Positions 1 to 64,000 of a DNA stretch of 64,000 bases are shown here, piece after piece. The notes under the pieces were generated by a model that saw nothing but the letters and a program-made list of their open reading frames with translations, did not search any database and was not told the DNA's origin. The position numbers were made by a program, and so were the translations under genes. Positions within the stretch are counted from its first letter, which is position 1. Every line of letters starts with the position of its first letter. The DNA comes from Planctomycetota bacterium (lineage in GTDB: Bacteria > Planctomycetota > Phycisphaerae > WQYP01): positions 30,155-94,154 of the forward strand of contig JAJZDN010000007.1 of assembly GCA_021805985.1 (NCBI GenBank), given 5' to 3'.

Positions 1-481
1 TGTAATCATCAATATATATATTATGGAAGCTTTTTTCGCCCATCGCCTTGAGATGACGCGCCCAATTATCAAAGGCGGTTGTCACTTTCCAGCCGACCTG
101 CTGACAGAGCACCGGATCGCCCAGCGCCGGATCACCACCGCCGACAATGACAAGATTATTTCCCACACGATAAAGGCGCGTTTGCAGCGTACCGTGCGCG
201 CCAAGGTGATCAAAAGCATCCGAGGTTGTCAGCAATTTGCCGCAGCTTCCGGGCATCAAAGGCAGATCAGGATGGTAACTGTAGACTGTGACGGCTCGCC
301 CCTGCCGCAATTCCACCAGATTAATGGCAACCTGCCCGCCGCGCAGTTGTGGATTGGTCAGCAGCCCCGCAATCCGCCCGGCCAGCGTCTGCCCCCCGGC
401 CACCGCCGACAACGCCGAAAGCGTTGCAGCTAACATCACACAATAGCCAATTGCCCGGGGGAAAAATCGCTTTCGGTACAT
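1..481 (-). CDS. dacB: D-Ala-D-Ala carboxypeptidase/endopeptidase, PBP4/DacB family (S13), N-terminal part
   Basis: Partial gene running off the window edge; the ORF track shows only its + strand shadow (23..433). Reading minus from the ATG at 481 gives 160 codons without a stop. A basic start followed by a hydrophobic stretch ('YCVMLAATLSALSAVAGG') is a signal peptide, so the protein acts in the periplasm. The S13 nucleophile motif SxxK is present as 'PGSCGKLLTT' (Ser79, Lys82), followed by the family's 'TRLYRVGNNLVIVGGGDP' strand. PBP4-type enzymes trim or cleave peptidoglycan peptide crosslinks. The usual 'PAS' before the nucleophile is 'PGS' here. The SxN and KTG motifs lie outside the window, so activity cannot be judged. 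Confidence 0.85.
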   Translation of the reverse strand, partial: MYRKRFFPRAIGYCVMLAATLSALSAVAGGQTLAGRIAGLLTNPQLRGGQVAINLVELRQGRAVTVYSYHPDLPLMPGSCGKLLTTSDAFDHLGAHGTLQTRLYRVGNNLVIVGGGDPALGDPVLCQQVGWKVTTAFDNWARHLKAMGEKSFHNIYIDDY

Positions 482-603
482 CCATGCAACCTTAAAAAAA
501 GTCCTCAAGGCATGATCCGTCAAAACCATGTTGCGGAACATGCCCATTGATTTATCTTGAGCCTATACCCAAGTGGTAATTCCTATACGCTCGGCGTACC
601 GAG

Positions 604-1980
604 TTAGTGCGATACTGGCGTTCCCAAAAGTCGGCCGACTTCGTCAAGCTTCTTTTTCATGGTCTCTGCCGTATTGGCTTCGAGATTCAACCGCAATAAC
701 GGCTCCGTATTACTTTTGCGGACATTAAACCACCATGTGTCGTATTCTACGGTAATGCCGTCAAGATAATCTATAGAAGCGTCCTTATATGTTTGGGCCA
801 GCCGGGCGATGGCCGCATCCTTGTCAGACACTTCGTAGTTTATTTCGCCGCTGCTATGCCAGCGCAGCAAAGGCTTAAGCACATGACTTACGGGAGTGTC
901 GTAGCGCGAAAGCACCGACAGAATACAGGCAAAAGCAATTGCGCCGCTGTCACAGTTGAAGTTATCCCGGAAATAAAAATGCCCCGATAGTTCGCCACCG
1001 AAGACCCCTTTGCTGTCGGCCAGAGATTTTTTCATAAATGCATGGCCGACGCGCTCACGCCGGGGCACGCCACCGGCATTCTGGATTTCCTCTTTCACCA
1101 CGCGGCTGGACCGCAGATCATACACCACCGCTGCCCCCGGATTGGCTTTCAGGAAATCTTTTGCCAACAGTGCTGTGGCGATGTCGCAACGTATGATGCG
1201 GGCCTGTTCATCAACAAATATGCACCGGTCGGCATCACCGTCAAAACACACGCCTAGATCCGCAGCGTTGGAAAGCACAGATTCCTGCAACTGCCGAAGG
1301 TTGGCATCCACCAGAGGATTGGGGTCATGCTTAAATGACCCGGTGATTTCCATATTGATGGGAATGATATTGAGGTTGGGTTGATCCATGAAAATATCGC
1401 GGATAAATTTTCCCGCCATGCCGTTGCCAGCGTCCACAACAACCTTCAACGGACGCGCCAGTTTCAGAAAACGCAGCACATGTCCTTTGTAGGGTAGCTT
1501 CAGATCCATGTGTTCGACGGCACCAAACTGCGCTGGAGGATTTTTTCGCATGGAAAATACCAGTCTTTTAATTTCTTGCAGGCCGGTATTTTCCCCGATC
1601 GGCCGCGCATGTACGCCGCTGATTTTAAACCCGTTGTACTGGGCGGGATTGTGGGATGCCGTGGTTTGGATTCCGCCGCAGCAGCCCAGATGATTAATGG
1701 CAAAATAAATTTCCGGCGTGTCGATCATCCCAATATCAATACACCCTGTACCGGTGGACCGAATGCCTTCAATGAGCGATTGACTAAGCGAAGGGCTGCT
1801 AAGCCGCATATCCCGGCCGACAATAACCATATTTTTTCGCGGATCCGCCTTGTCCAGACCGGTAAGATTCATCCGCATGAACTGGGCGCACGCGTAACCG
1901 ATTTTCCAAGCCATTTCTTCGTTGAGTTGATCCGGGTATGTCCCTCGCACGTCATACGCCTTAAAAACTTTTTCATTCAT
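604..1980 (-). CDS. manB: Phosphomannomutase/phosphoglucomutase (ManB/AlgC family)
   Basis: 458 aa, the normal length for an alpha-D-phosphohexomutase. It interconverts hexose 6- and 1-phosphates in the cytoplasm, feeding GDP-mannose or UDP-glucose synthesis. All four domain signatures are visible: phosphoserine loop 'TTASHNP' near residue 110, metal loop 'DGDADRC' near 250, sugar loop 'GELSGHFYF' near 330 and phosphate-binding 'RKSNTEPLLRLN' near 425. The track starts 6 bases earlier, but GAGGA sits 6 bases before the ATG at 1980 and directly touches the 1986 ATG, so 1980 is preferred. Mannose versus glucose preference cannot be read from the sequence. It stands alone, facing the neighbouring dacB in the same direction. 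Confidence 0.93.
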   Translation of the reverse strand: MNEKVFKAYDVRGTYPDQLNEEMAWKIGYACAQFMRMNLTGLDKADPRKNMVIVGRDMRLSSPSLSQSLIEGIRSTGTGCIDIGMIDTPEIYFAINHLGCCGGIQTTASHNPAQYNGFKISGVHARPIGENTGLQEIKRLVFSMRKNPPAQFGAVEHMDLKLPYKGHVLRFLKLARPLKVVVDAGNGMAGKFIRDIFMDQPNLNIIPINMEITGSFKHDPNPLVDANLRQLQESVLSNAADLGVCFDGDADRCIFVDEQARIIRCDIATALLAKDFLKANPGAAVVYDLRSSRVVKEEIQNAGGVPRRERVGHAFMKKSLADSKGVFGGELSGHFYFRDNFNCDSGAIAFACILSVLSRYDTPVSHVLKPLLRWHSSGEINYEVSDKDAAIARLAQTYKDASIDYLDGITVEYDTWWFNVRKSNTEPLLRLNLEANTAETMKKKLDEVGRLLGTPVSH

Positions 1981-2174
1981 GTACATTCCTCATGGATTCA
2001 TGTTTATTGAACTTCCGGTCGGGAAGCTTAGTAAGCCAATGTCGCACATTATCCGTCGCGTTTCAAACGCCGCAGGTTCGAACCTTGCCGCATTTCCGCA
2101 TCCGCGGTGTGGAAAGCCGATCCATATACAGCGCGGCTCGACGGATATGGTATCGCAGAATCAGGGGTTATTCC

Positions 2175-2262
2175 ATGGCGCAAGCAGGACAATCACATAT
2201 CCGCGGAGCGCTCAACGTCGGCTACACGCCCCGGCAAGTCGTGCAAGTGGTGACGCAAATTC
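2175..2262 (+). pseudogene. Carboxymuconolactone decarboxylase-like fragment
   Basis: Within the roughly 430-base stretch between the divergent phosphomannomutase and DEAD-box helicase genes, one frame reads 'SHIRGALNVGYTPRQVVQVV'. This is close to the conserved helix of carboxymuconolactone decarboxylase/AhpD-like proteins ('HIRGALNxGxTxEEIxEVL'). Nothing upstream in the frame resembles the family and there is no SD. I read it as a short remnant of a lost gene, possibly frameshifted after 'VVTQ'. The rest of the stretch shows no gene. Confidence 0.35.
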
Positions 2263-2411
2263 CTGCAATTTGCTTTGTTTTACGTGATCGGCTATCATTT
2301 TTGCATCATCCTTCCCGACGATGAACCCCTCAATGTTGAGTTGCTTACGCGGGAAATTCGCCGAAGCCCGCACCTAAGCGTTTGCGGGATCGGCTATTCT
2401 ATTGGAGCCTT

Positions 2412-3992
2412 ATGGCCTTTTCCTCTTTCGGCCTTCATGCCGACATTTTGCGCGGCATCAAAGACCTCGCATTTACTCATCCCACACCCATTCAGACACA
2501 GGCGATTCCGCCGGCTATGGAAGGCAAGGATGTCCTGGCCTGCGCCGCAACCGGCTCAGGTAAAACCGCCGCGTTTATGTTGCCCACGATCCATCATTTG
2601 ATGAATCGTCAACCGCAACAGCCCCGCCGCACGGCGCGCGCCCTGGTGTTGACACCGACGCGCGAGTTGGCCACACAGATACTTGAAAATCTTAATACTC
2701 TGGCGGTTCACACGCCGATTTCGGGCGCGGTCATTATCGGCGGCATGAGCATGGGGCCGCAGGCGCACGCGTTCCGCACGGGAACGGAAATTTTAATTGC
2801 CACGCCGGGGCGGCTGCTAGATCATCTTCGGCAATCCTACGCCAAATTCGACGGCCTGGAAATTTTGATTCTGGATGAAGCCGACCGGATGCTGGATATG
2901 GGCTTTCTTCCGGATATCCGGAGAATTTTGAAGATGCTGCCCGCCAAGCGGCAGACGCTGTTTTTCTCTGCGACGATGCCCTCGGAAATCCGCCAACTGA
3001 CGCGCGAGATGCTCAAGGACCCGACAACAATTCAAATTGATCGACAAACCACTCCGCCAGCCGCTATTACGCAGGCTATTTATCCGGTGGCGCAACACTT
3101 GAAATCCGCCCTTTTGATCAAACTGCTGGAAAATCAGGGGCTGGAATCGGTCATCTGTTTTACGCGCACCAAACACCGCGCAAATCGTTTGGCGACCACG
3201 TTGGATAAAAGCCATATTTCCTGTGCGCCCATTCACGGCAACCGTTCCATGGCCCAGCGAACCTCTGCACTGGCGGGGTTCAAGGCGGGAAAATTTCGGG
3301 TGCTGGTGGCCACGGATATCGCGGCACGCGGCATTGACATTGCCGACGTTTCACATGTCATTAATTTCGATTGTCCGCATATTCCAGAAGATTACGTACA
3401 CCGCATTGGCCGAACCGGCCGGGCATCGGCCACGGGCGACGCGTTTACATTTGTAGCGCCGGATGAGGAAAACAGCGTCCGATATATCGAAAAGACCATC
3501 GGCAAGCGACTACCGCGCGTGACGCTGCCTGATTTTGACTACACGCAGAAATCCGTTGAATCTCTGGAAGTGCCGATTGCCCAGAGGATCGCGGCCATTC
3601 GCCAGCGAAAAGCCGACGAGCGGGCGCGGCGTGAAAAAAATACTCCCAACCGCCCGGATGCCAATGCCCCGCGCCCCTTTGGACGCACCACCCATCCGGA
3701 TGCAGCGCCGCAGGGGCAGCATCATCCAAGGGCCGGTCAGTTTCAGAACCGCGGCGGTGCCGACCGGACTCAACCACGTCAATCTACTGATGGGCCACGG
3801 CCTTTTAATTCAAAATCATCCGGTCAGGGCAACCGTTCCGGCGGGGGAGAACCCGGGCGGCGCTTTGGCGGCAAGCCTAATCATCCGCGATCGGGGCCTG
3901 CACGCTCGGGCGGTGGTGCACCGTTCTGGCAACAGCGCGGTGACAGCGGCCAAGGTGGACGCTCCAAGCCGAATCGTCGCGGTCCACGGTAG
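2412..3992 (+). CDS. DEAD-box ATP-dependent RNA helicase (RhlE-like)
   Basis: 526 aa. It unwinds RNA duplexes using ATP, typically in ribosome assembly or RNA turnover. Motifs in order: Q motif ('HPTPIQTQAIP'), I 'ATGSGKT', Ia 'PTRELA', Ib 'TPGR', II 'DEAD', III 'SAT', V 'ATDIAARGID', VI 'HRIGRTGRA'. The last 150 or so residues are a basic, Gly/Arg/Pro-rich disordered tail with RGG-like pieces, as in RhlE and cold-shock helicases. The track begins at an upstream TTG; I use the ATG at 2412 because GGAG precedes it by a few bases and the protein then begins right before the Q-motif region. No operon partner. The exact subfamily (RhlE versus other bacterial DEAD proteins) is a judgement by eye. 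Confidence 0.93.
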   Translation: MAFSSFGLHADILRGIKDLAFTHPTPIQTQAIPPAMEGKDVLACAATGSGKTAAFMLPTIHHLMNRQPQQPRRTARALVLTPTRELATQILENLNTLAVHTPISGAVIIGGMSMGPQAHAFRTGTEILIATPGRLLDHLRQSYAKFDGLEILILDEADRMLDMGFLPDIRRILKMLPAKRQTLFFSATMPSEIRQLTREMLKDPTTIQIDRQTTPPAAITQAIYPVAQHLKSALLIKLLENQGLESVICFTRTKHRANRLATTLDKSHISCAPIHGNRSMAQRTSALAGFKAGKFRVLVATDIAARGIDIADVSHVINFDCPHIPEDYVHRIGRTGRASATGDAFTFVAPDEENSVRYIEKTIGKRLPRVTLPDFDYTQKSVESLEVPIAQRIAAIRQRKADERARREKNTPNRPDANAPRPFGRTTHPDAAPQGQHHPRAGQFQNRGGADRTQPRQSTDGPRPFNSKSSGQGNRSGGGEPGRRFGGKPNHPRSGPARSGGGAPFWQQRGDSGQGGRSKPNRRGPR

Positions 3993-4221
3993 CGGCCCCG
4001 GATCGCCCTGGGTGCAAAATCTTTCCTCAATTGGGTCCATAACGTATGTAGTGCGATATGGCAGGCACCTTATTATTGCTTCGATCGCTCGCGACAATGC
4101 CATGAAGTCCCATATTTATTCGTGATTGCGAAATAATTAATTTTTCATTTATTGCATCACTGTTTCGATGTTGGCGTTGTACAATAGTGGGAGGCGGTAC
4201 TGGTTCGTGTTGAGGTGGTCA

Positions 4222-5733
4222 ATGAAGTTTGCAAATATAACCCGTTGTGTGGTCTTGACTTTGGCCGGGTTTGGAATTCTTCTTCCGACGTTGACAGCCC
4301 AGGCAGAGTTTTTTAATCCTAAAGCGCATATTCCACCCCGCGCACATCGCGTGCGCATGTCCGGCGGTGAAGCCACCGCCCCGTTGCCGCTGCCTGCGAC
4401 ACCGGTTCGCAGGTCTGAGCATCATCGCAAGCCTGCCCCCCCGGCTCTGATCGGGATGTTGAATCTGAATGTGATTAAAGATCATCGGGTGATGAATTAC
4501 CCCACCGAAACCATTGACATTGAAACGCTGATGAATTGGACCAACTCCCAGTTGGGCCTGCACTATCGGTATGTGCAGGTGGATCCCATGAAGTTCAGTT
4601 ACAGCCCTACTCAGTTACCCGTACTGTATATCACCGGTTGGACGCCGCTGCCCCATTTCAGTCAGGCGGTACTGGCGCGTATCCGCGGGTACATTACCGC
4701 GGGCGGAACGCTGCTGATTAACTCCAGTTGCGGCCGGCCGGAATTTAATCAAAGCGTCATCCAGTTTGAACATGATCTGTTTCCGGATCGTCCGTTCGGC
4801 CCCTTATCGCTGGATGATGCCCTGTACCATGATCTTAACCGCATCAGCACTCTACGGTTCCGCAAGGGCACAGGGCCGTGGAAACAAATCCCCGCCTACC
4901 TTGATGTTATGTACATGGGTTGCCGAGCCGCGATTATTTTCTCCCCCATTGATATGAGTTGGGGCTGGAATGCCGGAGCGCACCCGATCAAGGGCGGCAC
5001 GCTGTACGCTCAGCAGGATGCGCTGCGGTTGGGCGCTAATATTCTCACGTATGTGCTGGCTAATTTCCAATATGGCCGCGCCTTTGAAATTCAAAAAATT
5101 TATCAGCAGCAGCGCATTCCGACGCGGGATCAGCTTGTTGTTGCGCAGGTCGTGAACAATGGCGATTGGAACCCCACCCCCCATGGCCTGCCCAATCTGC
5201 TGAAATTCATCGACCAGAAAACTACTTTAAGCGTGCAGTTCAAACGCCAAAAAGTCACCCTGGATTCCTTAAAAATTGGGGCTTATCCGATTCTCTACAT
5301 GACGGGCCTGCGCAATTTCGCGTGGACCGCAACGGAAATTAAAAATCTCCACAACTATCTCCACGCCGGCGGCGTGCTGATTGCCGACGACGCCATGGGG
5401 GCCAGCGCCTTTGATCAGGCCTTCCGCAAGGAAATTAAACTGGCCCTGCCGCACCACAAGTTGCAAATGCTGCCAATGGATTCACCGGTCTACCATGACG
5501 TATTTAACGTCGAACACGTGGATTATTCAGCTGTAGTGCAAAGCACCGCCCCGACTCTTCACCGTCCGGTGCTTGAGGCTATTAGTATTGATGGAACGCC
5601 GGTGGTAATTTACAGCCGTCTGTCGCTTTCCAACGGCTGGGAAGACTTGCCCAATCCATATGCCAAGGCGTATTCAACCGAGGATTCGCTGAAGCTCGGG
5701 ACAAATATTCTCGTATATGCCATGACGCACTGA
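4222..5733 (+). CDS. Exported protein with two tandem DUF4159 domains
   Basis: 503 aa. Start set to the ATG at 4222, preceded by GAGGTGG, which places a signal peptide ('CVVLTLAGFGILLPTLTAQA') at the N-terminus. Two repeats follow. Repeat 1 (about 80-310) and repeat 2 (about 330-500) share the same order of elements: 'YPVLYMTG'-type strand, 'L..Y..AGG.L..' turn, 'L....P.YH' and a final 'LGTNIL.Y' helix. This matches DUF4159, a glutamine-amidotransferase-like fold frequent in planctomycetes. Its function is unknown. No catalytic Cys/His pair of class I amidotransferases is evident, so a binding role is possible. It converges on the FabZ-like gene with only 12 bases between them. Confidence 0.75.
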   Translation: MKFANITRCVVLTLAGFGILLPTLTAQAEFFNPKAHIPPRAHRVRMSGGEATAPLPLPATPVRRSEHHRKPAPPALIGMLNLNVIKDHRVMNYPTETIDIETLMNWTNSQLGLHYRYVQVDPMKFSYSPTQLPVLYITGWTPLPHFSQAVLARIRGYITAGGTLLINSSCGRPEFNQSVIQFEHDLFPDRPFGPLSLDDALYHDLNRISTLRFRKGTGPWKQIPAYLDVMYMGCRAAIIFSPIDMSWGWNAGAHPIKGGTLYAQQDALRLGANILTYVLANFQYGRAFEIQKIYQQQRIPTRDQLVVAQVVNNGDWNPTPHGLPNLLKFIDQKTTLSVQFKRQKVTLDSLKIGAYPILYMTGLRNFAWTATEIKNLHNYLHAGGVLIADDAMGASAFDQAFRKEIKLALPHHKLQMLPMDSPVYHDVFNVEHVDYSAVVQSTAPTLHRPVLEAISIDGTPVVIYSRLSLSNGWEDLPNPYAKAYSTEDSLKLGTNILVYAMTH

Positions 5734-5745
5734 GTAGTTGATTAT

Positions 5746-6255
5746 TTACAGGGTGACGTTAATGTTGCGCCGGTAGGTTTCAAACAGGGCCATAAATTCG
5801 CTGTTGAATACAAAATTAAATTCCGGAAATTTCATGCCCGCCATATTCTGATCAATATGGGAAAACATTAATTCCACTTCTCCAACGGCAAGCTCTTCAA
5901 TTTTATTGTCTGCACCGGCCCTGCGGGATCGGATCGCACCGAAAATTGAAGCGCCCGCGGGCGAGACATTGGCGATGGAGGCATCATAAACCAGTTGCTC
6001 ACCGGGACGCACAATGCGGCTGAACGTAGCGCGGCTAATTTTGGCCAGGATCACTTTCTCTTTGAAATCCCGCGCCGCCCCCACCAGAATGCCGCTGGTC
6101 TGGGCCATGCCTTCAATCATCAGGCTTGCCGGCATTACGGGAAAGCCCGGGAAATGATCGTGCAGATGATCTTCCGCAAGCGAGACATTTTTTATGGCTA
6201 CCGCCCGTTTACCGGGTTCAAAGAGTTCGAATTTATCAATCCAGATCCACCGCAT
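5746..6255 (-). CDS. 3-hydroxyacyl-ACP dehydratase, FabZ-like hotdog protein
   Basis: 169 aa. Hotdog-fold dehydratase of fatty acid synthesis (3-hydroxyacyl-ACP to trans-2-enoyl-ACP). The catalytic signature reads 'HDHFPGFPVMPASLMIEG', with the active-site His34 and Glu48 at the spacing seen in FabZ. The GVL segment of typical FabZ is 'ASL' here, and the C-terminal half is longer than in E. coli FabZ, so it may be a FabA/FabZ-like paralogue rather than the main housekeeping enzyme. SD GGAG lies 6 bases before the ATG. It sits downstream of gap in the same direction, but a strong terminator separates them. Confidence 0.82.
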   Translation of the reverse strand: MRWIWIDKFELFEPGKRAVAIKNVSLAEDHLHDHFPGFPVMPASLMIEGMAQTSGILVGAARDFKEKVILAKISRATFSRIVRPGEQLVYDASIANVSPAGASIFGAIRSRRAGADNKIEELAVGEVELMFSHIDQNMAGMKFPEFNFVFNSEFMALFETYRRNINVTL

Positions 6256-6282
6256 CTTACGCTCCAGTTGAAATGTTTTATG

Positions 6283-6312
6283 AAAAAAGCCCCGGGCAGT
6301 TTCGCCCGGGGC
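6283..6312 (-). terminator. Rho-independent terminator of gap
   Basis: A perfect 9-bp stem GCCCCGGGC/GCCCGGGGC with a 6-nt loop, followed in the minus direction by six T residues. It lies 28 bases after the gap stop codon and just before the FabZ-like start, so it should insulate the two genes. Confidence 0.9.
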
Positions 6313-6339
6313 CTCTATTCATTTGCCGATCATGCCGAA

Positions 6340-7486
<1,147 letters not shown>

Positions 7487-7685
7487 GGAACCGACAACAA
7501 ACCGACGACAGAACCGCCGAAAGAAAGGTGTTTGAACGGGGTCGTTTAATTTTCGGGGCGTGGTATTTTTTCCGGGCCGGGCCGAAATAACCCTAAATCA
7601 GAGGCACCATTGCCGATGGAATGGCAAGGCCTGCCGCCGGTCAAGGGCGATGAGTATGACCGTGTCCGTAAAGCGAAGACGTCTT
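7487..7685. other. Spacer between gap promoter and methylase remnant
   Basis: Part of a 320-base gene-free stretch (7366-7685). Apart from the gap leader and candidate promoter, I see no gene, repeat or convincing hairpin. Confidence 0.5.
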
Positions 7686-8132
7686 TTAGAAAAACCCCGA
7701 TAGTAAAGCCTGTTGCTCGACGCCTGCGGCGAGTTCCGGCCACTGTTTGATAAACACATCACCGGAAATTCGCGCCAGTTCCTTTGGCTCAATCTTATAT
7801 AGACCGTCGCCATAGACCCTGCCCCGGGACCGCAACTCATGGCCGGTTATGCCGCTAAGAATCTTGAATACTTCGGCCGCCAGTTCCGGGTGCCCCCGTA
7901 GCAACGCTGCCATGCGGTGGCGCGGATAAAGCATGAGATAAAGATTGGTGGCAATCGCGTGCGATTGATTCCAGATGAATCTGAACGGCTTTTTTTCATC
8001 GTTGCCGCGCCCCATATAAGTACAGAGAAATGGGGCGGCGTCGCGTCGCTCCTGGGCGTACCATGGAGTACGCTTGCCAAGCAGATATCCCTGTTTAATT
8101 TCAATGGATTCCGCACTCGACAAATACGCCCA
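7686..8132 (-). pseudogene. 5'-truncated Eco57I-type (type IIG-like) DNA methylase C-terminal remnant
   Basis: The minus ORF 7686..8279 has family-like sequence only from about 8132 onward. The stretch 'GYLLGKRTPWYAQERR', then 'APFLCTYMGRG', 'PFRFIWNQSHAIATNLY' and 'LMLYPR' matches, from memory, the conserved C-terminal region of Eco57I/N-6 adenine methylases of restriction-modification type. These proteins are normally several hundred residues longer and begin with SAM-binding and NPPY motifs, none of which is present. The first 49 codons of the ORF are proline-rich filler overlapping the end of the response regulator. I read it as a stranded 3' end of a lost restriction-modification gene. 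Expression is unlikely. Confidence 0.6.
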
Positions 8133-8257
8133 TAACCAAAACAATTTCCCGATTTGCCCTGCAATCGAGTTCGGCATCGCCGGCGAAGCCGGCGGTTTTA
8201 TGATGGACGGCAAGATGGATGTTGGGGTTCTTGGGCAGCGGGCCACGGGCAGCGGCG

Positions 8258-9277
8258 TCAGGTGATAATTTGCGGGCATTCGGCGAAGCGTTCTTTTACT
8301 TCGACGAAGGCGTCTTGAATTTTCAGGAACATGGCTACGATGTCGGGATCAAACTGGGTGCCGGAACCCGCTTCGATCATGGAGCGGGCGATTTCATGGG
8401 TGAAGGCGTCTTTGTATAAACGGCGGGAGGTCAAGGCATCATAAACGTCGGCCACGGCCACAATGCGGCCGCTGATGGGGATGTCCATGCCTCGCATTTG
8501 CGTAGGGTAGCCGGTACCGTCGATGCGTTCATGGTGCGTGGCGATAATTTCCTTGGCGATTCGCAAAAATTCCGCCTGGGGAAATTTGCGTAAGGCAATA
8601 TCAATGGTGTTGGCCCCCAGCGTGGTGTGCGTTTTCATCAAGGCAAATTCGCGATCCGTCAGGCGACCGGGTTTCAACAGAACATAATCCGGGATAGCAA
8701 CCTTGCCGATGTCATGCAGGGGGCTGGTAAGGTACATCCAGCGTATGAAGTTGGCGGTTATGTCTTCCTGATATTTGGGGTTGGACGCCATTTCCTGGGC
8801 CAGCAGGCGCGAATAGGTTTGCACGCGCTCCAGATGCATACCGGTTTCCGGATCACGCGATTCGGCAAGCTTGGCCATGGCGAAAATTGCCAGGTTGCGC
8901 GTATCGGTGGATAGCACACGCTCGCCGCTTCGCACGCGCGCCACGAGTTCATCCGGGTCATACGGCTTGCTGATAAAATCATCGGCCCCAGCGGTCAGGC
9001 CGCGGACGCGTTCCTGGGCGTCATTAAGCGAAGTCACGAGGATAATATACACATACCCCCAGACTTCCTCGCGGCGAACGGTCTGGCACAAAGATAAAGC
9101 GCTTAGGGATGACTGAATCTCCCAGTCGGCCACGATCAAATGCGCCAATCCCTGGCGGATAATTTCCAAAGCTTCTTCCGCGGTTTCAGTGCAGACGACC
9201 TCATGGCCCGCGGCTGCCAGCGTCTTGCGAATCAAGGCAAGACTGACTTTATTATCTTCAACTACCAGTACGCGCAT
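8258..9277 (-). CDS. Response regulator with HD-GYP phosphodiesterase output domain (RpfG-like)
   Basis: 339 aa. The receiver domain (1-125) has acidic residues 'VVEDN' at the start and the phospho-acceptor Asp51 in 'LIVADWEIQ'. The HD-GYP domain (about 140-335) carries 'HDIGK', 'HHERIDGTGYP' and 'VADVYDALTSRR', so the metal-binding HD and the GYP signature are intact. Such proteins hydrolyse cyclic di-GMP in response to a partner histidine kinase, controlling motility, biofilm or secretion. No kinase is adjacent. SD GGAG lies 9 bases before the ATG. It is divergent from the following secreted-protein gene with a 129-base spacer. Confidence 0.93.
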   Translation of the reverse strand: MRVLVVEDNKVSLALIRKTLAAAGHEVVCTETAEEALEIIRQGLAHLIVADWEIQSSLSALSLCQTVRREEVWGYVYIILVTSLNDAQERVRGLTAGADDFISKPYDPDELVARVRSGERVLSTDTRNLAIFAMAKLAESRDPETGMHLERVQTYSRLLAQEMASNPKYQEDITANFIRWMYLTSPLHDIGKVAIPDYVLLKPGRLTDREFALMKTHTTLGANTIDIALRKFPQAEFLRIAKEIIATHHERIDGTGYPTQMRGMDIPISGRIVAVADVYDALTSRRLYKDAFTHEIARSMIEAGSGTQFDPDIVAMFLKIQDAFVEVKERFAECPQIIT

Positions 9278-9406
9278 GAATTAAAACTCCGAACACCGCT
9301 GCAGAGCCGCCATTTAATCCGAAATCATCAGGAAATACAATGCCGCACGGTCGCCGATTTGTCTGAAGTTAATATTTTCCCACGCGAACCGGATAGAATG
9401 CCATCT

Positions 9407-11476
9407 ATGAGAATTGCATTGCTTATGCTGGCCGCGTGTCTGTTAACTTCTGAACTGTGCCTTGGTGCGCCGTTACGCGTTGTGCTAACCGCCCAAAGCC
9501 ATCCGTCGGGTTTATACCATCCGGGCGATCATACAAAGCTCAATATCCGCATAATAAATACGGGAAAAAACGCGCATCTGCTGTCGGGCAATCTGCGCTG
9601 GGTGTGGCAAGGAGGGGATGGAAAAAAAGCGATTTTGTTGGCCAAAACTCCCATCCGCCCCACCATGCTTACGCAGGGACAAATCGTGCGCATCGCGTTG
9701 CCGGAAACATTGGTAGCCGTAGGCCGATATCGCTTGCTTTGGCACAAAGTTGTTATTCCGGCACTTAAAACAGTTCAGTATCCCCGCTGTATTTACGCCG
9801 CGCGCTCCGCGGCTGCGGCAGGCAAAAAAATCCCATGGATTGCCCCCCTGCCGCGACAGTTTATTTCAGGAAATTCCTCCGGGTTTATAGCGGACTACAT
9901 CAGGGAAACGGGAATTAAACAGTACGTATATAACATCCGCCTGTCGGGGGAGCGGGGCAACGATTTCCCTAAACGGACTTTGCGTGTGGCCAAACAACTT
10001 GAACAGGCGGGGGCTAAAATTATTGCGGTTTTTACCGTTGCGGGATCAAGCCCCGACCAAAATCCACAAATTATATACCGCGCGATTACCGATAACCTCA
10101 AAGCTATGAGCGCGGTTTGCCAGGCGGTGGTGGTGCGATTTTCAGGTTCTCCAACGCCGCAAACGGTCTCTATTGTCAATGCAGTTATTCCACGCGTGCA
10201 TGACGCTTTGCGGGCCTTGCATTGCAGAGCGAAATTGTTTGCCACGCCGGATGTCATCGGGGCGGGAGAAGGCAATATGGCGCTGGCGACGATGATCGGC
10301 GGCGTGGCCTTATCGGATACTCGGCAATCGCTGCACCTATGCCACAACCTGGAACAATCCGACCCGGCATTGCCGGTGATGATTTTACCGGCAGCCTATA
10401 CGCGCGCTAACCGCGTTCCGCACCGGGCGGAGCCTGATCCTGCATTGTTTCTGGCGGCGGCAGCGCGGTACGTACCGGTCTTGACTTATTCCAATAATTT
10501 TGAGCCGCACGTACTGGGATCGCGCCAATTTTATAGTCTGGTGCATCCACAGTTGCCTTTCTTGGCGGCGGTTTTTAAGCAGGGCAACGGCTCTTGTGCT
10601 GTGGTCACCGGTTTAGGCTCTGGAGCACTCCCGGATACGCAGTACAGCGATTGGCGTACTAGTCCTCCGTTAATGATCAAACGCAGCGTTTGGCGAGCCG
10701 CGATCAAAGGTGGCACCGCCAGTTGGAAGCACTTGCGGGCACTTTTGCCAGAACCGGGAAAATTTCCACGCGGAAAAATGATCGTCGTGGATGCGGAGGG
10801 ATTAATGGCCACCCGCAATGCGCACGGCCGGAGGCCGCCCGTGCCCTATCCCGGCTGGCAGGAAATTCCCTTAAATCAGCACGTCTACTTTCTTACATAT
10901 CCCGGCACGGCGGCCGATCTCGCAGCAGGGCTGCGAACCGCTGCGATTAAAGATATTCCACTGGGTGTGGTCACCTTGCCGGCCAAGGCAAATGGCCCAT
11001 TGGGACACACAATAAGCCTGTTAATCCGCAACGCCCGCGTGGGGCGATTGCAGGGAATACTTTCTTTGTGGGGGCTTGAAAAATCAGATAAGCACTGCCG
11101 CGTAGTTCAAATGAGTTCCGCGGTTCATTTCGGGCCGATTCACAGCGGTAAGACTGGTGATGTTACGCTGCACCTAAGGCACGGCTATAAAGCCCGCTCA
11201 GGAGAAAAACTCTTCGCGGTGTTAACCTGGCACCGTTGGGTTCAAATTACGAAGCTTTCAACTACCCTTTTAGCACCTGATGCAATTGCACCACCTGAGG
11301 TTGGTGCCTCGCACAAGCCGCAGAACCTGAACATTGCCGGGGCTGGCACCACGAAACCGGAGCCAAAAGCAAGATCAGCCAATTCTAAAAAGGAAAATCT
11401 AAAGCCACAGAATACCACGCAACCAGTGCAACATGTGGAATTGCCGTACATGCCGACAATGAAAAGTCAGAAATAA
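9407..11476 (+). CDS. Large secreted protein of unknown function
   Basis: 689 aa from the ATG at 9407; the track's first 89 codons overlap the divergent regulator and are not protein-like. The N-terminus 'MRIALLMLAACLLTSELCLG' is a good signal peptide. The region after it (about 25-120) looks like an Ig/CARDB-type beta sandwich ('SGLYHPGDHTKLNIRIINTG'). The middle resembles alternating alpha/beta segments, possibly a barrel, and the tail is Pro/Lys/Thr-rich. I do not recognise a family or catalytic motif. It converges on the Tat-exported GH31 gene with only 27 bases between, so a polysaccharide-related role is conceivable but unproven. No clear SD precedes the start; ATG 9398 in the same frame is an alternative. 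Confidence 0.6.
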   Translation: MRIALLMLAACLLTSELCLGAPLRVVLTAQSHPSGLYHPGDHTKLNIRIINTGKNAHLLSGNLRWVWQGGDGKKAILLAKTPIRPTMLTQGQIVRIALPETLVAVGRYRLLWHKVVIPALKTVQYPRCIYAARSAAAAGKKIPWIAPLPRQFISGNSSGFIADYIRETGIKQYVYNIRLSGERGNDFPKRTLRVAKQLEQAGAKIIAVFTVAGSSPDQNPQIIYRAITDNLKAMSAVCQAVVVRFSGSPTPQTVSIVNAVIPRVHDALRALHCRAKLFATPDVIGAGEGNMALATMIGGVALSDTRQSLHLCHNLEQSDPALPVMILPAAYTRANRVPHRAEPDPALFLAAAARYVPVLTYSNNFEPHVLGSRQFYSLVHPQLPFLAAVFKQGNGSCAVVTGLGSGALPDTQYSDWRTSPPLMIKRSVWRAAIKGGTASWKHLRALLPEPGKFPRGKMIVVDAEGLMATRNAHGRRPPVPYPGWQEIPLNQHVYFLTYPGTAADLAAGLRTAAIKDIPLGVVTLPAKANGPLGHTISLLIRNARVGRLQGILSLWGLEKSDKHCRVVQMSSAVHFGPIHSGKTGDVTLHLRHGYKARSGEKLFAVLTWHRWVQITKLSTTLLAPDAIAPPEVGASHKPQNLNIAGAGTTKPEPKARSANSKKENLKPQNTTQPVQHVELPYMPTMKSQK

Positions 11477-11503
11477 CATTTTCTGCGTTGACGGATCAAC
11501 GAC

Positions 11504-13912
11504 TTATGCTCCGGCACGATGCACCACCACCGCGTGGCCATCATAATGCACAATGTGATCTGGTTGGGCCGGTTCAATGCCCACGCCATGATCCGGGCTG
11601 ACAAACACAATGCGGAAAGTCCGGTGATTAAGCATTCCGGGGAAGGTGCCTTGGCGATGGCCAATGGTCAATGTGCCGGCTTTATCATCCCAGCTAAACG
11701 CGATGGTGGCGTAAGTGCCCTTTTCATAATCGTAGGAATCGCCTTCATCTTCATATAGCGTAAATTCGCCGTTTGCGCCGTCATAAACGCGCAATTCGAC
11801 CGGATCCGCAGGTTCTTCCGCATTCTGCACGGATGGTCCCAATGGAATAATGGCTCCAGCGCGAATGTACAGCGGCAACGAATCAATGGCGGCCGGTGAC
11901 TTTATGCTTTGGCCGCCCTGCCATTTACGACCCGTCCAGAAATCAAACCATTGCGTGGATTGGGGCAGATATACTTCACGTGAAACCGCCCCGGCTTGGG
12001 TGACCGGATTTACTAAAATTGCAGGACCAAACATAAACTGGTCAGGTATGTCATAGACTTTGGAATCCGTGCGAAAATCCATCACCAAACCGCGGAGCAT
12101 GGTATAGCCCTGATTGGTTACCATCCATGCTACGGAATAAATGTACGGCAGAAGGTGATAGCGCAGGCGGTCAAATTTTTTCAGAATGGCCGTAGCAGGG
12201 CCGCCAAAACGCCACATTTCCTTGGCGTAATTAGCACCATGCACCCGGAACATGGGACAAAAGGCCCCGAACTGGAACCAACGGATAAAGCATTCACGAT
12301 AGACGGGGTCCTGTGGATTGCCGCTTAGATAGCCGCCAATATCGGTATTCCAATAAGGAATGCCGCTTAAGCAAAAATTAATTCCTGCGGGAATCTGCAA
12401 CGCTAGAGTGGGCAAATTTCCGGCCACATCACCCGACCAGGTAATGGCCGCATGACGCTGCTGTCCGGCCCACGCCGAGCGGGTTAAAATCATGACGCGC
12501 TTTACAGTCGTGGTGCTGCGCTGGCCATTATAGACGGATCCGGTATGCATCAGCGGGTAGGCATTGTAAACAAAGGCTCCCCAGCCCAGGTGTGTTTTAA
12601 CATCCGCAAATTCGCCCCATTTTCCGCCCAGTTCCGGTTCACTGGCATCCAGCCACCAGGCGTCAACTCCTTTGGAAAACAAGTCTTTATTGAGCATGGA
12701 CCAATAGAGTTTCCGGGCCAGAGGATTAAATGCGTCATAGTACGCGGTGGCGGGATTCCACATTTTGTTATTACCGCCGGTAAGCGGATATAAAACGCCC
12801 GCCTGTTTAAGTAAATTATAATTGCTGGACCCCGGGGCAAACTTCGCCCAGACTGAAATCATGAAGTGAATGCGCTGCGCGTGCAATTCGTTAATCATTT
12901 CTGTGGGGCGCGGATAACGTAGCGGATCCATGATATTGGAGCCCCAGGGGTGTGGGTACCAATAAAACCAGTCCTGCACGATACCGTCTATGGGGATTTT
13001 CAGGGAACGATATTCGCTGGCGACCCCCAACACCTGGAGTTGGTTTTCATAGCGATTTTTGCTTTGCCAATAGCCCCACACCCACCGGCCGAACATCGGA
13101 GCAGCACCGCTCAAATTTCGCCATTGGGCCATAGCGACATCTAAATCCGGGCCGTACATGACATAATAATCAACGACCGAACCGACATGCGAATGCCAAT
13201 TCAAAATATTTGGTTCTTTTCCGGCACCGACCTTGACCACGGTCATGGCCGGATTATCCCAGAACAGGCCGTAGCCCATGCTGGACATCATGAAAGGAAT
13301 GCCTATGTGTGTCGGGTTGCGCTGGGCGAGATGAACAGTAGCTCCCCGATTATTGGCTACACCCCGCGGATGTTCGCCTAACCCGAAGATGGCCTCATTG
13401 GGCTGAAGCGCAAATTTCTGGCGCACGCGGTAGGTGGCGACATCCTTAAACTTCACGGGCAACATGCTTCTTCCACCGCGGCTTTCTGCCAGAAAAATAT
13501 TTCCCTGAGCATCCAGAAATTCCACAACTGCCGTAGAGCGGTCTATGCGGGCGGAAATATATTGTGCGGAAACGACAATATGTGTCGCAGTTTTATGTAG
13601 TTTCCAAGGCGTTTGAACGGGGCCGTGTATGATGGCCAGACTTTCATGTTGCGGGTTGCCACCGACGGGCGAAAAAAGAACGCGAATCACCCGATCCGAG
13701 TAAACCATCACTCGCATGGAACCGGTGGCTAATGCCAGCAGAACGCCATAGGCTTCCGGTTTGATTGCCGTCACTTTTAATGCGCCGGTAGCTGCTCCCC
13801 GCTTTGCTGCCATGGAGGCCGACGCATCGGCCGCCAGAACTGTAGTCGCCGCCGCAGCCTTTAAAAAACTGCGTCGATCCGGGGTATTGGTCCAATGTCT
13901 TATTTCGCTCAT
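11504..13912 (-). CDS. Glycoside hydrolase family 31 (alpha-xylosidase/alpha-glucosidase-like), Tat-exported
   Basis: 802 aa. Start moved to the ATG at 13912, which has AGGAG 8 bases upstream; the track uses an upstream TTG. A twin-arginine signal ('DRRSFLKAAAATTVLAADA') suggests folded export. The N-terminal beta domain with 'FGLGEHPRG' is followed by the catalytic barrel: 'WFYWYPHPWG', nucleophile motif 'WWLDASEPE' and the later acid/base region 'TWSGDVAG'. The DASEPE form of the nucleophile motif is typical of YicI-type alpha-xylosidases. It likely removes alpha-linked xylose or glucose from imported or periplasmic glycans. No transporter is adjacent. Substrate cannot be fixed by sequence alone. 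Confidence 0.88.
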   Translation of the reverse strand: MSEIRHWTNTPDRRSFLKAAAATTVLAADASASMAAKRGAATGALKVTAIKPEAYGVLLALATGSMRVMVYSDRVIRVLFSPVGGNPQHESLAIIHGPVQTPWKLHKTATHIVVSAQYISARIDRSTAVVEFLDAQGNIFLAESRGGRSMLPVKFKDVATYRVRQKFALQPNEAIFGLGEHPRGVANNRGATVHLAQRNPTHIGIPFMMSSMGYGLFWDNPAMTVVKVGAGKEPNILNWHSHVGSVVDYYVMYGPDLDVAMAQWRNLSGAAPMFGRWVWGYWQSKNRYENQLQVLGVASEYRSLKIPIDGIVQDWFYWYPHPWGSNIMDPLRYPRPTEMINELHAQRIHFMISVWAKFAPGSSNYNLLKQAGVLYPLTGGNNKMWNPATAYYDAFNPLARKLYWSMLNKDLFSKGVDAWWLDASEPELGGKWGEFADVKTHLGWGAFVYNAYPLMHTGSVYNGQRSTTTVKRVMILTRSAWAGQQRHAAITWSGDVAGNLPTLALQIPAGINFCLSGIPYWNTDIGGYLSGNPQDPVYRECFIRWFQFGAFCPMFRVHGANYAKEMWRFGGPATAILKKFDRLRYHLLPYIYSVAWMVTNQGYTMLRGLVMDFRTDSKVYDIPDQFMFGPAILVNPVTQAGAVSREVYLPQSTQWFDFWTGRKWQGGQSIKSPAAIDSLPLYIRAGAIIPLGPSVQNAEEPADPVELRVYDGANGEFTLYEDEGDSYDYEKGTYATIAFSWDDKAGTLTIGHRQGTFPGMLNHRTFRIVFVSPDHGVGIEPAQPDHIVHYDGHAVVVHRAGA

Positions 13913-14218
13913 GATATAATCTCCTATCAATAGCGCAAAGGAATTTTACACGATAATTCCCGATTGGGAAACCATTGGCGAACGAAATTAGAAGTGTCCC
14001 CGCCGAGGGGGCAGACTACCGCTAATTGTTACGTGACGCCCATCATTAGATCAATGCGGCAGCGTTGAGATCGCGGCGGAGATAAAATTTTATGACGCCC
14101 TGCGTTTCGGCCCGTCGCGATTGGATGTCGCGCTTGGACTTGCTTTCTTCCTGCCGCCCCGCCTATGCTAATGCGTGTGGCCTGCGGAGATAGAGCGGCC
14201 GATATGAGGAATTGCGTC
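13913..14218. other. Divergent intergenic region
   Basis: About 300 bases between the divergent GH31 and FmdB-like genes. Promoters for both should lie here, but I found no pair of boxes I would defend, and no RNA gene or repeat. Confidence 0.5.
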
Positions 14219-14458
14219 ATGCCAATATACGAATTTGAATGCAAAGACTGCGGTAAAACTTTTGATCATCTTGCGCCTACGATGCAGGCGACGAATCAAA
14301 AAGCGCTCTGCCCGCAATGCCAATCCAAGAATACGATCCGTAAAGTTTCTGTCTTCGCGGTGGCCAATGCCCAGCCAGCGGGTACGCCCATGGCCGGCGG
14401 TGCGGGAGGCGGCGGTGGTTGCTGCTGCGGGGCCGGGGGATGTGGCACCAATAATTGA
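14219..14458 (+). CDS. FmdB family small zinc-ribbon protein
   Basis: 79 aa. Start set at the ATG with TGAGGA 8 bases upstream. The 'MPIYEFECKDCGKTF' opening and the second knuckle 'ALCPQCQSKN' form the C-x2-C...C-x2-C zinc ribbon of the FmdB putative regulatory family. The tail is low complexity (Gly/Cys, 'GGGGGCCCGAGGCG'), a common feature in this family. The biochemical role of FmdB proteins is not well defined. It is followed after about 100 bases by the DJ-1-like gene in the same direction. Confidence 0.85.
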   Translation: MPIYEFECKDCGKTFDHLAPTMQATNQKALCPQCQSKNTIRKVSVFAVANAQPAGTPMAGGAGGGGGCCCGAGGCGTNN

Positions 14459-14560
14459 CGCTGCGTTGTTTTTTTGTGAAGTGTTTCATGCCCGTTGCAT
14501 GGCGCTTTCATCTTCAGTGGGTCGCCTTTTTTTGGCCTTTTTTAATTTTAGGGGGCACTA

Positions 14561-15088
14561 ATGTCTACCAATATTAACGGCAAAAAAATTCTCATGTTTG
14601 TGGACAATGTGTATGAGGATTTGGAACTCTGGTACCCCAAACTCCGGCTTGAAGAAGCTGGCATGAAGGTCGTGCTGGCAGGGCCAAAGGCCGGGGCCAC
14701 ATACAGTGGTAAGCACTCCTACCCTGCGGTATCGGACGCGGCGATTGAGGACATTAAGGCCGAGGATTTTATCGGCGTGGTTTGCGTGGGCGGTTTTGCG
14801 CCAGACCAGCTGCGCCGCGACCCTAAAGTTAAATCACTGGTGGCCCATTTTGCCAATAAAGGTCAGTTGGTTGCCGCTATATGCCACGGAGGATGGGTTC
14901 CCGCTTCCGCCGGGATATACCGGGGTGTTCGCGTAACTAGTTCGCGAGGAATTAAAGACGACTTGGAAAATGCGGGCTGTATTTGGATTGATGCGCCAGC
15001 CGTGGTAGACCGACATTTTGTCTCAAGCCGAAAACCGGACGATCTGCCGGCATTCTGTAAGTCCATTTTGCAGGTGCTGACGGCATAA
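14561..15088 (+). CDS. DJ-1/PfpI family protein (class I glutamine amidotransferase-like)
   Basis: 175 aa, typical for PfpI/YhbO proteins. The nucleophile elbow 'AAICHGGW' places Cys108 followed by His109, and the acidic residue of the N-terminal 'VYEDLELW' segment is present, so the usual catalytic set looks intact. Members act as chaperones, deglycases/glyoxalases or intracellular peptidases; which applies here is unknown. A G-rich SD (AGGGGGCAC) precedes the ATG. The role is probably stress protection. Confidence 0.88.
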   Translation: MSTNINGKKILMFVDNVYEDLELWYPKLRLEEAGMKVVLAGPKAGATYSGKHSYPAVSDAAIEDIKAEDFIGVVCVGGFAPDQLRRDPKVKSLVAHFANKGQLVAAICHGGWVPASAGIYRGVRVTSSRGIKDDLENAGCIWIDAPAVVDRHFVSSRKPDDLPAFCKSILQVLTA

Positions 15089-15239
15089 CGTCTGATAACT
15101 GTGCGGAATAGCAAATATACACCAGTCGACAGCATGAAAAATTCCCAAGAGTGAAAAAACTGACAGAAAAATCTCTGTCGCTTTTCTTTAGGCCGCGCGT
15201 TGCGTAAAATAAGAGAGTGTTATTTAGGAGTCTGAAAAG

Positions 15240-15569
15240 ATGGCGATTGCATTAACGGAAACAGCGGCGAGAGAAATCAAGAACATTATCAAGGATCAGG
15301 GGCTTTCTGAGCAGGCGGCCTTGCGCGTGGGCGTCAAGGGCGGTGGCTGCTCTGGATTCAGCTATGTGCTGGATTTAACTGAAGATTCCGTGGAAACTGA
15401 TGAAGTCATGGAATCTCAAGGCGTTAAAGTACTGGCTGATCGGAAAAGTTATTTGTATCTTAATGGCACAGAAATTGACTTCAAAGATGAAGTCATGGGC
15501 CGCGGATTTGTGTTTAAGAATCCCAATGCCACGCACACATGTGGCTGCGGTTCATCGTTTAGCGCATAA
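15240..15569 (+). CDS. erpA: A-type iron-sulfur carrier protein (ErpA/IscA/HesB family)
   Basis: 109 aa. Delivers Fe-S clusters to apoproteins in the cytoplasm. The three ligand cysteines are present: Cys37 in 'KGGGCSGFSY' and Cys101/Cys103 in 'THTCGCGSSF'. The C-terminal 'CGCGSSF' is standard. SD TTAGGAG lies 9 bases before the ATG. It is monocistronic here, with no isc or suf genes nearby, so the ErpA versus IscA label is tentative. Confidence 0.92.
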   Translation: MAIALTETAAREIKNIIKDQGLSEQAALRVGVKGGGCSGFSYVLDLTEDSVETDEVMESQGVKVLADRKSYLYLNGTEIDFKDEVMGRGFVFKNPNATHTCGCGSSFSA

Positions 15570-15702
15570 GCAACAGCGCAAGATAAGTTCCTGATTTGCG
15601 ATGAGGTCCAATTCTTCACTTCCGGCCAAGCCGGTGGCGATGCGTAGGATGCTATCGTAAGGGTTTGGCGCTTGTGGTTTTTAGATAAAATAAATCAATT
15701 CA

Positions 15703-15741
15703 AAGATGCACCGCCATGCTTAAAAACTGGTGGTGCATCTT
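15703..15741. terminator. Bidirectional terminator between erpA and the TPR-SPOR lipoprotein
   Basis: A 14-bp stem AAGATGCACCGCCA/TGGTGGTGCATCTT (one G-T wobble) with an 11-nt loop, placed between two convergent stop codons. AT-rich flanks on both sides suit termination in both directions. Confidence 0.7.
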
Positions 15742-15745
15742 AATA

Positions 15746-16516
15746 TTACGGCACAATGATCACTTGAGGAATGCGCTCCGCGGCGGTGCCGCGCGCGGCC
15801 ATCGCAGCGGAATAGGTCATGTAGACGCCGCCCTGCACCAGAAACAGGGTTGTTCCGGTAACTGAGTGCGGCAGTACAACTGCCTGTAAACCTTGTGCCT
15901 TGAGGGCGGCAACCTGCTTCCAGGCGGCCGGGGCATTATTCCATGCACCAAATTGCAGGGTAAAGTGATTCATGGATAATCGTTGTAGAGCACTTTTTGC
16001 TAAGGGCGACTGCGGAAAATTTGCAACTAATTGATCCAAGTATTGCCGGGCGGCATTCCAGTGGCCGGTATTTTCCAGCGACGTACCCAGGCGATAAAGC
16101 ATCCGTTGATCAGGCTGGGCGGATGGGGCTACAGACAGCGAATTTCTGTAGTCCGTAGCAGCGCGGCTGAAGCGAGCCTGTACATAAGAAATATCGCCTA
16201 GCGCCTTGTATGATTTACTCTGCAAATCCGGGCGTTGAGAATGGTTAATCGCCAAGCTGTAATCCCGGGCAGCCAAAGCTAGTTCAGCCTGATGTTCTTC
16301 AGAAATAGCAGCAAGGTAATAAGCCTCGGCCAAATTCCGCCCAGTGGCATCCTGGGCAATATAGGCCCGTGCGGTAGTTTCCGCAGCCATAAATTGGCCC
16401 TGCTGATAGGCCTGATACCCAGAAGCCAGACTCGTTGTTTGAGAGGGAGGCGCAGCACAACCTGAAATCAGACCGATGGTGGCAAGAATTCCCAGTCCGA
16501 ACATCCATTTTCGCAT
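15746..16516 (-). CDS. Lipoprotein with TPR-like repeats and C-terminal SPOR-like domain
   Basis: 256 aa. Lipobox 'IGLISGCAAPP' near residue 20 gives a lipid-anchored protein. The middle (about 30-180) contains TPR-like helices ('AEAYYLAAISEEHQAELA', 'YKALGDISYVQARFSRAA'). The last 75 residues ('HFTLQFGAWNN...GLQAVVL...LFLVQGGVYMTYSAA') look like a SPOR domain, which binds denuded peptidoglycan glycan strands at division sites. The role is therefore probably envelope- or division-related. SD GGAG lies 8 bases upstream. It precedes rpsP-trmD-rplS on the same strand, starting 41 bases after the rplS stop, so some read-through is possible. Confidence 0.72.
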   Translation of the reverse strand: MRKWMFGLGILATIGLISGCAAPPSQTTSLASGYQAYQQGQFMAAETTARAYIAQDATGRNLAEAYYLAAISEEHQAELALAARDYSLAINHSQRPDLQSKSYKALGDISYVQARFSRAATDYRNSLSVAPSAQPDQRMLYRLGTSLENTGHWNAARQYLDQLVANFPQSPLAKSALQRLSMNHFTLQFGAWNNAPAAWKQVAALKAQGLQAVVLPHSVTGTTLFLVQGGVYMTYSAAMAARGTAAERIPQVIIVP

Positions 16517-16556
16517 GAGCGGTTCTCCATGAACCCAAACAGATCGCGATGGCTCA

Positions 16557-16973
16557 TCAGGCCTGTGGTGCGGGGGCGGCCGGGGCGGCAGCGGGAACTC
16601 CCGCCGTCTTATCGGATGGAACGATGGGTGCTCCCTCCTTTAAGCGGGTGGCCTTGCCGGTTAGATCGCGAAGATAATAAAGCTTAGCGCGGCGAATTTT
16701 GCTCTTCCGTCGCACATCCAACTTTTCAATTTTCGGAGAGTGCACCGGGAAAATACGCTCCACGCCTTCGTTGTTTACGATCCGGCGTACGGTAAAGGTT
16801 CCGCTGATGCCCGCACCTTTGCGAGATATCACCGTTCCGGAGAATACCTGAATACGTTCTTTGTCACCTTCCACAATGCGGCAGTGCACATCCACAAGAT
16901 CGCCGATGGCGAATTGCGGCGGCTTGGCCAGCAGGTGTTTGGATTCAACATGACTAAGTAGTGCATTACGCAT
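16557..16973 (-). CDS. rplS: 50S ribosomal protein L19
   Basis: 138 aa. Core L19 sequence 'GDLVDVHCRIVEGDKERIQVF', 'GTVISRKGAGISGTFTVRRI', 'FPVHSPKIEKLDVRRK' and 'AKLYYLRDL' is intact; the last 25 residues are an Ala/Pro-rich extension. The ATG at 16973 has GGAG 6 bases before it; the track starts four codons earlier at a TTG. L19 sits at the 30S-50S interface. Third gene of rpsP-trmD-rplS. Confidence 0.96.
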   Translation of the reverse strand: MRNALLSHVESKHLLAKPPQFAIGDLVDVHCRIVEGDKERIQVFSGTVISRKGAGISGTFTVRRIVNNEGVERIFPVHSPKIEKLDVRRKSKIRRAKLYYLRDLTGKATRLKEGAPIVPSDKTAGVPAAAPAAPAPQA

Positions 16974-17056
16974 GGATAACTCCAATTCGGATATTTATTC
17001 CCGGTTCCGTTTACCCGGGGGCATTGATTAGCCGTGGGGTCATTATTTTCCGCCCC

Positions 17057-17758
17057 TCACCGGGGTGGCAGTAAATCCGGTCTACGCTGACCGGTTCGTT
17101 GCCTGGATTGCTGTGCCCGCCATCGGGCGATGGCCGCATGATCACCGGAAGTTAAAATTTCCGGCACTTCAAGGCCCTGATAATTTCGCGGGCGGGTATA
17201 GTGGGGATATTCCAATCCACCGCTGATTTCCGCATCCGCAATCGCAAACGATTCCGCCCCGGCACTGGCGTGATCGCCCAGTACACCGGGAATTAAACGA
17301 ATCACCGCATCGAGAACGACCATGGCCGGCAATTCACCGCCTGATAGCACATAATCGCCGATGCTTATTTCCAGCGGATTCAGCACCTGCCTGATCCGCT
17401 CATCAAACCCTTCATAATGGCCGGAAACCAGCAACAGCCGGGGCTTCCCTGCCAACTCATGCCCCAAAGCCTGATCCATTTTCCGGCCCTGTGGACATAA
17501 CAGAATCCGCGTGGCGGGTACAGAATCCATCGCTTCAATAGCGGATACTGCATCCAAAACCGGCTGGCACATCAGCACCATACCCGGGCCGCCGCCAAAA
17601 GGCCGATCATCCACTTTTCGATGCGGATCCGTGGTGTAATCCCGCAACTGATGCAGATGATACCGGGCCAGCGATTTTTCCACAGCCCGCTTAAGGATGC
17701 TGCTTCCCAATACACCGGGAAACATTTCCGGAAACAGCGTAAGGATATCGACGCGCAT
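17057..17758 (-). CDS. trmD: tRNA (guanine-N1)-methyltransferase (m1G37)
   Basis: 233 aa. SPOUT-fold enzyme that methylates G37 next to the anticodon, preventing +1 frameshifting. Hallmarks: 'MRVDILTLFPEMF' opening, 'DDRPFGGGPGMVL', 'LVSGHYEGFDER' (knot, SAM site), 'SIGDYVLSGGELPAMV' and 'YPHYTRPRNYQG'. ATG 17761, one codon upstream, is an equally possible start. Lies between rpsP and rplS; rimM, normally between rpsP and trmD, is absent from this operon. Confidence 0.96.
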   Translation of the reverse strand: MRVDILTLFPEMFPGVLGSSILKRAVEKSLARYHLHQLRDYTTDPHRKVDDRPFGGGPGMVLMCQPVLDAVSAIEAMDSVPATRILLCPQGRKMDQALGHELAGKPRLLLVSGHYEGFDERIRQVLNPLEISIGDYVLSGGELPAMVVLDAVIRLIPGVLGDHASAGAESFAIADAEISGGLEYPHYTRPRNYQGLEVPEILTSGDHAAIARWRAQQSRQRTGQRRPDLLPPR

Positions 17759-17810
17759 CATTGTTTCAACCTGCAATGCGGCCGAGCCAGCAACGCCCCT
17801 GATTTAACAA

Positions 17811-18095
17811 TCAGGCCGAAACGCCGGCGGGAATGGCCGCTGCTGCGCCCGAATCCGTCGCGGTTTTCAGCAAACCGGCAACTGTATCGCTGGGCAACGC
17901 GCCAACTTTGATCCAATGCTCTACCCGCGCTTTATTGACCACCACGCGCCGGGCGGGGTCTTTGGCGATGGGATCATAATAGCCCAACTCTTCAATGACC
18001 TTGCCATCCCGCGGAGAGCGGTGATCCACCGCATTTATACGCCAGAATGCACGATTTTTACGACCAAAGCGCTTTAACCGAATTTTTACTGCCAC
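17811..18095 (-). CDS. rpsP: 30S ribosomal protein S16
   Basis: 94 aa from a GTG start. The true start is the GTG at 18095 (protein begins 'MAVKIRLKRFGRKNRAFWR'), preceded by GAGG at 6 bases; the track extends 18 codons too far. Conserved 'LGYYDPIAKDP' and 'RVEHWIKVGALPSDTV' are present. First gene of a short operon with trmD and rplS (52-base spacer to trmD). Confidence 0.95.
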   Translation of the reverse strand: MAVKIRLKRFGRKNRAFWRINAVDHRSPRDGKVIEELGYYDPIAKDPARRVVVNKARVEHWIKVGALPSDTVAGLLKTATDSGAAAAIPAGVSA

Positions 18096-18467
18096 GCGAT
18101 ACCTCGTTTGCCTGCCTGATGAATCCACCTGATCCGCTCCATGCACCACGCACCGGAGATCGTCATCGGATTTTTCATCAGCCCGATGGCGGGAACCGCT
18201 GTTCCCGACCCATCGGTAAACCCAAGATATTACCCGCCAACGCCAAGGCTTTCAAGCGACAAGGACCCCTATTCGGGAACAGACCGGGCTTTTTTTCGAC
18301 AAAGGCTGAAAAAATGCCAAATCTGGGCAAAAATCGCTGCCTCGGCCCGTGGCGTCGCCAGGAGCAGCCCCGCGCTCATGCCGCCAAGGTTGGCTATACG
18401 GAATGGCTCGTACATCACAAACCCATTCTTTAATCACTCCTCAGGCTCTTCGGCCCGCAGGATTTAG
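18096..18467. other. Divergent intergenic region rpsP / vapB
   Basis: About 370 bases before the vapB promoter. No ORF with family resemblance. A short perfect hairpin GGGAAC-cgct-GTTCCC near 18190 has no T tract and its meaning is unclear. The rpsP promoter must lie here but I could not pick it out. Confidence 0.5.
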
Positions 18468-18496
18468 TTGACAAATAAAGTAGGAATTCATACGAT
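18468..18496 (+). promoter_or_regulatory. Promoter of vapBC (predicted leaderless)
   Basis: Perfect -35 TTGACA (18468-18473), exactly 17-base spacer, -10 TACGAT (18491-18496). The expected +1 falls at about 18503, which is the A of the vapB ATG, so the mRNA should have essentially no leader. Confidence 0.7.
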
Positions 18497-18507
18497 TAAG
18501 GTATGAA
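18487..18507. promoter_or_regulatory. Operator palindrome over the vapB -10 box and start codon
   Basis: Perfect 7-bp inverted repeat TTCATAC-(7 nt)-GTATGAA. It covers the -10 element, predicted +1 and the ATG, exactly where VapB/VapBC complexes typically bind to repress their own promoter. Confidence 0.65.
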
Positions 18508-18733
18508 AACCATCGTATCGGAAAAGGGACAAATTACCATTCCAAAGTTGTTACGACGGAGGCTGGGGCTGCGCAAGGGTCAGGTGCTGGAAGTCCGTGA
18601 GGAAGCAGGCCGGCTCACGCTTACCAAATCCGGTGTGGACGATCCGGTTGCGGCAGCTTATGGAATACTTAAGCTTAATAAGTCCACGGATCAACTCATC
18701 ACCGAACTTCGTGGGAAGGCACTCCGCCGATGA
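18503..18733 (+). CDS. vapB: VapB-type antitoxin (SpoVT/AbrB DNA-binding fold)
   Basis: 76 aa. The N-terminal swapped-hairpin AbrB domain is clear: 'MKTIVSEKGQITIPKLLRRR', 'LGLRKGQVLEV'. The C-terminal part (about 45-76) should wrap around the toxin. It binds the operator overlapping its own promoter and neutralises the PIN toxin. The stop overlaps the toxin start (ATGATAA, 4 bases), a translational coupling normal for TA pairs. No useful SD is present, consistent with a leaderless transcript. Confidence 0.88.
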   Translation: MKTIVSEKGQITIPKLLRRRLGLRKGQVLEVREEAGRLTLTKSGVDDPVAAAYGILKLNKSTDQLITELRGKALRR

Positions 18734-19146
18734 TAACCGCCATTGACACTAGTATTCTGCTGGATGTGTTTGGTGCCGACAACACATTCGGCCGGTCGTC
18801 GATGGAATTGCTGCAACGCGCCATCGCAGAAGGTCAACTCGTCGCGTGCGAAGTGGTCTGGGTGGAGGTTGGAGGATTCTTCGCCTCGACGTCGGCGGCG
18901 GGCACCGCAATGCAGCAGTTGGGCGTGGAATTCACCCCCCTGACACTTAAGACCGCATTGGAAGCATCGCAGACTTGGCGGAATTACCGCCGTGCCGGCG
19001 GGCCGCGGAACCGGGTGGTGGCGGATTTTCTGATCGGTGCGCACGCACTGCACCAGGCGGATCGCCTGCTGACCAGAGATCGCGGCTTTTATCGCGATTA
19101 CTTCAAGCCGCTTACTATCCTGGCCCCCGGAGGCCATCATGAATAA
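18730..19146 (+). CDS. vapC: VapC-type PIN-domain toxin (ribonuclease)
   Basis: 138 aa. PIN domain with Asp6 in 'MITAIDTSILLDVF', a conserved Glu in 'ACEVVWVEVGGFF' and the distal acidic cluster 'VVADFLIGAHA...LLTRDRGFY'. These acidic residues hold Mg2+ for RNA cleavage; VapC toxins usually cut tRNA or rRNA. Coupled to vapB by a 4-base overlap. All expected acidic residues appear, so the toxin is probably functional. Confidence 0.9.
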   Translation: MITAIDTSILLDVFGADNTFGRSSMELLQRAIAEGQLVACEVVWVEVGGFFASTSAAGTAMQQLGVEFTPLTLKTALEASQTWRNYRRAGGPRNRVVADFLIGAHALHQADRLLTRDRGFYRDYFKPLTILAPGGHHE

Positions 19147-19431
19147 ATGGGCTATTGCATCGCCCATTTCCACTATCGGAAAGAGAAAACATCAATGCCT
19201 ACCAGCGACTGCCCTTCCAGCGGCGCTGATGCCGGCAATTTTAGCATGATGCACCATAACGGCAGGGCCGCGGGAGGCGGTAATGCTGCTATTTTGAAAC
19301 CGTATATCGCGTGCGTCTGCGATAATCATCCCCGTCTTCATTTTTACCCGAGGCGTAAAGAGTTGATTGGTGAAAATCCGGCGATGACAATTATCCCAAT
19401 TTCGTGCGCCATCAAGACATGGTCGCGCGCA

Positions 19432-19733
19432 CTATGGCTTAAATTTAGGTATAGCCCTTTTCATAAATTCGTCAAAAAGCGGGACGGTGAAGGCCATATC
19501 ACCGTATGCGGGACTGTAGATCATCCCCTTTTTTATCAGGCTGCCACGCACAGGCCCACGGCTGGTAACCTTATACATGAAGTTTTTCAGCAATGTCGCT
19601 GGTGCGCATGGCCCCGGAATCGAGTTCAGCCATGGCTCGGAGATACGTTTTCTCTGCGGGCGTAAGCCGCTCATAACGGACGCGGAAGAAATTTGCATCA
19701 AGAGCCGTTACTCGGAAAGAATTCTAAGGCACC
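19432..19733 (-). pseudogene. Frameshifted C-terminal remnant of an AAA-family ATPase
   Basis: Two minus frames join into one recognisable tail. The first frame reads 'ALDANFFRVRYERLTPAEKT', 'YLRAMAELDSGAMRTSDIAE' and stops. The second frame (track ORF 19432..19701) continues 'KVTSRGPVRGSLIKKGMIYS' and 'AFTVPLFDEFMKRAIP'. This is the winged-helix end seen in archaeal-type/ORC-like AAA ATPases, where 'R..LI.KGLIYSP.HG...FTVPLF..F..R' is characteristic. The P-loop and Walker B parts are gone, and a stop sits just upstream at about 19735. A single indel near 19572 explains the frame change. Confidence 0.65.
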
Positions 19734-19891
19734 GTACAACCAGGATTTTAGGGCGAGGGCACCTGTCAAACCGCGACTGCCCCTGTCGCACAACCCCGCA
19801 GCGTACACTTTGTTCCGCTGCGCGGGCCGCCGGGGCTTAACATGCCGCGAATAAGGAGCATCGGTTCACGGGCGCTGGAATAATTGCCACG
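19734..19891. other. Decayed spacer next to the ATPase remnant
   Basis: No gene seen here, nor in 19147-19431 between vapC and the remnant. The track's + ORF 19147..19665 is antisense to the pseudogene and shows no family resemblance. Confidence 0.45.
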
Positions 19892-21046
19892 CTATTCCAG
19901 CGCCTGATTGCGGCGAAATGCGGCGGGGGTTTCGCCGGTGACTTGCCGAAAGACGCGGCAAAGGCGGCCAGCGCTGCCGAATCCGCTGCGTTGTGCCACC
20001 ACGGAAAGTTTAATATCCGTGGTAACCAGAAGGTTTTTCGCCCGCGCGATGCGACATCGCTGAACTTCGTCAAGAATGCTACGGCCAATGAGTTCTCGGA
20101 AGCGGTGCTCCAATGTACGCCTGCGGGTGGGCACAATTCGCAGCACTTCAGTAACGCCGATGCCGCGGTGGGCGTTGGCCTGAATAAATCTGACGGCGGA
20201 TAGGACCTCGGTGTCCTCAATGGCAAAAATATCCGTGGATTGTCGCTCTACCACCCGCACGGGTTGTATCAGCAACGGATTGGCGACACGTTTTCCCTCC
20301 ATGAGTTCTGCCAAAGCCTTGCCGGCCTCCCACCCGATCCGCTCAGCACCGGTATCAATGCTGGATAGTGGGGGCCGTGACATTTGGCAGAGAAGTTCCT
20401 CGTCGTCAACTCCCAGAATAGCCGCCTGATCCGGCACTCGAATTCCTTCCTGATTGCACAATTCCGAAAGTGTCAGCGCCCAGTCATCGTCAATCGCAAA
20501 AATTCCGACGGGCTTCGGAAGCTCGCGCAGCCATTTACGTAATGTTTTGTCCGGCGTGGTACGGAATGCTACCGACCACGAGACAGTCGGCCGGGCCACT
20601 TCACCGATTCTGAAACAGGTTACGTTGGCGGCGGCAAGCGTTGCGACAAATCCATCGCGTCGTTCGGTTGCAAATTTTGCAGAGGTCTCGCCAATAATAG
20701 CGAGATTCTTAAATCCGCGCTGCAATAGATACTCGGCACCCATTCGGCCGACCGCAACATCATCAATGCTCACGCGTATTGAGCCGGGAAGGTCAAACCA
20801 GTTGAAGACATCGATGGTTGGCAAGGAAAATCCTCGCAGCAACTGTTTTACGCTCTGATCATGGTACCCAGCTATGATCCCATCAGGACGCCACTTGCGA
20901 AGTGCTTGGAGTTCTTTGGATTTTAATTCACAGCCTTGATATAACCATTCGGGGCGCGTTTCCATGAATCGTAGAAGCCCCCGAATTACATCTTCTCTGT
21001 AGCCGACGGCCAGTTCGATGACGATAGCGATACGCTTCGTGGTCAT
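19892..21046 (-). CDS. AraC-family transcriptional regulator with LacI-type sugar-sensing domain (XylR-like)
   Basis: 384 aa. The ATG at 21046 has GGAG 6-7 bases before it and begins 'MTTKRIAIVIELAVGYREDV'; the track's earlier 66 residues are unrelated. Residues 1-270 resemble the periplasmic-binding-protein fold of LacI regulators and XylR ('WRPDGIIAGY', 'AAILGVDDEELLCQM', 'PPLSSIDTGAERIGWEAGKA'). The last 100 residues are a double helix-turn-helix AraC domain ('RAKNLLVTTDIKLSVVAQRS'). It probably activates sugar-utilisation genes on binding a sugar. It is divergent from the PEP-CTERM gene, so the downstream hydrolase set is the natural target. Confidence 0.9.
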   Translation of the reverse strand: MTTKRIAIVIELAVGYREDVIRGLLRFMETRPEWLYQGCELKSKELQALRKWRPDGIIAGYHDQSVKQLLRGFSLPTIDVFNWFDLPGSIRVSIDDVAVGRMGAEYLLQRGFKNLAIIGETSAKFATERRDGFVATLAAANVTCFRIGEVARPTVSWSVAFRTTPDKTLRKWLRELPKPVGIFAIDDDWALTLSELCNQEGIRVPDQAAILGVDDEELLCQMSRPPLSSIDTGAERIGWEAGKALAELMEGKRVANPLLIQPVRVVERQSTDIFAIEDTEVLSAVRFIQANAHRGIGVTEVLRIVPTRRRTLEHRFRELIGRSILDEVQRCRIARAKNLLVTTDIKLSVVAQRSGFGSAGRLCRVFRQVTGETPAAFRRNQALE

Positions 21047-21649
21047 GGATATCTCCAAAGTATTAGTTGCCACAGCGTACCGCACTTTCTCTATGCCGGT
21101 CAATTGGCCCACAACGTATGGCCGCTGGTTTATTTTCGGCTGCGGGAGGATCATGCCGCCGAGCGGTCCGCATTCCAGCCCACAAACATCCAACCGTTGA
21201 CGTACACTGACACTTTGGCCGAAGGCCGGTGGGAACAACATCAAAAACCTGAAGAACCAAGCGTGGGAGTCGCTTGCGCGAAACGCACATAGTTTTGCCG
21301 CGTTACGCCAATTTCACGAGTTATAGTAAGTTCATTGGCGGAAGCAATCTGCACGCCAAGCTTTTGCAAAATGTCTGTCGCCAAAGCAATTCTGCAGAGG
21401 GCGGCGGGTAGAAGGTTGGATGAACAGGAAAGGAGGCTGGTAGAACGCATGACGCCTGGATCCCATGTGGCCGCCGCAGCCGCATGGCCGAGGCGGGTAT
21501 CCCTTGTACTGTATGCGGAAAAGCCCACGCCCGTAATTGCCGCCCGGATTTTTGGCCGAGCAGTGCACGCTACGGCGTTAACGCTCCACAATTTCTGACC
21601 GCGCGGTTAGGTGGGAGCTGAGGTTCTGAACTTTTTTGGAGAAATGACC
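21047..21649. other. 600-base divergent regulatory region
   Basis: Lies between the XylR-like regulator and the PEP-CTERM gene. No ORF in it resembles a protein family and no tRNA or strong hairpin is visible. It probably holds the regulator's binding sites, but I could not define a repeat pair with confidence. Confidence 0.45.
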
Positions 21650-22423
21650 ATGTTTTCAAAATTTTCTTTCGCGCGTTTTCCCTTATCAAACGTCTCGGCG
21701 GTCGTCGGCATCGCCGTCGCCGGGATAGCACTGTCCACGACGGGTGTTGACGGCGGAACCATTTCCGGCACAATGGCTGCGGCCCCGGCAAGTTCGGCCA
21801 CCAGCCCCATTGATATCAGCACGGGTGCGTCAGACTGGGTCTATTTCGGTCTGAACAGCGCTGGCTCGTACAGCATCACCCCAAGTACCAAGGCAGGCGG
21901 TCCCAATTCTTTTAGCGCGTTGACGGGCGGTAATTTAGTCGACGGATTTCAAAATGGAACCACTCCTCAATACGCTACGGGGCTTAACTTCGTATCCTTC
22001 AGTGGCGGAGCTCCGACATCTTCTGACAATTCGAATATCTACGCTTATTCCAGTTTTACACCGTCGTCCTTTTCATTCACCCAGACGCTTTTGGGATCGT
22101 CAGAGGTTATGGACGTTTATCTCAACGCATATAATGCGAATCATGACATTACTGCAAACCTTAGCTCCGGCGGAAGTTATACCTTCGATAATGCGCTTCC
22201 ACAAAGCGGCGTCGCTGGTGAGCTTGCGTTGAATATTACCGGCTCACCGGGAGATACACTGACTTTCTCCGACACGGCGGTGAGCACCGGGCAATATGCC
22301 AATATCGGCATTCAGGCGGTGACTGTCACTGCGGTGCCGGAGCCGACCACAATCGGCCTGATAGCCCTGGCAGGTTCTGTAGCACTGATTGCCCGGAAAA
22401 GAGTGCTACGGAAAAAGGTTTGA
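21650..22423 (+). CDS. PEP-CTERM sorting-domain exported protein
   Basis: 257 aa. The ATG at 21650 has GGAG 8 bases upstream. A hydrophobic N-terminal segment ('VVGIAVAGIALSTTG') acts as signal. The body is Ser/Gly/Thr-rich and beta-like. The C-terminus 'VPEPTTIGLIALAGSVALIA' followed by 'RKR' is a textbook PEP-CTERM signal: VPEP, transmembrane helix, basic tail. Such proteins are processed by an exosortase and displayed at the surface, often with exopolysaccharide. The function of the body is unknown. No exosortase is in this window. A strong terminator follows. Confidence 0.88.
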   Translation: MFSKFSFARFPLSNVSAVVGIAVAGIALSTTGVDGGTISGTMAAAPASSATSPIDISTGASDWVYFGLNSAGSYSITPSTKAGGPNSFSALTGGNLVDGFQNGTTPQYATGLNFVSFSGGAPTSSDNSNIYAYSSFTPSSFSFTQTLLGSSEVMDVYLNAYNANHDITANLSSGGSYTFDNALPQSGVAGELALNITGSPGDTLTFSDTAVSTGQYANIGIQAVTVTAVPEPTTIGLIALAGSVALIARKRVLRKKV

Positions 22424-22431
22424 TGCCTCCC

Positions 22432-22475
22432 AAGGTAGGGCCGCAGCCTAATGCGACGCGACGGCCCTACCTTTT
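22432..22475 (+). terminator. Terminator after the PEP-CTERM gene
   Basis: A perfect 12-bp stem AAGGTAGGGCCG/CGGCCCTACCTT with an 18-nt loop, followed by TTTT, 8 bases after the stop codon. Confidence 0.85.
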
Positions 22476-22544
22476 AGTGGGGCTGTCGTTGTTTTAGCGT
22501 CGCTTCCAGACATAAAAATGTCCACATTTTCAGGAGATACATCC

Positions 22545-23414
22545 ATGGCATTTTCTTTTACACAAACGAGGCGTGGCTTTACGCTCATTGAACTTTTAGT
22601 GGTAATTTCAATTATTTCATTGCTCATTGCGCTGTTGCTTCCGGCACTTGCTTCAGCGGAAAAGGATGCGCAGGCAGTTCAATGCTCCGCCAAGCTTCGA
22701 TCTTTGGGGCAACTGACAGAGGAGTACGTAGATACAAGCGGAGGCCTGTATCCCTATGGTTACAATGCGGGGTCAGGTGCCGGCGATTTGGCCGCAGGCA
22801 GCAGTTGGTTCGATATGCTCAACGACTATTATGTTGGCGACGTGCCCTATGTCGGATGGTGGAATCTTCGAAATAACTACACTCCGCCGGTTGTTCAGAA
22901 ATGGCAGGGGTTATTTTACTGCCCGTCGGCCGTTATAACGCCCACGCTTTTGCAGGCAGTAGAATACGGAGCGAACCCCAATATATTTGTATATGTCAAT
23001 GAACCGGCATGGTGGTTTGGCGGCGGACCGGAGCCCAGCATGGTCAGGGATGCTGAAATCAAATCTCCGGCCCATGTCATTATGATGGGGGACGCCAATC
23101 AGGATGCCCCGCAGGGCAGTAGCGAGGCCATCTTTAACTGGACGACTCCCGGTTGGCTGCCGACCACCACTCCCACAACTGAAGTAATCCCGGCGGGCTG
23201 GCCAGAAGGTATGAGCAATACCGATGCCGCGGACTGGAATACCTGCGGATTGCGGTATCGGCACGGGCTTAATGCGGTTAACGTTCCAGGGCTGGGGGCA
23301 GCCTTAGGCTCGGGAAACTCGGATACCGGGTATGCCAATGCGGTCTTCTGTGACGGCCACGCCGCCCCGGTGCAGGCTAACACGTTACGCTACTATAATG
23401 TGACGATTCGCTAA
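22545..23414 (+). CDS. Prepilin-type N-terminal cleavage protein with H-X9-DG C-terminal domain
   Basis: 289 aa. AGGAG lies 8 bases before the ATG at 22545. The type IV prepilin signal 'RRGFTLIELLVVISIISLLI' with the G/F cleavage site and Glu+5 is perfect. The C-terminal region carries the planctomycete/PVC 'H-x9-DG' hallmark near 'NAVFCDGHAAPVQ'. Such pseudopilin-like proteins are strongly expanded in these bacteria and often sit beside sugar-degradation genes. Their job, perhaps in a type II-like secretion or surface structure, is not established. It lies between two terminators, so it is a single-gene transcript. Confidence 0.9.
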   Translation: MAFSFTQTRRGFTLIELLVVISIISLLIALLLPALASAEKDAQAVQCSAKLRSLGQLTEEYVDTSGGLYPYGYNAGSGAGDLAAGSSWFDMLNDYYVGDVPYVGWWNLRNNYTPPVVQKWQGLFYCPSAVITPTLLQAVEYGANPNIFVYVNEPAWWFGGGPEPSMVRDAEIKSPAHVIMMGDANQDAPQGSSEAIFNWTTPGWLPTTTPTTEVIPAGWPEGMSNTDAADWNTCGLRYRHGLNAVNVPGLGAALGSGNSDTGYANAVFCDGHAAPVQANTLRYYNVTIR

Positions 23415-23483
23415 GTTCCCGGTTGGCAGCCAAACAATTGGATTCGCCTGCCATACCCAGTCGTAGTAACGGATCAATCTCGT

Positions 23484-23536
23484 AGTCGGCTCCCGCGCAG
23501 TGAAGTAGGCGGTCTGCAGGGAGCCGGCTTTTTTTT
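23484..23536 (+). terminator. Terminator after the H-X9-DG prepilin gene
   Basis: An 11-bp stem AGTCGGCTCCC/GGGAGCCGGCT (one T-G wobble) with a 24-nt loop, followed by a run of eight T residues. Confidence 0.85.
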
Positions 23537-23619
23537 GCTTCTGGCAACTATCCATTATAGTGCCGGTGTAATTCCGATTTACAGGCGGATAACCCAGTTT
23601 CTATCTCAGGAGAATACGC

Positions 23620-25818
23620 TTGACCAGATTTACTCACAGGCTTGCGTTATGCCTCGCGGTTCTTTTAGGCGCTGCTACTGCAAACGCCGATGCTCATACC
23701 ATGGTCCATGCACGCGTGAAAGCTGTTGACCACTGCCCCACTTTGTTTATTGCAGGAAAGCGGGTTCCTCCGCTGGCGCTTTACGTCTACATCGATTTTC
23801 AATTTCCGTTGAGTATGTCGGCTTCCGCTGCGGAAATAAAATTGGCCGCCGCACACGGCGTTAATATTATTACTTTTCCCGTTGGTCTGCCGAATCCGGC
23901 ACATCCGTTTGCCAATCATACACTCGATCGCCTCAGCGCTTTTATTTTGAAAAACAATCCAAAGGCGTGGCTGTTGCCCCGCATCTGGTGCGGCGTACCT
24001 GGCTTTGATGCGGCGCACCATTCGCAGCTAATTAAATACGCCGACGGACAACGCCCGCAGTGCTCACCGGCGTCCGGTCTTTGGTATCACGCAGTAGCCA
24101 GCGATCTGAAGTTGTTTATCAAGCACGTGCAACATTCACCCGTCCTTGCCGACCGCGTTATTGGATATCATATCTGCCATGGGAATACCGGAGAATGGTT
24201 TACTCCGGGATTCTGGAATAAAGTTCGACCAGGATTTGATTATTCCAAACCCAATCAGGCGGGTTTTAAAAAATGGCTGCGGAAGCGGTATAGGACAAAC
24301 GCCGCATTGCGCGCCGCCTGGCACAATAGACGTATCCGTTTTGGCTTGGCTGATATTCCTCCGGCACAGGCCGCCAATGCCTATCCATTTTATCGCCCGG
24401 ATGAACAGAATTATGTTGACTATATGCGATATCAAAGCGACATGGCGGTGCATCGGATTTCACAATTTGCGGAAGTTATAAAGCGACAAACTTCGGGCCA
24501 TTCCTTGGTGGTTACCTTTTACGGTTACGGGTTTTCCCTTCCAACCCCAGATAGCTCCGATGGGGCACTTGGCAAACTGCTTCGATGCCCCTATATCGAT
24601 GCCGTTGCGTGTCCCGTGGACTACGCGTTTCGCCAACCCGGCGGTGCCCCGCCGCTGGAGGGTGCGCAGGATAGTGCCGCGTTGCATGGCAAGCTATGGA
24701 TGATGGAGGATGACACGAGCACATTTTTGGATACCACGAAGCATTCCGGCCCGGGGTTTTATGCCCGGTGTGTTAATCTGAATCAGACCATCGCCGTACA
24801 CCGCAGGAATTTCGGGCAGGTGCTCATCCATCGTATGGGAATGTGGTGGATGGACCTTCAAGGCAAGGGATGGCTCAACAGCAACGGCATATGGAAAAAC
24901 ATCGGAAAACTGCGTGCTATTTATGCGAGATATGGCGGACGTTCGCAATACAAACCTGAGGTTGCGGTGATTTTGGATGAAAGATCCAGCAACCATGCTC
25001 GTGTCGGACCGATAGATATGCCGCTCTTAGGCGCGCTTACGTTCAATCCTGGTCAGTTCTTCCGTTGCGGGACAGGTGTGGGATGTTATCTGATGTCGGA
25101 TATTAACAACCGTCACTTTCCTCCAGCAAAGGTCATTATTTTTCTTAACGCCTGGCACGTAAGCGCCGCCAGACGCAGGGAAATAAGGGCAAAGCTGGAA
25201 TCGCGAGGACGCACTCTAATCTGGATTTACGGTGCAGGCTTTATAAAGCGCGATACCATTAATGTCGGTGCGGCCAGCCGGCTGGCAGGCATGAAATTGC
25301 GGTTACTCCCTCCCAGCAGCCTCCCCGGCAGTCAAATCATCGCCAGCAACAAACTCGGCCTGCCAATGCAGCACATTGCCGGACTTAATGCCTCCATAGC
25401 CACATTCGGGATATTCCGCCATGCGACGGACACACCCAGCTTCGCCGTAGCAGACCATTCCGCGATGGCGCTGGCGCGCTATGACAATTCCAAGTCCGTT
25501 TCAGTTGCTTTGGTCCGCCATAAAAGCTACAACTCTATTTTTATTGGTGATCCTCGCCCGTCCGCAGCATTCTGGCGGTCATTATTTCCGCGTCTTGGCG
25601 TGCCGGTTTACCTGAATACCAACGATGCTTTTGAAACCGACGGAAGTCTGATGATGATCAGCAGTGATGGCATAGCGGGCGATCGCACCATCACGTTGCC
25701 CCACAGAAGTTCCATCTACGACCTGTCTAATGGAAAGTGTTTAGCGACCCATGTAAACACCTTCAAGTTCCGCATGCGCCGCTTTCAGACCAAGTTGCTG
25801 CGCGTTGTGCCTGAATAG
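23620..25818 (+). CDS. Secreted glycoside hydrolase, beta-galactosidase-like (GH42-type barrel)
   Basis: 732 aa from a TTG start: AGGAG is 7 bases before it and no ATG occurs until well past the signal peptide ('LALCLAVLLGAATANA'). The barrel region contains 'GYHICHGNTGEWF' (candidate acid/base Glu), a 'FYRPDEQNYVDYMRYQSD' helix and 'LWMMEDDTS' (candidate nucleophile Glu). After about 430 the sequence resembles the GH42 trimerisation/amidotransferase-like domain ('VIFLNAWHVSAARRREIRAK'). It probably cleaves beta-linked sugars outside the cytoplasm. It lies downstream of the XylR-like regulator's divergent region, with its own terminator-bounded unit. Family assignment is by motif only; a DUF4434/GH-A relative is possible. 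Confidence 0.65.
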   Translation: MTRFTHRLALCLAVLLGAATANADAHTMVHARVKAVDHCPTLFIAGKRVPPLALYVYIDFQFPLSMSASAAEIKLAAAHGVNIITFPVGLPNPAHPFANHTLDRLSAFILKNNPKAWLLPRIWCGVPGFDAAHHSQLIKYADGQRPQCSPASGLWYHAVASDLKLFIKHVQHSPVLADRVIGYHICHGNTGEWFTPGFWNKVRPGFDYSKPNQAGFKKWLRKRYRTNAALRAAWHNRRIRFGLADIPPAQAANAYPFYRPDEQNYVDYMRYQSDMAVHRISQFAEVIKRQTSGHSLVVTFYGYGFSLPTPDSSDGALGKLLRCPYIDAVACPVDYAFRQPGGAPPLEGAQDSAALHGKLWMMEDDTSTFLDTTKHSGPGFYARCVNLNQTIAVHRRNFGQVLIHRMGMWWMDLQGKGWLNSNGIWKNIGKLRAIYARYGGRSQYKPEVAVILDERSSNHARVGPIDMPLLGALTFNPGQFFRCGTGVGCYLMSDINNRHFPPAKVIIFLNAWHVSAARRREIRAKLESRGRTLIWIYGAGFIKRDTINVGAASRLAGMKLRLLPPSSLPGSQIIASNKLGLPMQHIAGLNASIATFGIFRHATDTPSFAVADHSAMALARYDNSKSVSVALVRHKSYNSIFIGDPRPSAAFWRSLFPRLGVPVYLNTNDAFETDGSLMMISSDGIAGDRTITLPHRSSIYDLSNGKCLATHVNTFKFRMRRFQTKLLRVVPE

Positions 25819-26076
25819 ATCTTTAGCGGCTGGAAAGTTGCACGACAATTTCCGGAGTCGCTTTGTGAAACTCTTTTTCTCCGGTGTGTCGGCCCTGGGA
25901 AGCCGTGACGGTGAATAATCCGGTTCGGCCGTCTGGGTGAATCGCTTTTCTGACAGTGTTCCAGGATTCATTTCTGACGCGGCCGGTTGCTGAAAAACTC
26001 AAATGCGTTGAGAATGATGCTTTGAAGACCGGCATGTGCCGGTGCTGAAATTTTGACCATCCATAAGGAGTTCGTA

Positions 26077-26577
26077 ATGGCTAATATTACTTTCAAAGGC
26101 AGTCCTATTCACACCGGTGGCGACGTTCCAAAGGTGGGCGGAAAGCTCCCGGCTTTTACCTTGACCAAAACGGATTTAAGTTTGTTGAAATCTACAGAAC
26201 TGACGTCCAAGACGATCATCCTCAACATATTTCCCAGTATTGATACATCGGTTTGCGCCCGGTCGGTTCGCCAATTTAATGTCGACGCGGCAGGTCTTGC
26301 CAATACCACGGTCTTGTGTATCTCCGCGGATCTTCCGTTTGCACAAAACCGTTTTTGCGGGGCCGAGGGAATTAAGAATGTTGTGATGCTTTCAACATTC
26401 CGCCATCCGGAATTCGGCAATGTCACAGGCTTAACTATTGCGGATGGGCCGTTGGCTGGTCTGCTGGCGCGAGCGGTGATCGTGGCCGATGGCACCGGAA
26501 CGATTAAATATGTGCAATTAGTTCCAGAAATCGGACAGGAACCCGATTACGCCGGGGCCATTGCTGCTGCAAAATAA
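26077..26577 (+). CDS. tpx: Thiol peroxidase (atypical 2-Cys peroxiredoxin)
   Basis: 166 aa. Reduces lipid and other hydroperoxides with thioredoxin. The peroxidatic Cys60 in 'IDTSVCARSVRQFN' and resolving Cys94 in 'FAQNRFCGAEG' match E. coli Tpx spacing. The 'SADLPFAQNRFC' and 'LLARAVIVADGTG' blocks are standard. SD AAGGAG is 6 bases before the ATG at 26077. Single-gene unit. Confidence 0.96.
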   Translation: MANITFKGSPIHTGGDVPKVGGKLPAFTLTKTDLSLLKSTELTSKTIILNIFPSIDTSVCARSVRQFNVDAAGLANTTVLCISADLPFAQNRFCGAEGIKNVVMLSTFRHPEFGNVTGLTIADGPLAGLLARAVIVADGTGTIKYVQLVPEIGQEPDYAGAIAAAK

Positions 26578-26666
26578 TCAGGAAACGCTGCACATCCGGC
26601 TCTTTTCGGTTGATTGCGATTGGGCGTTAAGCTACCATTACTAATTGTAATGGAGGCATGTTTCCT

Positions 26667-27077
26667 ATGATTCATACAATTTTAGCAACAGATTTGCACG
26701 TTCCCGATGGCGTCCGGAGGCTGGTGAAGCACCATTTGCGTTTCAAGGATGAACCGCTGCTCATGGCCATCGTATTCAAGCCCCGGCGGGCAAAGTCGGA
26801 TATTGTCCTGTTTGAGGTTATAGAAAATTTTGGTGCCGGAGCAGTTGATGCTGATCAGGAACTGTTTGAAGTCAGTCTCGGCACCAATTCCGGAGTCGAG
26901 CTCGACCCGGGACAGAGACTCCGCCTGGTTCTTACTAACCCCGATGAATTTCGGCAGGCTGTCAGGGATGGGTGGTCGGGTATTCAAGATTTGACCAAGG
27001 CTATTGATCGCGGAGATTTCAAAGTTTTGCATTGCCCTCGTAACCAAGCTGGACTTCGAGAATTGATCAATGCTTGA
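26667..27077 (+). CDS. Unknown protein paired with a HEPN gene
   Basis: 136 aa. GGAGG lies 10 bases before the ATG at 26667; an in-frame ATG at 26658 is only 1 base from that SD and less likely. No family recognised. It reads as a compact soluble alpha/beta protein ('PLLMAIVFKPRRAKSDIVLF', 'DPGQRLRLVL'), with no GSxFS motif of MNT nucleotidyltransferases and no signal peptide. It overlaps the HEPN gene by 8 bases, so the two are co-translated; this is the layout of HEPN-based toxin-antitoxin pairs, where this would be the antitoxin. That is inference. Confidence 0.65.
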   Translation: MIHTILATDLHVPDGVRRLVKHHLRFKDEPLLMAIVFKPRRAKSDIVLFEVIENFGAGAVDADQELFEVSLGTNSGVELDPGQRLRLVLTNPDEFRQAVRDGWSGIQDLTKAIDRGDFKVLHCPRNQAGLRELINA

Positions 27078-27612
27078 TCCCCCCGCTCATCTGTGGTTGT
27101 CACAGGCACATTCCGATTTCTGCGCCGCGAAGCGTGTCTATCAGGCTGATGACGACAGCACCTATTGCCAGGCAATTGCCAAGTACCAACAAGTAGTTGA
27201 AAAGTCCGTTAAAGCCTTGGCAGCCGGACTGCAAGACGCCAAAATTGCCCAAGTATCCAGAAGCCATTATTATAAACACGACGTGGAGCGCTTGGCGCAA
27301 GCCATTCGACACTCGCTTGCCCCCAAGAATGTCAACGAAATTCACAGCAAGGTAGCCGAATTATTCAATGAGCACTACCGTGAAGAAATCAGAATCCTTT
27401 CCAGTTTCGCGCCGCACAGGCCACCACCCGGAGCACCTCACCAGCGGAACACAGAATACCCGTTCCAAAACGCGAACGGCGACTGGACCGCGCCGGCGAT
27501 ACCGAAGTCTTTCAATTCACAGGAGGTGACTCGATTCAAGGATTTGGCCGTTCGCATCTGGCAACGGTGTAACAAAATTATCTCGGCACTGCCGCGGCTC
27601 AATCAAACTTGA
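27070..27612 (+). CDS. HEPN-domain protein
   Basis: 180 aa. The helical core 'LSQAHSDFCAAKRVYQ' and 'IAKYQQVVEKSVKALAA' matches the HEPN pattern, in which a conserved Q..EK.lKAL helix is diagnostic. An R-x6-H motif ('RPPPGAPH') and an R-x5-H ('RSHYYKH') are present; R-x4-6-H is the catalytic RNase motif of HEPN toxins, so either could be functional. The C-terminal 'EVTRFKDLAVRIWQRCNKII' helix completes the bundle. It overlaps its upstream partner by 8 bases. It could act as a ribonuclease toxin or as a defence effector. It converges on nadB. Confidence 0.7.
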   Translation: MLDPPAHLWLSQAHSDFCAAKRVYQADDDSTYCQAIAKYQQVVEKSVKALAAGLQDAKIAQVSRSHYYKHDVERLAQAIRHSLAPKNVNEIHSKVAELFNEHYREEIRILSSFAPHRPPPGAPHQRNTEYPFQNANGDWTAPAIPKSFNSQEVTRFKDLAVRIWQRCNKIISALPRLNQT

Positions 27613-27657
27613 ATTTCAAATCGATCGCCTCCTTTTGCGACCCGCGCTTAGCTGCCT

Positions 27658-29322
27658 TTACGCCACACCGACCTTACCGTCCGCCGATTCGTTGTTCACG
27701 CCGATTTTCATTGGGATTTTTGACATGGCTCGCCAATCCAGGTGGCATTTCCAATTGCGGTCATCGCGTTCGGGGTAATCTGTACGGTAATGCACACCGC
27801 GCGTTTCCTGTCGTACACCGGCTGCCGCCGAAATCAGACGCGACATTTGCAGCATGTTCTGCAATTCCCAGCCTGCGGGCTTATCAAATACTTTGTCCAG
27901 AAGGTAGTGGGACCAAAACTCAATAATTTCCAATGCCTCATCCAGGCGCGGTCCGACACGTTCAATTCCGACATTGCGCCACATTAATGATCGCAATGAA
28001 CCGAAGACATCCTGAATGTCGAATTCGGTACGTTCACTAGGTGCAATTTCCGCGGCCACGATTGGAACTTCCAGAGAGCGGCTGTGGCCGGCCAGCGCGG
28101 CCGCAGCATCCTCACCGGCTCGCTTACCAAAGACCAATGCCTCGATAAGCGAATTACTGGCCAGGCGATTGGCTCCATGTAGCCCGCTGTAAGCGGCTTC
28201 CCCAATGGCGTATAAGTTTTCAACGTCCGTGCGGCCCAGCAGGTCGCACGCAACCCCGCCCACCATGTAATGGGCACTGGGGTGCACAGGTATGGGTTGG
28301 CGGGAGGGATTAATGCCAAACTGCATGCACACCTGATAAATGCCCGGAAAACGCAACTTGAACGCAGCTTCGCTGATGTGCCGGCAATCAAGAAAGACAT
28401 GCGTTGTACGGGTTTTGGCCATTTGCGCCATGATGCTTCGGGAAACAACATCGCGCGGAGCCAAGTCCGCCTGCGGGTGATAATCCGGCATAAAACGATA
28501 GCCGGCCCGGTCAATAAGTGTTGCTCCTTCGCCGCGCACGGCTTCACTGACCAGCGATCGGGCCGAACCGGCAATGTAAATGGTTGTGGGATGGAATTGT
28601 ACCATTTCCATATCTCTAAGTGTCGCCCCCGCTCGCCAGGCCATGGCGTGCCCGTCTGCGGTGGCGATGGAGGGATTGGTTGTTTCCCGATATAAAGCTC
28701 CCGCTCCGCCGCTGGCCAGAAGGGTTTTGCGACCGAACATGACGAATAATCCGCGCTGCTGACTCCAGGCTAGAGCGCCTAAAACACGATTCTCCTGCGT
28801 CAGCAGATCCAGAACAAACGTATGCTCCAGTATCGATACCTGCTCATAACTGCGGACCACGCCCATCAGGCAGTTGGCCAGTTCCCGGCCGGTGGCATCA
28901 CCCAGGGCGTGGACAATGCGCGCAAAGGAATGCCCTCCCTCCCGCCCAAAGGCCAATCGGCCGTCGGTTTCGCGGTCAAAGTTTGTTCCCCACCGTATCA
29001 ACTCTTCGATGCGCGCAGGACCTTCCCGAACCACCGTTTCCACAGCCGGTCGGTCGCCTAATCCACACGCCACGGTTAGCGTATCTTCAATATGGCTCTG
29101 AAAACTGTCATCCGCCTGCATCACACTGGCAATGCCGCCTTGCGCATAATACGTGTTTGATTCCGACAACTGATGTTTGGACACCACCAGCACATCCAGT
29201 GATTCCGCCGCCGCGGCCGCCGCGGCCCGCAAGCCAGCTACGCCACCGCCGATGATTAATATATCAGTGTGTATTTGCGGCAGACGTTTGGTTTTAAAGG
29301 GCAGCAGATACCGGCGGTTCAT
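27658..29322 (-). CDS. nadB: L-aspartate oxidase
   Basis: 554 aa. FAD enzyme oxidising L-aspartate to iminoaspartate, first step of de novo NAD synthesis. FAD motif 'DILIIGGGVAGLRAA', 'SNTYYAQGGIASVM', 'GGHSFARIVHALGDATG', 'MVQFHPTTIYI', 'SAHYMVGGVACD' and 'GLHGANRLASNSLIEALVFG' are all in place, and the helical C-terminal cap is full length. The ATG at 29322 has GGAG 7 bases upstream; the track's GTG five codons earlier lacks one. The partner nadA is not in the window. Confidence 0.94.
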   Translation of the reverse strand: MNRRYLLPFKTKRLPQIHTDILIIGGGVAGLRAAAAAAAESLDVLVVSKHQLSESNTYYAQGGIASVMQADDSFQSHIEDTLTVACGLGDRPAVETVVREGPARIEELIRWGTNFDRETDGRLAFGREGGHSFARIVHALGDATGRELANCLMGVVRSYEQVSILEHTFVLDLLTQENRVLGALAWSQQRGLFVMFGRKTLLASGGAGALYRETTNPSIATADGHAMAWRAGATLRDMEMVQFHPTTIYIAGSARSLVSEAVRGEGATLIDRAGYRFMPDYHPQADLAPRDVVSRSIMAQMAKTRTTHVFLDCRHISEAAFKLRFPGIYQVCMQFGINPSRQPIPVHPSAHYMVGGVACDLLGRTDVENLYAIGEAAYSGLHGANRLASNSLIEALVFGKRAGEDAAAALAGHSRSLEVPIVAAEIAPSERTEFDIQDVFGSLRSLMWRNVGIERVGPRLDEALEIIEFWSHYLLDKVFDKPAGWELQNMLQMSRLISAAAGVRQETRGVHYRTDYPERDDRNWKCHLDWRAMSKIPMKIGVNNESADGKVGVA

Positions 29323-29442
29323 TCCAATACTCCTCACGCTTGTGACGGCGGCAACGGGACGATTATACAGGACAATGTGTTTATTTTGGTTGGGAAGCGT
29401 TTGGGCCTGTTTTAATTTACTGTGTCTGCTGATGTTGGGGGT

Positions 29443-30777
29443 TCAGGCCCGTATTATTTTACTGCGCCCCGCCCGGATACCGGCGGTAGCGTTGCGCGTG
29501 TCTACGATACAGCGGGCGTGCTGTACAATAAATTTCCAGTCATAAACCGTATGATCCGTGGCGATCAATACAAGATCATATTTCTTAAGATTGGCGGTCG
29601 TGAGCTTAACGGACTTCATTTTCAGATCATGCTGCCGCTGCGGATGCGTCCGGGGTATGAAGGGATCATTGTAATCAACGCGTGCGCCGCGGCTTTTGAG
29701 TTGTTCAATCAGCACTACGGAAGGCGATTCACGCAGGTCATCAACATCTTTTTTATACGCCAGGCCCAGCACCAAAATCTTTGATCCGCGAATGGCCCGC
29801 CCCACATTATTAAGCGACTCGGCGACTTTGCCTATCACGTGATACGGCATGGCGGTGTTTAACTCGCCGGCCAATTCGATAAAGCGCGCCGTGACATCAT
29901 ACTGCTTGGCTTTCCAGCTTAAATAAAACGGATCGATGGGAATGCAGTGGCCGCCAAGGCCGGGACCGGGATAAAACGCCTGGAACCCAAACGGCTTGGT
30001 TTTGGCGGCTTCAATAACTTTCCATACATCAATACCCATGCGGTCAAGAATAATTTTCAGTTCATTAATCAAGGCGATGTTGATACAACGGTAACAGTTT
30101 TCCAGTATTTTCCCGGCCTCAGCAATTTCACAGCTCTCTACCGGCACCACGGTTTTAACTGCTTGACCGTACAAAGCGCACGCGGCTTTCAGCGCACCGG
30201 CATCCATACCGCCGACAACTTTTGGAATATCGACCGTTTGGAAATCCTTGCGGCCCGGATCTTCACGTTCCGGTGAATAGGCTAAAAGAAAATCTTTCCC
30301 GGATTTTAACCCCCCGGCCTCAAGTACCGGCAGCACAACTTCACGTGTGGTGCCGGGATACGTCGTGGATTCGAGAATAATCAGTTGCCCCGGGCGCAAA
30401 TATCCAGTGATCTCCGAGGCGGTTCCGGAAACGTACTGCATATCAGGCTCGCGGTTAACCGTTAGCGGCGTGGGAACACAAATAATCAGGGCATCGCAAT
30501 GGGCCATACGGGAAAAATCAGTGGTAGGCGTGAAATGCCCATCTCGCACAAGGGAGCCAATAGTCTGGGGAGGGATATGCCGAATGTAGCTTTTACCGGA
30601 TTGCAACATCCGAACTTTGGCTTCATCTATGTCAAAACCGATCGTGGTGAAACCGGAATCAGAAAAGGCTTTTACCAGAGGCAGGCCGACATAACCTAGA
30701 CCAATAACGCCCACAATCGCTTTTTTTAATTTAATGCGTTGAACCAGTTCGGAAACAGACCAACTCGTATTTTTCAT
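29443..30777 (-). CDS. UDP-N-acetylglucosamine/mannosamine 6-dehydrogenase (WbpA/WecC type)
   Basis: 444 aa. NAD-dependent four-electron oxidation of UDP-HexNAc to the uronic acid, for surface polysaccharide. Rossmann motif 'GVIGLGYVGLPLVKAF', catalytic Cys in 'GPGLGGHCIPIDPFY', helix 'AEAGKILENCYRCINIA' and C-terminal 'VLGLAYKKDVDDLRESPS'. 'GGHCIPIDP' rather than 'GGSCFPKD' points to the HexNAc rather than the UDP-glucose subgroup. ATG 30777 has GGAAA upstream; the TTG at 30795 overlaps the stop of the small upstream ORF (TTGA) and could be used by coupling. Confidence 0.92.
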   Translation of the reverse strand: MKNTSWSVSELVQRIKLKKAIVGVIGLGYVGLPLVKAFSDSGFTTIGFDIDEAKVRMLQSGKSYIRHIPPQTIGSLVRDGHFTPTTDFSRMAHCDALIICVPTPLTVNREPDMQYVSGTASEITGYLRPGQLIILESTTYPGTTREVVLPVLEAGGLKSGKDFLLAYSPEREDPGRKDFQTVDIPKVVGGMDAGALKAACALYGQAVKTVVPVESCEIAEAGKILENCYRCINIALINELKIILDRMGIDVWKVIEAAKTKPFGFQAFYPGPGLGGHCIPIDPFYLSWKAKQYDVTARFIELAGELNTAMPYHVIGKVAESLNNVGRAIRGSKILVLGLAYKKDVDDLRESPSVVLIEQLKSRGARVDYNDPFIPRTHPQRQHDLKMKSVKLTTANLKKYDLVLIATDHTVYDWKFIVQHARCIVDTRNATAGIRAGRSKIIRA

Positions 30778-30791
30778 CCGCGTTTCCAAAT

Positions 30792-30950
30792 TCAAGGCTG
30801 CTTATTCGTCTGGACGGTCATAGGAACAACATGTTCGACTGCCTGCCGGACTCGGGGCGTCCGAGGGGAAGGCTCATGATGGGCCAGATAAAGCAGTCCC
30901 AGCAATAACAGCAATCCTATAACAATTTCAACTGGGTAGTTTGTATCCAT
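30792..30950 (-). CDS. Small single-pass membrane protein (52 aa)
   Basis: Too short for the ORF track. It begins 'MDTNYPVEIVIGLLLLLGLL', one transmembrane helix after a short outside segment, then a basic Pro/Arg-rich tail. GAGGTG lies 10 bases upstream. Its stop overlaps a possible TTG start of the UDP-HexNAc dehydrogenase, suggesting co-translation. No family recognised. It may be a chance ORF, but the position and hydrophobic pattern support a real gene. Confidence 0.5.
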   Translation of the reverse strand: MDTNYPVEIVIGLLLLLGLLYLAHHEPSPRTPRVRQAVEHVVPMTVQTNKQP

Positions 30951-31014
30951 GATGACCCATCACCTCGTAGCTTTGACTTTCAAATAATCCGATGCCCTCT
31001 GCCAGCGAAGACTA

Positions 31015-31584
31015 TCAGCTTTGCTGTTCAGCGTGCAATTGCGCACCCTGAAAAAGCCAGCAGATAACCAGCAACGGCACGCCAATGCATAGCATGGCGT
31101 CCGCAAGGTTAAATATCCAGGGCCAATATTGCAAGTGAATAAAATCCCGCACTTTGCCGCCATTGAACGCACGATCGTACAAATTACCCATAGCCCCTGC
31201 CAGAATAAGTCCCAGTGCGATATGCATGACCCATTGGCGGCGCTGCGTGTTCATGAAAACATAGACAACAAAACCAACCGCGACCAAACTGATGAGAATA
31301 AACAGCGGAGCCAACCCCGGGCCGACGCCGAAAACTGCTCCGGGATTCAACGTCGTGCGCAGCCGCAGAACATCCGGAATCAGCACCACATGATGCGAAT
31401 CCGGTCCATAACCGAGCTTGGCGAAAGCCAGATGCTTGGTCCACAAATCTGCAGTCAGGCCGCAGGCAGCAATCAGCACAAAGCGTGCCCATGCAATCGG
31501 AGATGATTTCGCTAATGAGAGTGTGGCGTCGGCATGGGAAGGCATCGGAGATCCGGACTTTACCGAACTGATTGGTTGATTCAT
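31015..31584 (-). CDS. lspA: Lipoprotein signal peptidase (SPase II)
   Basis: 189 aa, four transmembrane helices. Cleaves prolipoprotein signal peptides after lipidation. The catalytic aspartates lie in 'GAMGNLYDRAFNGGKVRDFI' and 'WPWIFNLADAMLCIG', both intact; 'NPGAVFGV' is the conserved N-P-G-A-x-F loop. ATG 31584 is chosen; ATG 31605 and a TTG at 31614 are alternatives. It directly follows the DksA-like gene, a neighbour pair I recognise from other planctomycetes, and would process lipoproteins such as the TPR-SPOR one here. Confidence 0.93.
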   Translation of the reverse strand: MNQPISSVKSGSPMPSHADATLSLAKSSPIAWARFVLIAACGLTADLWTKHLAFAKLGYGPDSHHVVLIPDVLRLRTTLNPGAVFGVGPGLAPLFILISLVAVGFVVYVFMNTQRRQWVMHIALGLILAGAMGNLYDRAFNGGKVRDFIHLQYWPWIFNLADAMLCIGVPLLVICWLFQGAQLHAEQQS

Positions 31585-31634
31585 GGCACCGTCCAGCCGA
31601 AACATTTTAGTCAATAAATGAATCTATTATTCGT

Positions 31635-32402
31635 CTATTCGTCTTCTTCATCCGACGTTTCTACGGTCGAATTCTCATGGCCATTACGCGGCAACATTCC
31701 GCTTTCCAGCATCCGGGCATACTCAATACAGTATTTCGCCCAGGGCTTGGCTTCCAACCGCGCTTTTCCGATGGCTTTCCCGGTCGCGACGCATATGCCA
31801 AACGTGCCATCTTCTATCCGGGCGATGGCTTCTTGAATTTCTTTCAGCAGTTCTCGTTCGCTTTCAATCAGGCCGAGCGTAAATTCTTGTTCAAAATTGT
31901 CGGTTCCAACGTCGGCCATGTGCATAGGACTGCTGGAATGATTGTCCTGGTTTCGGAAGGCTTCGCTTTCCATCGAACCGACATCACCCAGAATTTCTCG
32001 GCGTTTTTCCAGCAGCAACGTGCGGAAATTCTCCAGTTCGGTTTTTGAAATTTTGACTGCCGGTATTTTCGCTGCCCCACCGCTCCCGCGGATTGAGCCG
32101 TTGATCTGATGGGCATTGCCGTTAATCACTTTGCCATTCATGGGCTGGGACCGCCGGCCCTGAGGAAGGGTGCGATTTTTTTTGGCTGGCGACGGCTCCG
32201 GCCGGGAAGCGGCCTTGCCTACGCGCACAACTTTGTATGCGGCGGCTTTGCTGAGAGCTTTAACCGAACTGCTGCCGGCAACTTTCCTTTTTGTACTGCT
32301 TGTTTTGGGCGGCAATTTATTTTTAGCCTTGGATTTCGGTTTGATGATCGGCCTGCGCGCCGGCTTTACCGGTTTGGCTTTGCTTATTTTCTTAGCGGAC
32401 AT
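31635..32402 (-). CDS. DksA/TraR-family protein with long basic N-terminus and degenerate zinc finger
   Basis: 255 aa. ATG 32402 has GGAG 5 bases upstream. Residues 1-110 are a Lys/Pro/Ala-rich basic tail resembling histone H1-like sequences. From about 125 a coiled-coil ('LENFRTLLLEKRREILGDVG') and the DksA C-terminus ('EEDGTFGICVATGKAIGKAR'-type block) follow. The normal C4 zinc finger (CxxC...CxxC) keeps only one Cys of each pair: 'GICVATGK' and 'WAKYCIEYAR'. DksA proteins bind the RNA polymerase secondary channel; without zinc this one may act differently. It lies 50 bases upstream of lspA. Confidence 0.8.
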   Translation of the reverse strand: MSAKKISKAKPVKPARRPIIKPKSKAKNKLPPKTSSTKRKVAGSSSVKALSKAAAYKVVRVGKAASRPEPSPAKKNRTLPQGRRSQPMNGKVINGNAHQINGSIRGSGGAAKIPAVKISKTELENFRTLLLEKRREILGDVGSMESEAFRNQDNHSSSPMHMADVGTDNFEQEFTLGLIESERELLKEIQEAIARIEDGTFGICVATGKAIGKARLEAKPWAKYCIEYARMLESGMLPRNGHENSTVETSDEEDE

Positions 32403-32619
32403 GTACACTCCATCAACTGCCAAAAACCAACTATTCGCCCCTCTTATTCTTGACCATCGCGGTAGGTCTCCGCGCAAAGTGCCAAGATTCATTAAGATAT
32501 CGGCTCAATGCCGTTAAGTCAATTGAAACCCTTGAAATTTTTTCCTGAAAAATGACTTTTTGGCCTGATTTAGGACGCTTTATTCCATGGAAGGGCGGCC
32601 TTTCGCGACACCAGTTTAT

Positions 32620-33243
32620 TTAGCGAGAAAAGGGCCGCAGCACGCCAATGACTACGCCTTGAATGGTCACATCGGAATCCACGTAAATAGGATCCATGGA
32701 TTTATTGGCGGGCTGCAAGCGAACACGATCCTTTTCGCGATAAATGCGCTTCAGCGTTGCTGCCCCATCCGCCAGCAGAGCCACAACGGTTTCTCCGTCA
32801 CGCGCACTGGAGCGCTGTTCAACGATGACCAGATCACCATCGGCAATATGATCCTCAATCATCGAATCGCCGCGCACGCGCAGAGCGAACGTCCCGAACC
32901 GTGATGAAAACATATCTCCCAGGCTGATTGTATCGGGATTTTCCACCGCTTCGATCGGATACCCCGCCGCGATGGAACCGGCCAGCGGAAAGTCCGTCGC
33001 CTGACTGTGTTGATTCCATGGCTCAGGCAGCTTCACTGCCGGATGCACAGTCAAAGAGCGTGCCTTGTGCGGTTCGCGCTGAATGAGCTTTTTTCGCTCC
33101 AGAGCCTGAACGTGCTCGAACACGGTGACCTTGGATACTCCGAGTTGATCGGCCAGTTCCTGCATCGTCGGCGAAAAGCCCTGTCGAAGTCGAAAGTCGC
33201 GGATAGCGGTAAGGATCGCCAGTTGTTTCGGTGTTGGTGTCAT
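32620..33243 (-). CDS. lexA: LexA repressor (SOS response)
   Basis: 207 aa. Winged HTH ('FSPTMQELADQLGVSKVTVF', residues 23-43), Ala88-Gly89 cleavage site in 'PLAGSIAAG', catalytic Ser127 ('VRGDSMIEDHI') and Lys165 ('AATLKRIYRE') are all present, so it should self-cleave with RecA. The ATG at 33243 has GGAG 7 bases before it; the track's extra 28 residues are not LexA. The recognition helix differs from the E. coli form, so the operator is likely lineage-specific and I did not try to place it. Confidence 0.96.
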   Translation of the reverse strand: MTPTPKQLAILTAIRDFRLRQGFSPTMQELADQLGVSKVTVFEHVQALERKKLIQREPHKARSLTVHPAVKLPEPWNQHSQATDFPLAGSIAAGYPIEAVENPDTISLGDMFSSRFGTFALRVRGDSMIEDHIADGDLVIVEQRSSARDGETVVALLADGAATLKRIYREKDRVRLQPANKSMDPIYVDSDVTIQGVVIGVLRPFSR

Positions 33244-33877
33244 GTGTGGTCTCCATGTAAAGAGATGAGCCGGTTTCCAGAGATGCATCGGGTTTTCCCG
33301 GAAGTTTGATTTTTCCCGGCGATCCAATTTGCATCGGAATGGTGTTCAGTCCAGGCATCGGAAATATGCCGTTTTTCCGTACGTGGCCAGAGATAGCCTT
33401 GGCAGGCGCTGCTCCTGCCCCAATGATCTGGGCCCATGGTGAATACTGGCTTTTCTGCCCACACGCGGGGCATGGCTCCAGCAAGTCGGGCCGAGCTTCG
33501 CTGCGGTAGCTCCGCCCCGGGTGAATGCCCAGAAAGACGTCCCGAAATTCTCGAAACAGCAGTTTTAACGGCGACAATATTTCGTCGTCGGCAACCTCCT
33601 GGTCTTCCAGCAACTGCGGTCGATATCGATTGGAAAACCAGTCTACTATATATTCTCCGCCGGGACCAAAGGTGCATAACGGAACTTCCATTTGCCGCAA
33701 CGACCGGCCGATCGCAAGATCGCCGTTGGCCAGCAGCTTTCCGGTATGAATCCGATATATTTTCATCCCGTTTACGTTGCGGTTTGGCAACCCTGCCACA
33801 GGTGTGGACTTTGTACTGCCGGAAATAGTCGCCCGGATAACTCCCGATATTTTCCACTTCAAGATGTTGGTAATCAT
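33023..33877 (-). CDS. Doubtful ORF upstream of and overlapping lexA; contains a CPxCG motif
   Basis: 284 codons from an ATG with AAGGAG 9 bases upstream, so translation is plausible. The first 210 codons look protein-like ('MEVPLCTFGPGGEYIVDWFS', 'LLEPCPACGQKSQYSPW'). The last 73 codons read lexA in another frame and are probably meaningless. No family is certain; the CPACG piece and overall layout recall double-CxxCG immunity-type proteins, but the second CxxC is missing. It may be a gene whose true end was lost by a frameshift, or a chance ORF. Confidence 0.4.
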   Translation of the reverse strand: MITNILKWKISGVIRATISGSTKSTPVAGLPNRNVNGMKIYRIHTGKLLANGDLAIGRSLRQMEVPLCTFGPGGEYIVDWFSNRYRPQLLEDQEVADDEILSPLKLLFREFRDVFLGIHPGRSYRSEARPDLLEPCPACGQKSQYSPWAQIIGAGAAPAKAISGHVRKNGIFPMPGLNTIPMQIGSPGKIKLPGKPDASLETGSSLYMETTHDTNTETTGDPYRYPRLSTSTGLFADDAGTGRSTRSIQGHRVRARSGSGAKKAHSARTAQGTLFDCASGSEAA

Positions 33878-33989
33878 GAGCCTGGACTCCTTTCCAATTT
33901 GCGTTCAAGGCGGCACCCGTCATCGAGGAGGCCGCCGAGTGGTTCAAAGCACCCATCCTGGTGCCTTGCTTAATACTATGTCGGAACAT

Positions 33990-34292
33990 TACGACCTCTT
34001 CCTTGAGAAAATCCGTAAGGCATCTGTTTGGATACTATACAGAACATTTTGCGAACGTCCAGTCCCATAGCGATTTTTTTGGGTTAGTGAACGACCTCCG
34101 AAACCGTCGGTATGTATTTTTTGCCATCTATTTGTGCAAAAATGCCTTATAGAGTCCCAGCGGGACGGCAGTAATCAGTCATTTTACATTTCTCTTTTGC
34201 GAAAAAACAGTTCGGTGTTATTCTGTAATTCGTTAAGAAGCGGCGAATTTCAGCGTGCAGTGTAAGGAATTATAAAAATTAAACATCAATTG
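33990..34292. other. Intergenic region before the exported TPR gene
   Basis: About 300 bases with no ORF of note and no strong hairpin. AT-rich toward 34200-34290, leading into the promoter described next. Confidence 0.45.
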
Positions 34293-34323
34293 TTGAAACT
34301 TTTCTTCTATGCCGAAGTATAAT
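34293..34323 (+). promoter_or_regulatory. Candidate promoter of the exported TPR gene operon
   Basis: TTGAAA (34293-34298), 19-base spacer, perfect -10 TATAAT (34318-34323). The spacer is 2 bases longer than ideal. Because the -10 covers the ORF track's first ATG (34322), translation must start later, at 34364. Confidence 0.5.
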
Positions 34324-34363
34324 GATGAAGGGTGAGACTGATAACAGTAAAGAGGAGTCCATC

Positions 34364-36241
34364 ATGAAACCGAGAAATGCAAACGTAGTGGCCAGTCAAT
34401 GTTCCGGCAGCAGTGGAAATTTGCGGCAGCCTTGTCTGCGATTTGTACGCGGGCAGTTAAGCTTGGGCTGCATGCTAATGCTCGCGGCGATTTATGCGCT
34501 TTCCGCCAGCGGTGGTGCGCAGCAGGCTGCGGCGCAGGTCATGGTCCAAACCGGCAATGCTCTGGATGCGAATAATCAAGTCGGTTCCGGCGGCAGCAAC
34601 GCACCGATTCCGGGGTATGTGCCGATGAACCCTAACGCCGTGGGATACGCGAACTCCAATACGGGAATGTATAACTCTGTTCCGCGTGTGAATTATCAGG
34701 TGGTGCCAGTACCACTGCCGGGCGGGGGCACGAGCTTTGCCCGAATACCCCAACTCGGTCAATCATCTTTTGGAACCAATGTCCCGCCATCGGCGGTGCC
34801 GCTGTATAATGTCAACGCCATCAGTTCCGGCGTGCCAAGCTCTGCCGTAAATTCTGCCTTAGGTTCGCAGGGGCTTATGAATTCTCAGGGAGCTTTAGTT
34901 CAAACTCCTGTCGGCATGGGCGGCAACCCCTATTCGCCGTATGCCATCAACGGGCAGGCCTATACGAATCCTGCGTTTACGTCGCCGTACAACAGTCAGA
35001 ACCCAGCGGCGCTGATGCCGGGGACTGGCGTTTCGGCTTACACCACGCCGGGCTTCGCGGCGGTGCCAATGGGGACAACCACTGGGGTTGTGGGACAGAT
35101 CAGTCCTTTGTTCGGACTGCGGCAAGTCAGCGTGCAACAGCCGATTTCAGGCCAACTGACAAATCCGTTTGGTCTGGCATCGCAAAGCCACAAAGTATCA
35201 GGCTTAGAAAGCCAATCGCAAACCGGCAATTCGTTTAACAGTCTCACGCCTGTCAACGTAGGCATAAGTCAAGCGACTAATGCACAGGCGATCAATGGAA
35301 ACGTTAACCATATCAAAGCTAGCCGTCCCACGGGCGAGGCCATTAATGGTTCGGTTAATGATGGCAGCCAACCCGGCAAAATTAATGGCGGCGGCCTGTA
35401 TCAGCAATTGCTGACCGAGCTGGCAGGCGGCAAGGCCACCAGCATTACCGCCCCCGGCTTGCCCGGTAAGCCAGCCATGACCATGACAGACTTAACGCCC
35501 CGATCTAATCATGCCACTTTAACCATCGATCCAATTACCGGCTTGCCGATTGCCCCGATTACTTCTAAACGGCTCATTGGGGTATCCAACGGAATCGGAC
35601 AAGGCACAACGGTCCATACCGGCCTGGGCTCGATGAGCACTATCATGCCATCCGGGATAGGGACCCATGGCAATATTTCCAATACCCTGACAAACCAATT
35701 GCAGGCCGGGCGGAGTCTGGCTCCCCTGAATTCACTGGCTGGCGGAACGCCGGGGAATTTTGGTCAGTTGATGCGCCAAGCGGAAGCAGATCAGAAAACC
35801 GGCCGCTTTGTATCCGCGATTGAAAATTATCAAAGCGCCATCCAGTTGCAGCCCGGCAATGCTCTGCCGCTGGTGGGACAAGCCAATGCCGAACTGGCCG
35901 CCGGCCTTTATCAAAGCGCCGCTTATAATCTGAAGTTTGTCTTCGGCCGCCATCCGGAATTAACTGCTCTGCACTACGACTTTAAAGCTCTGTTACCGGC
36001 TACCTCCCTGCAGGCGTCCCATCGACAGTTGCAGCGGATGTTCAATGAGAAAAGTGACCTTGCCGCATTTTTACTGGCGTACGTCGATTATCAAACCGGT
36101 CGCGGCCCGGAACTAAAATCCACGCTTAACCAATGGGCCAAGTGGAAAAATAAGGGGCCGTGGCCTGCGATCCTTCAGAAGGCTTGGATAAAGGCCGCCG
36201 ATACCAAAGCTGCAGGGCCAGGAAAAGCGGAGAAGCCGTGA
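34364..36241 (+). CDS. Exported Asn/Gly/Ser-rich protein with C-terminal TPR region
   Basis: 625 aa. The ATG at 34364 has GAGGAG 6 bases upstream, and the promoter rules out the earlier ATG. A long N-region precedes a hydrophobic segment ('LGCMLMLAAIYALSASGG'), giving a signal peptide or anchor. Residues 60-450 are low-complexity, rich in Asn, Gly, Ser, Pro and Thr, with frequent 'INGxVN' and 'NPxA' pieces. Residues about 470-560 hold TPR-like helices ('LMRQAEADQKTGRFVSAIEN', 'ALPLVGQANAELAAGLYQSA'). No family known. The stop codon overlaps the GTG start of the phosphatase, so both are made together. Confidence 0.7.
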   Translation: MKPRNANVVASQCSGSSGNLRQPCLRFVRGQLSLGCMLMLAAIYALSASGGAQQAAAQVMVQTGNALDANNQVGSGGSNAPIPGYVPMNPNAVGYANSNTGMYNSVPRVNYQVVPVPLPGGGTSFARIPQLGQSSFGTNVPPSAVPLYNVNAISSGVPSSAVNSALGSQGLMNSQGALVQTPVGMGGNPYSPYAINGQAYTNPAFTSPYNSQNPAALMPGTGVSAYTTPGFAAVPMGTTTGVVGQISPLFGLRQVSVQQPISGQLTNPFGLASQSHKVSGLESQSQTGNSFNSLTPVNVGISQATNAQAINGNVNHIKASRPTGEAINGSVNDGSQPGKINGGGLYQQLLTELAGGKATSITAPGLPGKPAMTMTDLTPRSNHATLTIDPITGLPIAPITSKRLIGVSNGIGQGTTVHTGLGSMSTIMPSGIGTHGNISNTLTNQLQAGRSLAPLNSLAGGTPGNFGQLMRQAEADQKTGRFVSAIENYQSAIQLQPGNALPLVGQANAELAAGLYQSAAYNLKFVFGRHPELTALHYDFKALLPATSLQASHRQLQRMFNEKSDLAAFLLAYVDYQTGRGPELKSTLNQWAKWKNKGPWPAILQKAWIKAADTKAAGPGKAEKP

Positions 36242-38055
36242 CGCAGTTTGATGTCTCCCAATCGCGAGATTTACGCGACCCCAATGTCGCCGACGAGATC
36301 GTGCGCCCCGAACTTAACCCCGTGGTGGGGTCAGCCATGGCAGCGCGCATTGAGGCCACGACGCGTCTTACCGATTACATTGATGCGGCCACGCTGCAGG
36401 ATATTCAGGATTCGCTTGCATCGGTAGCTCGCGTCAAGGCCACGATTCTGGATTCGCAGGGCGTCCCACTTACGCATACCACGGTAAGCAAGCGTTTTCA
36501 GACGCGCTCGGCCGCTATTGCCGCGTCACACAGTGCCAAGGGCGATACCGCACTGGATCAGCCATTCTCTGCTCCGATCGTGGTGCGCGGGCAACGTTTG
36601 GGCAGCATTGTCATTGAACCGGCCAAAGCCACGCCGGTGCGGACCGCCGCGATTAATGAATTGGCCGCCAAATTGCAATTGCCCCCCGCGCAGGTCCGCA
36701 CCGTTGTTGACGCCCTTAATCAGGAAGCACTGGTCCAGCGGACGGCGGGCGTTCAGTTTTTATATCTTCTGGCCAATGCCATCTCACGCCTGTGCGAGCA
36801 GGAAATTCAATTGCGCCGCCGCATCGTGGAGTTATCCACACTTTTCAATATCTCCAACATGCTTACCGAGGCCCGCGGCCTTCAGCAAACCCTGGACCGC
36901 GTAACATTCAGCGTCACTGAGGCACTGAATGTAAAAGCCTGCTCACTGCGACTGCTTGATGACCAGCGCGATGAAATGGTTATTAAGAGCGTTTACAATC
37001 TTTCAGAAGCTTACCTGCATAAAGGCCCCATCATGCTGCGCCAAAGCGGTATTGACCGGGAGGCCCTGGAGGGTAAGGTCGTCTACATTCCCGATATTGC
37101 TACCGATGAACGAATCATTTACCGCGATGACGGTCGCCGGGAGGGCATTGTTTCGGTGCTCTGCACCGCGTTGATTTATAAAGACCGTCCCATCGGTGTA
37201 TTGCGGGTCTATTCCGCGGAACGCAAGGAATTTTCAGATTTTGAAGTTAAACTTCTGCAATCCATTTCAGGTCAGGCCGCCGCCGCCATTGAAAACGCGC
37301 GTCTGCAGCAGGAAACCGTGGAAAAAGAGCGCCTCCAGCGGCAGGTTCAGATTGCCGCTGAAGTTCAGCGCCGCATGATTCCCGCCGGGGCACCGGTCGT
37401 ACCGGGCTTTGATATTGCAGCGCTTTACGCCCCATGCTTTGAACTCGGTGGAGATTTTTACGACTTCATTGAATTTGGAACCTCCACGCTGGGTATTGCG
37501 GTTGCGGATGTGGTGGGCAAGGGCCTCCCCGCTTCGCTGCTAATGGCCTCCGTTCGGGCCGCCATCCGCGCCTATGCCAATGATATCTACGACCTCGACG
37601 AAATTATCGCCCGCGTGAACCGAGCCATGGTAGCTGACACCCGCAGCAACGAATTTATTACCCTCTGGTATGGCACATTAAACTATGCCCGGCGGCAACT
37701 GACGTATTGCGCAGCGGGCCATGATCCGGCCCTGCTGGTGCGTGATGGGAAAATCCAGGAACTTTCGGCGGGCGGAATGGTACTGGGCGTGGACCCGTCC
37801 GAACGCTATGTCAAAGAAGTTTTGCAGTTACAACCCGGCGATCTGATTTTTATTTACACGGATGGTTTAAGCGACGCAGTGAGTTTCAGCGGAGAAAAAT
37901 TCGGCAAAGCGCGTGTGCGTGAAACTCTGCTGCGCCACAAAGACTCTACCGCCGAGCAAATTTGCCAGAATATGATCTGGGAAACCCGCCGCTTCGTAGG
38001 GCTGAATCGCCGCACTGACGATACCACCATGGTAGCCCTTCGCGTCACGCAGTGA
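36238..38055 (+). CDS. PocR/GAF-domain PP2C serine phosphatase (SpoIIE/RsbU type)
   Basis: 605 aa, GTG start at 36238 with GGAG 5 bases upstream and a GTGA overlap with the previous gene. Residues about 40-130 look like a PocR sensory domain ('LTDYIDAATLQDIQDSLASV'). After a helical linker, a GAF domain (about 200-360) and the SpoIIE phosphatase (about 385-605) follow: 'CFELGGDFYDFIEF', 'VADVVGKGLPASLLMA', 'YTDGLSDAV' and 'RTDDTTMVALRV', with the metal-binding aspartates present. Such proteins dephosphorylate anti-anti-sigma factors in partner-switching control of stress sigma factors. No anti-sigma gene is adjacent. Confidence 0.9.
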   Translation: MTQFDVSQSRDLRDPNVADEIVRPELNPVVGSAMAARIEATTRLTDYIDAATLQDIQDSLASVARVKATILDSQGVPLTHTTVSKRFQTRSAAIAASHSAKGDTALDQPFSAPIVVRGQRLGSIVIEPAKATPVRTAAINELAAKLQLPPAQVRTVVDALNQEALVQRTAGVQFLYLLANAISRLCEQEIQLRRRIVELSTLFNISNMLTEARGLQQTLDRVTFSVTEALNVKACSLRLLDDQRDEMVIKSVYNLSEAYLHKGPIMLRQSGIDREALEGKVVYIPDIATDERIIYRDDGRREGIVSVLCTALIYKDRPIGVLRVYSAERKEFSDFEVKLLQSISGQAAAAIENARLQQETVEKERLQRQVQIAAEVQRRMIPAGAPVVPGFDIAALYAPCFELGGDFYDFIEFGTSTLGIAVADVVGKGLPASLLMASVRAAIRAYANDIYDLDEIIARVNRAMVADTRSNEFITLWYGTLNYARRQLTYCAAGHDPALLVRDGKIQELSAGGMVLGVDPSERYVKEVLQLQPGDLIFIYTDGLSDAVSFSGEKFGKARVRETLLRHKDSTAEQICQNMIWETRRFVGLNRRTDDTTMVALRVTQ

Positions 38056-38096
38056 CATCCCCGCGACCTCAAGTATTTCCCCTCTGATTGCGAATA

Positions 38097-38121
38097 AAAA
38101 AAGGTGTCAGGTACCTTTTTT
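38097..38121. repeat. Palindromic hairpin with poly-A/poly-T arms (terminator or REP-like)
   Basis: AAAAAAGGT-(gtcaggt)-ACCTTTTTT, a perfect 9-bp stem with a 7-nt loop, 42 bases after the phosphatase stop. It can terminate on both strands. The GGTGTCAGGTACC core resembles short palindromes I recall as dispersed in planctomycete genomes; only one copy occurs in this window. Confidence 0.6.
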
Positions 38122-38300
38122 CCGGAAATATACGGGGTTGCGTACCGCTCCCGGTAGACCATTACCATTTATTCTGCCCAATGCTGAAGCGTTGAGCTGA
38201 TCGCAGAAATGGGATCTGATGACACGATGGGCTTAAGCCCGTCGCGGTTGAGGTAAACGCCTCGCCCGACTTGGTGTGCCATTATTAGCGGCGGACGGTA

Positions 38301-38486
38301 TCAAGCCCAGGTCCAGCACGGCGTGTGCGGCATCTGCACGAGTTGTGGCAGGTAATTAATGGTATGCGCCTGCGATATTCTCGCAAGGTACGCCTGTAAT
38401 TCCTGTTCAGTAAATTTTTCAAGAAAAGCCCGCCCGGCGGAGCGGTTCAAGCGGATAATCTCATCCATCATTTCAGGTTTGCTCAT
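38301..38486 (-). CDS. Small helical protein (61 aa)
   Basis: ATG 38486 has AAGGAG 6 bases upstream, which argues for a real gene; the track's first 27 residues are not needed. The sequence 'PEMMDEIIRLNRSAGRAFLE' continuing 'EKFTEQELQAYLARIS' predicts two amphipathic helices, and the tail is Pro/Trp-rich. I do not recognise a family. It lies between the phosphatase and tRNA-Val on the opposite strand. Confidence 0.6.
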   Translation of the reverse strand: MSKPEMMDEIIRLNRSAGRAFLEKFTEQELQAYLARISQAHTINYLPQLVQMPHTPCWTWA

Positions 38487-38699
38487 GCGCGACTCCTTTC
38501 GCTTAACATTCCCTATACCAAACCGGCCAAAGCCGACCTGGTACATGAGAAAATTCTCGGCGTCCAATGCCGATAATCTCTAACGATAAGGGCTTATCGG
38601 CCAACCATTCAAATAACTTTAATAATTTTTTGGATTTTTCAAACGTCTTGCGGCATTGATCCCAAGGCGGTGTTCCAGTAATATATTATCTCCGTGATC

Positions 38700-38773
38700 G
38701 GGCGTTTAGCTCAGTTGGTTAGAGCGTACGGATCACACCCGTAAGGTCGGGGGTTCGAGCCCCTCAACGCCCA
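38700..38773 (+). tRNA. tRNA-Val (anticodon CAC)
   Basis: Full 74-nt cloverleaf: acceptor GGGCGTT/AACGCCC, D stem GCTC/GAGC, anticodon stem TACGG/CCGTA with loop ATCACAC giving anticodon CAC (reads GUG), T arm GGGGG-TTCGAGC-CCCTC, discriminator A. The terminal CCA is not encoded; the next bases are ATC. Confidence 0.93.
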
Positions 38774-38962
38774 ATCCGTGATTTTTTTGATCAGCACAGG
38801 CAGGCGCGATGGATCACAATCCAGGCTGTTTTCAACCCTATTGGCTATAACGGCACTTTCGCGCGGTGCCTCCCTGCGATCGCCTTTCCTCGCCGCGTGC
38901 GCCGGAAAATGCGCCGCTTACCTTGTGCCATCATCGCCGGCGGTTTAATTCCTGCGACTGCC

Positions 38963-40471
38963 TTACGCTTCAGTTTGGGGGCGTTTCGCGGCTGGCCAAT
39001 CAATGTGGAAGAATTTTCCACGCGCTTGATCAACGCGCTCATAGGTATGGGCGCCAAAATAATCTCTTTGCGCTTGAATCAGGCTCGCCGGAAGCACCGC
39101 GGTCCGATAGGAATCATAGTAAGCCAACGCGGACATAAACGCCGGGGCGGCAATTCCGTTTTGTGCCGCCAGGGCTACAACTTGGCGCCATTGTTCCTGG
39201 CCGTTTTGGATCTGTTTGCGGAAATAAGGGTCCATTAACAGATTGACCAGTTCAGGATCAAGGGTGTAGGCATCCGTAATTTTCTGAAGGAATCCGGCGC
39301 GGATAATGCAACCGCCCCGCCAGATGCTGGCGATGGTTCCGAAATCAAATTTCCAGTGATATTCCTGCTGGGCCTGGAACATAAGCTGAAAACCCTGCGC
39401 ATAGGCGCAAATCTTGGAGCAGTAAAGCGCTTGCCGAATGGCCTCGACCATTTTTTTTCCATGCTTCTTATTGCCCACCTTGGGGCCTCGAAGTTTTTTC
39501 GACGCCGCCACACGCTCTTCTTTTAAGGCGCTCATGCACCTCGCGAAAACTGCCTCGGCAATTGAATTGGCCGGCACACCCAGATCCAATGCACTGGTGG
39601 AAGTCCATTTGCCGGTGCCCTTCTGGCCGGCTGCATCCAGAATGCTGTCCACCAGATATTTCCGCGGCTTGGCCGGGTCGCGCTGTTGCAGAACATCGGC
39701 GGTAATTTCAATCAGATAAGAGTCCAGCTCGGTAAGATTCCATTGGCTGAAAATTTCCGCCAATTCCGGCGGCGTAAGGCCCAACAAATGCCGCAGCAGA
39801 AAATAGGCCTCGCTGATTAACTGCATATCGACATATTCAATGCCATTATGCACCATTTTAACGTAATGGCCCGCTCCATCCGGCCCGAGGTAGGCTGTGC
39901 ACGGCACCCCGCCAGTCACCGGCTTGCCGGGTTCGGCACCGGGAATTGGCTTGCCGGTTTTGGGATCAACCTTCGCCGCAATGGCTTCCCAAATGGGTTT
40001 AAGATGTTTCCAAGCTTCCGGATCGCCGCCGGGCATCAAGGATGGGCCAAATCGGGCACCGAGTTCGCCGCCGGATACGCCGGAGCCGAAAAATTTGAGT
40101 TTGTCGGCATATTGCTTTTCCCGCCGAATGGTGTCGGTCCACAGGCTGTTACCGGCATCAATGACAATATCGTTTTTATCCACACCTGCATCGATAAGCT
40201 GTTGCGTGACCGCATCAACCGCAGCGCCGGCCTTGACCAGAATAATAATGACACGTGGCTTTTTTATGGCCAGCACAAAATCCGCCAGCGTATCACAACC
40301 CACCAGCTTTCCCGGCGTGTTCGGATTCTCCTTGATGAATTCCTGCGTTACCTTGGTGGTACGATTAAACACCGCAATATTAAAATCATGATCGGCGATA
40401 TTCAGGGCCAGATTTTTTCCCATCACCGCCAGACCAATTAAACCCACTTGAGCAATTCCGGATTCAGACAT
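38963..40471 (-). CDS. gnd: 6-phosphogluconate dehydrogenase, decarboxylating
   Basis: 502 aa. Oxidative pentose phosphate step: 6-phosphogluconate to ribulose 5-phosphate with NADP+. N-terminal '[18 protein letters not shown]' Rossmann motif with 'FNRT' (NADP preference), '[20 protein letters not shown]' (catalytic Lys region follows), '[18 protein letters not shown]' and the all-helical C-terminal domain are present. Length fits the long, E. coli-like form. SD AAGGAAA lies before the ATG. Single gene, downstream on the same strand as the GH95-like gene. Confidence 0.96.
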
Positions 40472-40633
40472 GAATCATTTCCTTTCAATGAATTCAACCC
40501 CTGACTATGTTAGAGCGCTGGCCGGAAACTTTCCAGCGAAGAAACACTTTTTAATTATTCCCACTTTCTCATGTGCGCACAATTTCGCCACGCCGATATT
40601 GCTGTCGCAGATGTTCCTCCCCCACGTCAAACA

Positions 40634-43594
40634 TTAGTGCGTAGCGGCTGTCAGTCTTAGCGTCTCACCAACGCCCACGGTGATGGGTAGTGTTTTAACG
40701 ATGGCTATTGTTTTACCCTGCATAACTTTTCGCCCATGCTCCAAGACCGCCACCGCTACCAGGCGGCCCGGCCACGGGTTTACGAGACGGCATAGGCCAC
40801 CTCCGTGCCGGCAGCTGATTTGCACATACATGACGTGGCCCTTGTGCAGCCGACTGGATATTAAAAAATCTCCGCACGCCAGGAGATTCCCGAAGGATGC
40901 ATTCTGATTTTTTGGCCAGTTTGGAAACACCAGAATATTCTTCTGGTAGCTTTGGACAAACATACCGCAGATTGTGGTCGGAATGGTCGCAAAATTTTCC
41001 GTTCCGCCACCCCCCATCTGAAATAAAAAATTAGGATACGAAAAGTGCCTGATCAGCACATCGAGATGATACAAAATTCGGTCGGGATTATAGCCTACTG
41101 CCGCACATGCCGGATAAAAACTCGACGTATTGTTAAAGTCATCCCAGGTCTTTTGGAAGCTCACAGTATTAATCGCTGCCGCCAGTTCCCGCTGCGGGCT
41201 TTCCAAGCCGATCGCCCATGCCGGGAAAATAACCTGGTGCGAATTCATCCCCGCCGATGAACCGCTGATACGCACAGGTGGATGCGCCGAGAGCAATTGG
41301 CCCAGATTAATCCATTGAGACCCAATCAAGGCGTTCCGAATCACGAATTTTCCTTGCACACCAGCGCCGCCGACAGCATGGGCAATGCTGGAAATGGACG
41401 ATGCCGGCACCATCGGCAACGGACTTAAATGCGCAAGGATATGCTGCCATCGCACCGCATCCGCGTCATAAAATCCCAAGGAATGATTCATATCCAGCAA
41501 CCCGGAATACAGCATCTGTAAAAAGGCAATGCTGGTTGCCGGGTTTACATCATGCGGCGACTGCAATTCATCGGCGGCGTCGTCAGGGTCCATGTAAATG
41601 CCATTCTTCAGTACCAGATAATGGTCCCAGAATTGCGCCACGCCCCGCAGAAATGGATAGACCTTGCGTGCGTAAGTTATGCTGCGTGTGTAACGCCATC
41701 GCTGCAGGCAGTCCACACAACTGAATAACGCATCGGATTTCTGCCGAAGTGTTTTTGCACCGTCTGCGCTCCAGCCGGGCAGTGGGCTTAAGTGGGCGTA
41801 GTAAAACAAGCCGTGATAATGCCGATGCCGCGCCAAGGCATGCCCGCGTTGCATCCAATCCAATAGCGCCTGATCGTAATTATCTGCCAGCGCTATGTGA
41901 TTGGTGGGGTACGCCGCCCAGAAAGGTGCTTCATAATTATAATCCAGCGTGTAATCGCCATTCCAACCCATATGCGGCGAGGTAATAAAATTACCCCACA
42001 AACCCGGCGCAATTTGCCCCGGTGCACTGCTGCATGCGAAAGCATAAAGCGAACCGTACCAGAAATTCTCAATGGGCTTATTGGCTATGTGAATATATGA
42101 ATGGCGCCAGAAGTGCTTCCACCATGCCAAATGCCTGCTCCACAGTTGATTCACGGCCGAAATATTTAATGCATTGAGCAGTTTTAACGATGCGTTGCGA
42201 TAATTCGCCACATCGCGATTATCCAGTACGGATACAGCAATCGTTGCATCGGCCCCGGGTTGCAGCGTCAGCGCTGCGCGCCCGCTGTTAACCTGCACCC
42301 CGCCGCCAATAATGCGGAACGCCAGCAGCCCTTCCGGCGACGCGCCATTAAAAATAATCTGCTTATCGCCGGGGTGAATCGCGTTCCAATCCCACTTAGG
42401 TCCGATGACTTGGGCGGCGGTGGGGAATTGAGCCGTTGTTGCTACGGATACGCCATTGACCACCAAGGATAGTCTTTTTCCGTTATAAATCGCCGCCACA
42501 TGAGACCAACGATTTAATGCCAACCGTCCGGGCGCTGTAACTCGCACGCGATTGAGCATCGCGGACAATTTCCCGCCCACCGTCGAAAAAGTAAAGCCGT
42601 AGGAAATCTGCGGCGGATTAGGACCTGGTTGCCCCCAGTGTTGCCAGGTATCACTGGTCATGGCACTGAAAATCGCCTCTGTGCCCTTGGCGGATCTTGG
42701 AAAAACATCTGCCGATACGATAAAGCCTCGCTGCGGCATCACCAAATTGCCACAATCAAACCGCGTTGATTTTCCGCGCGAATGAGCATTGGCGCGGATA
42801 GAACGGGGCAAAAACCCAAACTGCGGCTCCAATTGCACCGCCCGTGCAGCCGCTGGCATGTCACCGGGCAAACCCGGGGCAAATGCCTTGGGCCAAACTA
42901 GCACATTGGCAATCAGGCCGTGAAATGGCCCCGCCGGATCACGTCCACTGGACAGGCCGATCCGCGCATCGACTGTGTCAGGTGATACGCATAAATATCT
43001 TATCGTGCCCTTTCGCCCGGACATTCCCGCCGCGCCGGTTGTGCCCCACGCATCCAATAATTTCGGGCGAATCACCAAAGGCAGTCGGCCGCTGTTATGC
43101 AGTTGCATAACCAGAAGATTTTCCGGTTTTGCCACCCAAGATTTAAACTGCAAATCATGACCATTATTCGTCGTAAAATTTCCGGCAACATCCGCAGGGC
43201 CAATATTTTCGCGCGTCAAATACTTCCCGTTATGCAACGCCGGAATGGACAAATTCAACCGCCCCACCGGCATGATGCGTCCGCGCAACACACTCCAGAA
43301 ATCCTCCCGCCCGATATACATGGCAATATGATCAGTATTGCGCCCTTGAATCGCCACTCCCACGCTTCCATTACCAAGCAGCGGCCCATCCGGAAAATTA
43401 TTCGCCGGCGCGTGGCTGGGCGCAAGGGTCCGAATGCCCGATATTTTGGAAACAATATTCCACGCCGCCTGCGACACAGAATTATGCACTTCGGCACCGG
43501 CCGTCGTCGCGCCTATGGCCAAACCAAGCAAGGCCACCAAAACGTTGAACCGCCGCGAAATAATGCGTATTACCCCAGGCCAGACACTGCGCAT
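40634..43594 (-). CDS. Secreted GH95-like glycosidase with LamG-like insertion
   Basis: 986 aa with a signal peptide ('VLVALLGLAIGATTAG'). The N-terminal 'DGPLLGNGSVGVAIQG' and the catalytic (alpha/alpha)6 region 'IAPGLWGNFITSPHMGWNGD', 'YTLDYNYEAPFWAAYPTNH' resemble GH95 alpha-L-fucosidases/galactosidases. Residues about 215-410 ('RGFIVSADVFPRSAKG', 'RLALNRWSHVAAIYNGKRLS') read as a LamG/concanavalin-type sandwich inserted between the two, likely for glycan binding. The expected substrate is an alpha-linked fucose or galactose terminus. SD GGAG lies 9 bases before the ATG. Assignment is by motif; GH65-clan relatives are possible. Confidence 0.72.
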   Translation of the reverse strand: MRSVWPGVIRIISRRFNVLVALLGLAIGATTAGAEVHNSVSQAAWNIVSKISGIRTLAPSHAPANNFPDGPLLGNGSVGVAIQGRNTDHIAMYIGREDFWSVLRGRIMPVGRLNLSIPALHNGKYLTRENIGPADVAGNFTTNNGHDLQFKSWVAKPENLLVMQLHNSGRLPLVIRPKLLDAWGTTGAAGMSGRKGTIRYLCVSPDTVDARIGLSSGRDPAGPFHGLIANVLVWPKAFAPGLPGDMPAAARAVQLEPQFGFLPRSIRANAHSRGKSTRFDCGNLVMPQRGFIVSADVFPRSAKGTEAIFSAMTSDTWQHWGQPGPNPPQISYGFTFSTVGGKLSAMLNRVRVTAPGRLALNRWSHVAAIYNGKRLSLVVNGVSVATTAQFPTAAQVIGPKWDWNAIHPGDKQIIFNGASPEGLLAFRIIGGGVQVNSGRAALTLQPGADATIAVSVLDNRDVANYRNASLKLLNALNISAVNQLWSRHLAWWKHFWRHSYIHIANKPIENFWYGSLYAFACSSAPGQIAPGLWGNFITSPHMGWNGDYTLDYNYEAPFWAAYPTNHIALADNYDQALLDWMQRGHALARHRHYHGLFYYAHLSPLPGWSADGAKTLRQKSDALFSCVDCLQRWRYTRSITYARKVYPFLRGVAQFWDHYLVLKNGIYMDPDDAADELQSPHDVNPATSIAFLQMLYSGLLDMNHSLGFYDADAVRWQHILAHLSPLPMVPASSISSIAHAVGGAGVQGKFVIRNALIGSQWINLGQLLSAHPPVRISGSSAGMNSHQVIFPAWAIGLESPQRELAAAINTVSFQKTWDDFNNTSSFYPACAAVGYNPDRILYHLDVLIRHFSYPNFLFQMGGGGTENFATIPTTICGMFVQSYQKNILVFPNWPKNQNASFGNLLACGDFLISSRLHKGHVMYVQISCRHGGGLCRLVNPWPGRLVAVAVLEHGRKVMQGKTIAIVKTLPITVGVGETLRLTAATH

Positions 43595-43761
43595 AAATCA
43601 AATCTCCAATTCCACTGGATTGTCGCAATCATTTAGTATCTGCAAATCGCGCACTTTGCAAGCCACACAGCCAATTAAGTTCATGACCACTGGCCGTGAC
43701 CCACGCAGCAAAAGGCCGCCGTGGATGCGCTATCCTTATGATCGGCTGAATAATACGGTCA

Positions 43762-44832
43762 TTAGATCAATAAGGCGGCTTCGATGGCCAAGCCTGGGCC
43801 GAAGGCCAGCATCATACACGGCAGCGGTGCCGACTTCTGCCGCAGACGCTCCACAATAAACAGGATCGTCGGGGAGGACATATTGCCGCAGTCGGCTAAC
43901 ATCGCACGCGAAACATCCAAAGCGGCCGCGGGTAAATTCAGGCTGTTGCTAACGGCATCCAGAATTCCCGGGCCGCCGGGGTGAACCGCCCATGAGCCGA
44001 TATCCGCAATGGCCAGATTTTGCTTCGCCAAGAACTGCTCCAGCCAGGGCTTAAGATTGTCCGCGATCAGCGTTGGCACACGCCTCGAAAGAGTCATCTG
44101 AAAACCATGGTCACCGATGCGCCAGGTCATATCGGCATTTGATTCGGGCAATAAATATGAGCCGGTGGCGTGGCACGTCCAGGGTTCACCCGGCGCAGCA
44201 GACCTTCCCACAATGGCCGCGGAACCGTCGGCAAATAAAGCATTGGGCAATACGTTGTCAGTATTCCAGCCTTGTTGAAAATGGAGACTGCATAATTCCG
44301 TGGCACATAATAAAACCGTCGCATCCGCCTGTGCATTGGTAATGGCCAGCGCCACCTGCAAGGCGTTAAGCGCTGCATGGCAGCCCATAAAACCAATATT
44401 CACGCGGCTGACTGACCGGGATAATTGCAATGTTTCTATAATTTCTCGATCCAACCCCGGAGAAAAAAAACCGGTGCAGGAGACCGTTATCAGATGCGTC
44501 ACGGCGGCTGCCGCGCAGCTTGCGTTGCTCAAGGCGGCATGCGCGGCACGAACCGCCAAGGGAACAGCTTCGGCGCAATAACGCTCCATGCGCTGCCTGG
44601 TGCCCGGCCCCGCGGAGAAAGAAGTATCTGAGACATCATAAAACGGCGTGGCACCATTCTCCCCATCCAACAGCACGGTATGCCGGCGTTTAATGCTGGA
44701 TTTACGGTAAATGGTGGCCAAGAGGCGGGACTGCTTTTCCGTAAGACCCTTTTGGGCAATAGCGCACGCTTTGTCCTGACTAATGCCGAAAGTCGGCAAC
44801 GCCGTCCCCACACCGGTGATATGCAAACCCAT
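43762..44832 (-). CDS. Type III polyketide synthase
   Basis: 356 aa, thiolase fold. The catalytic triad of chalcone-synthase-like enzymes is visible: Cys151 in 'GFMGCHAALNALQ', His284 in 'WAVHPGGPGILD', Asn317 in 'CGNMSSPTILF'. It condenses malonyl-CoA units onto a starter acyl-CoA; bacterial members make alkylpyrones, alkylresorcinols or naphthols. Last gene of the pabB-methyltransferase-oxidoreductase-PKS operon, 13 bases after the FAD gene, SD GGAG at 5 bases. The neighbouring tailoring genes mirror SrsB/SrsC-type steps, so a methylated, oxidised phenolic lipid or quinone is a reasonable guess, not shown. Confidence 0.88.
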   Translation of the reverse strand: MGLHITGVGTALPTFGISQDKACAIAQKGLTEKQSRLLATIYRKSSIKRRHTVLLDGENGATPFYDVSDTSFSAGPGTRQRMERYCAEAVPLAVRAAHAALSNASCAAAAVTHLITVSCTGFFSPGLDREIIETLQLSRSVSRVNIGFMGCHAALNALQVALAITNAQADATVLLCATELCSLHFQQGWNTDNVLPNALFADGSAAIVGRSAAPGEPWTCHATGSYLLPESNADMTWRIGDHGFQMTLSRRVPTLIADNLKPWLEQFLAKQNLAIADIGSWAVHPGGPGILDAVSNSLNLPAAALDVSRAMLADCGNMSSPTILFIVERLRQKSAPLPCMMLAFGPGLAIEAALLI

Positions 44833-44845
44833 TTGAACTCCAAAA

Positions 44846-45991
44846 CTAAGCCATAGCCACAGGCCGATTTATCTGCCTGACAAGCGGGCCAGCCAGTCCC
44901 GGCGACATTTTCAGCGCCTCAACGGCCAAGCGTGTAATGGCCCGATTCCGCAACACCAGTGTGACGGCGCGGCAGGTGCGATGCCGCGATCCGACAAGCT
45001 TACGGAACTGCTTCTGCCATTGGAGCCCAAGCTCATCGCGCCATTCTGTAACTGCTTGCTCAAGCAGTGGCAGGATTCGCTTGGCACCGGCTAAGGCCCA
45101 GGCCATTCCCTCTCCGGAAAACGGTTCAACATACCCCGCCGAGTCACCAAGAACAAAAAGCCGCGTTTCAAAAAGTCTGCTCCGATGGCGCGTTAGCGCC
45201 GGTGCGCCATGCCAGCGGCAGGCAGGAAGGCCCGCCGGCACCGGCAATCCCGAATCACGGATTATTTCAGCCAGGGCGTTGGCCGCCCCTGCGGCGTCAC
45301 GTGCGGCATGAACATCCAGCGCAGCCGCGATATGCAGCCTCTGGTTTTCCACCGTGACCAGCCCGGCGTAGCCCCGCTTACCGCAGGCCATGTAAATGAT
45401 TCCCGGGGCGTACCCCTGGGTGGGATATTCCAGCATTCCCGCGATACCAACGCGCGAATTGGCCGCAATTTCCAACCCGTCATCCGCACGCAGCAGCCGC
45501 CCGCCCAGTCCATCGGCAACCAGCACGATTTTAGCCCGCACCGACCCCACGATGCCGTCCTGCACGACCGATACTTCCCGATGCGTGGAAAAGGCGGCTG
45601 TGGCCTGCGCCGTGGTGCGCGGCATAAAAGCTGCTCCGACATTTTGTGCATGGTTAATCAATGCCATATCCAGCACCTCACGGGAAATCGCCAACCCGCT
45701 GGGGATGGGTATTTTGGCCGTTGTGCCACCACAAGCCAGATAAAACCGATCAAGCGGCGTGGCACCTAAAGCGCGGATATTAAATTGTGCCTCTTCAAGC
45801 AACAGCACTGCCGCCTGATTCAAACAACACCCGCAGGCTTTGCCACGTGGAAACGCTGCCTTATCAATCAACAACACACTTAATCCCCGCCGCGCGGCCC
45901 CATAAGCTGCCATAGCACCTGCTACTCCAGCCCCCACCACCAGCACATCCCACAGGCGATCAGCCTTCCCGGCCGCGGAAAAGCAAATCAT
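44846..45991 (-). CDS. FAD-dependent oxidoreductase (geranylgeranyl reductase/aromatic hydroxylase-like)
   Basis: 381 aa. GxGxxG motif 'DVLVVGAGVAGAMAAYGA', then 'PRGKACGCCLNQAAV', a second FAD strand 'IVLVADGLGGRLL' and 'FVLGDSAGYVEPFSGEGMAW', the GD motif of flavoprotein hydroxylases and geranylgeranyl-reductase-like enzymes. It probably hydroxylates or reduces the PKS product. Its ATG overlaps the methyltransferase stop (ATGA) and the PKS gene follows 13 bases later. The C-terminal third is variable, so substrate cannot be read. Confidence 0.88.
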   Translation of the reverse strand: MICFSAAGKADRLWDVLVVGAGVAGAMAAYGAARRGLSVLLIDKAAFPRGKACGCCLNQAAVLLLEEAQFNIRALGATPLDRFYLACGGTTAKIPIPSGLAISREVLDMALINHAQNVGAAFMPRTTAQATAAFSTHREVSVVQDGIVGSVRAKIVLVADGLGGRLLRADDGLEIAANSRVGIAGMLEYPTQGYAPGIIYMACGKRGYAGLVTVENQRLHIAAALDVHAARDAAGAANALAEIIRDSGLPVPAGLPACRWHGAPALTRHRSRLFETRLFVLGDSAGYVEPFSGEGMAWALAGAKRILPLLEQAVTEWRDELGLQWQKQFRKLVGSRHRTCRAVTLVLRNRAITRLAVEALKMSPGLAGPLVRQINRPVAMA

Positions 45992-46674
45992 GTCCGACTC
46001 CCGGACAAGACAAAGCGAAATGGAAACCGCGGTTCAATTTTGACATTGGCCAAGCCGGCTTGTACTGCCAAGGCCGCACTTTCCGCCATGGTATAAGCGG
46101 CTCGAACCGACCTTGGGCCGTCCACGCACACCACGCGCGAACCCAGTACACATGCGGCACCTGCTGCCAGAAGCCACCCGATGGTGGAGCGGCGCAGATC
46201 ATTGACGATCAACCGCTGCCCGGCCCCACCGGCCAACTTTTTCAAGAACGCAACGGCCTGTGAAGAATCCAGATGATGCATAAACAATGAACTCACAATA
46301 ACATCATAGCCTTGTGGAACGCTGTCCGTAAAAACATCCCAGATAAACCAGTCAATGGAAGCACCGTGCTTTTCCGCATTGGCTTTGGCATGGGCCATGG
46401 CGGTCGAGCTTTTATCACATCCTGCGATCTCCAATTTTACGCCCGTCTGATGGGCCAATTTCCACAGAGCGATAGGCACATCCCCCCCGCCAGTAGCGAC
46501 ATCCAGCACCCGCAATACCTTTTTGTTCTCTAACATCGGATGAATTTCACGCCACACAATTCCAGCACTGTCACTCCAATGATTAATGCGTTCCAGCGCG
46601 GCCAAAGCACGGTGGTGACTTTCTGGAGAAATGTCCGAAGAATCCATAATCTCGGGCACGCGATTCTGCTTCAC
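45988..46674 (-). CDS. SAM-dependent methyltransferase (class I)
   Basis: 228 aa from a GTG start (AGGAG 7 bases upstream; GTGA overlap with pabB). SAM motif I 'RVLDVATGGGDVPIALWK', acidic loop 'AGCDKSSTAMAHA', motif 'DVIVSSLFMHHLDSS' and post-motif 'QRLIVNDLRRS'. It probably O- or C-methylates the polyketide made by the downstream type III PKS, as SrsB-like methyltransferases do. Its stop overlaps the FAD oxidoreductase start by 4 bases. The track start (46698) lies inside the pabB coding end and has no SD. Confidence 0.86.
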   Translation of the reverse strand: MKQNRVPEIMDSSDISPESHHRALAALERINHWSDSAGIVWREIHPMLENKKVLRVLDVATGGGDVPIALWKLAHQTGVKLEIAGCDKSSTAMAHAKANAEKHGASIDWFIWDVFTDSVPQGYDVIVSSLFMHHLDSSQAVAFLKKLAGGAGQRLIVNDLRRSTIGWLLAAGAACVLGSRVVCVDGPRSVRAAYTMAESAALAVQAGLANVKIEPRFPFRFVLSGSRT

Positions 46675-48083
46675 AACATTTCTCCTGTTAATGCACACAT
46701 TAACGCCGACGCTTTGGCGAGGATTTCTGCATACTCTTCATCCGGGTTGCTGTCTGCAGTGATACCAGCGCCGGAACGAAACGTTGCAATGCCATTCGCA
46801 ATATGGATGGTACGAATGGCAATACTTAGCGTGCCGTCACCAGTCGGACTGATCCAACCGATGTTACCGCAATATATGCCGCGCCGCTGATTTTCCAGTT
46901 CACAGATAATCTCCATAGCTCTTATTTTAGGCACTCCGGTAATGGATCCACCCGGGCACATTGCCATGATGATTTCATCCCACCGTTGGCGCACATGACG
47001 CTGTAGTTTACCCGTGACTACGCCATGCGTATGCCAAAGCGTAGGCAATTTTTCGATCTGCCGGGGCTTTTCCACGCATACGCTGGTGCACACGCGGCCC
47101 AGATCATTGCGCAGCAAATCCACAATCATCGCCAGTTCAGAGCGATCTTTTGCGCTGTGCAACAATTCGTCACACCGTTGCTGATCCGCAACAGGGTTAT
47201 CACATACACGTCGGCGGGTGCCTTTGATGGGGCGTGTTTCAAGTAATTCTCCGGTACGTTGCAGAAATAACTCCGGCGATCCGGAAATAATTTCATCTTT
47301 CCCATAGCGAAAAAAAGCGGCATATTGGGCCGGGTTGTTTTTCACCAGACGCCGGAAAACTTGGTAGCCCGGTTCCGCCACTCTGGCGGTCCATACAGCG
47401 GATATATTGGCCTGATAGATATCCCCGGCGGCAATGTATTCTTTGCATCGATGCACCGCCGCCTTGAATGCGGAGCCGTCAGGATGCTGCAGGCTTGTAG
47501 CTTTCACCGGAGCATCCCTCGATGGATCGCGGGAGTTTGCTGCGTTAAATTGGCACTGCATTTGCCCGATGACACTTTCCGCGTTCCGGGAATCACCGTG
47601 CAACGCCACCAGAAGCCATTCCTGCTTATCAGCATCAAAAACGAAATAGCGTTCAAAGAGTTGCCAGCGTGCCAGCGGAAAAGCCCCCGCCGACCGAGCA
47701 CACAGTTGCGGCAATTCCGCCATCATGCCTGATTCGTAACTAAACCAGCCAAGCCAGCCGACCCGATCCGGGGGTGGTTGGGAAAAGGAAATAGCGGTGA
47801 TAATATCCTGCCAGCGCTGCCAGGCCTCGGGCGGCGTCATGGCCATGGCTCCATGAGCTTGGGCAGCTGCTGCCAAACCGGTGCAGTCCAGTTTAATTTT
47901 CCAGTCTTTCTCAGTTAGCTGCACGCCAGAAATCGCGTTCACCGCCAGGACCGCATGACCTCCGGTTCCACTGTGCAGCATAGCGATGTCTCCGCCCTGC
48001 CCAGCCAACACGCCCAGCAGCCGCACGGGATCAACGCTGCCGCCGGCAGTGCGACTATGCAGCGTAAGTTTGCAGTCAGCCAT
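46671..48083 (-). CDS. pabB: Aminodeoxychorismate/anthranilate synthase component I (PabB-like)
   Basis: 470 aa. Chorismate-utilising enzyme: 'SGSPELFLQ', 'IKGTRRR', 'VDLLRNDLGRVC', 'PGGSITGVPKIRAMEII', 'RGIYCGNIGWISP', 'SAIRT'-type and 'FRSGAGITADSNPDEEYAE' blocks are typical. 'GGSITGVPK' and the short N-terminus fit PabB (folate) better than TrpE. No glutamine amidotransferase subunit or pabC is adjacent, so it presumably works with one elsewhere. First gene of the operon with the methyltransferase, FAD oxidoreductase and type III PKS, joined by a GTGA overlap. SD GAGG lies 8 bases upstream. Confidence 0.9.
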   Translation of the reverse strand: MADCKLTLHSRTAGGSVDPVRLLGVLAGQGGDIAMLHSGTGGHAVLAVNAISGVQLTEKDWKIKLDCTGLAAAAQAHGAMAMTPPEAWQRWQDIITAISFSQPPPDRVGWLGWFSYESGMMAELPQLCARSAGAFPLARWQLFERYFVFDADKQEWLLVALHGDSRNAESVIGQMQCQFNAANSRDPSRDAPVKATSLQHPDGSAFKAAVHRCKEYIAAGDIYQANISAVWTARVAEPGYQVFRRLVKNNPAQYAAFFRYGKDEIISGSPELFLQRTGELLETRPIKGTRRRVCDNPVADQQRCDELLHSAKDRSELAMIVDLLRNDLGRVCTSVCVEKPRQIEKLPTLWHTHGVVTGKLQRHVRQRWDEIIMAMCPGGSITGVPKIRAMEIICELENQRRGIYCGNIGWISPTGDGTLSIAIRTIHIANGIATFRSGAGITADSNPDEEYAEILAKASALMCALTGEML

Positions 48084-48173
48084 TAAAACAACCTCACTCC
48101 AGGGAGGAACACTTTGGATTCGGACGATGGAGAAAATATCAGATTTCTGAACGCCCCATCACTGATGCAACGG

Positions 48174-48668
48174 TCAAATCGCCTGTACCACCAGTTGCCC
48201 TCCGGAAACCGCAACAGCGCGAATCGGCGCACCTTTTTCAATAATCGGACCTTCGCTTATACAGGCGATGCGGTGGCTGTCGATCAGACCGGTCCCCGCT
48301 GGGCGCAATGTCGTCACCGCTGATCCGGTGCGGCCGATCAAAGCGGTCAATTCAATCTGCTGATCTTTGGAAACAGCATTTACCTTCTGCGGATTAGGCC
48401 CCCGCAACAGCACGCGGCGGCCAACCGGGCTGTGGGGATAATACTTAACAAATCCGGTTATCACTAAGGGAGTCAGCAGCATAAAAGCCAAGGCGCTAAC
48501 CATGCCAAACGTCGGCCCGACAATAAAACTTAGAATCATGCCGGAAATAGCAAACGCGGCTGCGAGAATCGCCATAAAGCCGTGCGCCGGAACCACCAGT
48601 TCCGCCAATAGACATATAAAGCCTCCAACAAACAGCAGAACGCAGGCCATTAGAATGTCGAAATTCAT
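48174..48668 (-). CDS. Short NfeD-like membrane protein
   Basis: 164 aa. Three or four transmembrane helices ('LMACVLLFVGGFICLLAELV', 'FMAILAAAFAISGMILSF'), then a C-terminal OB-fold ('ALIGRTGSAVTTLRPAG', 'IIEKGAPIRAVAVSGGQLVV'). NfeD proteins partner with stomatin/flotillin-type membrane scaffolds. It follows the long NfeD gene by 12 bases in the same operon; no stomatin gene is in the window. ATG 48668 is preferred over the GTG at 48671. Confidence 0.82.
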   Translation of the reverse strand: MNFDILMACVLLFVGGFICLLAELVVPAHGFMAILAAAFAISGMILSFIVGPTFGMVSALAFMLLTPLVITGFVKYYPHSPVGRRVLLRGPNPQKVNAVSKDQQIELTALIGRTGSAVTTLRPAGTGLIDSHRIACISEGPIIEKGAPIRAVAVSGGQLVVQAI

Positions 48669-48680
48669 CACAGTTCAATC

Positions 48681-50294
48681 CTAAATCGCTACTTCAACCG
48701 GGGTGCCATCATCCGATATTTTTTGCACGATAATCTGATTTTCCCGTATTTCCACGATCTCCACAGGCAATCCCGGTGCGATAAATTCATTGCGTGAAAC
48801 CACGGTTACCAGATGATTATCAAACCGCGCTTTTCCCGACGGCCGCAGTTCAGACACCGCCCGGCCGACCGCACCGACAAATAGCAGATCGCCCAGCGAC
48901 TCAGGCGACGTGTCATGACGCCGCGATGCGGATACCGGCCTTAATTGCAATCGCCGAAAGCCCGGCGTAATGTCCAGGAACTTGATCAGCAAGGCAATGA
49001 TCACGCCCGCGGTAATGATTGCCAAAGTTACCACGCCTAGACCGGTTTGAAAGGCCTCTTCCGCCCCAACCTCTGATGCGCCCATGGGAACGAAGGATGC
49101 AATCATACCGATAATGGCCAAAATAAATCCGGGAATCGCCAGCAGCCCCAAACCGCCAAAATGGATAAAGTCCAGGGCGATGATCACAATTCCCAGGAAA
49201 ATAATTCCCACTTCCCACCAGTTGGCAAGACCCGTGAGCATCGGGCCGCCAAGAAATAGTGCCAAGGCTACCAGCCCAATCACCCCGGGAATCAGCAGGC
49301 CCGGATGGCTGAATTCCATGTACCCGCAGACCAGCATAATAATCAGCAGAAAGAACCGGACCTGAAAACGCGAACAAAAGCGCGACGCTTTTTCCAGAAA
49401 ATCCAGACGCAATACGGGGATTTTTGACGCAGTAATGTTCAGCATGGCAGGCAGACTTTCCGGCTCATGGATGACTGCCGCTGCCGCGCCCATTTGCACC
49501 GCCTCCCGTGCGCCCAGTGTCAGAAGCGTACCGGCTGGCTTGGCGCGTTTAACATAGACCCACGGATGCACTGCGGCATGACCGGGCAGCGCCGCGGTCA
49601 GACGCATTAACTTAGCGCGGGCTTCTGGTGGAACAAACCGCGTTTCTCCGGTCATTTTATTAACAATTTCATCAATTTTTATTTTCCGATCCATCATACC
49701 CGCCAGAATCAACGCAGGATGATTCGCATGGTCTTTCTGCACAGACTTAAGTGCCGGCGATGACACCTCGGCCATCGGATCAACGGCGATTTTAGCGGCA
49801 TCAGCACCCCGCAGGGCAAAGCTTTGGCCGTCCCCCCATGCGGCATTACCCGACATGATGACCTTGGTACATGCCGCCGCAATAATAGCCGCCGGCCCGA
49901 CTGCCGCTCTGTTAACCCAGGCGACCGTGGCGACATGCGAATGCCGGATTAGCGCGGCAATTTTTAAAGCCTCACGGAGTTGCCCGGTGCGTGAATTGAT
50001 TTGAAAAATCAATATGGAACTTTTACGTTTCAATGCAGTTGCAATACGCCGTTGCACGCTGACCCATGTGATGCGATCAATCGAACCGGTTATCGTGATG
50101 ATTGCGGCGTGCCGATGCTCTGCAGCCTCCAGCGGTTTGGCAGCCACAGCGTGTGAAATCACACTCTGTCCGCGCACAAGTATCGGCAGGCATAAAATCA
50201 AGCCAAGCACAATGGCGTACAACACGCTGCCCCTGAAGGCCCCCTGCCGTCCAACACCAAACTTCCCAAAGCCGTTCCCACAACGCATTTTCAT
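48681..50294 (-). CDS. Long NfeD protein: ClpP-like domain, membrane domain and OB-fold
   Basis: 537 aa. A signal peptide is followed by a ClpP/crotonase-like serine protease domain (about 60-250), five or so transmembrane helices (about 310-440) and a C-terminal OB-fold ('VGRAVSELRPSGKARFDNHL'). In active NfeD proteases the nucleophile sits in 'A-A-S-A-G-T'; the equivalent here reads 'NRAAVGPAAIIAAA', with Val where Ser is expected, so proteolytic activity is doubtful. SD GAGAGG lies 5 bases before the ATG. Operon with the short NfeD gene. Confidence 0.82.
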   Translation of the reverse strand: MKMRCGNGFGKFGVGRQGAFRGSVLYAIVLGLILCLPILVRGQSVISHAVAAKPLEAAEHRHAAIITITGSIDRITWVSVQRRIATALKRKSSILIFQINSRTGQLREALKIAALIRHSHVATVAWVNRAAVGPAAIIAAACTKVIMSGNAAWGDGQSFALRGADAAKIAVDPMAEVSSPALKSVQKDHANHPALILAGMMDRKIKIDEIVNKMTGETRFVPPEARAKLMRLTAALPGHAAVHPWVYVKRAKPAGTLLTLGAREAVQMGAAAAVIHEPESLPAMLNITASKIPVLRLDFLEKASRFCSRFQVRFFLLIIMLVCGYMEFSHPGLLIPGVIGLVALALFLGGPMLTGLANWWEVGIIFLGIVIIALDFIHFGGLGLLAIPGFILAIIGMIASFVPMGASEVGAEEAFQTGLGVVTLAIITAGVIIALLIKFLDITPGFRRLQLRPVSASRRHDTSPESLGDLLFVGAVGRAVSELRPSGKARFDNHLVTVVSRNEFIAPGLPVEIVEIRENQIIVQKISDDGTPVEVAI

Positions 50295-50349
50295 GACCGC
50301 CTCTCATAGCGCTTATGATAGACGGGAAAAATGGCCGCCACAAGCGGAA

Positions 50350-51753
50350 TCATCGAGTCGCTCTTGGAGTATTCTCGCGAGCTTTTAGCAATTCCTCAAT
50401 TTTAACGAGAGGTTTTCGGCGATTCGGCCACGTCTGGGCCAGTGCTATGGCCTGTGAAAGCTTGATGCGTGTGGCAGCCGCATGGGCGTGGAGCAGGGCC
50501 CGCTGCAGGCGAAAGACGGTCACACGGTACCCTTCTATTCCGATTAATACACTGACCGAAAGCTTACGCACTATTTTTGACGACGAAGATCGAACGTTAG
50601 ACAGCATGGCCGGAACGGCGGGCGAGCCGATATCTGCCAGTGCATCCGCTGCGGGCAAGAGGGTTGCCGCAAGCGTCACAATGTGCAGCCGGGCATCAAC
50701 GTGTCTATGAAGGTTTAACAGTAGTATGCGCCGCGACAGGGCACCCACGGCCCCCTTCATTCGGAATTGTCCCAAGAGGAATGCCGCCTCACACTTAAGC
50801 CGGTTGGACGGCGAATCAAGATCACGCACCAGAATCGCCTCGATCCGCCGGCGCTGCACGACCATATCCAATCGTGATAGAGTTTTTTGCGTCACGGAGG
50901 CAAAGAGATTTGCCCCCAGGATTCGTTCAGCCGCAATCGGGCCAAAACGCTGGTCAGCAGCTTGAGATAGCCTATGGATTGCCAACTGTACATTCACAAC
51001 AGCCAGGTTGTACGAACGCCCTGATCTTGCGTAAAGTAATCCGCGGGCAGAAGCGGCATCGCCCAAGCGGATCGCGGCGGCAAGTTGGCGTAAAGCCGTT
51101 ACCGGGCCGCTGGCCGGAGTCACCGCAAATTCCAGTCGCGGGGGCGACGTACCCGTTTGTGGGGGAGCTTTCGGCCAGGCGACGCCCTTGGTGATCCATT
51201 TGACCGTTCCGTTGGCGGCGATATCCAGTTCAATCGCACTGGTTCCAACAAACGCCCAGGAGGGGGAGCCTTTCGCGCCGAATCCGACAAGGCGGCGTGC
51301 CATGACAAAAAAAATGCCTGGGTGGATTGCAAACAGCCTTCCGAGTGGCAACTTATTTGAACATGATTTGCCTGCCTGCAGGGGCACGTACCCGCCCGGA
51401 GAGAACGAAAACTTGGCGAGCACCAGAGAATCCTCGCCGGCTTTAGTCAGGGCGACGCACCTGTCGTCGCTATCCACCACGCGGACACGCCAGCCGCACG
51501 TCTTTGTGGTCTCCAGCCAGACGGGGCTTGGGCCTTGATTTACAACTACCGCATCCACGACCGCCCCTTTGTTTGCAGGGCGCAGGTCCACGGTGGTCTT
51601 GTGGAAGGATTCAAGGATCTTCGGGGGACGCAGCATGTGCCCATGCACCCAACGCGAGCCAAGGAGAGTCGCCACGAAAAATATCGCGGCCCCGAGGCTT
51701 ACGCGCGCAGCCCGAGCGCTCTCAGTCAACTGGGTTAGACGGGTGTGATCCAT
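50350..51753 (-). CDS. Membrane-anchored protein with HEAT-like C-terminal repeats
   Basis: 467 aa. ATG 51753 has AGGAGG 7 bases upstream, the strongest SD in the region, and overlaps the stop of the preceding fragment (TAATG). N-terminal transmembrane helix ('SLGAAIFFVATLLGSRW'), a beta-like domain (about 55-180), then helical repeats after 220 ('SNRLKCEAAFLLGQFRMKGA', 'AADALADIGSPAVPAMLSNV') that look like HEAT/armadillo repeats. No family recognised. Last gene in the secreted-protein cluster. Confidence 0.65.
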   Translation of the reverse strand: MDHTRLTQLTESARAARVSLGAAIFFVATLLGSRWVHGHMLRPPKILESFHKTTVDLRPANKGAVVDAVVVNQGPSPVWLETTKTCGWRVRVVDSDDRCVALTKAGEDSLVLAKFSFSPGGYVPLQAGKSCSNKLPLGRLFAIHPGIFFVMARRLVGFGAKGSPSWAFVGTSAIELDIAANGTVKWITKGVAWPKAPPQTGTSPPRLEFAVTPASGPVTALRQLAAAIRLGDAASARGLLYARSGRSYNLAVVNVQLAIHRLSQAADQRFGPIAAERILGANLFASVTQKTLSRLDMVVQRRRIEAILVRDLDSPSNRLKCEAAFLLGQFRMKGAVGALSRRILLLNLHRHVDARLHIVTLAATLLPAADALADIGSPAVPAMLSNVRSSSSKIVRKLSVSVLIGIEGYRVTVFRLQRALLHAHAAATRIKLSQAIALAQTWPNRRKPLVKIEELLKARENTPRATR

Positions 51754-52283
51754 TATTGAACCTCCTGTTGGCACCAAATATCTGTGATCTGCTGAGCTTT
51801 CACGGACGTAATATTTGCAGTCCACTTCGGTTCCGTGTACGGGGTGGAGGTTGCAGAGGGATTGGGGGAACTCTCTCCGCTGTCTGTCCAGGCCTGGCCT
51901 GCCAAGGGGGCGTAATTCTTTACAACATTAGCTCCCTCCACGTTCCATTCCAGCGTCATATCCGCCGGGCAGTAATCCGCCACCAAGGGAATCTGCTGCC
52001 CAACTGAAACATCCTGCGTCTGGCCATCCACGACATTGCCACCGTATTCAATATGCGAAATGTAGGTGGTCAGCGGCTGCGGCCCGGCGTTGGCACATCC
52101 GGTCCAATATTGATTCGTTTTGGTGTCGGTAGCGGTCACACTGCAACTCACTGAAACCTGCCAATACCCCGCAGTCAGCGGCGTAAATGTCAACGTCGCA
52201 TATGACGATGTTGACGACTGCGTTGGGCTTATGGAATCAGTATAACTGCCTGATGGCGGTGAGCCAAAAGGATCCGCTTGCAA
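51753..52283 (-). pseudogene. Truncated copy of the Ig-like secreted protein
   Basis: 176 codons. Its start region 'SGSYTDSISPTQSSTSSYAT' to 'KTNQYWTGCANAGPQPLT' aligns with the inner part of the 467-aa Ig-like protein at 54178..55581 ('KTNQCWNGTANAAPQTLT'), but the signal peptide and first 120 or so residues are missing. A stop codon lies seven codons upstream of the track's TTG start, and no SD exists. A run of nine G (52319-52327) sits at the break. The end differs from the full copy. I read it as a decayed duplicate; it might be translated by coupling, but without export. Confidence 0.6.
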
Positions 52284-52356
52284 GGCCTGATATCGCTGCT
52301 ACGCCGCCGTTCGCTTGCGGGGGGGGGCGTGGGACGGCTTCCGGCGAGGACAAATT

Positions 52357-53163
52357 TCATTTCCTTTTTGCTCCCGCGTGCGCCCCCGCCGGTTGGGGCA
52401 CCGGGTTTGCCATAATAAAAATATTAACGCGGCCCGTGGGTTTGCCGTTTTTGCCACAGTATACGTCTGCACTCCAAAGCTGCGGGCCTGATACATGTGC
52501 ATCCCAACTTTGCTGGCCTGTCCCTGCCGGGCCGCGCACGTACCTGATGCCAGTTGTCAGAAAGCGCCGGAGCGTCATTGCCTTGATATCGAAATGCATC
52601 GGCACTTTGAACTGTTTTGGCTCGGGGACCATCACGACGCCACTTCCCGATCCGCTCCCTATTCCTGGGGGGCCTTCGTTGTAGAAATGGACGGTCGGCA
52701 CCAACTTGGACAACACATGAGATTCCAGGCGATCAAAACTCATAGTGCCGTGAAAGGAAAGCTTTTGGTCCAGCGGGTCGTGCCGCCATGTCAGGAGGGG
52801 CCGGTTAACCAGGTAGATCACCCGCCGGGCATACGAGTACCGGCCGACGGCGAAATCCGGAAGGTGCGCTTGTAGAAACTTAACAAATTTGCCAACCGTC
52901 TGATCGGGTGGGGCAGGGGGTACACGGCTCTGGTCCATCCCGATGTACGGGCCCTTGGGCGTGGAGGAAATCATTCCTTCGACCGTGTACGCGAATCCGC
53001 CTCTGACGTAGGTCCGGGCCAAAAGCTCGCTGGGCCAGACTGCGCCCCGCCTCCCAGCAGCCGGCGTGCCCGATGTTTGCGGCAGAGTTGATGCGAGCGT
53101 AATAGCGAGCAAAGCCGCAACGATTGTGAAAGCCACATCGGCGTGAATACGCTTTGATTTCAT
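52357..53163 (-). CDS. Secreted protein, paralogue of the 249-aa neighbour (copy B)
   Basis: 268 aa, SD AAGGAG 7 bases upstream, signal-anchor-like N-terminus ('VAFTIVAALLAITLASTLP'). Shares with the 249-aa protein 'KLSFHGTMSFDRLESHVLSK' and 'FKVPMHFDIKAMTLRRFLTT', the second resembling secretin/TonB short-domain strands ('...LHF..VKDMTLRQFL'). A Gly/Ser-rich linker ('GIGSGSGSGVV') is unique to this copy. No family known. Probably periplasmic or exposed, part of the same cluster function. Confidence 0.65.
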   Translation of the reverse strand: MKSKRIHADVAFTIVAALLAITLASTLPQTSGTPAAGRRGAVWPSELLARTYVRGGFAYTVEGMISSTPKGPYIGMDQSRVPPAPPDQTVGKFVKFLQAHLPDFAVGRYSYARRVIYLVNRPLLTWRHDPLDQKLSFHGTMSFDRLESHVLSKLVPTVHFYNEGPPGIGSGSGSGVVMVPEPKQFKVPMHFDIKAMTLRRFLTTGIRYVRGPAGTGQQSWDAHVSGPQLWSADVYCGKNGKPTGRVNIFIMANPVPQPAGAHAGAKRK

Positions 53164-53179
53164 GGAGGGTCTCCTTTCA

Positions 53180-53335
53180 CGAACGATCCGCCCGTGCCCT
53201 GGTCCTTCTCGTTAACGACTTAGCCATCGTAGACGCTGCTCAACGGCTTGCCAAACTGGTCCACGACAGGAAACCGAAAAAGCCGTCTCGACCAGCGTAC
53301 CGAGAAGGACATCCCCAGGAGGGTCCAGCCCATCT
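53180..53335 (-). pseudogene. Remnant of an Ig-like protein C-terminal part with nonsense codon
   Basis: Between the two paralogous secreted genes, one minus frame reads 'VVDQFGKPLSSVYDG', then stop, then 'VVNEKDQGTGGSF'. The full-length protein has 'VDDQFGKVLSGLYNG', then 'QKVRENGSGLF'. The stop TAA stands exactly at the Gln codon (CAA to TAA). So a third, broken copy of the Ig-like gene lies here. Confidence 0.6.
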
Positions 53336-53391
53336 GATCCCGTGTAAAGGGAACCGCTTTGCGCGGATTTTGTGGGCAGATTGCAGCCTTT

Positions 53392-54141
53392 TCACTTCGT
53401 CTTTGCAGTTGTTTGTTTTGCCGCCCCCCCGGCAGCCGCGGAAGCACGGACTGGCCATCCCTGCATCATGATGTCGACGCGACCAGTGAATTTCCCGCGC
53501 CTGACCATGTACGTGACCTGCCAGAGGGCGCCGCCAAAGTGCTGCGGGTTCATCTGATACACAATTCCCCTGGTAAGGAACTGCCGAAGTGTCATATCCT
53601 TGACGTTAAAATGCAGTGGTGTTTTGTAGGACTCCAAATTCGGACCCCCGGGCACGAAGAAAACCTTGGCGAACGGATTGTAATAAAAATGCACTTTGGG
53701 GAACTCCTTCGCGAATACCCTGGTCGCCAACTGCATGAAAGTCATGGTCCCATGGAAGTTGAATTTCTGGTTCATGGGATTAGACTTCCACTGGAGTGCC
53801 TTGCTGTAAACGATATGTATAACCCGCCGGTTGCCTTTATCACGCCAAACTGACCAGCCGGGAAGGTTTGTACTCAGAAATTTCACGGCTGCGCTCATCG
53901 TCCGCAAATGCGGAGGAACCGGCACCCGCATGTTGGATATTCCCGAATACTTACCGTTGCCCGTCGGCACCATATCCTCGATGGCAAGAATACAGTGGCC
54001 TCGGCTGGCGAGGTGCCCCAATAATTTGTAGAGCCAGACGGTTCTGCCCCGTACCGGTGCGACGGCGCTCGCAGCCTGCGACCATGCCAGAAGGCTCGCC
54101 AACAGCATGACTAAAGCGACTAAGTTCCTAAATTTATTCAT
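53392..54141 (-). CDS. Secreted protein, paralogue of the 268-aa neighbour (copy A)
   Basis: 249 aa, AGAGG 10 bases upstream, clear signal peptide ('LVALVMLLASLLAWSQAASA'). Two shared blocks, 'KFNFHGTMTFMQLATRVFAK' and 'YKTPLHFNVKDMTLRQFLTR', define a family with the 268-aa protein. The tail is Ala/Lys-rich. The motif order (strand, helix 'TLRQFLTRGI', strand) suits short periplasmic binding domains, but no function can be assigned. It follows the Ig-like gene on the same strand after 36 bases, so they should be co-transcribed. Confidence 0.65.
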   Translation of the reverse strand: MNKFRNLVALVMLLASLLAWSQAASAVAPVRGRTVWLYKLLGHLASRGHCILAIEDMVPTGNGKYSGISNMRVPVPPHLRTMSAAVKFLSTNLPGWSVWRDKGNRRVIHIVYSKALQWKSNPMNQKFNFHGTMTFMQLATRVFAKEFPKVHFYYNPFAKVFFVPGGPNLESYKTPLHFNVKDMTLRQFLTRGIVYQMNPQHFGGALWQVTYMVRRGKFTGRVDIMMQGWPVRASAAAGGAAKQTTAKTK

Positions 54142-54177
54142 CTTCGGTAAACCTCTTCTTACGACGGTCCATTTGCC

Positions 54178-55581
54178 TCACGGCCAAGTGATAATAAGCG
54201 TGCCATTACTATAGGTAATCGAACGGCTCGCAATGCCTGGATTCAGCGTGAATCCTGCGACCTGCACCTGCCAATCCACGGACCTCGGCCCCGAATTCGG
54301 AATCGTCGACGGCGTAGCGTTCGCCCAATTCTGGGCTTTCTGGCTCCCGGCGGGGAGAGGATTTGGCGCAGGTGCGTCAACGCCGACGCCGACCCAATCG
54401 CTATATTGGCCGTTTTTGATTTTCACATTGATCGCCGCAAACAGTCCACTGCCGTTTTCCCGGACTTTCTGGCCATTGTAGAGGCCGCTGAGAACCTTCC
54501 CAAACTGGTCATCTACCGTCAGCGTTTGGGCAGTACCGGCCATAGTGGCCAATTCCACTTGTCCTGGTTGCAATCCCCAAACGGCTGGAATGCTCGACCC
54601 GGAGAGTGCCCTATTCTCGCTCGCGACCGCGTGGTTGAAGGTCGGAAGCGGTGGGCTGATGGCCTTGGGAATTTCGATGGTGACGATGGCTGTTCCGAGC
54701 ACGGCGTTGCCGTCCTTCCCCTCAATTTCCACATCTCCCTTCGGCATACTCGGTGCGGTGCCTGCGGTACCGTAGAGATCAAGGGTTATCTGTCCGGTCG
54801 TGGAATTTGAGTGGTAATTCTCGACGGCTGCCGCACCCGTGCTGCCGGGAAGCGTGGCGAAATTGGCCACATTTACGTTGTTGATCAGGTCCTTCGGTGC
54901 CACCGTCGCTGTTACCGACACGAAGATCGCCCCCGGATTACTGTTGTCCGCACCTGTGTATAACGGATTCGGTGAAAAGGACACTGTTGCGCTGGTCAGC
55001 GTCTGTGGTGCCGCGTTGGCGGTGCCGTTCCAGCATTGATTAGTCTTAGCGTCCCTCACGGACACGGAGCAACTCGTAAATTTCCTCCAGTGGCCCGCGA
55101 TCAGCGGCGTAAATGTCAGCGTTGCTGTCGGCGACGGCGATGGCTGCTTGGGAATTATGGGTATTGGAGTAATGTAGCTTCCCGACGTCGCGGTACCATA
55201 GGGCGCAACTTTCCCTTCGAAATTTAACCAAGTTCCTTTGTACTGTACGCTGGTAACCGACCATGTGTATTCTGCTGATAAATCGCCTTCGGAAACGCCG
55301 GGTGGCGGCGTGTAGCCCGCAGGCAGGCTTGCCGTCGCCGGGCTGCTTACGCAGACCGGATTGGGCGAAAATGCCTTCATACTTGCTGTCACGGTCACCG
55401 TCCCCGGGTTAGTGCATGCCATCGCAACTTTAACCGCCACCAGCATGGCACATATCACAGCGACTACAGCACCAATGCCTCCCCAAGCGCCGCCGAGGGC
55501 TTTGGGCCGGTGCACTTTCCACGGCGGTATTATCGGTGTCCGCATGGCGGTCTGCAATCTTTTTCGTTGCGGGTTATCCAT
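54178..55581 (-). CDS. Secreted protein with Ig-like/beta-sandwich domains
   Basis: 467 aa; ATG 55581 has AGGAG 9 bases upstream (the track starts 20 codons early). A hydrophobic N-terminal segment ('GIGAVVAVICAMLVAVKVAM') anchors or exports it. The rest is rich in Thr, Ser, Pro and Asn with beta-strand pattern: 'ATLTFTPLIAGHWRKF', 'GAIFVSVTATVAPKDLIN', 'VDDQFGKVLSGLYNG' and a C-terminal 'GIASRSITYSNGTLIITWP'. It resembles Ig-like surface or matrix proteins; no catalytic motif. First gene of the cluster, divergent from pyrR with a 77-base spacer. Degraded relatives lie downstream. Confidence 0.7.
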   Translation of the reverse strand: MDNPQRKRLQTAMRTPIIPPWKVHRPKALGGAWGGIGAVVAVICAMLVAVKVAMACTNPGTVTVTASMKAFSPNPVCVSSPATASLPAGYTPPPGVSEGDLSAEYTWSVTSVQYKGTWLNFEGKVAPYGTATSGSYITPIPIIPKQPSPSPTATLTFTPLIAGHWRKFTSCSVSVRDAKTNQCWNGTANAAPQTLTSATVSFSPNPLYTGADNSNPGAIFVSVTATVAPKDLINNVNVANFATLPGSTGAAAVENYHSNSTTGQITLDLYGTAGTAPSMPKGDVEIEGKDGNAVLGTAIVTIEIPKAISPPLPTFNHAVASENRALSGSSIPAVWGLQPGQVELATMAGTAQTLTVDDQFGKVLSGLYNGQKVRENGSGLFAAINVKIKNGQYSDWVGVGVDAPAPNPLPAGSQKAQNWANATPSTIPNSGPRSVDWQVQVAGFTLNPGIASRSITYSNGTLIITWP

Positions 55582-55658
55582 TTCCCATTTCTCCTGAATT
55601 TGAATGAAAACGTTCTTGTAACTTGCTCCGCAGTGCATCAACGGGTAATCTCAAGGAC

Positions 55659-56219
55659 ATGCAGAAAGTCATGGCCGCTGAAGATGTTGCGCAGACAGTA
55701 AGACAGATTTCTCAACAGATTCTGGCCGCTGGCGAGCTTATGTCCGGTGGCCCTTTGGCGCTTGTGGGTATACGCCGCCGGGGCGAAATACTGGCCCAAC
55801 GGATTGCCGCAGCCATTTATGCCCAAACCGGGCGGAATCCTGATGTAGGGGCACTGGATATCACGATGTACCGCGATGATATTGTGGGGAATCGATCCAT
55901 CATTATTCCCATGGGAACGGAAATGAATTTCCGCATTGATGATCGTGCGGTGCTGCTGCTGGATGATGTATTGCACACGGGCCGAAGCGTGCGGGCCGCG
56001 CTGGATGCGCTGGTGGATTTTGGCCGGCCGCGGTTTATCCGCCTGGCGGTGCTGGTGGACCGTGGTGGAAGAGAATATCCAATATCTGCGGATTTTGTCG
56101 GGCGCCGCCTGGAAATTCCGGATGAATCCCGCGTGCGCGTGAGTTTAAAGCCCATTGATTCTGAGGATGCCGTGGTTGTGAATTCCGCCGCGCCGACCCC
56201 TGCAGGAGTCCGCTTATGA
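55659..56219 (+). CDS. pyrR: Bifunctional pyr operon attenuation protein / uracil phosphoribosyltransferase
   Basis: 186 aa. PRPP-binding motif 'VLLLDDVLHTGRSVRAAL' and the type I PRTase core ('LALVGIRRRGEILAQRIA', 'VGALDITMYRDDI') identify PyrR. In many bacteria it binds pyr mRNA in response to UMP and causes attenuation; the leader here (about 77 bases) is too short for an obvious attenuator. ATG 55659 has AAGG very close; ATG 55671 is an alternative. The stop overlaps pyrB by 4 bases (ATGA). Confidence 0.92.
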   Translation: MQKVMAAEDVAQTVRQISQQILAAGELMSGGPLALVGIRRRGEILAQRIAAAIYAQTGRNPDVGALDITMYRDDIVGNRSIIIPMGTEMNFRIDDRAVLLLDDVLHTGRSVRAALDALVDFGRPRFIRLAVLVDRGGREYPISADFVGRRLEIPDESRVRVSLKPIDSEDAVVVNSAAPTPAGVRL

Positions 56220-57172
56220 CAGCAAGCCCGACCTGGACTCGCCCGCATCTTCTGACCCTGGAGGCGCTTTCGAGCCAGGAAATTCTGACCGTGCTGGATA
56301 CCGCTGAGGCGCTGAAGGAAGTTTCCACGCGCAGTATCAAAAAAGTGCCGGCCTTGCGTGGCAAGGTGGTGGTCAATTTGTTTTTTGAAGATTCCACCCG
56401 CACCCGAACCAGTTTCCGCCTCGCGGCACAGCGCATGAGTGCCGACGTGGTGGATTTTTCGGTTTCCACGAGTTCGGTCAGTAAAGGGGAAACACTCATC
56501 GACACCGCCCGCAGCATTGTGGCCATGGGCGTGGATGCCATAATTATCCGCCATCGCAGCAGCGGCGCGCCTGAGGTACTAAGCCGCACGGTGCAATGCA
56601 GCGTTATTAACGCCGGTGACGGGAGCCATGAACATCCGACGCAGGGGCTGCTGGACTTATTTACCATGCGGGAAGCGTGCCAACGGCGCGGTAAAAAAAT
56701 CAGTGATATGCACGTGGCCATCGTGGGCGACATTGCTAATTCTCGCGTGGCCCGCAGTAATCTCTGGGCATTAACCAAACTGGGCGCAAAAGTCACGCTG
56801 GTGGGTCCCACCACGCTTTGCCCATCGGCCTTCGCTGAGTTCGGCGTGCAGGTCACGCATGATTTCGACTCCATCCTCGGTGAGGTGGATGTCATTAATA
56901 TGTTGCGTGTGCAGTTTGAGCGGCTGACCAGCGCGGCATTTCCCAGCGTGCGGGAATATAGCCGATATTTCGGCCTCAATGATGAACGCTTGAAGCGCTG
57001 TCGCCCCGATGTGCTGGTGCTGCACCCCGGCCCGATGAACCGCGGTCTGGAAATTACCAGCGCTGTGGCGGATGGTGAAAAATCTGCGATTCTGCGACAG
57101 GTCAGCAATGGTCTGGCGGTGCGGATGGCGGTGCTGTATTTGTGCATTGGTGCCGGGCAGTTCCGGGAATAG
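56216..57172 (+). CDS. pyrB: Aspartate carbamoyltransferase catalytic subunit
   Basis: 318 aa. Carbamoyl phosphate plus aspartate to carbamoyl aspartate, second step of UMP synthesis. 'FFEDSTRTRTSFRLAAQRM' (carbamoyl phosphate loop), 'SSVSKGETLIDT', 'HEHPTQGLLDLFTMRE' and 'HPGPMNRGLEI' are intact. No pyrI in the window, so likely a catalytic trimer regulated through PyrR. Coupled to pyrR by an ATGA overlap; argJ follows after 25 bases. Confidence 0.96.
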   Translation: MTASPTWTRPHLLTLEALSSQEILTVLDTAEALKEVSTRSIKKVPALRGKVVVNLFFEDSTRTRTSFRLAAQRMSADVVDFSVSTSSVSKGETLIDTARSIVAMGVDAIIIRHRSSGAPEVLSRTVQCSVINAGDGSHEHPTQGLLDLFTMREACQRRGKKISDMHVAIVGDIANSRVARSNLWALTKLGAKVTLVGPTTLCPSAFAEFGVQVTHDFDSILGEVDVINMLRVQFERLTSAAFPSVREYSRYFGLNDERLKRCRPDVLVLHPGPMNRGLEITSAVADGEKSAILRQVSNGLAVRMAVLYLCIGAGQFRE

Positions 57173-57197
57173 GAATTTATCAAGGAATTGGTCAACC

Positions 57198-58418
57198 ATG
57201 GGTAATCAAAGCATTACAGCGGTGAAGGGCTTTCTCGCGGGAGCCATGCACTGCGGCATCAAGCAATCTGGCAAGCCTGATTTGGCCATGCTGGTCAGCC
57301 GTGTTCCGGCCACAGCGGCAGCGGTGTTCACCACCAATAAAGTTGTTGGCGCACCGATAGTTGTGGGAAGAGAGCATATTCGCGGCGGGAACGTTAGCGC
57401 GTGCATTATTAACAGTGGCTGCGCCAACGTTTGCACGGGAAAGCGCGGACTGGTGGATGCGCGGGAAATGTGTGAACGCACTGCGGTGATTCTCACGGAT
57501 CGTGGCATTGCCATGCCAACGCGCAACGTGCTGCCCTCGAGCACGGGCGTGATCGGGCACTTTCTGCCGATGGAAAAAATTCGCTCGGGAATTGCCAACT
57601 TGGCGTTGCACATTGGCGACGCCGCGGAGCACGGGGAAGCCTTTGCTCATGGGATTCTTACTACCGATCTGAAAACCAAAACCGCGTTTACACAATTCAA
57701 CATCGGACGGCGAGCTGTCACGATTGCGGGCTGCTGTAAAGGCTCAGGCATGATTGCACCGAATATGGCCACCATGCTGGCGTATGTTGCCACGGATGCT
57801 GCCATCAGCCCAACCGCCCTTCGCGCCGCCGTAAGAGACACTGCCGAGAGTACATTTAATTGTGTGACGGTGGATCAGCACACCAGTACCAGCGATACCT
57901 TTGCGGTATTAGCCAATGGGATGGCGGAAAACCCGCGGATTGAACCAGGGACGCAATCTTGGCGGAGCTTTTCGCGCGCCTTGGAAGTGCTATGCGATTC
58001 TCTGGCCCGGCAAATCGCCGCCGATGGCGAAGGCGCGACGAAACTTGTCACCGTGCGAGTGCTTGGTGCCGCGACAGACGCCGACGCCCGGCGGGCCGCC
58101 ATGGCCATTGCCAATAGCCCGTTGGTAAAAACCGCAATTCATGGCGGCGATCCGAATTGGGGCCGCTTTGTCAGTGCCGCCGGATACAGCGGGGCCAAAA
58201 TGAATCCTGATAAAGCGCAGTGCCAAGTAGGAAAAATAACGGTGTTTCGCAATGGTCAGCCGACCGACGTTTCATTAGCCAATATTCAATCAGCCATGCA
58301 GCAATTCGAAGTGGATATTACGCTGAACCTCGGTGCCGGCGGAAAAGGCACCTGCCGGGTGTACACCTGCGATCTGTCGAGGGAATACATCGCCATCAAC
58401 GCGGACTACCACACGTAA
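57198..58418 (+). CDS. argJ: Bifunctional ornithine acetyltransferase / N-acetylglutamate synthase
   Basis: 406 aa. Arginine synthesis: acetyl transfer between acetylornithine and glutamate. The autoprocessing site is in 'KGSGMIAPNMATMLAYVATD', with the nucleophilic Thr after 'NMA'; 'TNKVVGAPIVVGREH', 'SSTGVIGHFLPMEK' and 'GDPNWGRFVSAAGYSGA' are typical. ATG 57198 fits; the track's extra 42 residues overlap pyrB. Being with pyrB links carbamoyl-phosphate users of the pyrimidine and arginine routes, possibly one transcript. Confidence 0.95.
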   Translation: MGNQSITAVKGFLAGAMHCGIKQSGKPDLAMLVSRVPATAAAVFTTNKVVGAPIVVGREHIRGGNVSACIINSGCANVCTGKRGLVDAREMCERTAVILTDRGIAMPTRNVLPSSTGVIGHFLPMEKIRSGIANLALHIGDAAEHGEAFAHGILTTDLKTKTAFTQFNIGRRAVTIAGCCKGSGMIAPNMATMLAYVATDAAISPTALRAAVRDTAESTFNCVTVDQHTSTSDTFAVLANGMAENPRIEPGTQSWRSFSRALEVLCDSLARQIAADGEGATKLVTVRVLGAATDADARRAAMAIANSPLVKTAIHGGDPNWGRFVSAAGYSGAKMNPDKAQCQVGKITVFRNGQPTDVSLANIQSAMQQFEVDITLNLGAGGKGTCRVYTCDLSREYIAINADYHT

Positions 58419-58510
58419 TAGTAACCACAGTAGCAGCAGCAGAAGTCCCGCTTACCAAGGCGAAGTTTCCGGCGAGCACGCGCGGAGAGGGAATATTGAC
58501 ACCGCCCCCG

Positions 58511-61207
58511 TTACCCACCGGTTTTCGAATAGGTGCGGGCGACATAATCGATAAGTTGCACCACCAGCGCCGTCCAACCGGTTTGGTGCGATGCGCCGAT
58601 TCCGGCGCCGTTATCGCCCTGAAAGTATTCATGAAACAAAATAAAGTCTTTCCATAATGGATTATCCTGGAACATGCTCTGGCCGCCAAATACGGGACGG
58701 TGACCCTTGTCATCCCGCACAAAAATAGAAATCATGCGGCGCGCGAGTTCTTCCGATAGTTGCAGAAGATTGATCTCCTCGCCGGGCTTACCTGGAGAAG
58801 CCACTTTAAGGGTTTCGCCATAAAAGCGATTGTAAGTTCGCAAGGAGGTGATCAGCAAATAGCTTGTGGGAAACCAAATGGGGCCGCGCCAATTGGAATT
58901 GCCGCCGAACGCACCATCACGGGATTCCGCCGGTTCATACTGCACGACACGCTCGGTGCCGTTAATTTGGAGGCGATAGGGGTCATTAAGATAATGTCGC
59001 GACAACGAGCGAAGCCCATATTGCGAAAGAAATTCATTTTCATCCACCACACGAGCCAGCGCCCGCTTCAGCCGCTCTCCGTGACAAATACTTAACAGGC
59101 ATTGAGAACCATCCGCGCTCCAGGTGCAGCCCACCGTGCGGTCTTTGACCTGTTGCCGAAATTCTTCAGATTCCAGACGATCTTTAATGGCGGGCAAATT
59201 TTCAATCCATTTTTTCTCCAGCACTTGCGCTGCATAGAGGGGCGTCAGCCCCACGTTGGAGCGCAGCCGCAGCGGCACACGCTGCCCCTCGGCCATGGTG
59301 ATTTTGTCATAATAAAATCCATCCTGCTCATCCCACAATCCTTCCCCGGCCCGCATGGAGCCATTAATTGCCTTGGATATTGCCAGAAAATGATCAAAGA
59401 ATTTCACTGCCAGATGGCTGTAAACCGGATCATGTTGCGCCAACTCCAAGCCGATCATCATCATGTTGAGGCAAAATAATCCCATCCAGCCGGTGGCATC
59501 CGCTTGTTCGAGTTTCTCGCCGTTAGGGAGTTTTTCACTGCGGTCAAACAGCGATATATTATCCAAGCCCAGAAAACCACCTTCAAATACGTTCTGGCCC
59601 TGACTATCCTTGCGATTGACCCACCAGACAAAATTCAAGAGCAGTTTGTGATAGACCCGCTCGAGAAAAGCCCGGTCGCCCACGCCATTATTGGTCCGCT
59701 TTTCCTTGTTGTACACCCGCCAGGCCGCCAGCGCCTGCACCGGTGGGTTCACATCACCAAAAGCCCATTCATAACTGGGCAGTTGTCCGGAAAGATTCTG
59801 GAAACGTTCCGAACAGACCAGTTCCAACTGGCTTTTAGCCATATCAATATCAACATAGGATAAAGTCAGGCAGTGAAAGGCCCAATCCCAGGCGGCAAAC
59901 CATGGGTATTCCCACTTATCCGGCATGACAATAACATCGTGCGCTTTGACACGACGCCAGGTACTGTTGCGCCCGCCAAGACGCTGCGTGGGTGCCGGGA
60001 AATCGCCATCACCTTTCAGCCATTGCCGCACGTCATAGTTATAAAACTGTTTACTCCACAAAACCCCCGCGATGGCCAGGCGTTGAACCTGCCGAAGTTG
60101 TTCCTCGCAGGCCTTCGGGAGTAAGGCGGCATAGAAGGCGTCCGCTTCCGCTTTACGCCGGTCAAAGACTTCGTTGAAATTCTTAAATGGGTCAGCAAGT
60201 TCGCCTTTGACCAGCACCACTTCTACTACCTGCGTTTCCCCCGGTGCCAGGTGCCAGTGGTAATGGGTCGCGGCTTTGGTGCCGTGCGGCTTCTGATGCA
60301 CCTTCGTATGATGACCATCCACCAAATATTCATGAAACGCATCTTTAACGGCGGGATGCGTGTTGGGCACGTTATAAAGTTTCTGCCGATTGGTCTCGTT
60401 AAAGGTAAAAAGCGTCTCCATCGCATCACGGCAATAGAGATAATATCCCCCCAATACCGGATGGTCTGCACGCAGAACCACATCCCCAGAATCAGATGGG
60501 CCATGCAAACCGATCACCGGCTCTTTTCCGGGCTGCGCATCCCAGGACCAGGTATTACGAAACCAGAGCGTAGGCAGAACATGCAGATCGGCGGCCTCCG
60601 TGCCGCAATTTTTCACCGCGCACCGGAAAAGAATGTGGTGCGTGTCCGCCTTGGCGTATTGAATTTGAATATCAAAAAAAGCGTTGTTGGAAAATATACC
60701 TGTATCCACAAGTTCATATTCCGGCTGACTGCGGTCACGATGGCGATTTATTTCCACAAGTTCCAGGTAGGGAAAGGCCGCATGAGGGTAGCGGTAAGTC
60801 ATTTTCATATAGGCGTGTGATGGCGTATTGTCCTGATAAAACCAGTATTCTTTTACATCCTCGCCATGATTACCCTCCGCGTTGGTGAGGCCGAACATGC
60901 GTTCTTTCAAAATCGGATCATGGCCATTCCAGAATGCCGGCGCAAAACAGAGTATCTGCTGATCATCGCTGATTCCACCGATGCCGTCTTCGCTCCAACG
61001 GTAGACTCTACTGCGGGCCATATCATGGGTTAAGTAGTTCCAGGCATTGCCATCGGCGGAATAATCTTCACGCACGGTTCCCCACGCCCGCTCTGCCAAA
61101 TAAGGCCCCCATGCCCGCCATAGCGGTGCCGTTTTTCCATCTGTGATGCGACGTTGTTCAGATGCAGGGTCGCCCGGGGGTGATGATGAATTTGCCGCAT
61201 TGGCCAT
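58511..61207 (-). CDS. MGH1-type glucosidase (glycoside hydrolase family 63-like)
   Basis: 898 aa, no signal peptide, so cytoplasmic. N-terminal beta domain 'APLWRAWGPYLAERAWGTVR', 'EYWFYQDNTPSHAYMKMTY'; (alpha/alpha)6 catalytic domain 'WEYPWFAAWDWAFHCLTLSY' (Asp), 'GGNSNWRGPIWFPTSYLL' and 'FHEYFQGDNGAGIGASHQTG' (Glu). These match bacterial mannosyl/glucosylglycerate- or glucosidase-type GH63 enzymes. It may act in trehalose-, glycogen- or glucosylglycerate-related metabolism; substrate not readable. SD GGAG lies 7 bases before the ATG. It converges on argJ with 92 bases between. Confidence 0.85.
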   Translation of the reverse strand: MANAANSSSPPGDPASEQRRITDGKTAPLWRAWGPYLAERAWGTVREDYSADGNAWNYLTHDMARSRVYRWSEDGIGGISDDQQILCFAPAFWNGHDPILKERMFGLTNAEGNHGEDVKEYWFYQDNTPSHAYMKMTYRYPHAAFPYLELVEINRHRDRSQPEYELVDTGIFSNNAFFDIQIQYAKADTHHILFRCAVKNCGTEAADLHVLPTLWFRNTWSWDAQPGKEPVIGLHGPSDSGDVVLRADHPVLGGYYLYCRDAMETLFTFNETNRQKLYNVPNTHPAVKDAFHEYLVDGHHTKVHQKPHGTKAATHYHWHLAPGETQVVEVVLVKGELADPFKNFNEVFDRRKAEADAFYAALLPKACEEQLRQVQRLAIAGVLWSKQFYNYDVRQWLKGDGDFPAPTQRLGGRNSTWRRVKAHDVIVMPDKWEYPWFAAWDWAFHCLTLSYVDIDMAKSQLELVCSERFQNLSGQLPSYEWAFGDVNPPVQALAAWRVYNKEKRTNNGVGDRAFLERVYHKLLLNFVWWVNRKDSQGQNVFEGGFLGLDNISLFDRSEKLPNGEKLEQADATGWMGLFCLNMMMIGLELAQHDPVYSHLAVKFFDHFLAISKAINGSMRAGEGLWDEQDGFYYDKITMAEGQRVPLRLRSNVGLTPLYAAQVLEKKWIENLPAIKDRLESEEFRQQVKDRTVGCTWSADGSQCLLSICHGERLKRALARVVDENEFLSQYGLRSLSRHYLNDPYRLQINGTERVVQYEPAESRDGAFGGNSNWRGPIWFPTSYLLITSLRTYNRFYGETLKVASPGKPGEEINLLQLSEELARRMISIFVRDDKGHRPVFGGQSMFQDNPLWKDFILFHEYFQGDNGAGIGASHQTGWTALVVQLIDYVARTYSKTGG

Positions 61208-61396
61208 GATAGGTCTCCAGCGTTAATTTCTTTAAAACGCTGACGGTGCCCCAAAGCGATCCCGCCAAAGTTTCAAGCCATCTACTTCATAACGGCTTTG
61301 CAGAAAAATTTCCAGTGCTTTTAACGACAACACGCCGCGGTTATCCCTGGGAGGAGGATGCGTCCTTGAAGACCATCGCGGAATTCCGGTAGATCG

Positions 61397-62179
61397 TTAC
61401 TTATTAAGTTTTGCCAACGATTCATAATATTGCTGCACCAGCGATTTATACTGGGGCAGCGTTTGATGCCGCAGTGCGTTGAGAATCATGTTGCGTTCAC
61501 GGGGCGGCAAATTACCCCATTGTCGCTTATTGGAGTTAAATGCTTTCAAATCCCCGGGATTCATTACCGCTCCGCTGGGAATGGATGAATTTGTTGCCGC
61601 TTGGGTGGGTGTTAGAGGTGAGCTATTGGCCCCGCGGGATTGCTGCATGGACATGGACTGCTGCTGCTCTGATTTGCCCTTTTTCTGCCCGGAGCTTTTT
61701 CCCTGCGATTGCTCGGCAATTTTAATAAGTTGATCCAGCCGGGCAATAATGTTTTTTTGCACGGTCTGCGTCTTCATACCGGCGTTCGCCGATTTGAGCC
61801 GCTGGGCGCTGGTGTTCATACCTTTCAGCACATCTTGCAGTTCGGCATTAATCTGCTGCTGTGACGGTTGTGATCCGGCATTATTGGGTTTCACCCATGG
61901 CCAACCCATCATATTAAATTCTGATTTGTGACTTAGCACGGCAGCCCCCGGCGCTACGGTTGTCGCGCCTTGATGATTTGGCGATGCGCCCGGGTTGGCA
62001 ATGGGTTTACCAATATGAAATGGCAGAATCAGCGGTGTTCGCCCCCCGGCTTCCCCCCCCCCCGCGGGAAGCGCTTCAACGGCAGACGAAGCCGCAATTA
62101 TCCCCATCGCCAGCAGCAGTGATAATGCGCAGCAGGAAGGGTTCCGGCTGAAAATCCTAATCGTTGGTGCTTGGTGCAT
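61397..62179 (-). CDS. Exported Gln/Ser-rich protein with conserved C-terminal helix (planctomycete type)
   Basis: 260 aa. ATG 62179 has GAGG 8 bases upstream. Signal peptide ('ALSLLLAMGIIAASSAVEAL'). A helical region about 105-160 ('QDVLKGMNTSAQRLKSANAG') is coiled-coil-like; the middle is Gln/Ser/Lys-rich low complexity; the last 40 residues ('QWGNLPPRERNMILNALRHQ', 'YKSLVQQYYESLAKL') match a motif 'WG.LP.R.R..il.al......Y...i..YY..la' that I recall from many planctomycete exported proteins, function unknown. Confidence 0.7.
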   Translation of the reverse strand: MHQAPTIRIFSRNPSCCALSLLLAMGIIAASSAVEALPAGGGEAGGRTPLILPFHIGKPIANPGASPNHQGATTVAPGAAVLSHKSEFNMMGWPWVKPNNAGSQPSQQQINAELQDVLKGMNTSAQRLKSANAGMKTQTVQKNIIARLDQLIKIAEQSQGKSSGQKKGKSEQQQSMSMQQSRGANSSPLTPTQAATNSSIPSGAVMNPGDLKAFNSNKRQWGNLPPRERNMILNALRHQTLPQYKSLVQQYYESLAKLNK

Positions 62180-62248
62180 GGGCACTACCTCACATCACAG
62201 GTTTTATTATACCCCATTAGGGATAGGCAAGAAAAACCCGTCAAATCC

Positions 62249-62824
62249 TTAATCGCAATATTTTTCCAGATATTCCAGTATCAGGTGCAATACCACCTCA
62301 TGGGCTTCCTGTATCGCAGCGGTCCGCGAACTGTTAACAACCAGAGCCTGATCGCAATGGGCCAAATTTTTCCCGCCACCTTTGCCCAGCAGCCCGATGA
62401 CCTTCCCCCCCCGCTGCCGCATGATCTGGCAGGCGCGGATAAGATTTTCACTATTACCGCTGCTGGAAAATACTACTAATACATCACCATTTTGGGCGAA
62501 GGCTTCAACCTGCCGGGAAAATACGCTCGCGAAATCCCAGTCATTGGCGATACAGGTTAAGGCTGTGCCATCCGCGGCCAGACAAATGGCCGGCAACGCT
62601 CTGCGATCCGCCCGAGAATAGCGACCGGTTAATTCCTCCGCCAAATGCAACGCGGCTGCGGCCGAACCGCCATTGCCGGCGGTCAGTAATTTTTTTCCGT
62701 TCAGCAAAGCGGATGTCACCATTTCAGAGATCGTCGCAATTTGCGGCAGTTGCCGGGATAATTCTCCAATAACGCGGGACGAATCTTCCACACATGCCAG
62801 CATCCAGTGATGATTGTTTGACAC
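62249..62824 (-). CDS. gmhA: Phosphoheptose isomerase (sedoheptulose 7-phosphate isomerase)
   Basis: 191 aa from a GTG start at 62824 (GGAG 5 bases upstream). SIS fold: 'AGNGGSAAAALHLAEELTGR', 'NDWDFASVFSRQVEAFAQNG', 'VFSSSGNSENLIRACQ' and 'IQEAHEVVLHLILEYLE' match GmhA closely. It makes D-glycero-D-manno-heptose 7-phosphate for LPS core or other surface heptose. No hldE or hldD in the window. Downstream of the aldo/keto reductase on the same strand. Confidence 0.9.
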   Translation of the reverse strand: MSNNHHWMLACVEDSSRVIGELSRQLPQIATISEMVTSALLNGKKLLTAGNGGSAAAALHLAEELTGRYSRADRRALPAICLAADGTALTCIANDWDFASVFSRQVEAFAQNGDVLVVFSSSGNSENLIRACQIMRQRGGKVIGLLGKGGGKNLAHCDQALVVNSSRTAAIQEAHEVVLHLILEYLEKYCD

Positions 62825-62860
62825 ACATACTCCGTTACACAAGCACTTTATCCGGCACGC

Positions 62861-63727
62861 TTACCCGTTCAGGGCCTCAATTTCCTCCGGACGCAGTTTC
62901 AACTGACAAGCTTTTGCCGAATCTTCAATGCTTCCCCTGCGACTGGCGCCCGGAAGAGGAATAACCTGCGGCCCCTTGGAAAGCAGCCACGCCAATACCA
63001 CCTGATAAATAGAGACACGATGCGATGCGGCCATACTTTCCAGCAATGGCTCAAAATGCCCCAGATTCTTGGCACCGCCGATGCCATTGAGCGGGCTCCA
63101 CGCAAGGAACGCCAGGTTTTTCGCTTTGGTATATTCCAAGACGCCATCGGCTTCCGGATCGCGATGTTTTCGGGAATATTGATTTTGCACGCTGACAATA
63201 TCCACGACGGCTTCGGCAGCTTCCAACTCCATAACCGAAAAGTTGCTCACGCCAATAAAGCGAATTTTGCCTTCCTGCTGCAATTTTTTCAAACAGCCCA
63301 TACTTTCGGCCACCGGATACTTGGGGTCAATGCGGTGATATTGATAAAGGGTTATACATGAGGTGCGAAGATTTTTCAGGGAGGCTTCACAGACCGCCCG
63401 CAGGTGCTGCGGTGATCCGTCCCGCTCCCATCGGCCGCCGGGCCGCACCAACCCACCCTTGGTAGCCACCACCAGCCGTTCACGTTTTGCCGGCGGCAGT
63501 TCCGCGAGAGCTTTACCTATCAGCCGTTCGTTATGCCCCGGTTCCGAGTCATCCAGGCAATAACTATCAGCGGTGTCAATAAGAGTTATGCCACAATCCA
63601 CCGCGTGATGAATCACGCGAATGGATTCCTGCTCGGATGGACGCGTGGCCGGAACGGACATCGGCATGGAACCAAGTCCAACACAACTGACCGGTAAACC
63701 AGTCTTCCCCAACTGACGTGTGTGCAT
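62861..63727 (-). CDS. Aldo/keto reductase
   Basis: 288 aa. NADPH-dependent carbonyl reductase, TIM barrel. Catalytic tetrad residues: Asp/Tyr in 'LIDTADSYCLDDSEPG', Lys in 'LVVATKGGLVRPGG', His in 'LYQYHRIDPKYPVAE'; cofactor-binding 'IPLPGASRRGSIEDSAKA' at the C-terminus. ATG 63727 has GGAG 8 bases upstream; the track's first 12 residues are not AKR-like. The substrate is unknown; similar proteins act on sugars and xenobiotic aldehydes. 36 bases before gmhA, so probably co-transcribed. Confidence 0.92.
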   Translation of the reverse strand: MHTRQLGKTGLPVSCVGLGSMPMSVPATRPSEQESIRVIHHAVDCGITLIDTADSYCLDDSEPGHNERLIGKALAELPPAKRERLVVATKGGLVRPGGRWERDGSPQHLRAVCEASLKNLRTSCITLYQYHRIDPKYPVAESMGCLKKLQQEGKIRFIGVSNFSVMELEAAEAVVDIVSVQNQYSRKHRDPEADGVLEYTKAKNLAFLAWSPLNGIGGAKNLGHFEPLLESMAASHRVSIYQVVLAWLLSKGPQVIPLPGASRRGSIEDSAKACQLKLRPEEIEALNG

Positions 63728-63878
63728 AACTAATACTCCGCAGCTTATTGATACCACCAGCAAATCTTAGCCGCATTTCCCGATAAAGCCAATTTTGGTT
63801 TGTGACCATTCACGGAGTTTCGACCGCAACGCAAATTTCGACACACGCGTATTCCCACCTCACGCCCAAGGTGGACGA

Positions 63879-63938
63879 TCATAATTCACAAGATGTTTTC
63901 TGGTTTGTAAAGCCCGATTTTCTATTTTTTTGCTTCAT
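63879..63938 (-). other. 19-codon ORF with strong SD
   Basis: GGAG sits 7 bases before an ATG that opens 'MKQKNRKSGFTNQKTSCEL' and stops. 'KSGFT' recalls a prepilin cleavage site without its hydrophobic helix, so it may be the dead start of a prepilin-like gene. The rest of 63728-64000 shows nothing I can name. Confidence 0.25.
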
Positions 63939-64000
63939 AGTGTTACTCCATAAGAAGCTGACGTTTTTAAGTCGCTGTCGCGGTGGCCTTCGTGGCCGGG

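Follow-up and report, generated by a model that had tools for sequence, protein, structure and literature searches.

In planctomycetes, 58 of 96 type III polyketide synthase (PKS) genes stand last in an operon, after genes for a methyltransferase and an FAD oxidoreductase (Milke et al., 2024; PMC10896814). The PKSs of G. maris, R. baltica and S. maiorica, which carry this operon or a variant of it, made penta- and/or heptadecylresorcinols (C15/C17) in C. glutamicum, and when the methyltransferase and FAD genes of G. maris were co-expressed, one methyl group was added (PMC10896814). Cyanobacterial hidABC is a homologue of this operon, with 54.8% identity between HidC and the G. maris PKS, and the flanking genes of the planctomycete operon are conserved among close relatives only (PMC10896814). 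hidABC is the operon for hierridin in picocyanobacteria (Costa et al., 2019, following the accounts in PMC10896814 and PMC8086630), and hidA-hidB-hidC was the commoner gene order in a cyanobacterial survey (PMC8086630). In the srsABC system of Streptomyces griseus, SrsB is an isoprenylcysteine carboxyl methyltransferase (ICMT) (PMC6669644).

We analysed a 64,000-nt stretch of DNA (the window) from Planctomycetota bacterium GCA_021805985.1 (contig JAJZDN010000007.1, positions 30,155-94,154, forward strand), together with sister genomes of the same genus (G001-G007; the window's own genome is G000). On the minus strand of the window, four genes lie head to tail: pabB, for a 470-aa aminodeoxychorismate synthase component I (46671-48083), followed by genes for a HidA-like class I SAM methyltransferase of 228 aa with a GTG start (45988-46674), a HidB-like FAD-dependent oxidoreductase of 381 aa (44846-45991) and a HidC-like type III PKS of 356 aa, a putative alkylresorcinol synthase (43762-44832). 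The pabB stop overlaps the methyltransferase start as GTGA (46671-46674, minus strand), the methyltransferase and FAD genes overlap as ATGA (45988-45991, minus strand), and 13 nt separate the FAD and PKS genes; both overlaps on which the original prediction of a compact, co-oriented four-gene operon was based could thus be read in the sequence. The methyltransferase start was placed at the GTG at 46674, which is preceded by the Shine-Dalgarno-like AGGAGA; the ORF lister had chosen 46698, an in-frame GTG further upstream. Support for 46674 comes from four sister genomes, in which the junction at the same place is ATGA, preceded by GAGGAGAT, a better Shine-Dalgarno sequence than that of the window, and from the relatives' methyltransferases, which have the same 228-aa length. 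A scan for promoters and terminators gave no clear excess over shuffled sequences, and operon boundaries were not set from it; pabB and the three genes behind it (the core) are probably carried on a shared transcript.

The core has the same three families, in the same order and with the PKS last, as the planctomycete alkylresorcinol operon (PMC10896814), comes from the same phylum and likewise has neighbours conserved only in close relatives. The window locus differs from that operon as a Phycisphaerae-like member whose PKS shares only about 50% identity with its nearest relatives outside the genus and which has pabB overlapping upstream. The order methyltransferase-oxidoreductase-PKS is also that of hidABC, and the identity of the window PKS to its nearest core PKSs outside the genus is close to the figure for HidC and the G. 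maris PKS; in contrast to hidABC, the window locus has pabB in front.

The PKS matched both Chal_sti_synt models of Pfam (N-terminal, E 2e-19; C-terminal, E 2.5e-25). Its catalytic triad, which the original prediction had described as intact, is formed by Cys151 (codon 44380-44382), His284 (43981-43983) and Asn317 (43882-43884; all minus strand), each invariant across 90 aligned sequences. Among core PKSs from other genera, the nearest, which belong to Cyanobacteriota, Planctomycetota and Elusimicrobiota, share 50-54% identity with the window PKS, and those of cyanobacterial cores about 50-53%. The best fold match was PKS18, with the C205F structure (1tee) among the fold matches. Residues T144, A148 and C205 of PKS18, which we take to be positions of its long-chain acyl tunnel, align with the small residues T120, S124 and C181 of the window PKS, and tunnel residues of this type would favour a long acyl chain. 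DpgA (NF042429) was the top NCBIfam match but was rejected, with 154 bits far under the cutoff of 425 and no neighbouring gene resembling dpgB, dpgC or dpgD.

The methyltransferase was assigned by Pfam to Methyltransf_25, with no ICMT match, and is close to PRK06202. Across the 63 named outside loci with a full core, it shares about 32-48% identity with the methyltransferases beside the homologous PKS genes, and the FAD enzyme shares 26-46% with its counterparts. The latter belongs to the FAD_binding_3/geranylgeranyl-reductase superfamily (TIGR02032 below cutoff) and has a group A monooxygenase-type fold, which is also that of halogenases and squalene epoxidase. Its AlphaFold model (pLDDT 88) found p-nitrophenol and p-hydroxybenzoate hydroxylases as best PDB fold matches, and these aromatic ring hydroxylases fit the putative hydroxylation of an alkylresorcinol ring, although the 2024 study was unable to give the FAD oxidoreductase a role (PMC10896814).

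We searched named genomes with the PKS alignment, obtaining 80 loci picked by PKS closeness rather than at random. When the scan was combined with class relatives, a full core was present at 69 loci outside the genus, in the order methyltransferase-FAD-PKS at 67 of them, in Planctomycetota, Cyanobacteriota, Gemmatimonadota, Hydrogenedentota, Elusimicrobiota, Acidobacteriota, Melainabacteria and relatives of Halomonas. No PabB-like gene was found near the core at any of the 69 loci, including 59 for which at least 2.5 kb was read upstream of the methyltransferase gene. In a tree of the three joined core proteins, the genus forms one fully supported clade, separate from the core of G013, the only other family member that has one; some branches in this tree and in the PabB tree are long, and only well-supported splits were used. 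The three-gene core is already known (published 2024) and widespread, and very probably there is no new chemistry in the window locus; the alkylresorcinol operon family gains a Phycisphaerae-like genus, and the core is seen in further phyla. The order PKS-methyltransferase-FAD, an alternative also reported for some cyanobacterial hid clusters, was observed at a Gemmataceae locus (L118:8001-10966). Full cores in the standard order were also present in the gammaproteobacteria Halomonas and Vreelandella (L152:6119-9074 and L161:6123-9071), which suggests transfer between phyla.

We then considered the identity of the operon pabB. Its product matched Chorismate_bind (E 1e-78), with PabB-clade2/pabB as the best NCBIfam models, and it has the chorismate-binding domain, the PIKGT lysine motif and the GGSITG-PK motif of known PabB enzymes; the only unusual thing about it is its position beside a PKS operon. 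The genome carries two chorismate-binding genes, as do most well-assembled relatives: a TrpE-like gene (PLAGT, contig C75) and the operon pabB, which is therefore the sole pabB of the genome. Assignment as TrpE was rejected, as the PLAGT/PIAGT motif is absent and the protein falls outside the TrpE clade, and isochorismate synthase and salicylate synthase were ruled out by motif and tree. The PabBs of the genus form one branch of a 21-member PIKGT clade (95/99) of family PabBs, the majority of them from genomes lacking the PKS core, and this clade includes stand-alone PabBs of sister genera. Elsewhere in the genome we found one TrpG/PabA over cutoff, Pterin_bind matches of which one is FolP-sized, and three class IV aminotransferase genes, among which PabC was not singled out. 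Collectively, the single copy, the PIKGT motif, the grouping with stand-alone PabBs and the candidate folate partners elsewhere in the genome mark the operon pabB as almost certainly a vertically inherited housekeeping folate gene, an upstream neighbour of the core specific to this genus.

The joining of pabB to the core is found only inside this one genus, and its tightness varies there. The overlap and the ribosome-binding site are kept in five genomes (G000, G003, G005, G006 and G007), while about 250 bp lie between pabB and the methyltransferase gene in G002 and about 1.5 kb, with no convincing gene, in G004. In G001, the outermost member on the core tree, the core is preceded by a DUF4159 gene, with no pabB on that stretch; we detected no chorismate-binding gene anywhere in this assembly, whose completeness is 76%. 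Since the five tight genomes form one clade, a single event explains their overlaps. Most likely, the core landed downstream of pabB within the genus and the spacer was lost later, giving the overlap; the locus illustrates clearly how a gene cluster can settle downstream of a housekeeping gene and come to share a start/stop overlap with it. Although selection for coupling could also explain why the overlap was kept in five genomes, the adjacency of pabB to the core is probably incidental.

Taken together, these observations make it very probable that the locus is a HidABC-type alkylresorcinol operon of planctomycetes, standing behind a housekeeping pabB that is not involved in lipid synthesis. 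Judging from the homologues, the PKS would load a long-chain fatty acyl starter and add three malonyl-CoA units, with aldol condensation closing the ring to a 5-alkylresorcinol, which the FAD enzyme may hydroxylate or otherwise oxidise and the methyltransferase may methylate. PabB, outside this pathway, would make aminodeoxychorismate for p-aminobenzoate and folate, and its position would provide the core with a ready promoter and translational coupling. To our knowledge, no product has been described for any Phycisphaerae core, that of the window organism included.

A different possibility, which we consider very unlikely, is that this genus has tied its alkylresorcinol operon in function to the synthesis of p-aminobenzoate and folate: the product would contain a unit derived from PABA, or co-translation with one-carbon supply would have been selected. 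In the first form, pabB would provide a starter or building block derived from aminobenzoate, and the product of the four genes would be a new aromatic polyketide. This would agree with the tight co-translation of pabB and core in five genomes, all of one genus, but a core without linked pabB in relatives had been set beforehand as the observation that would refute the link. The same core without pabB is what we found, at 69 of 69 outside loci and in G001, the basal member of the genus. In addition, the only PabB copy must serve folate whatever the PKS does, neither an aminotransferase-IV lyase (PabC) nor a CoA ligase lies within the operon, the predicted acyl tunnel points to a long chain, and our literature searches gave no bacterial precedent for pabB or an aminobenzoyl starter with a type III PKS. 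The aminobenzoate-derived starter raised in the original prediction is therefore highly improbable, and the locus lends no support to a new aminobenzoate-primed polyketide.

Shared control of pabB and the core is a possible and ordinary reading of the linkage. A stronger version, that the junction was selected to keep folate, as one-carbon and SAM supply, and the methylated lipid in coupled amounts, is in line with the conserved overlap and ribosome-binding site and with the consumption of SAM by methylation, but the spacers in G002 and G004, the absence of pabB from the G001 stretch and the sufficiency of one event within a single clade make it very unlikely. The original prediction also likened the core to the SrsA/B/C tool set, which held for the presence of a PKS, a methyltransferase and an enzyme of the flavin hydroxylase type for phenolic lipids, and srsABC is alike in outline, with a type III PKS and an alkylresorcinol that is methylated and hydroxylated by a flavin enzyme. 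Membership of the Srs system, with a phenolic lipid of SrsABC type as the product of the core, is nevertheless hardly credible: the close relatives of the core are hidABC-like, and its methyltransferase is of the class I SAM type, unlike the ICMT-type SrsB, placing the two in different operon families. With SrsB coming from another methyltransferase family, the comparison serves as an analogy only.

We also noted several features of the genes around the operon. Upstream of pabB, the window carries a pair of NfeD genes, one of NfeD1b type and one short (48174-50294), an arrangement kept beside pabB in the genus and not found next to pabB in sister genera. Only 90 bp (48084-48173) separate the short NfeD gene from pabB in the window; in five sister genomes, a gene for a CitMHS_2-type transporter of 516 aa that is missing in the window lies between the two (L017:5535-7085, L018:5566-7116, L019:2658-4208, L021:4452-6002 and L029:3826-5376), and in G007 its place is taken by a divergent AraC-type regulator (L020:8085-9050). 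Downstream of the PKS gene is a gene for a large protein with GH95-like catalytic and Laminin_G_3 domains (40634-43594), as also seen in G005 and G006. Further upstream of the operon, three adjacent ORFs of 491, 268 and 249 aa without a Pfam match occupy positions 50350-54141, the last two similar to each other in layout.
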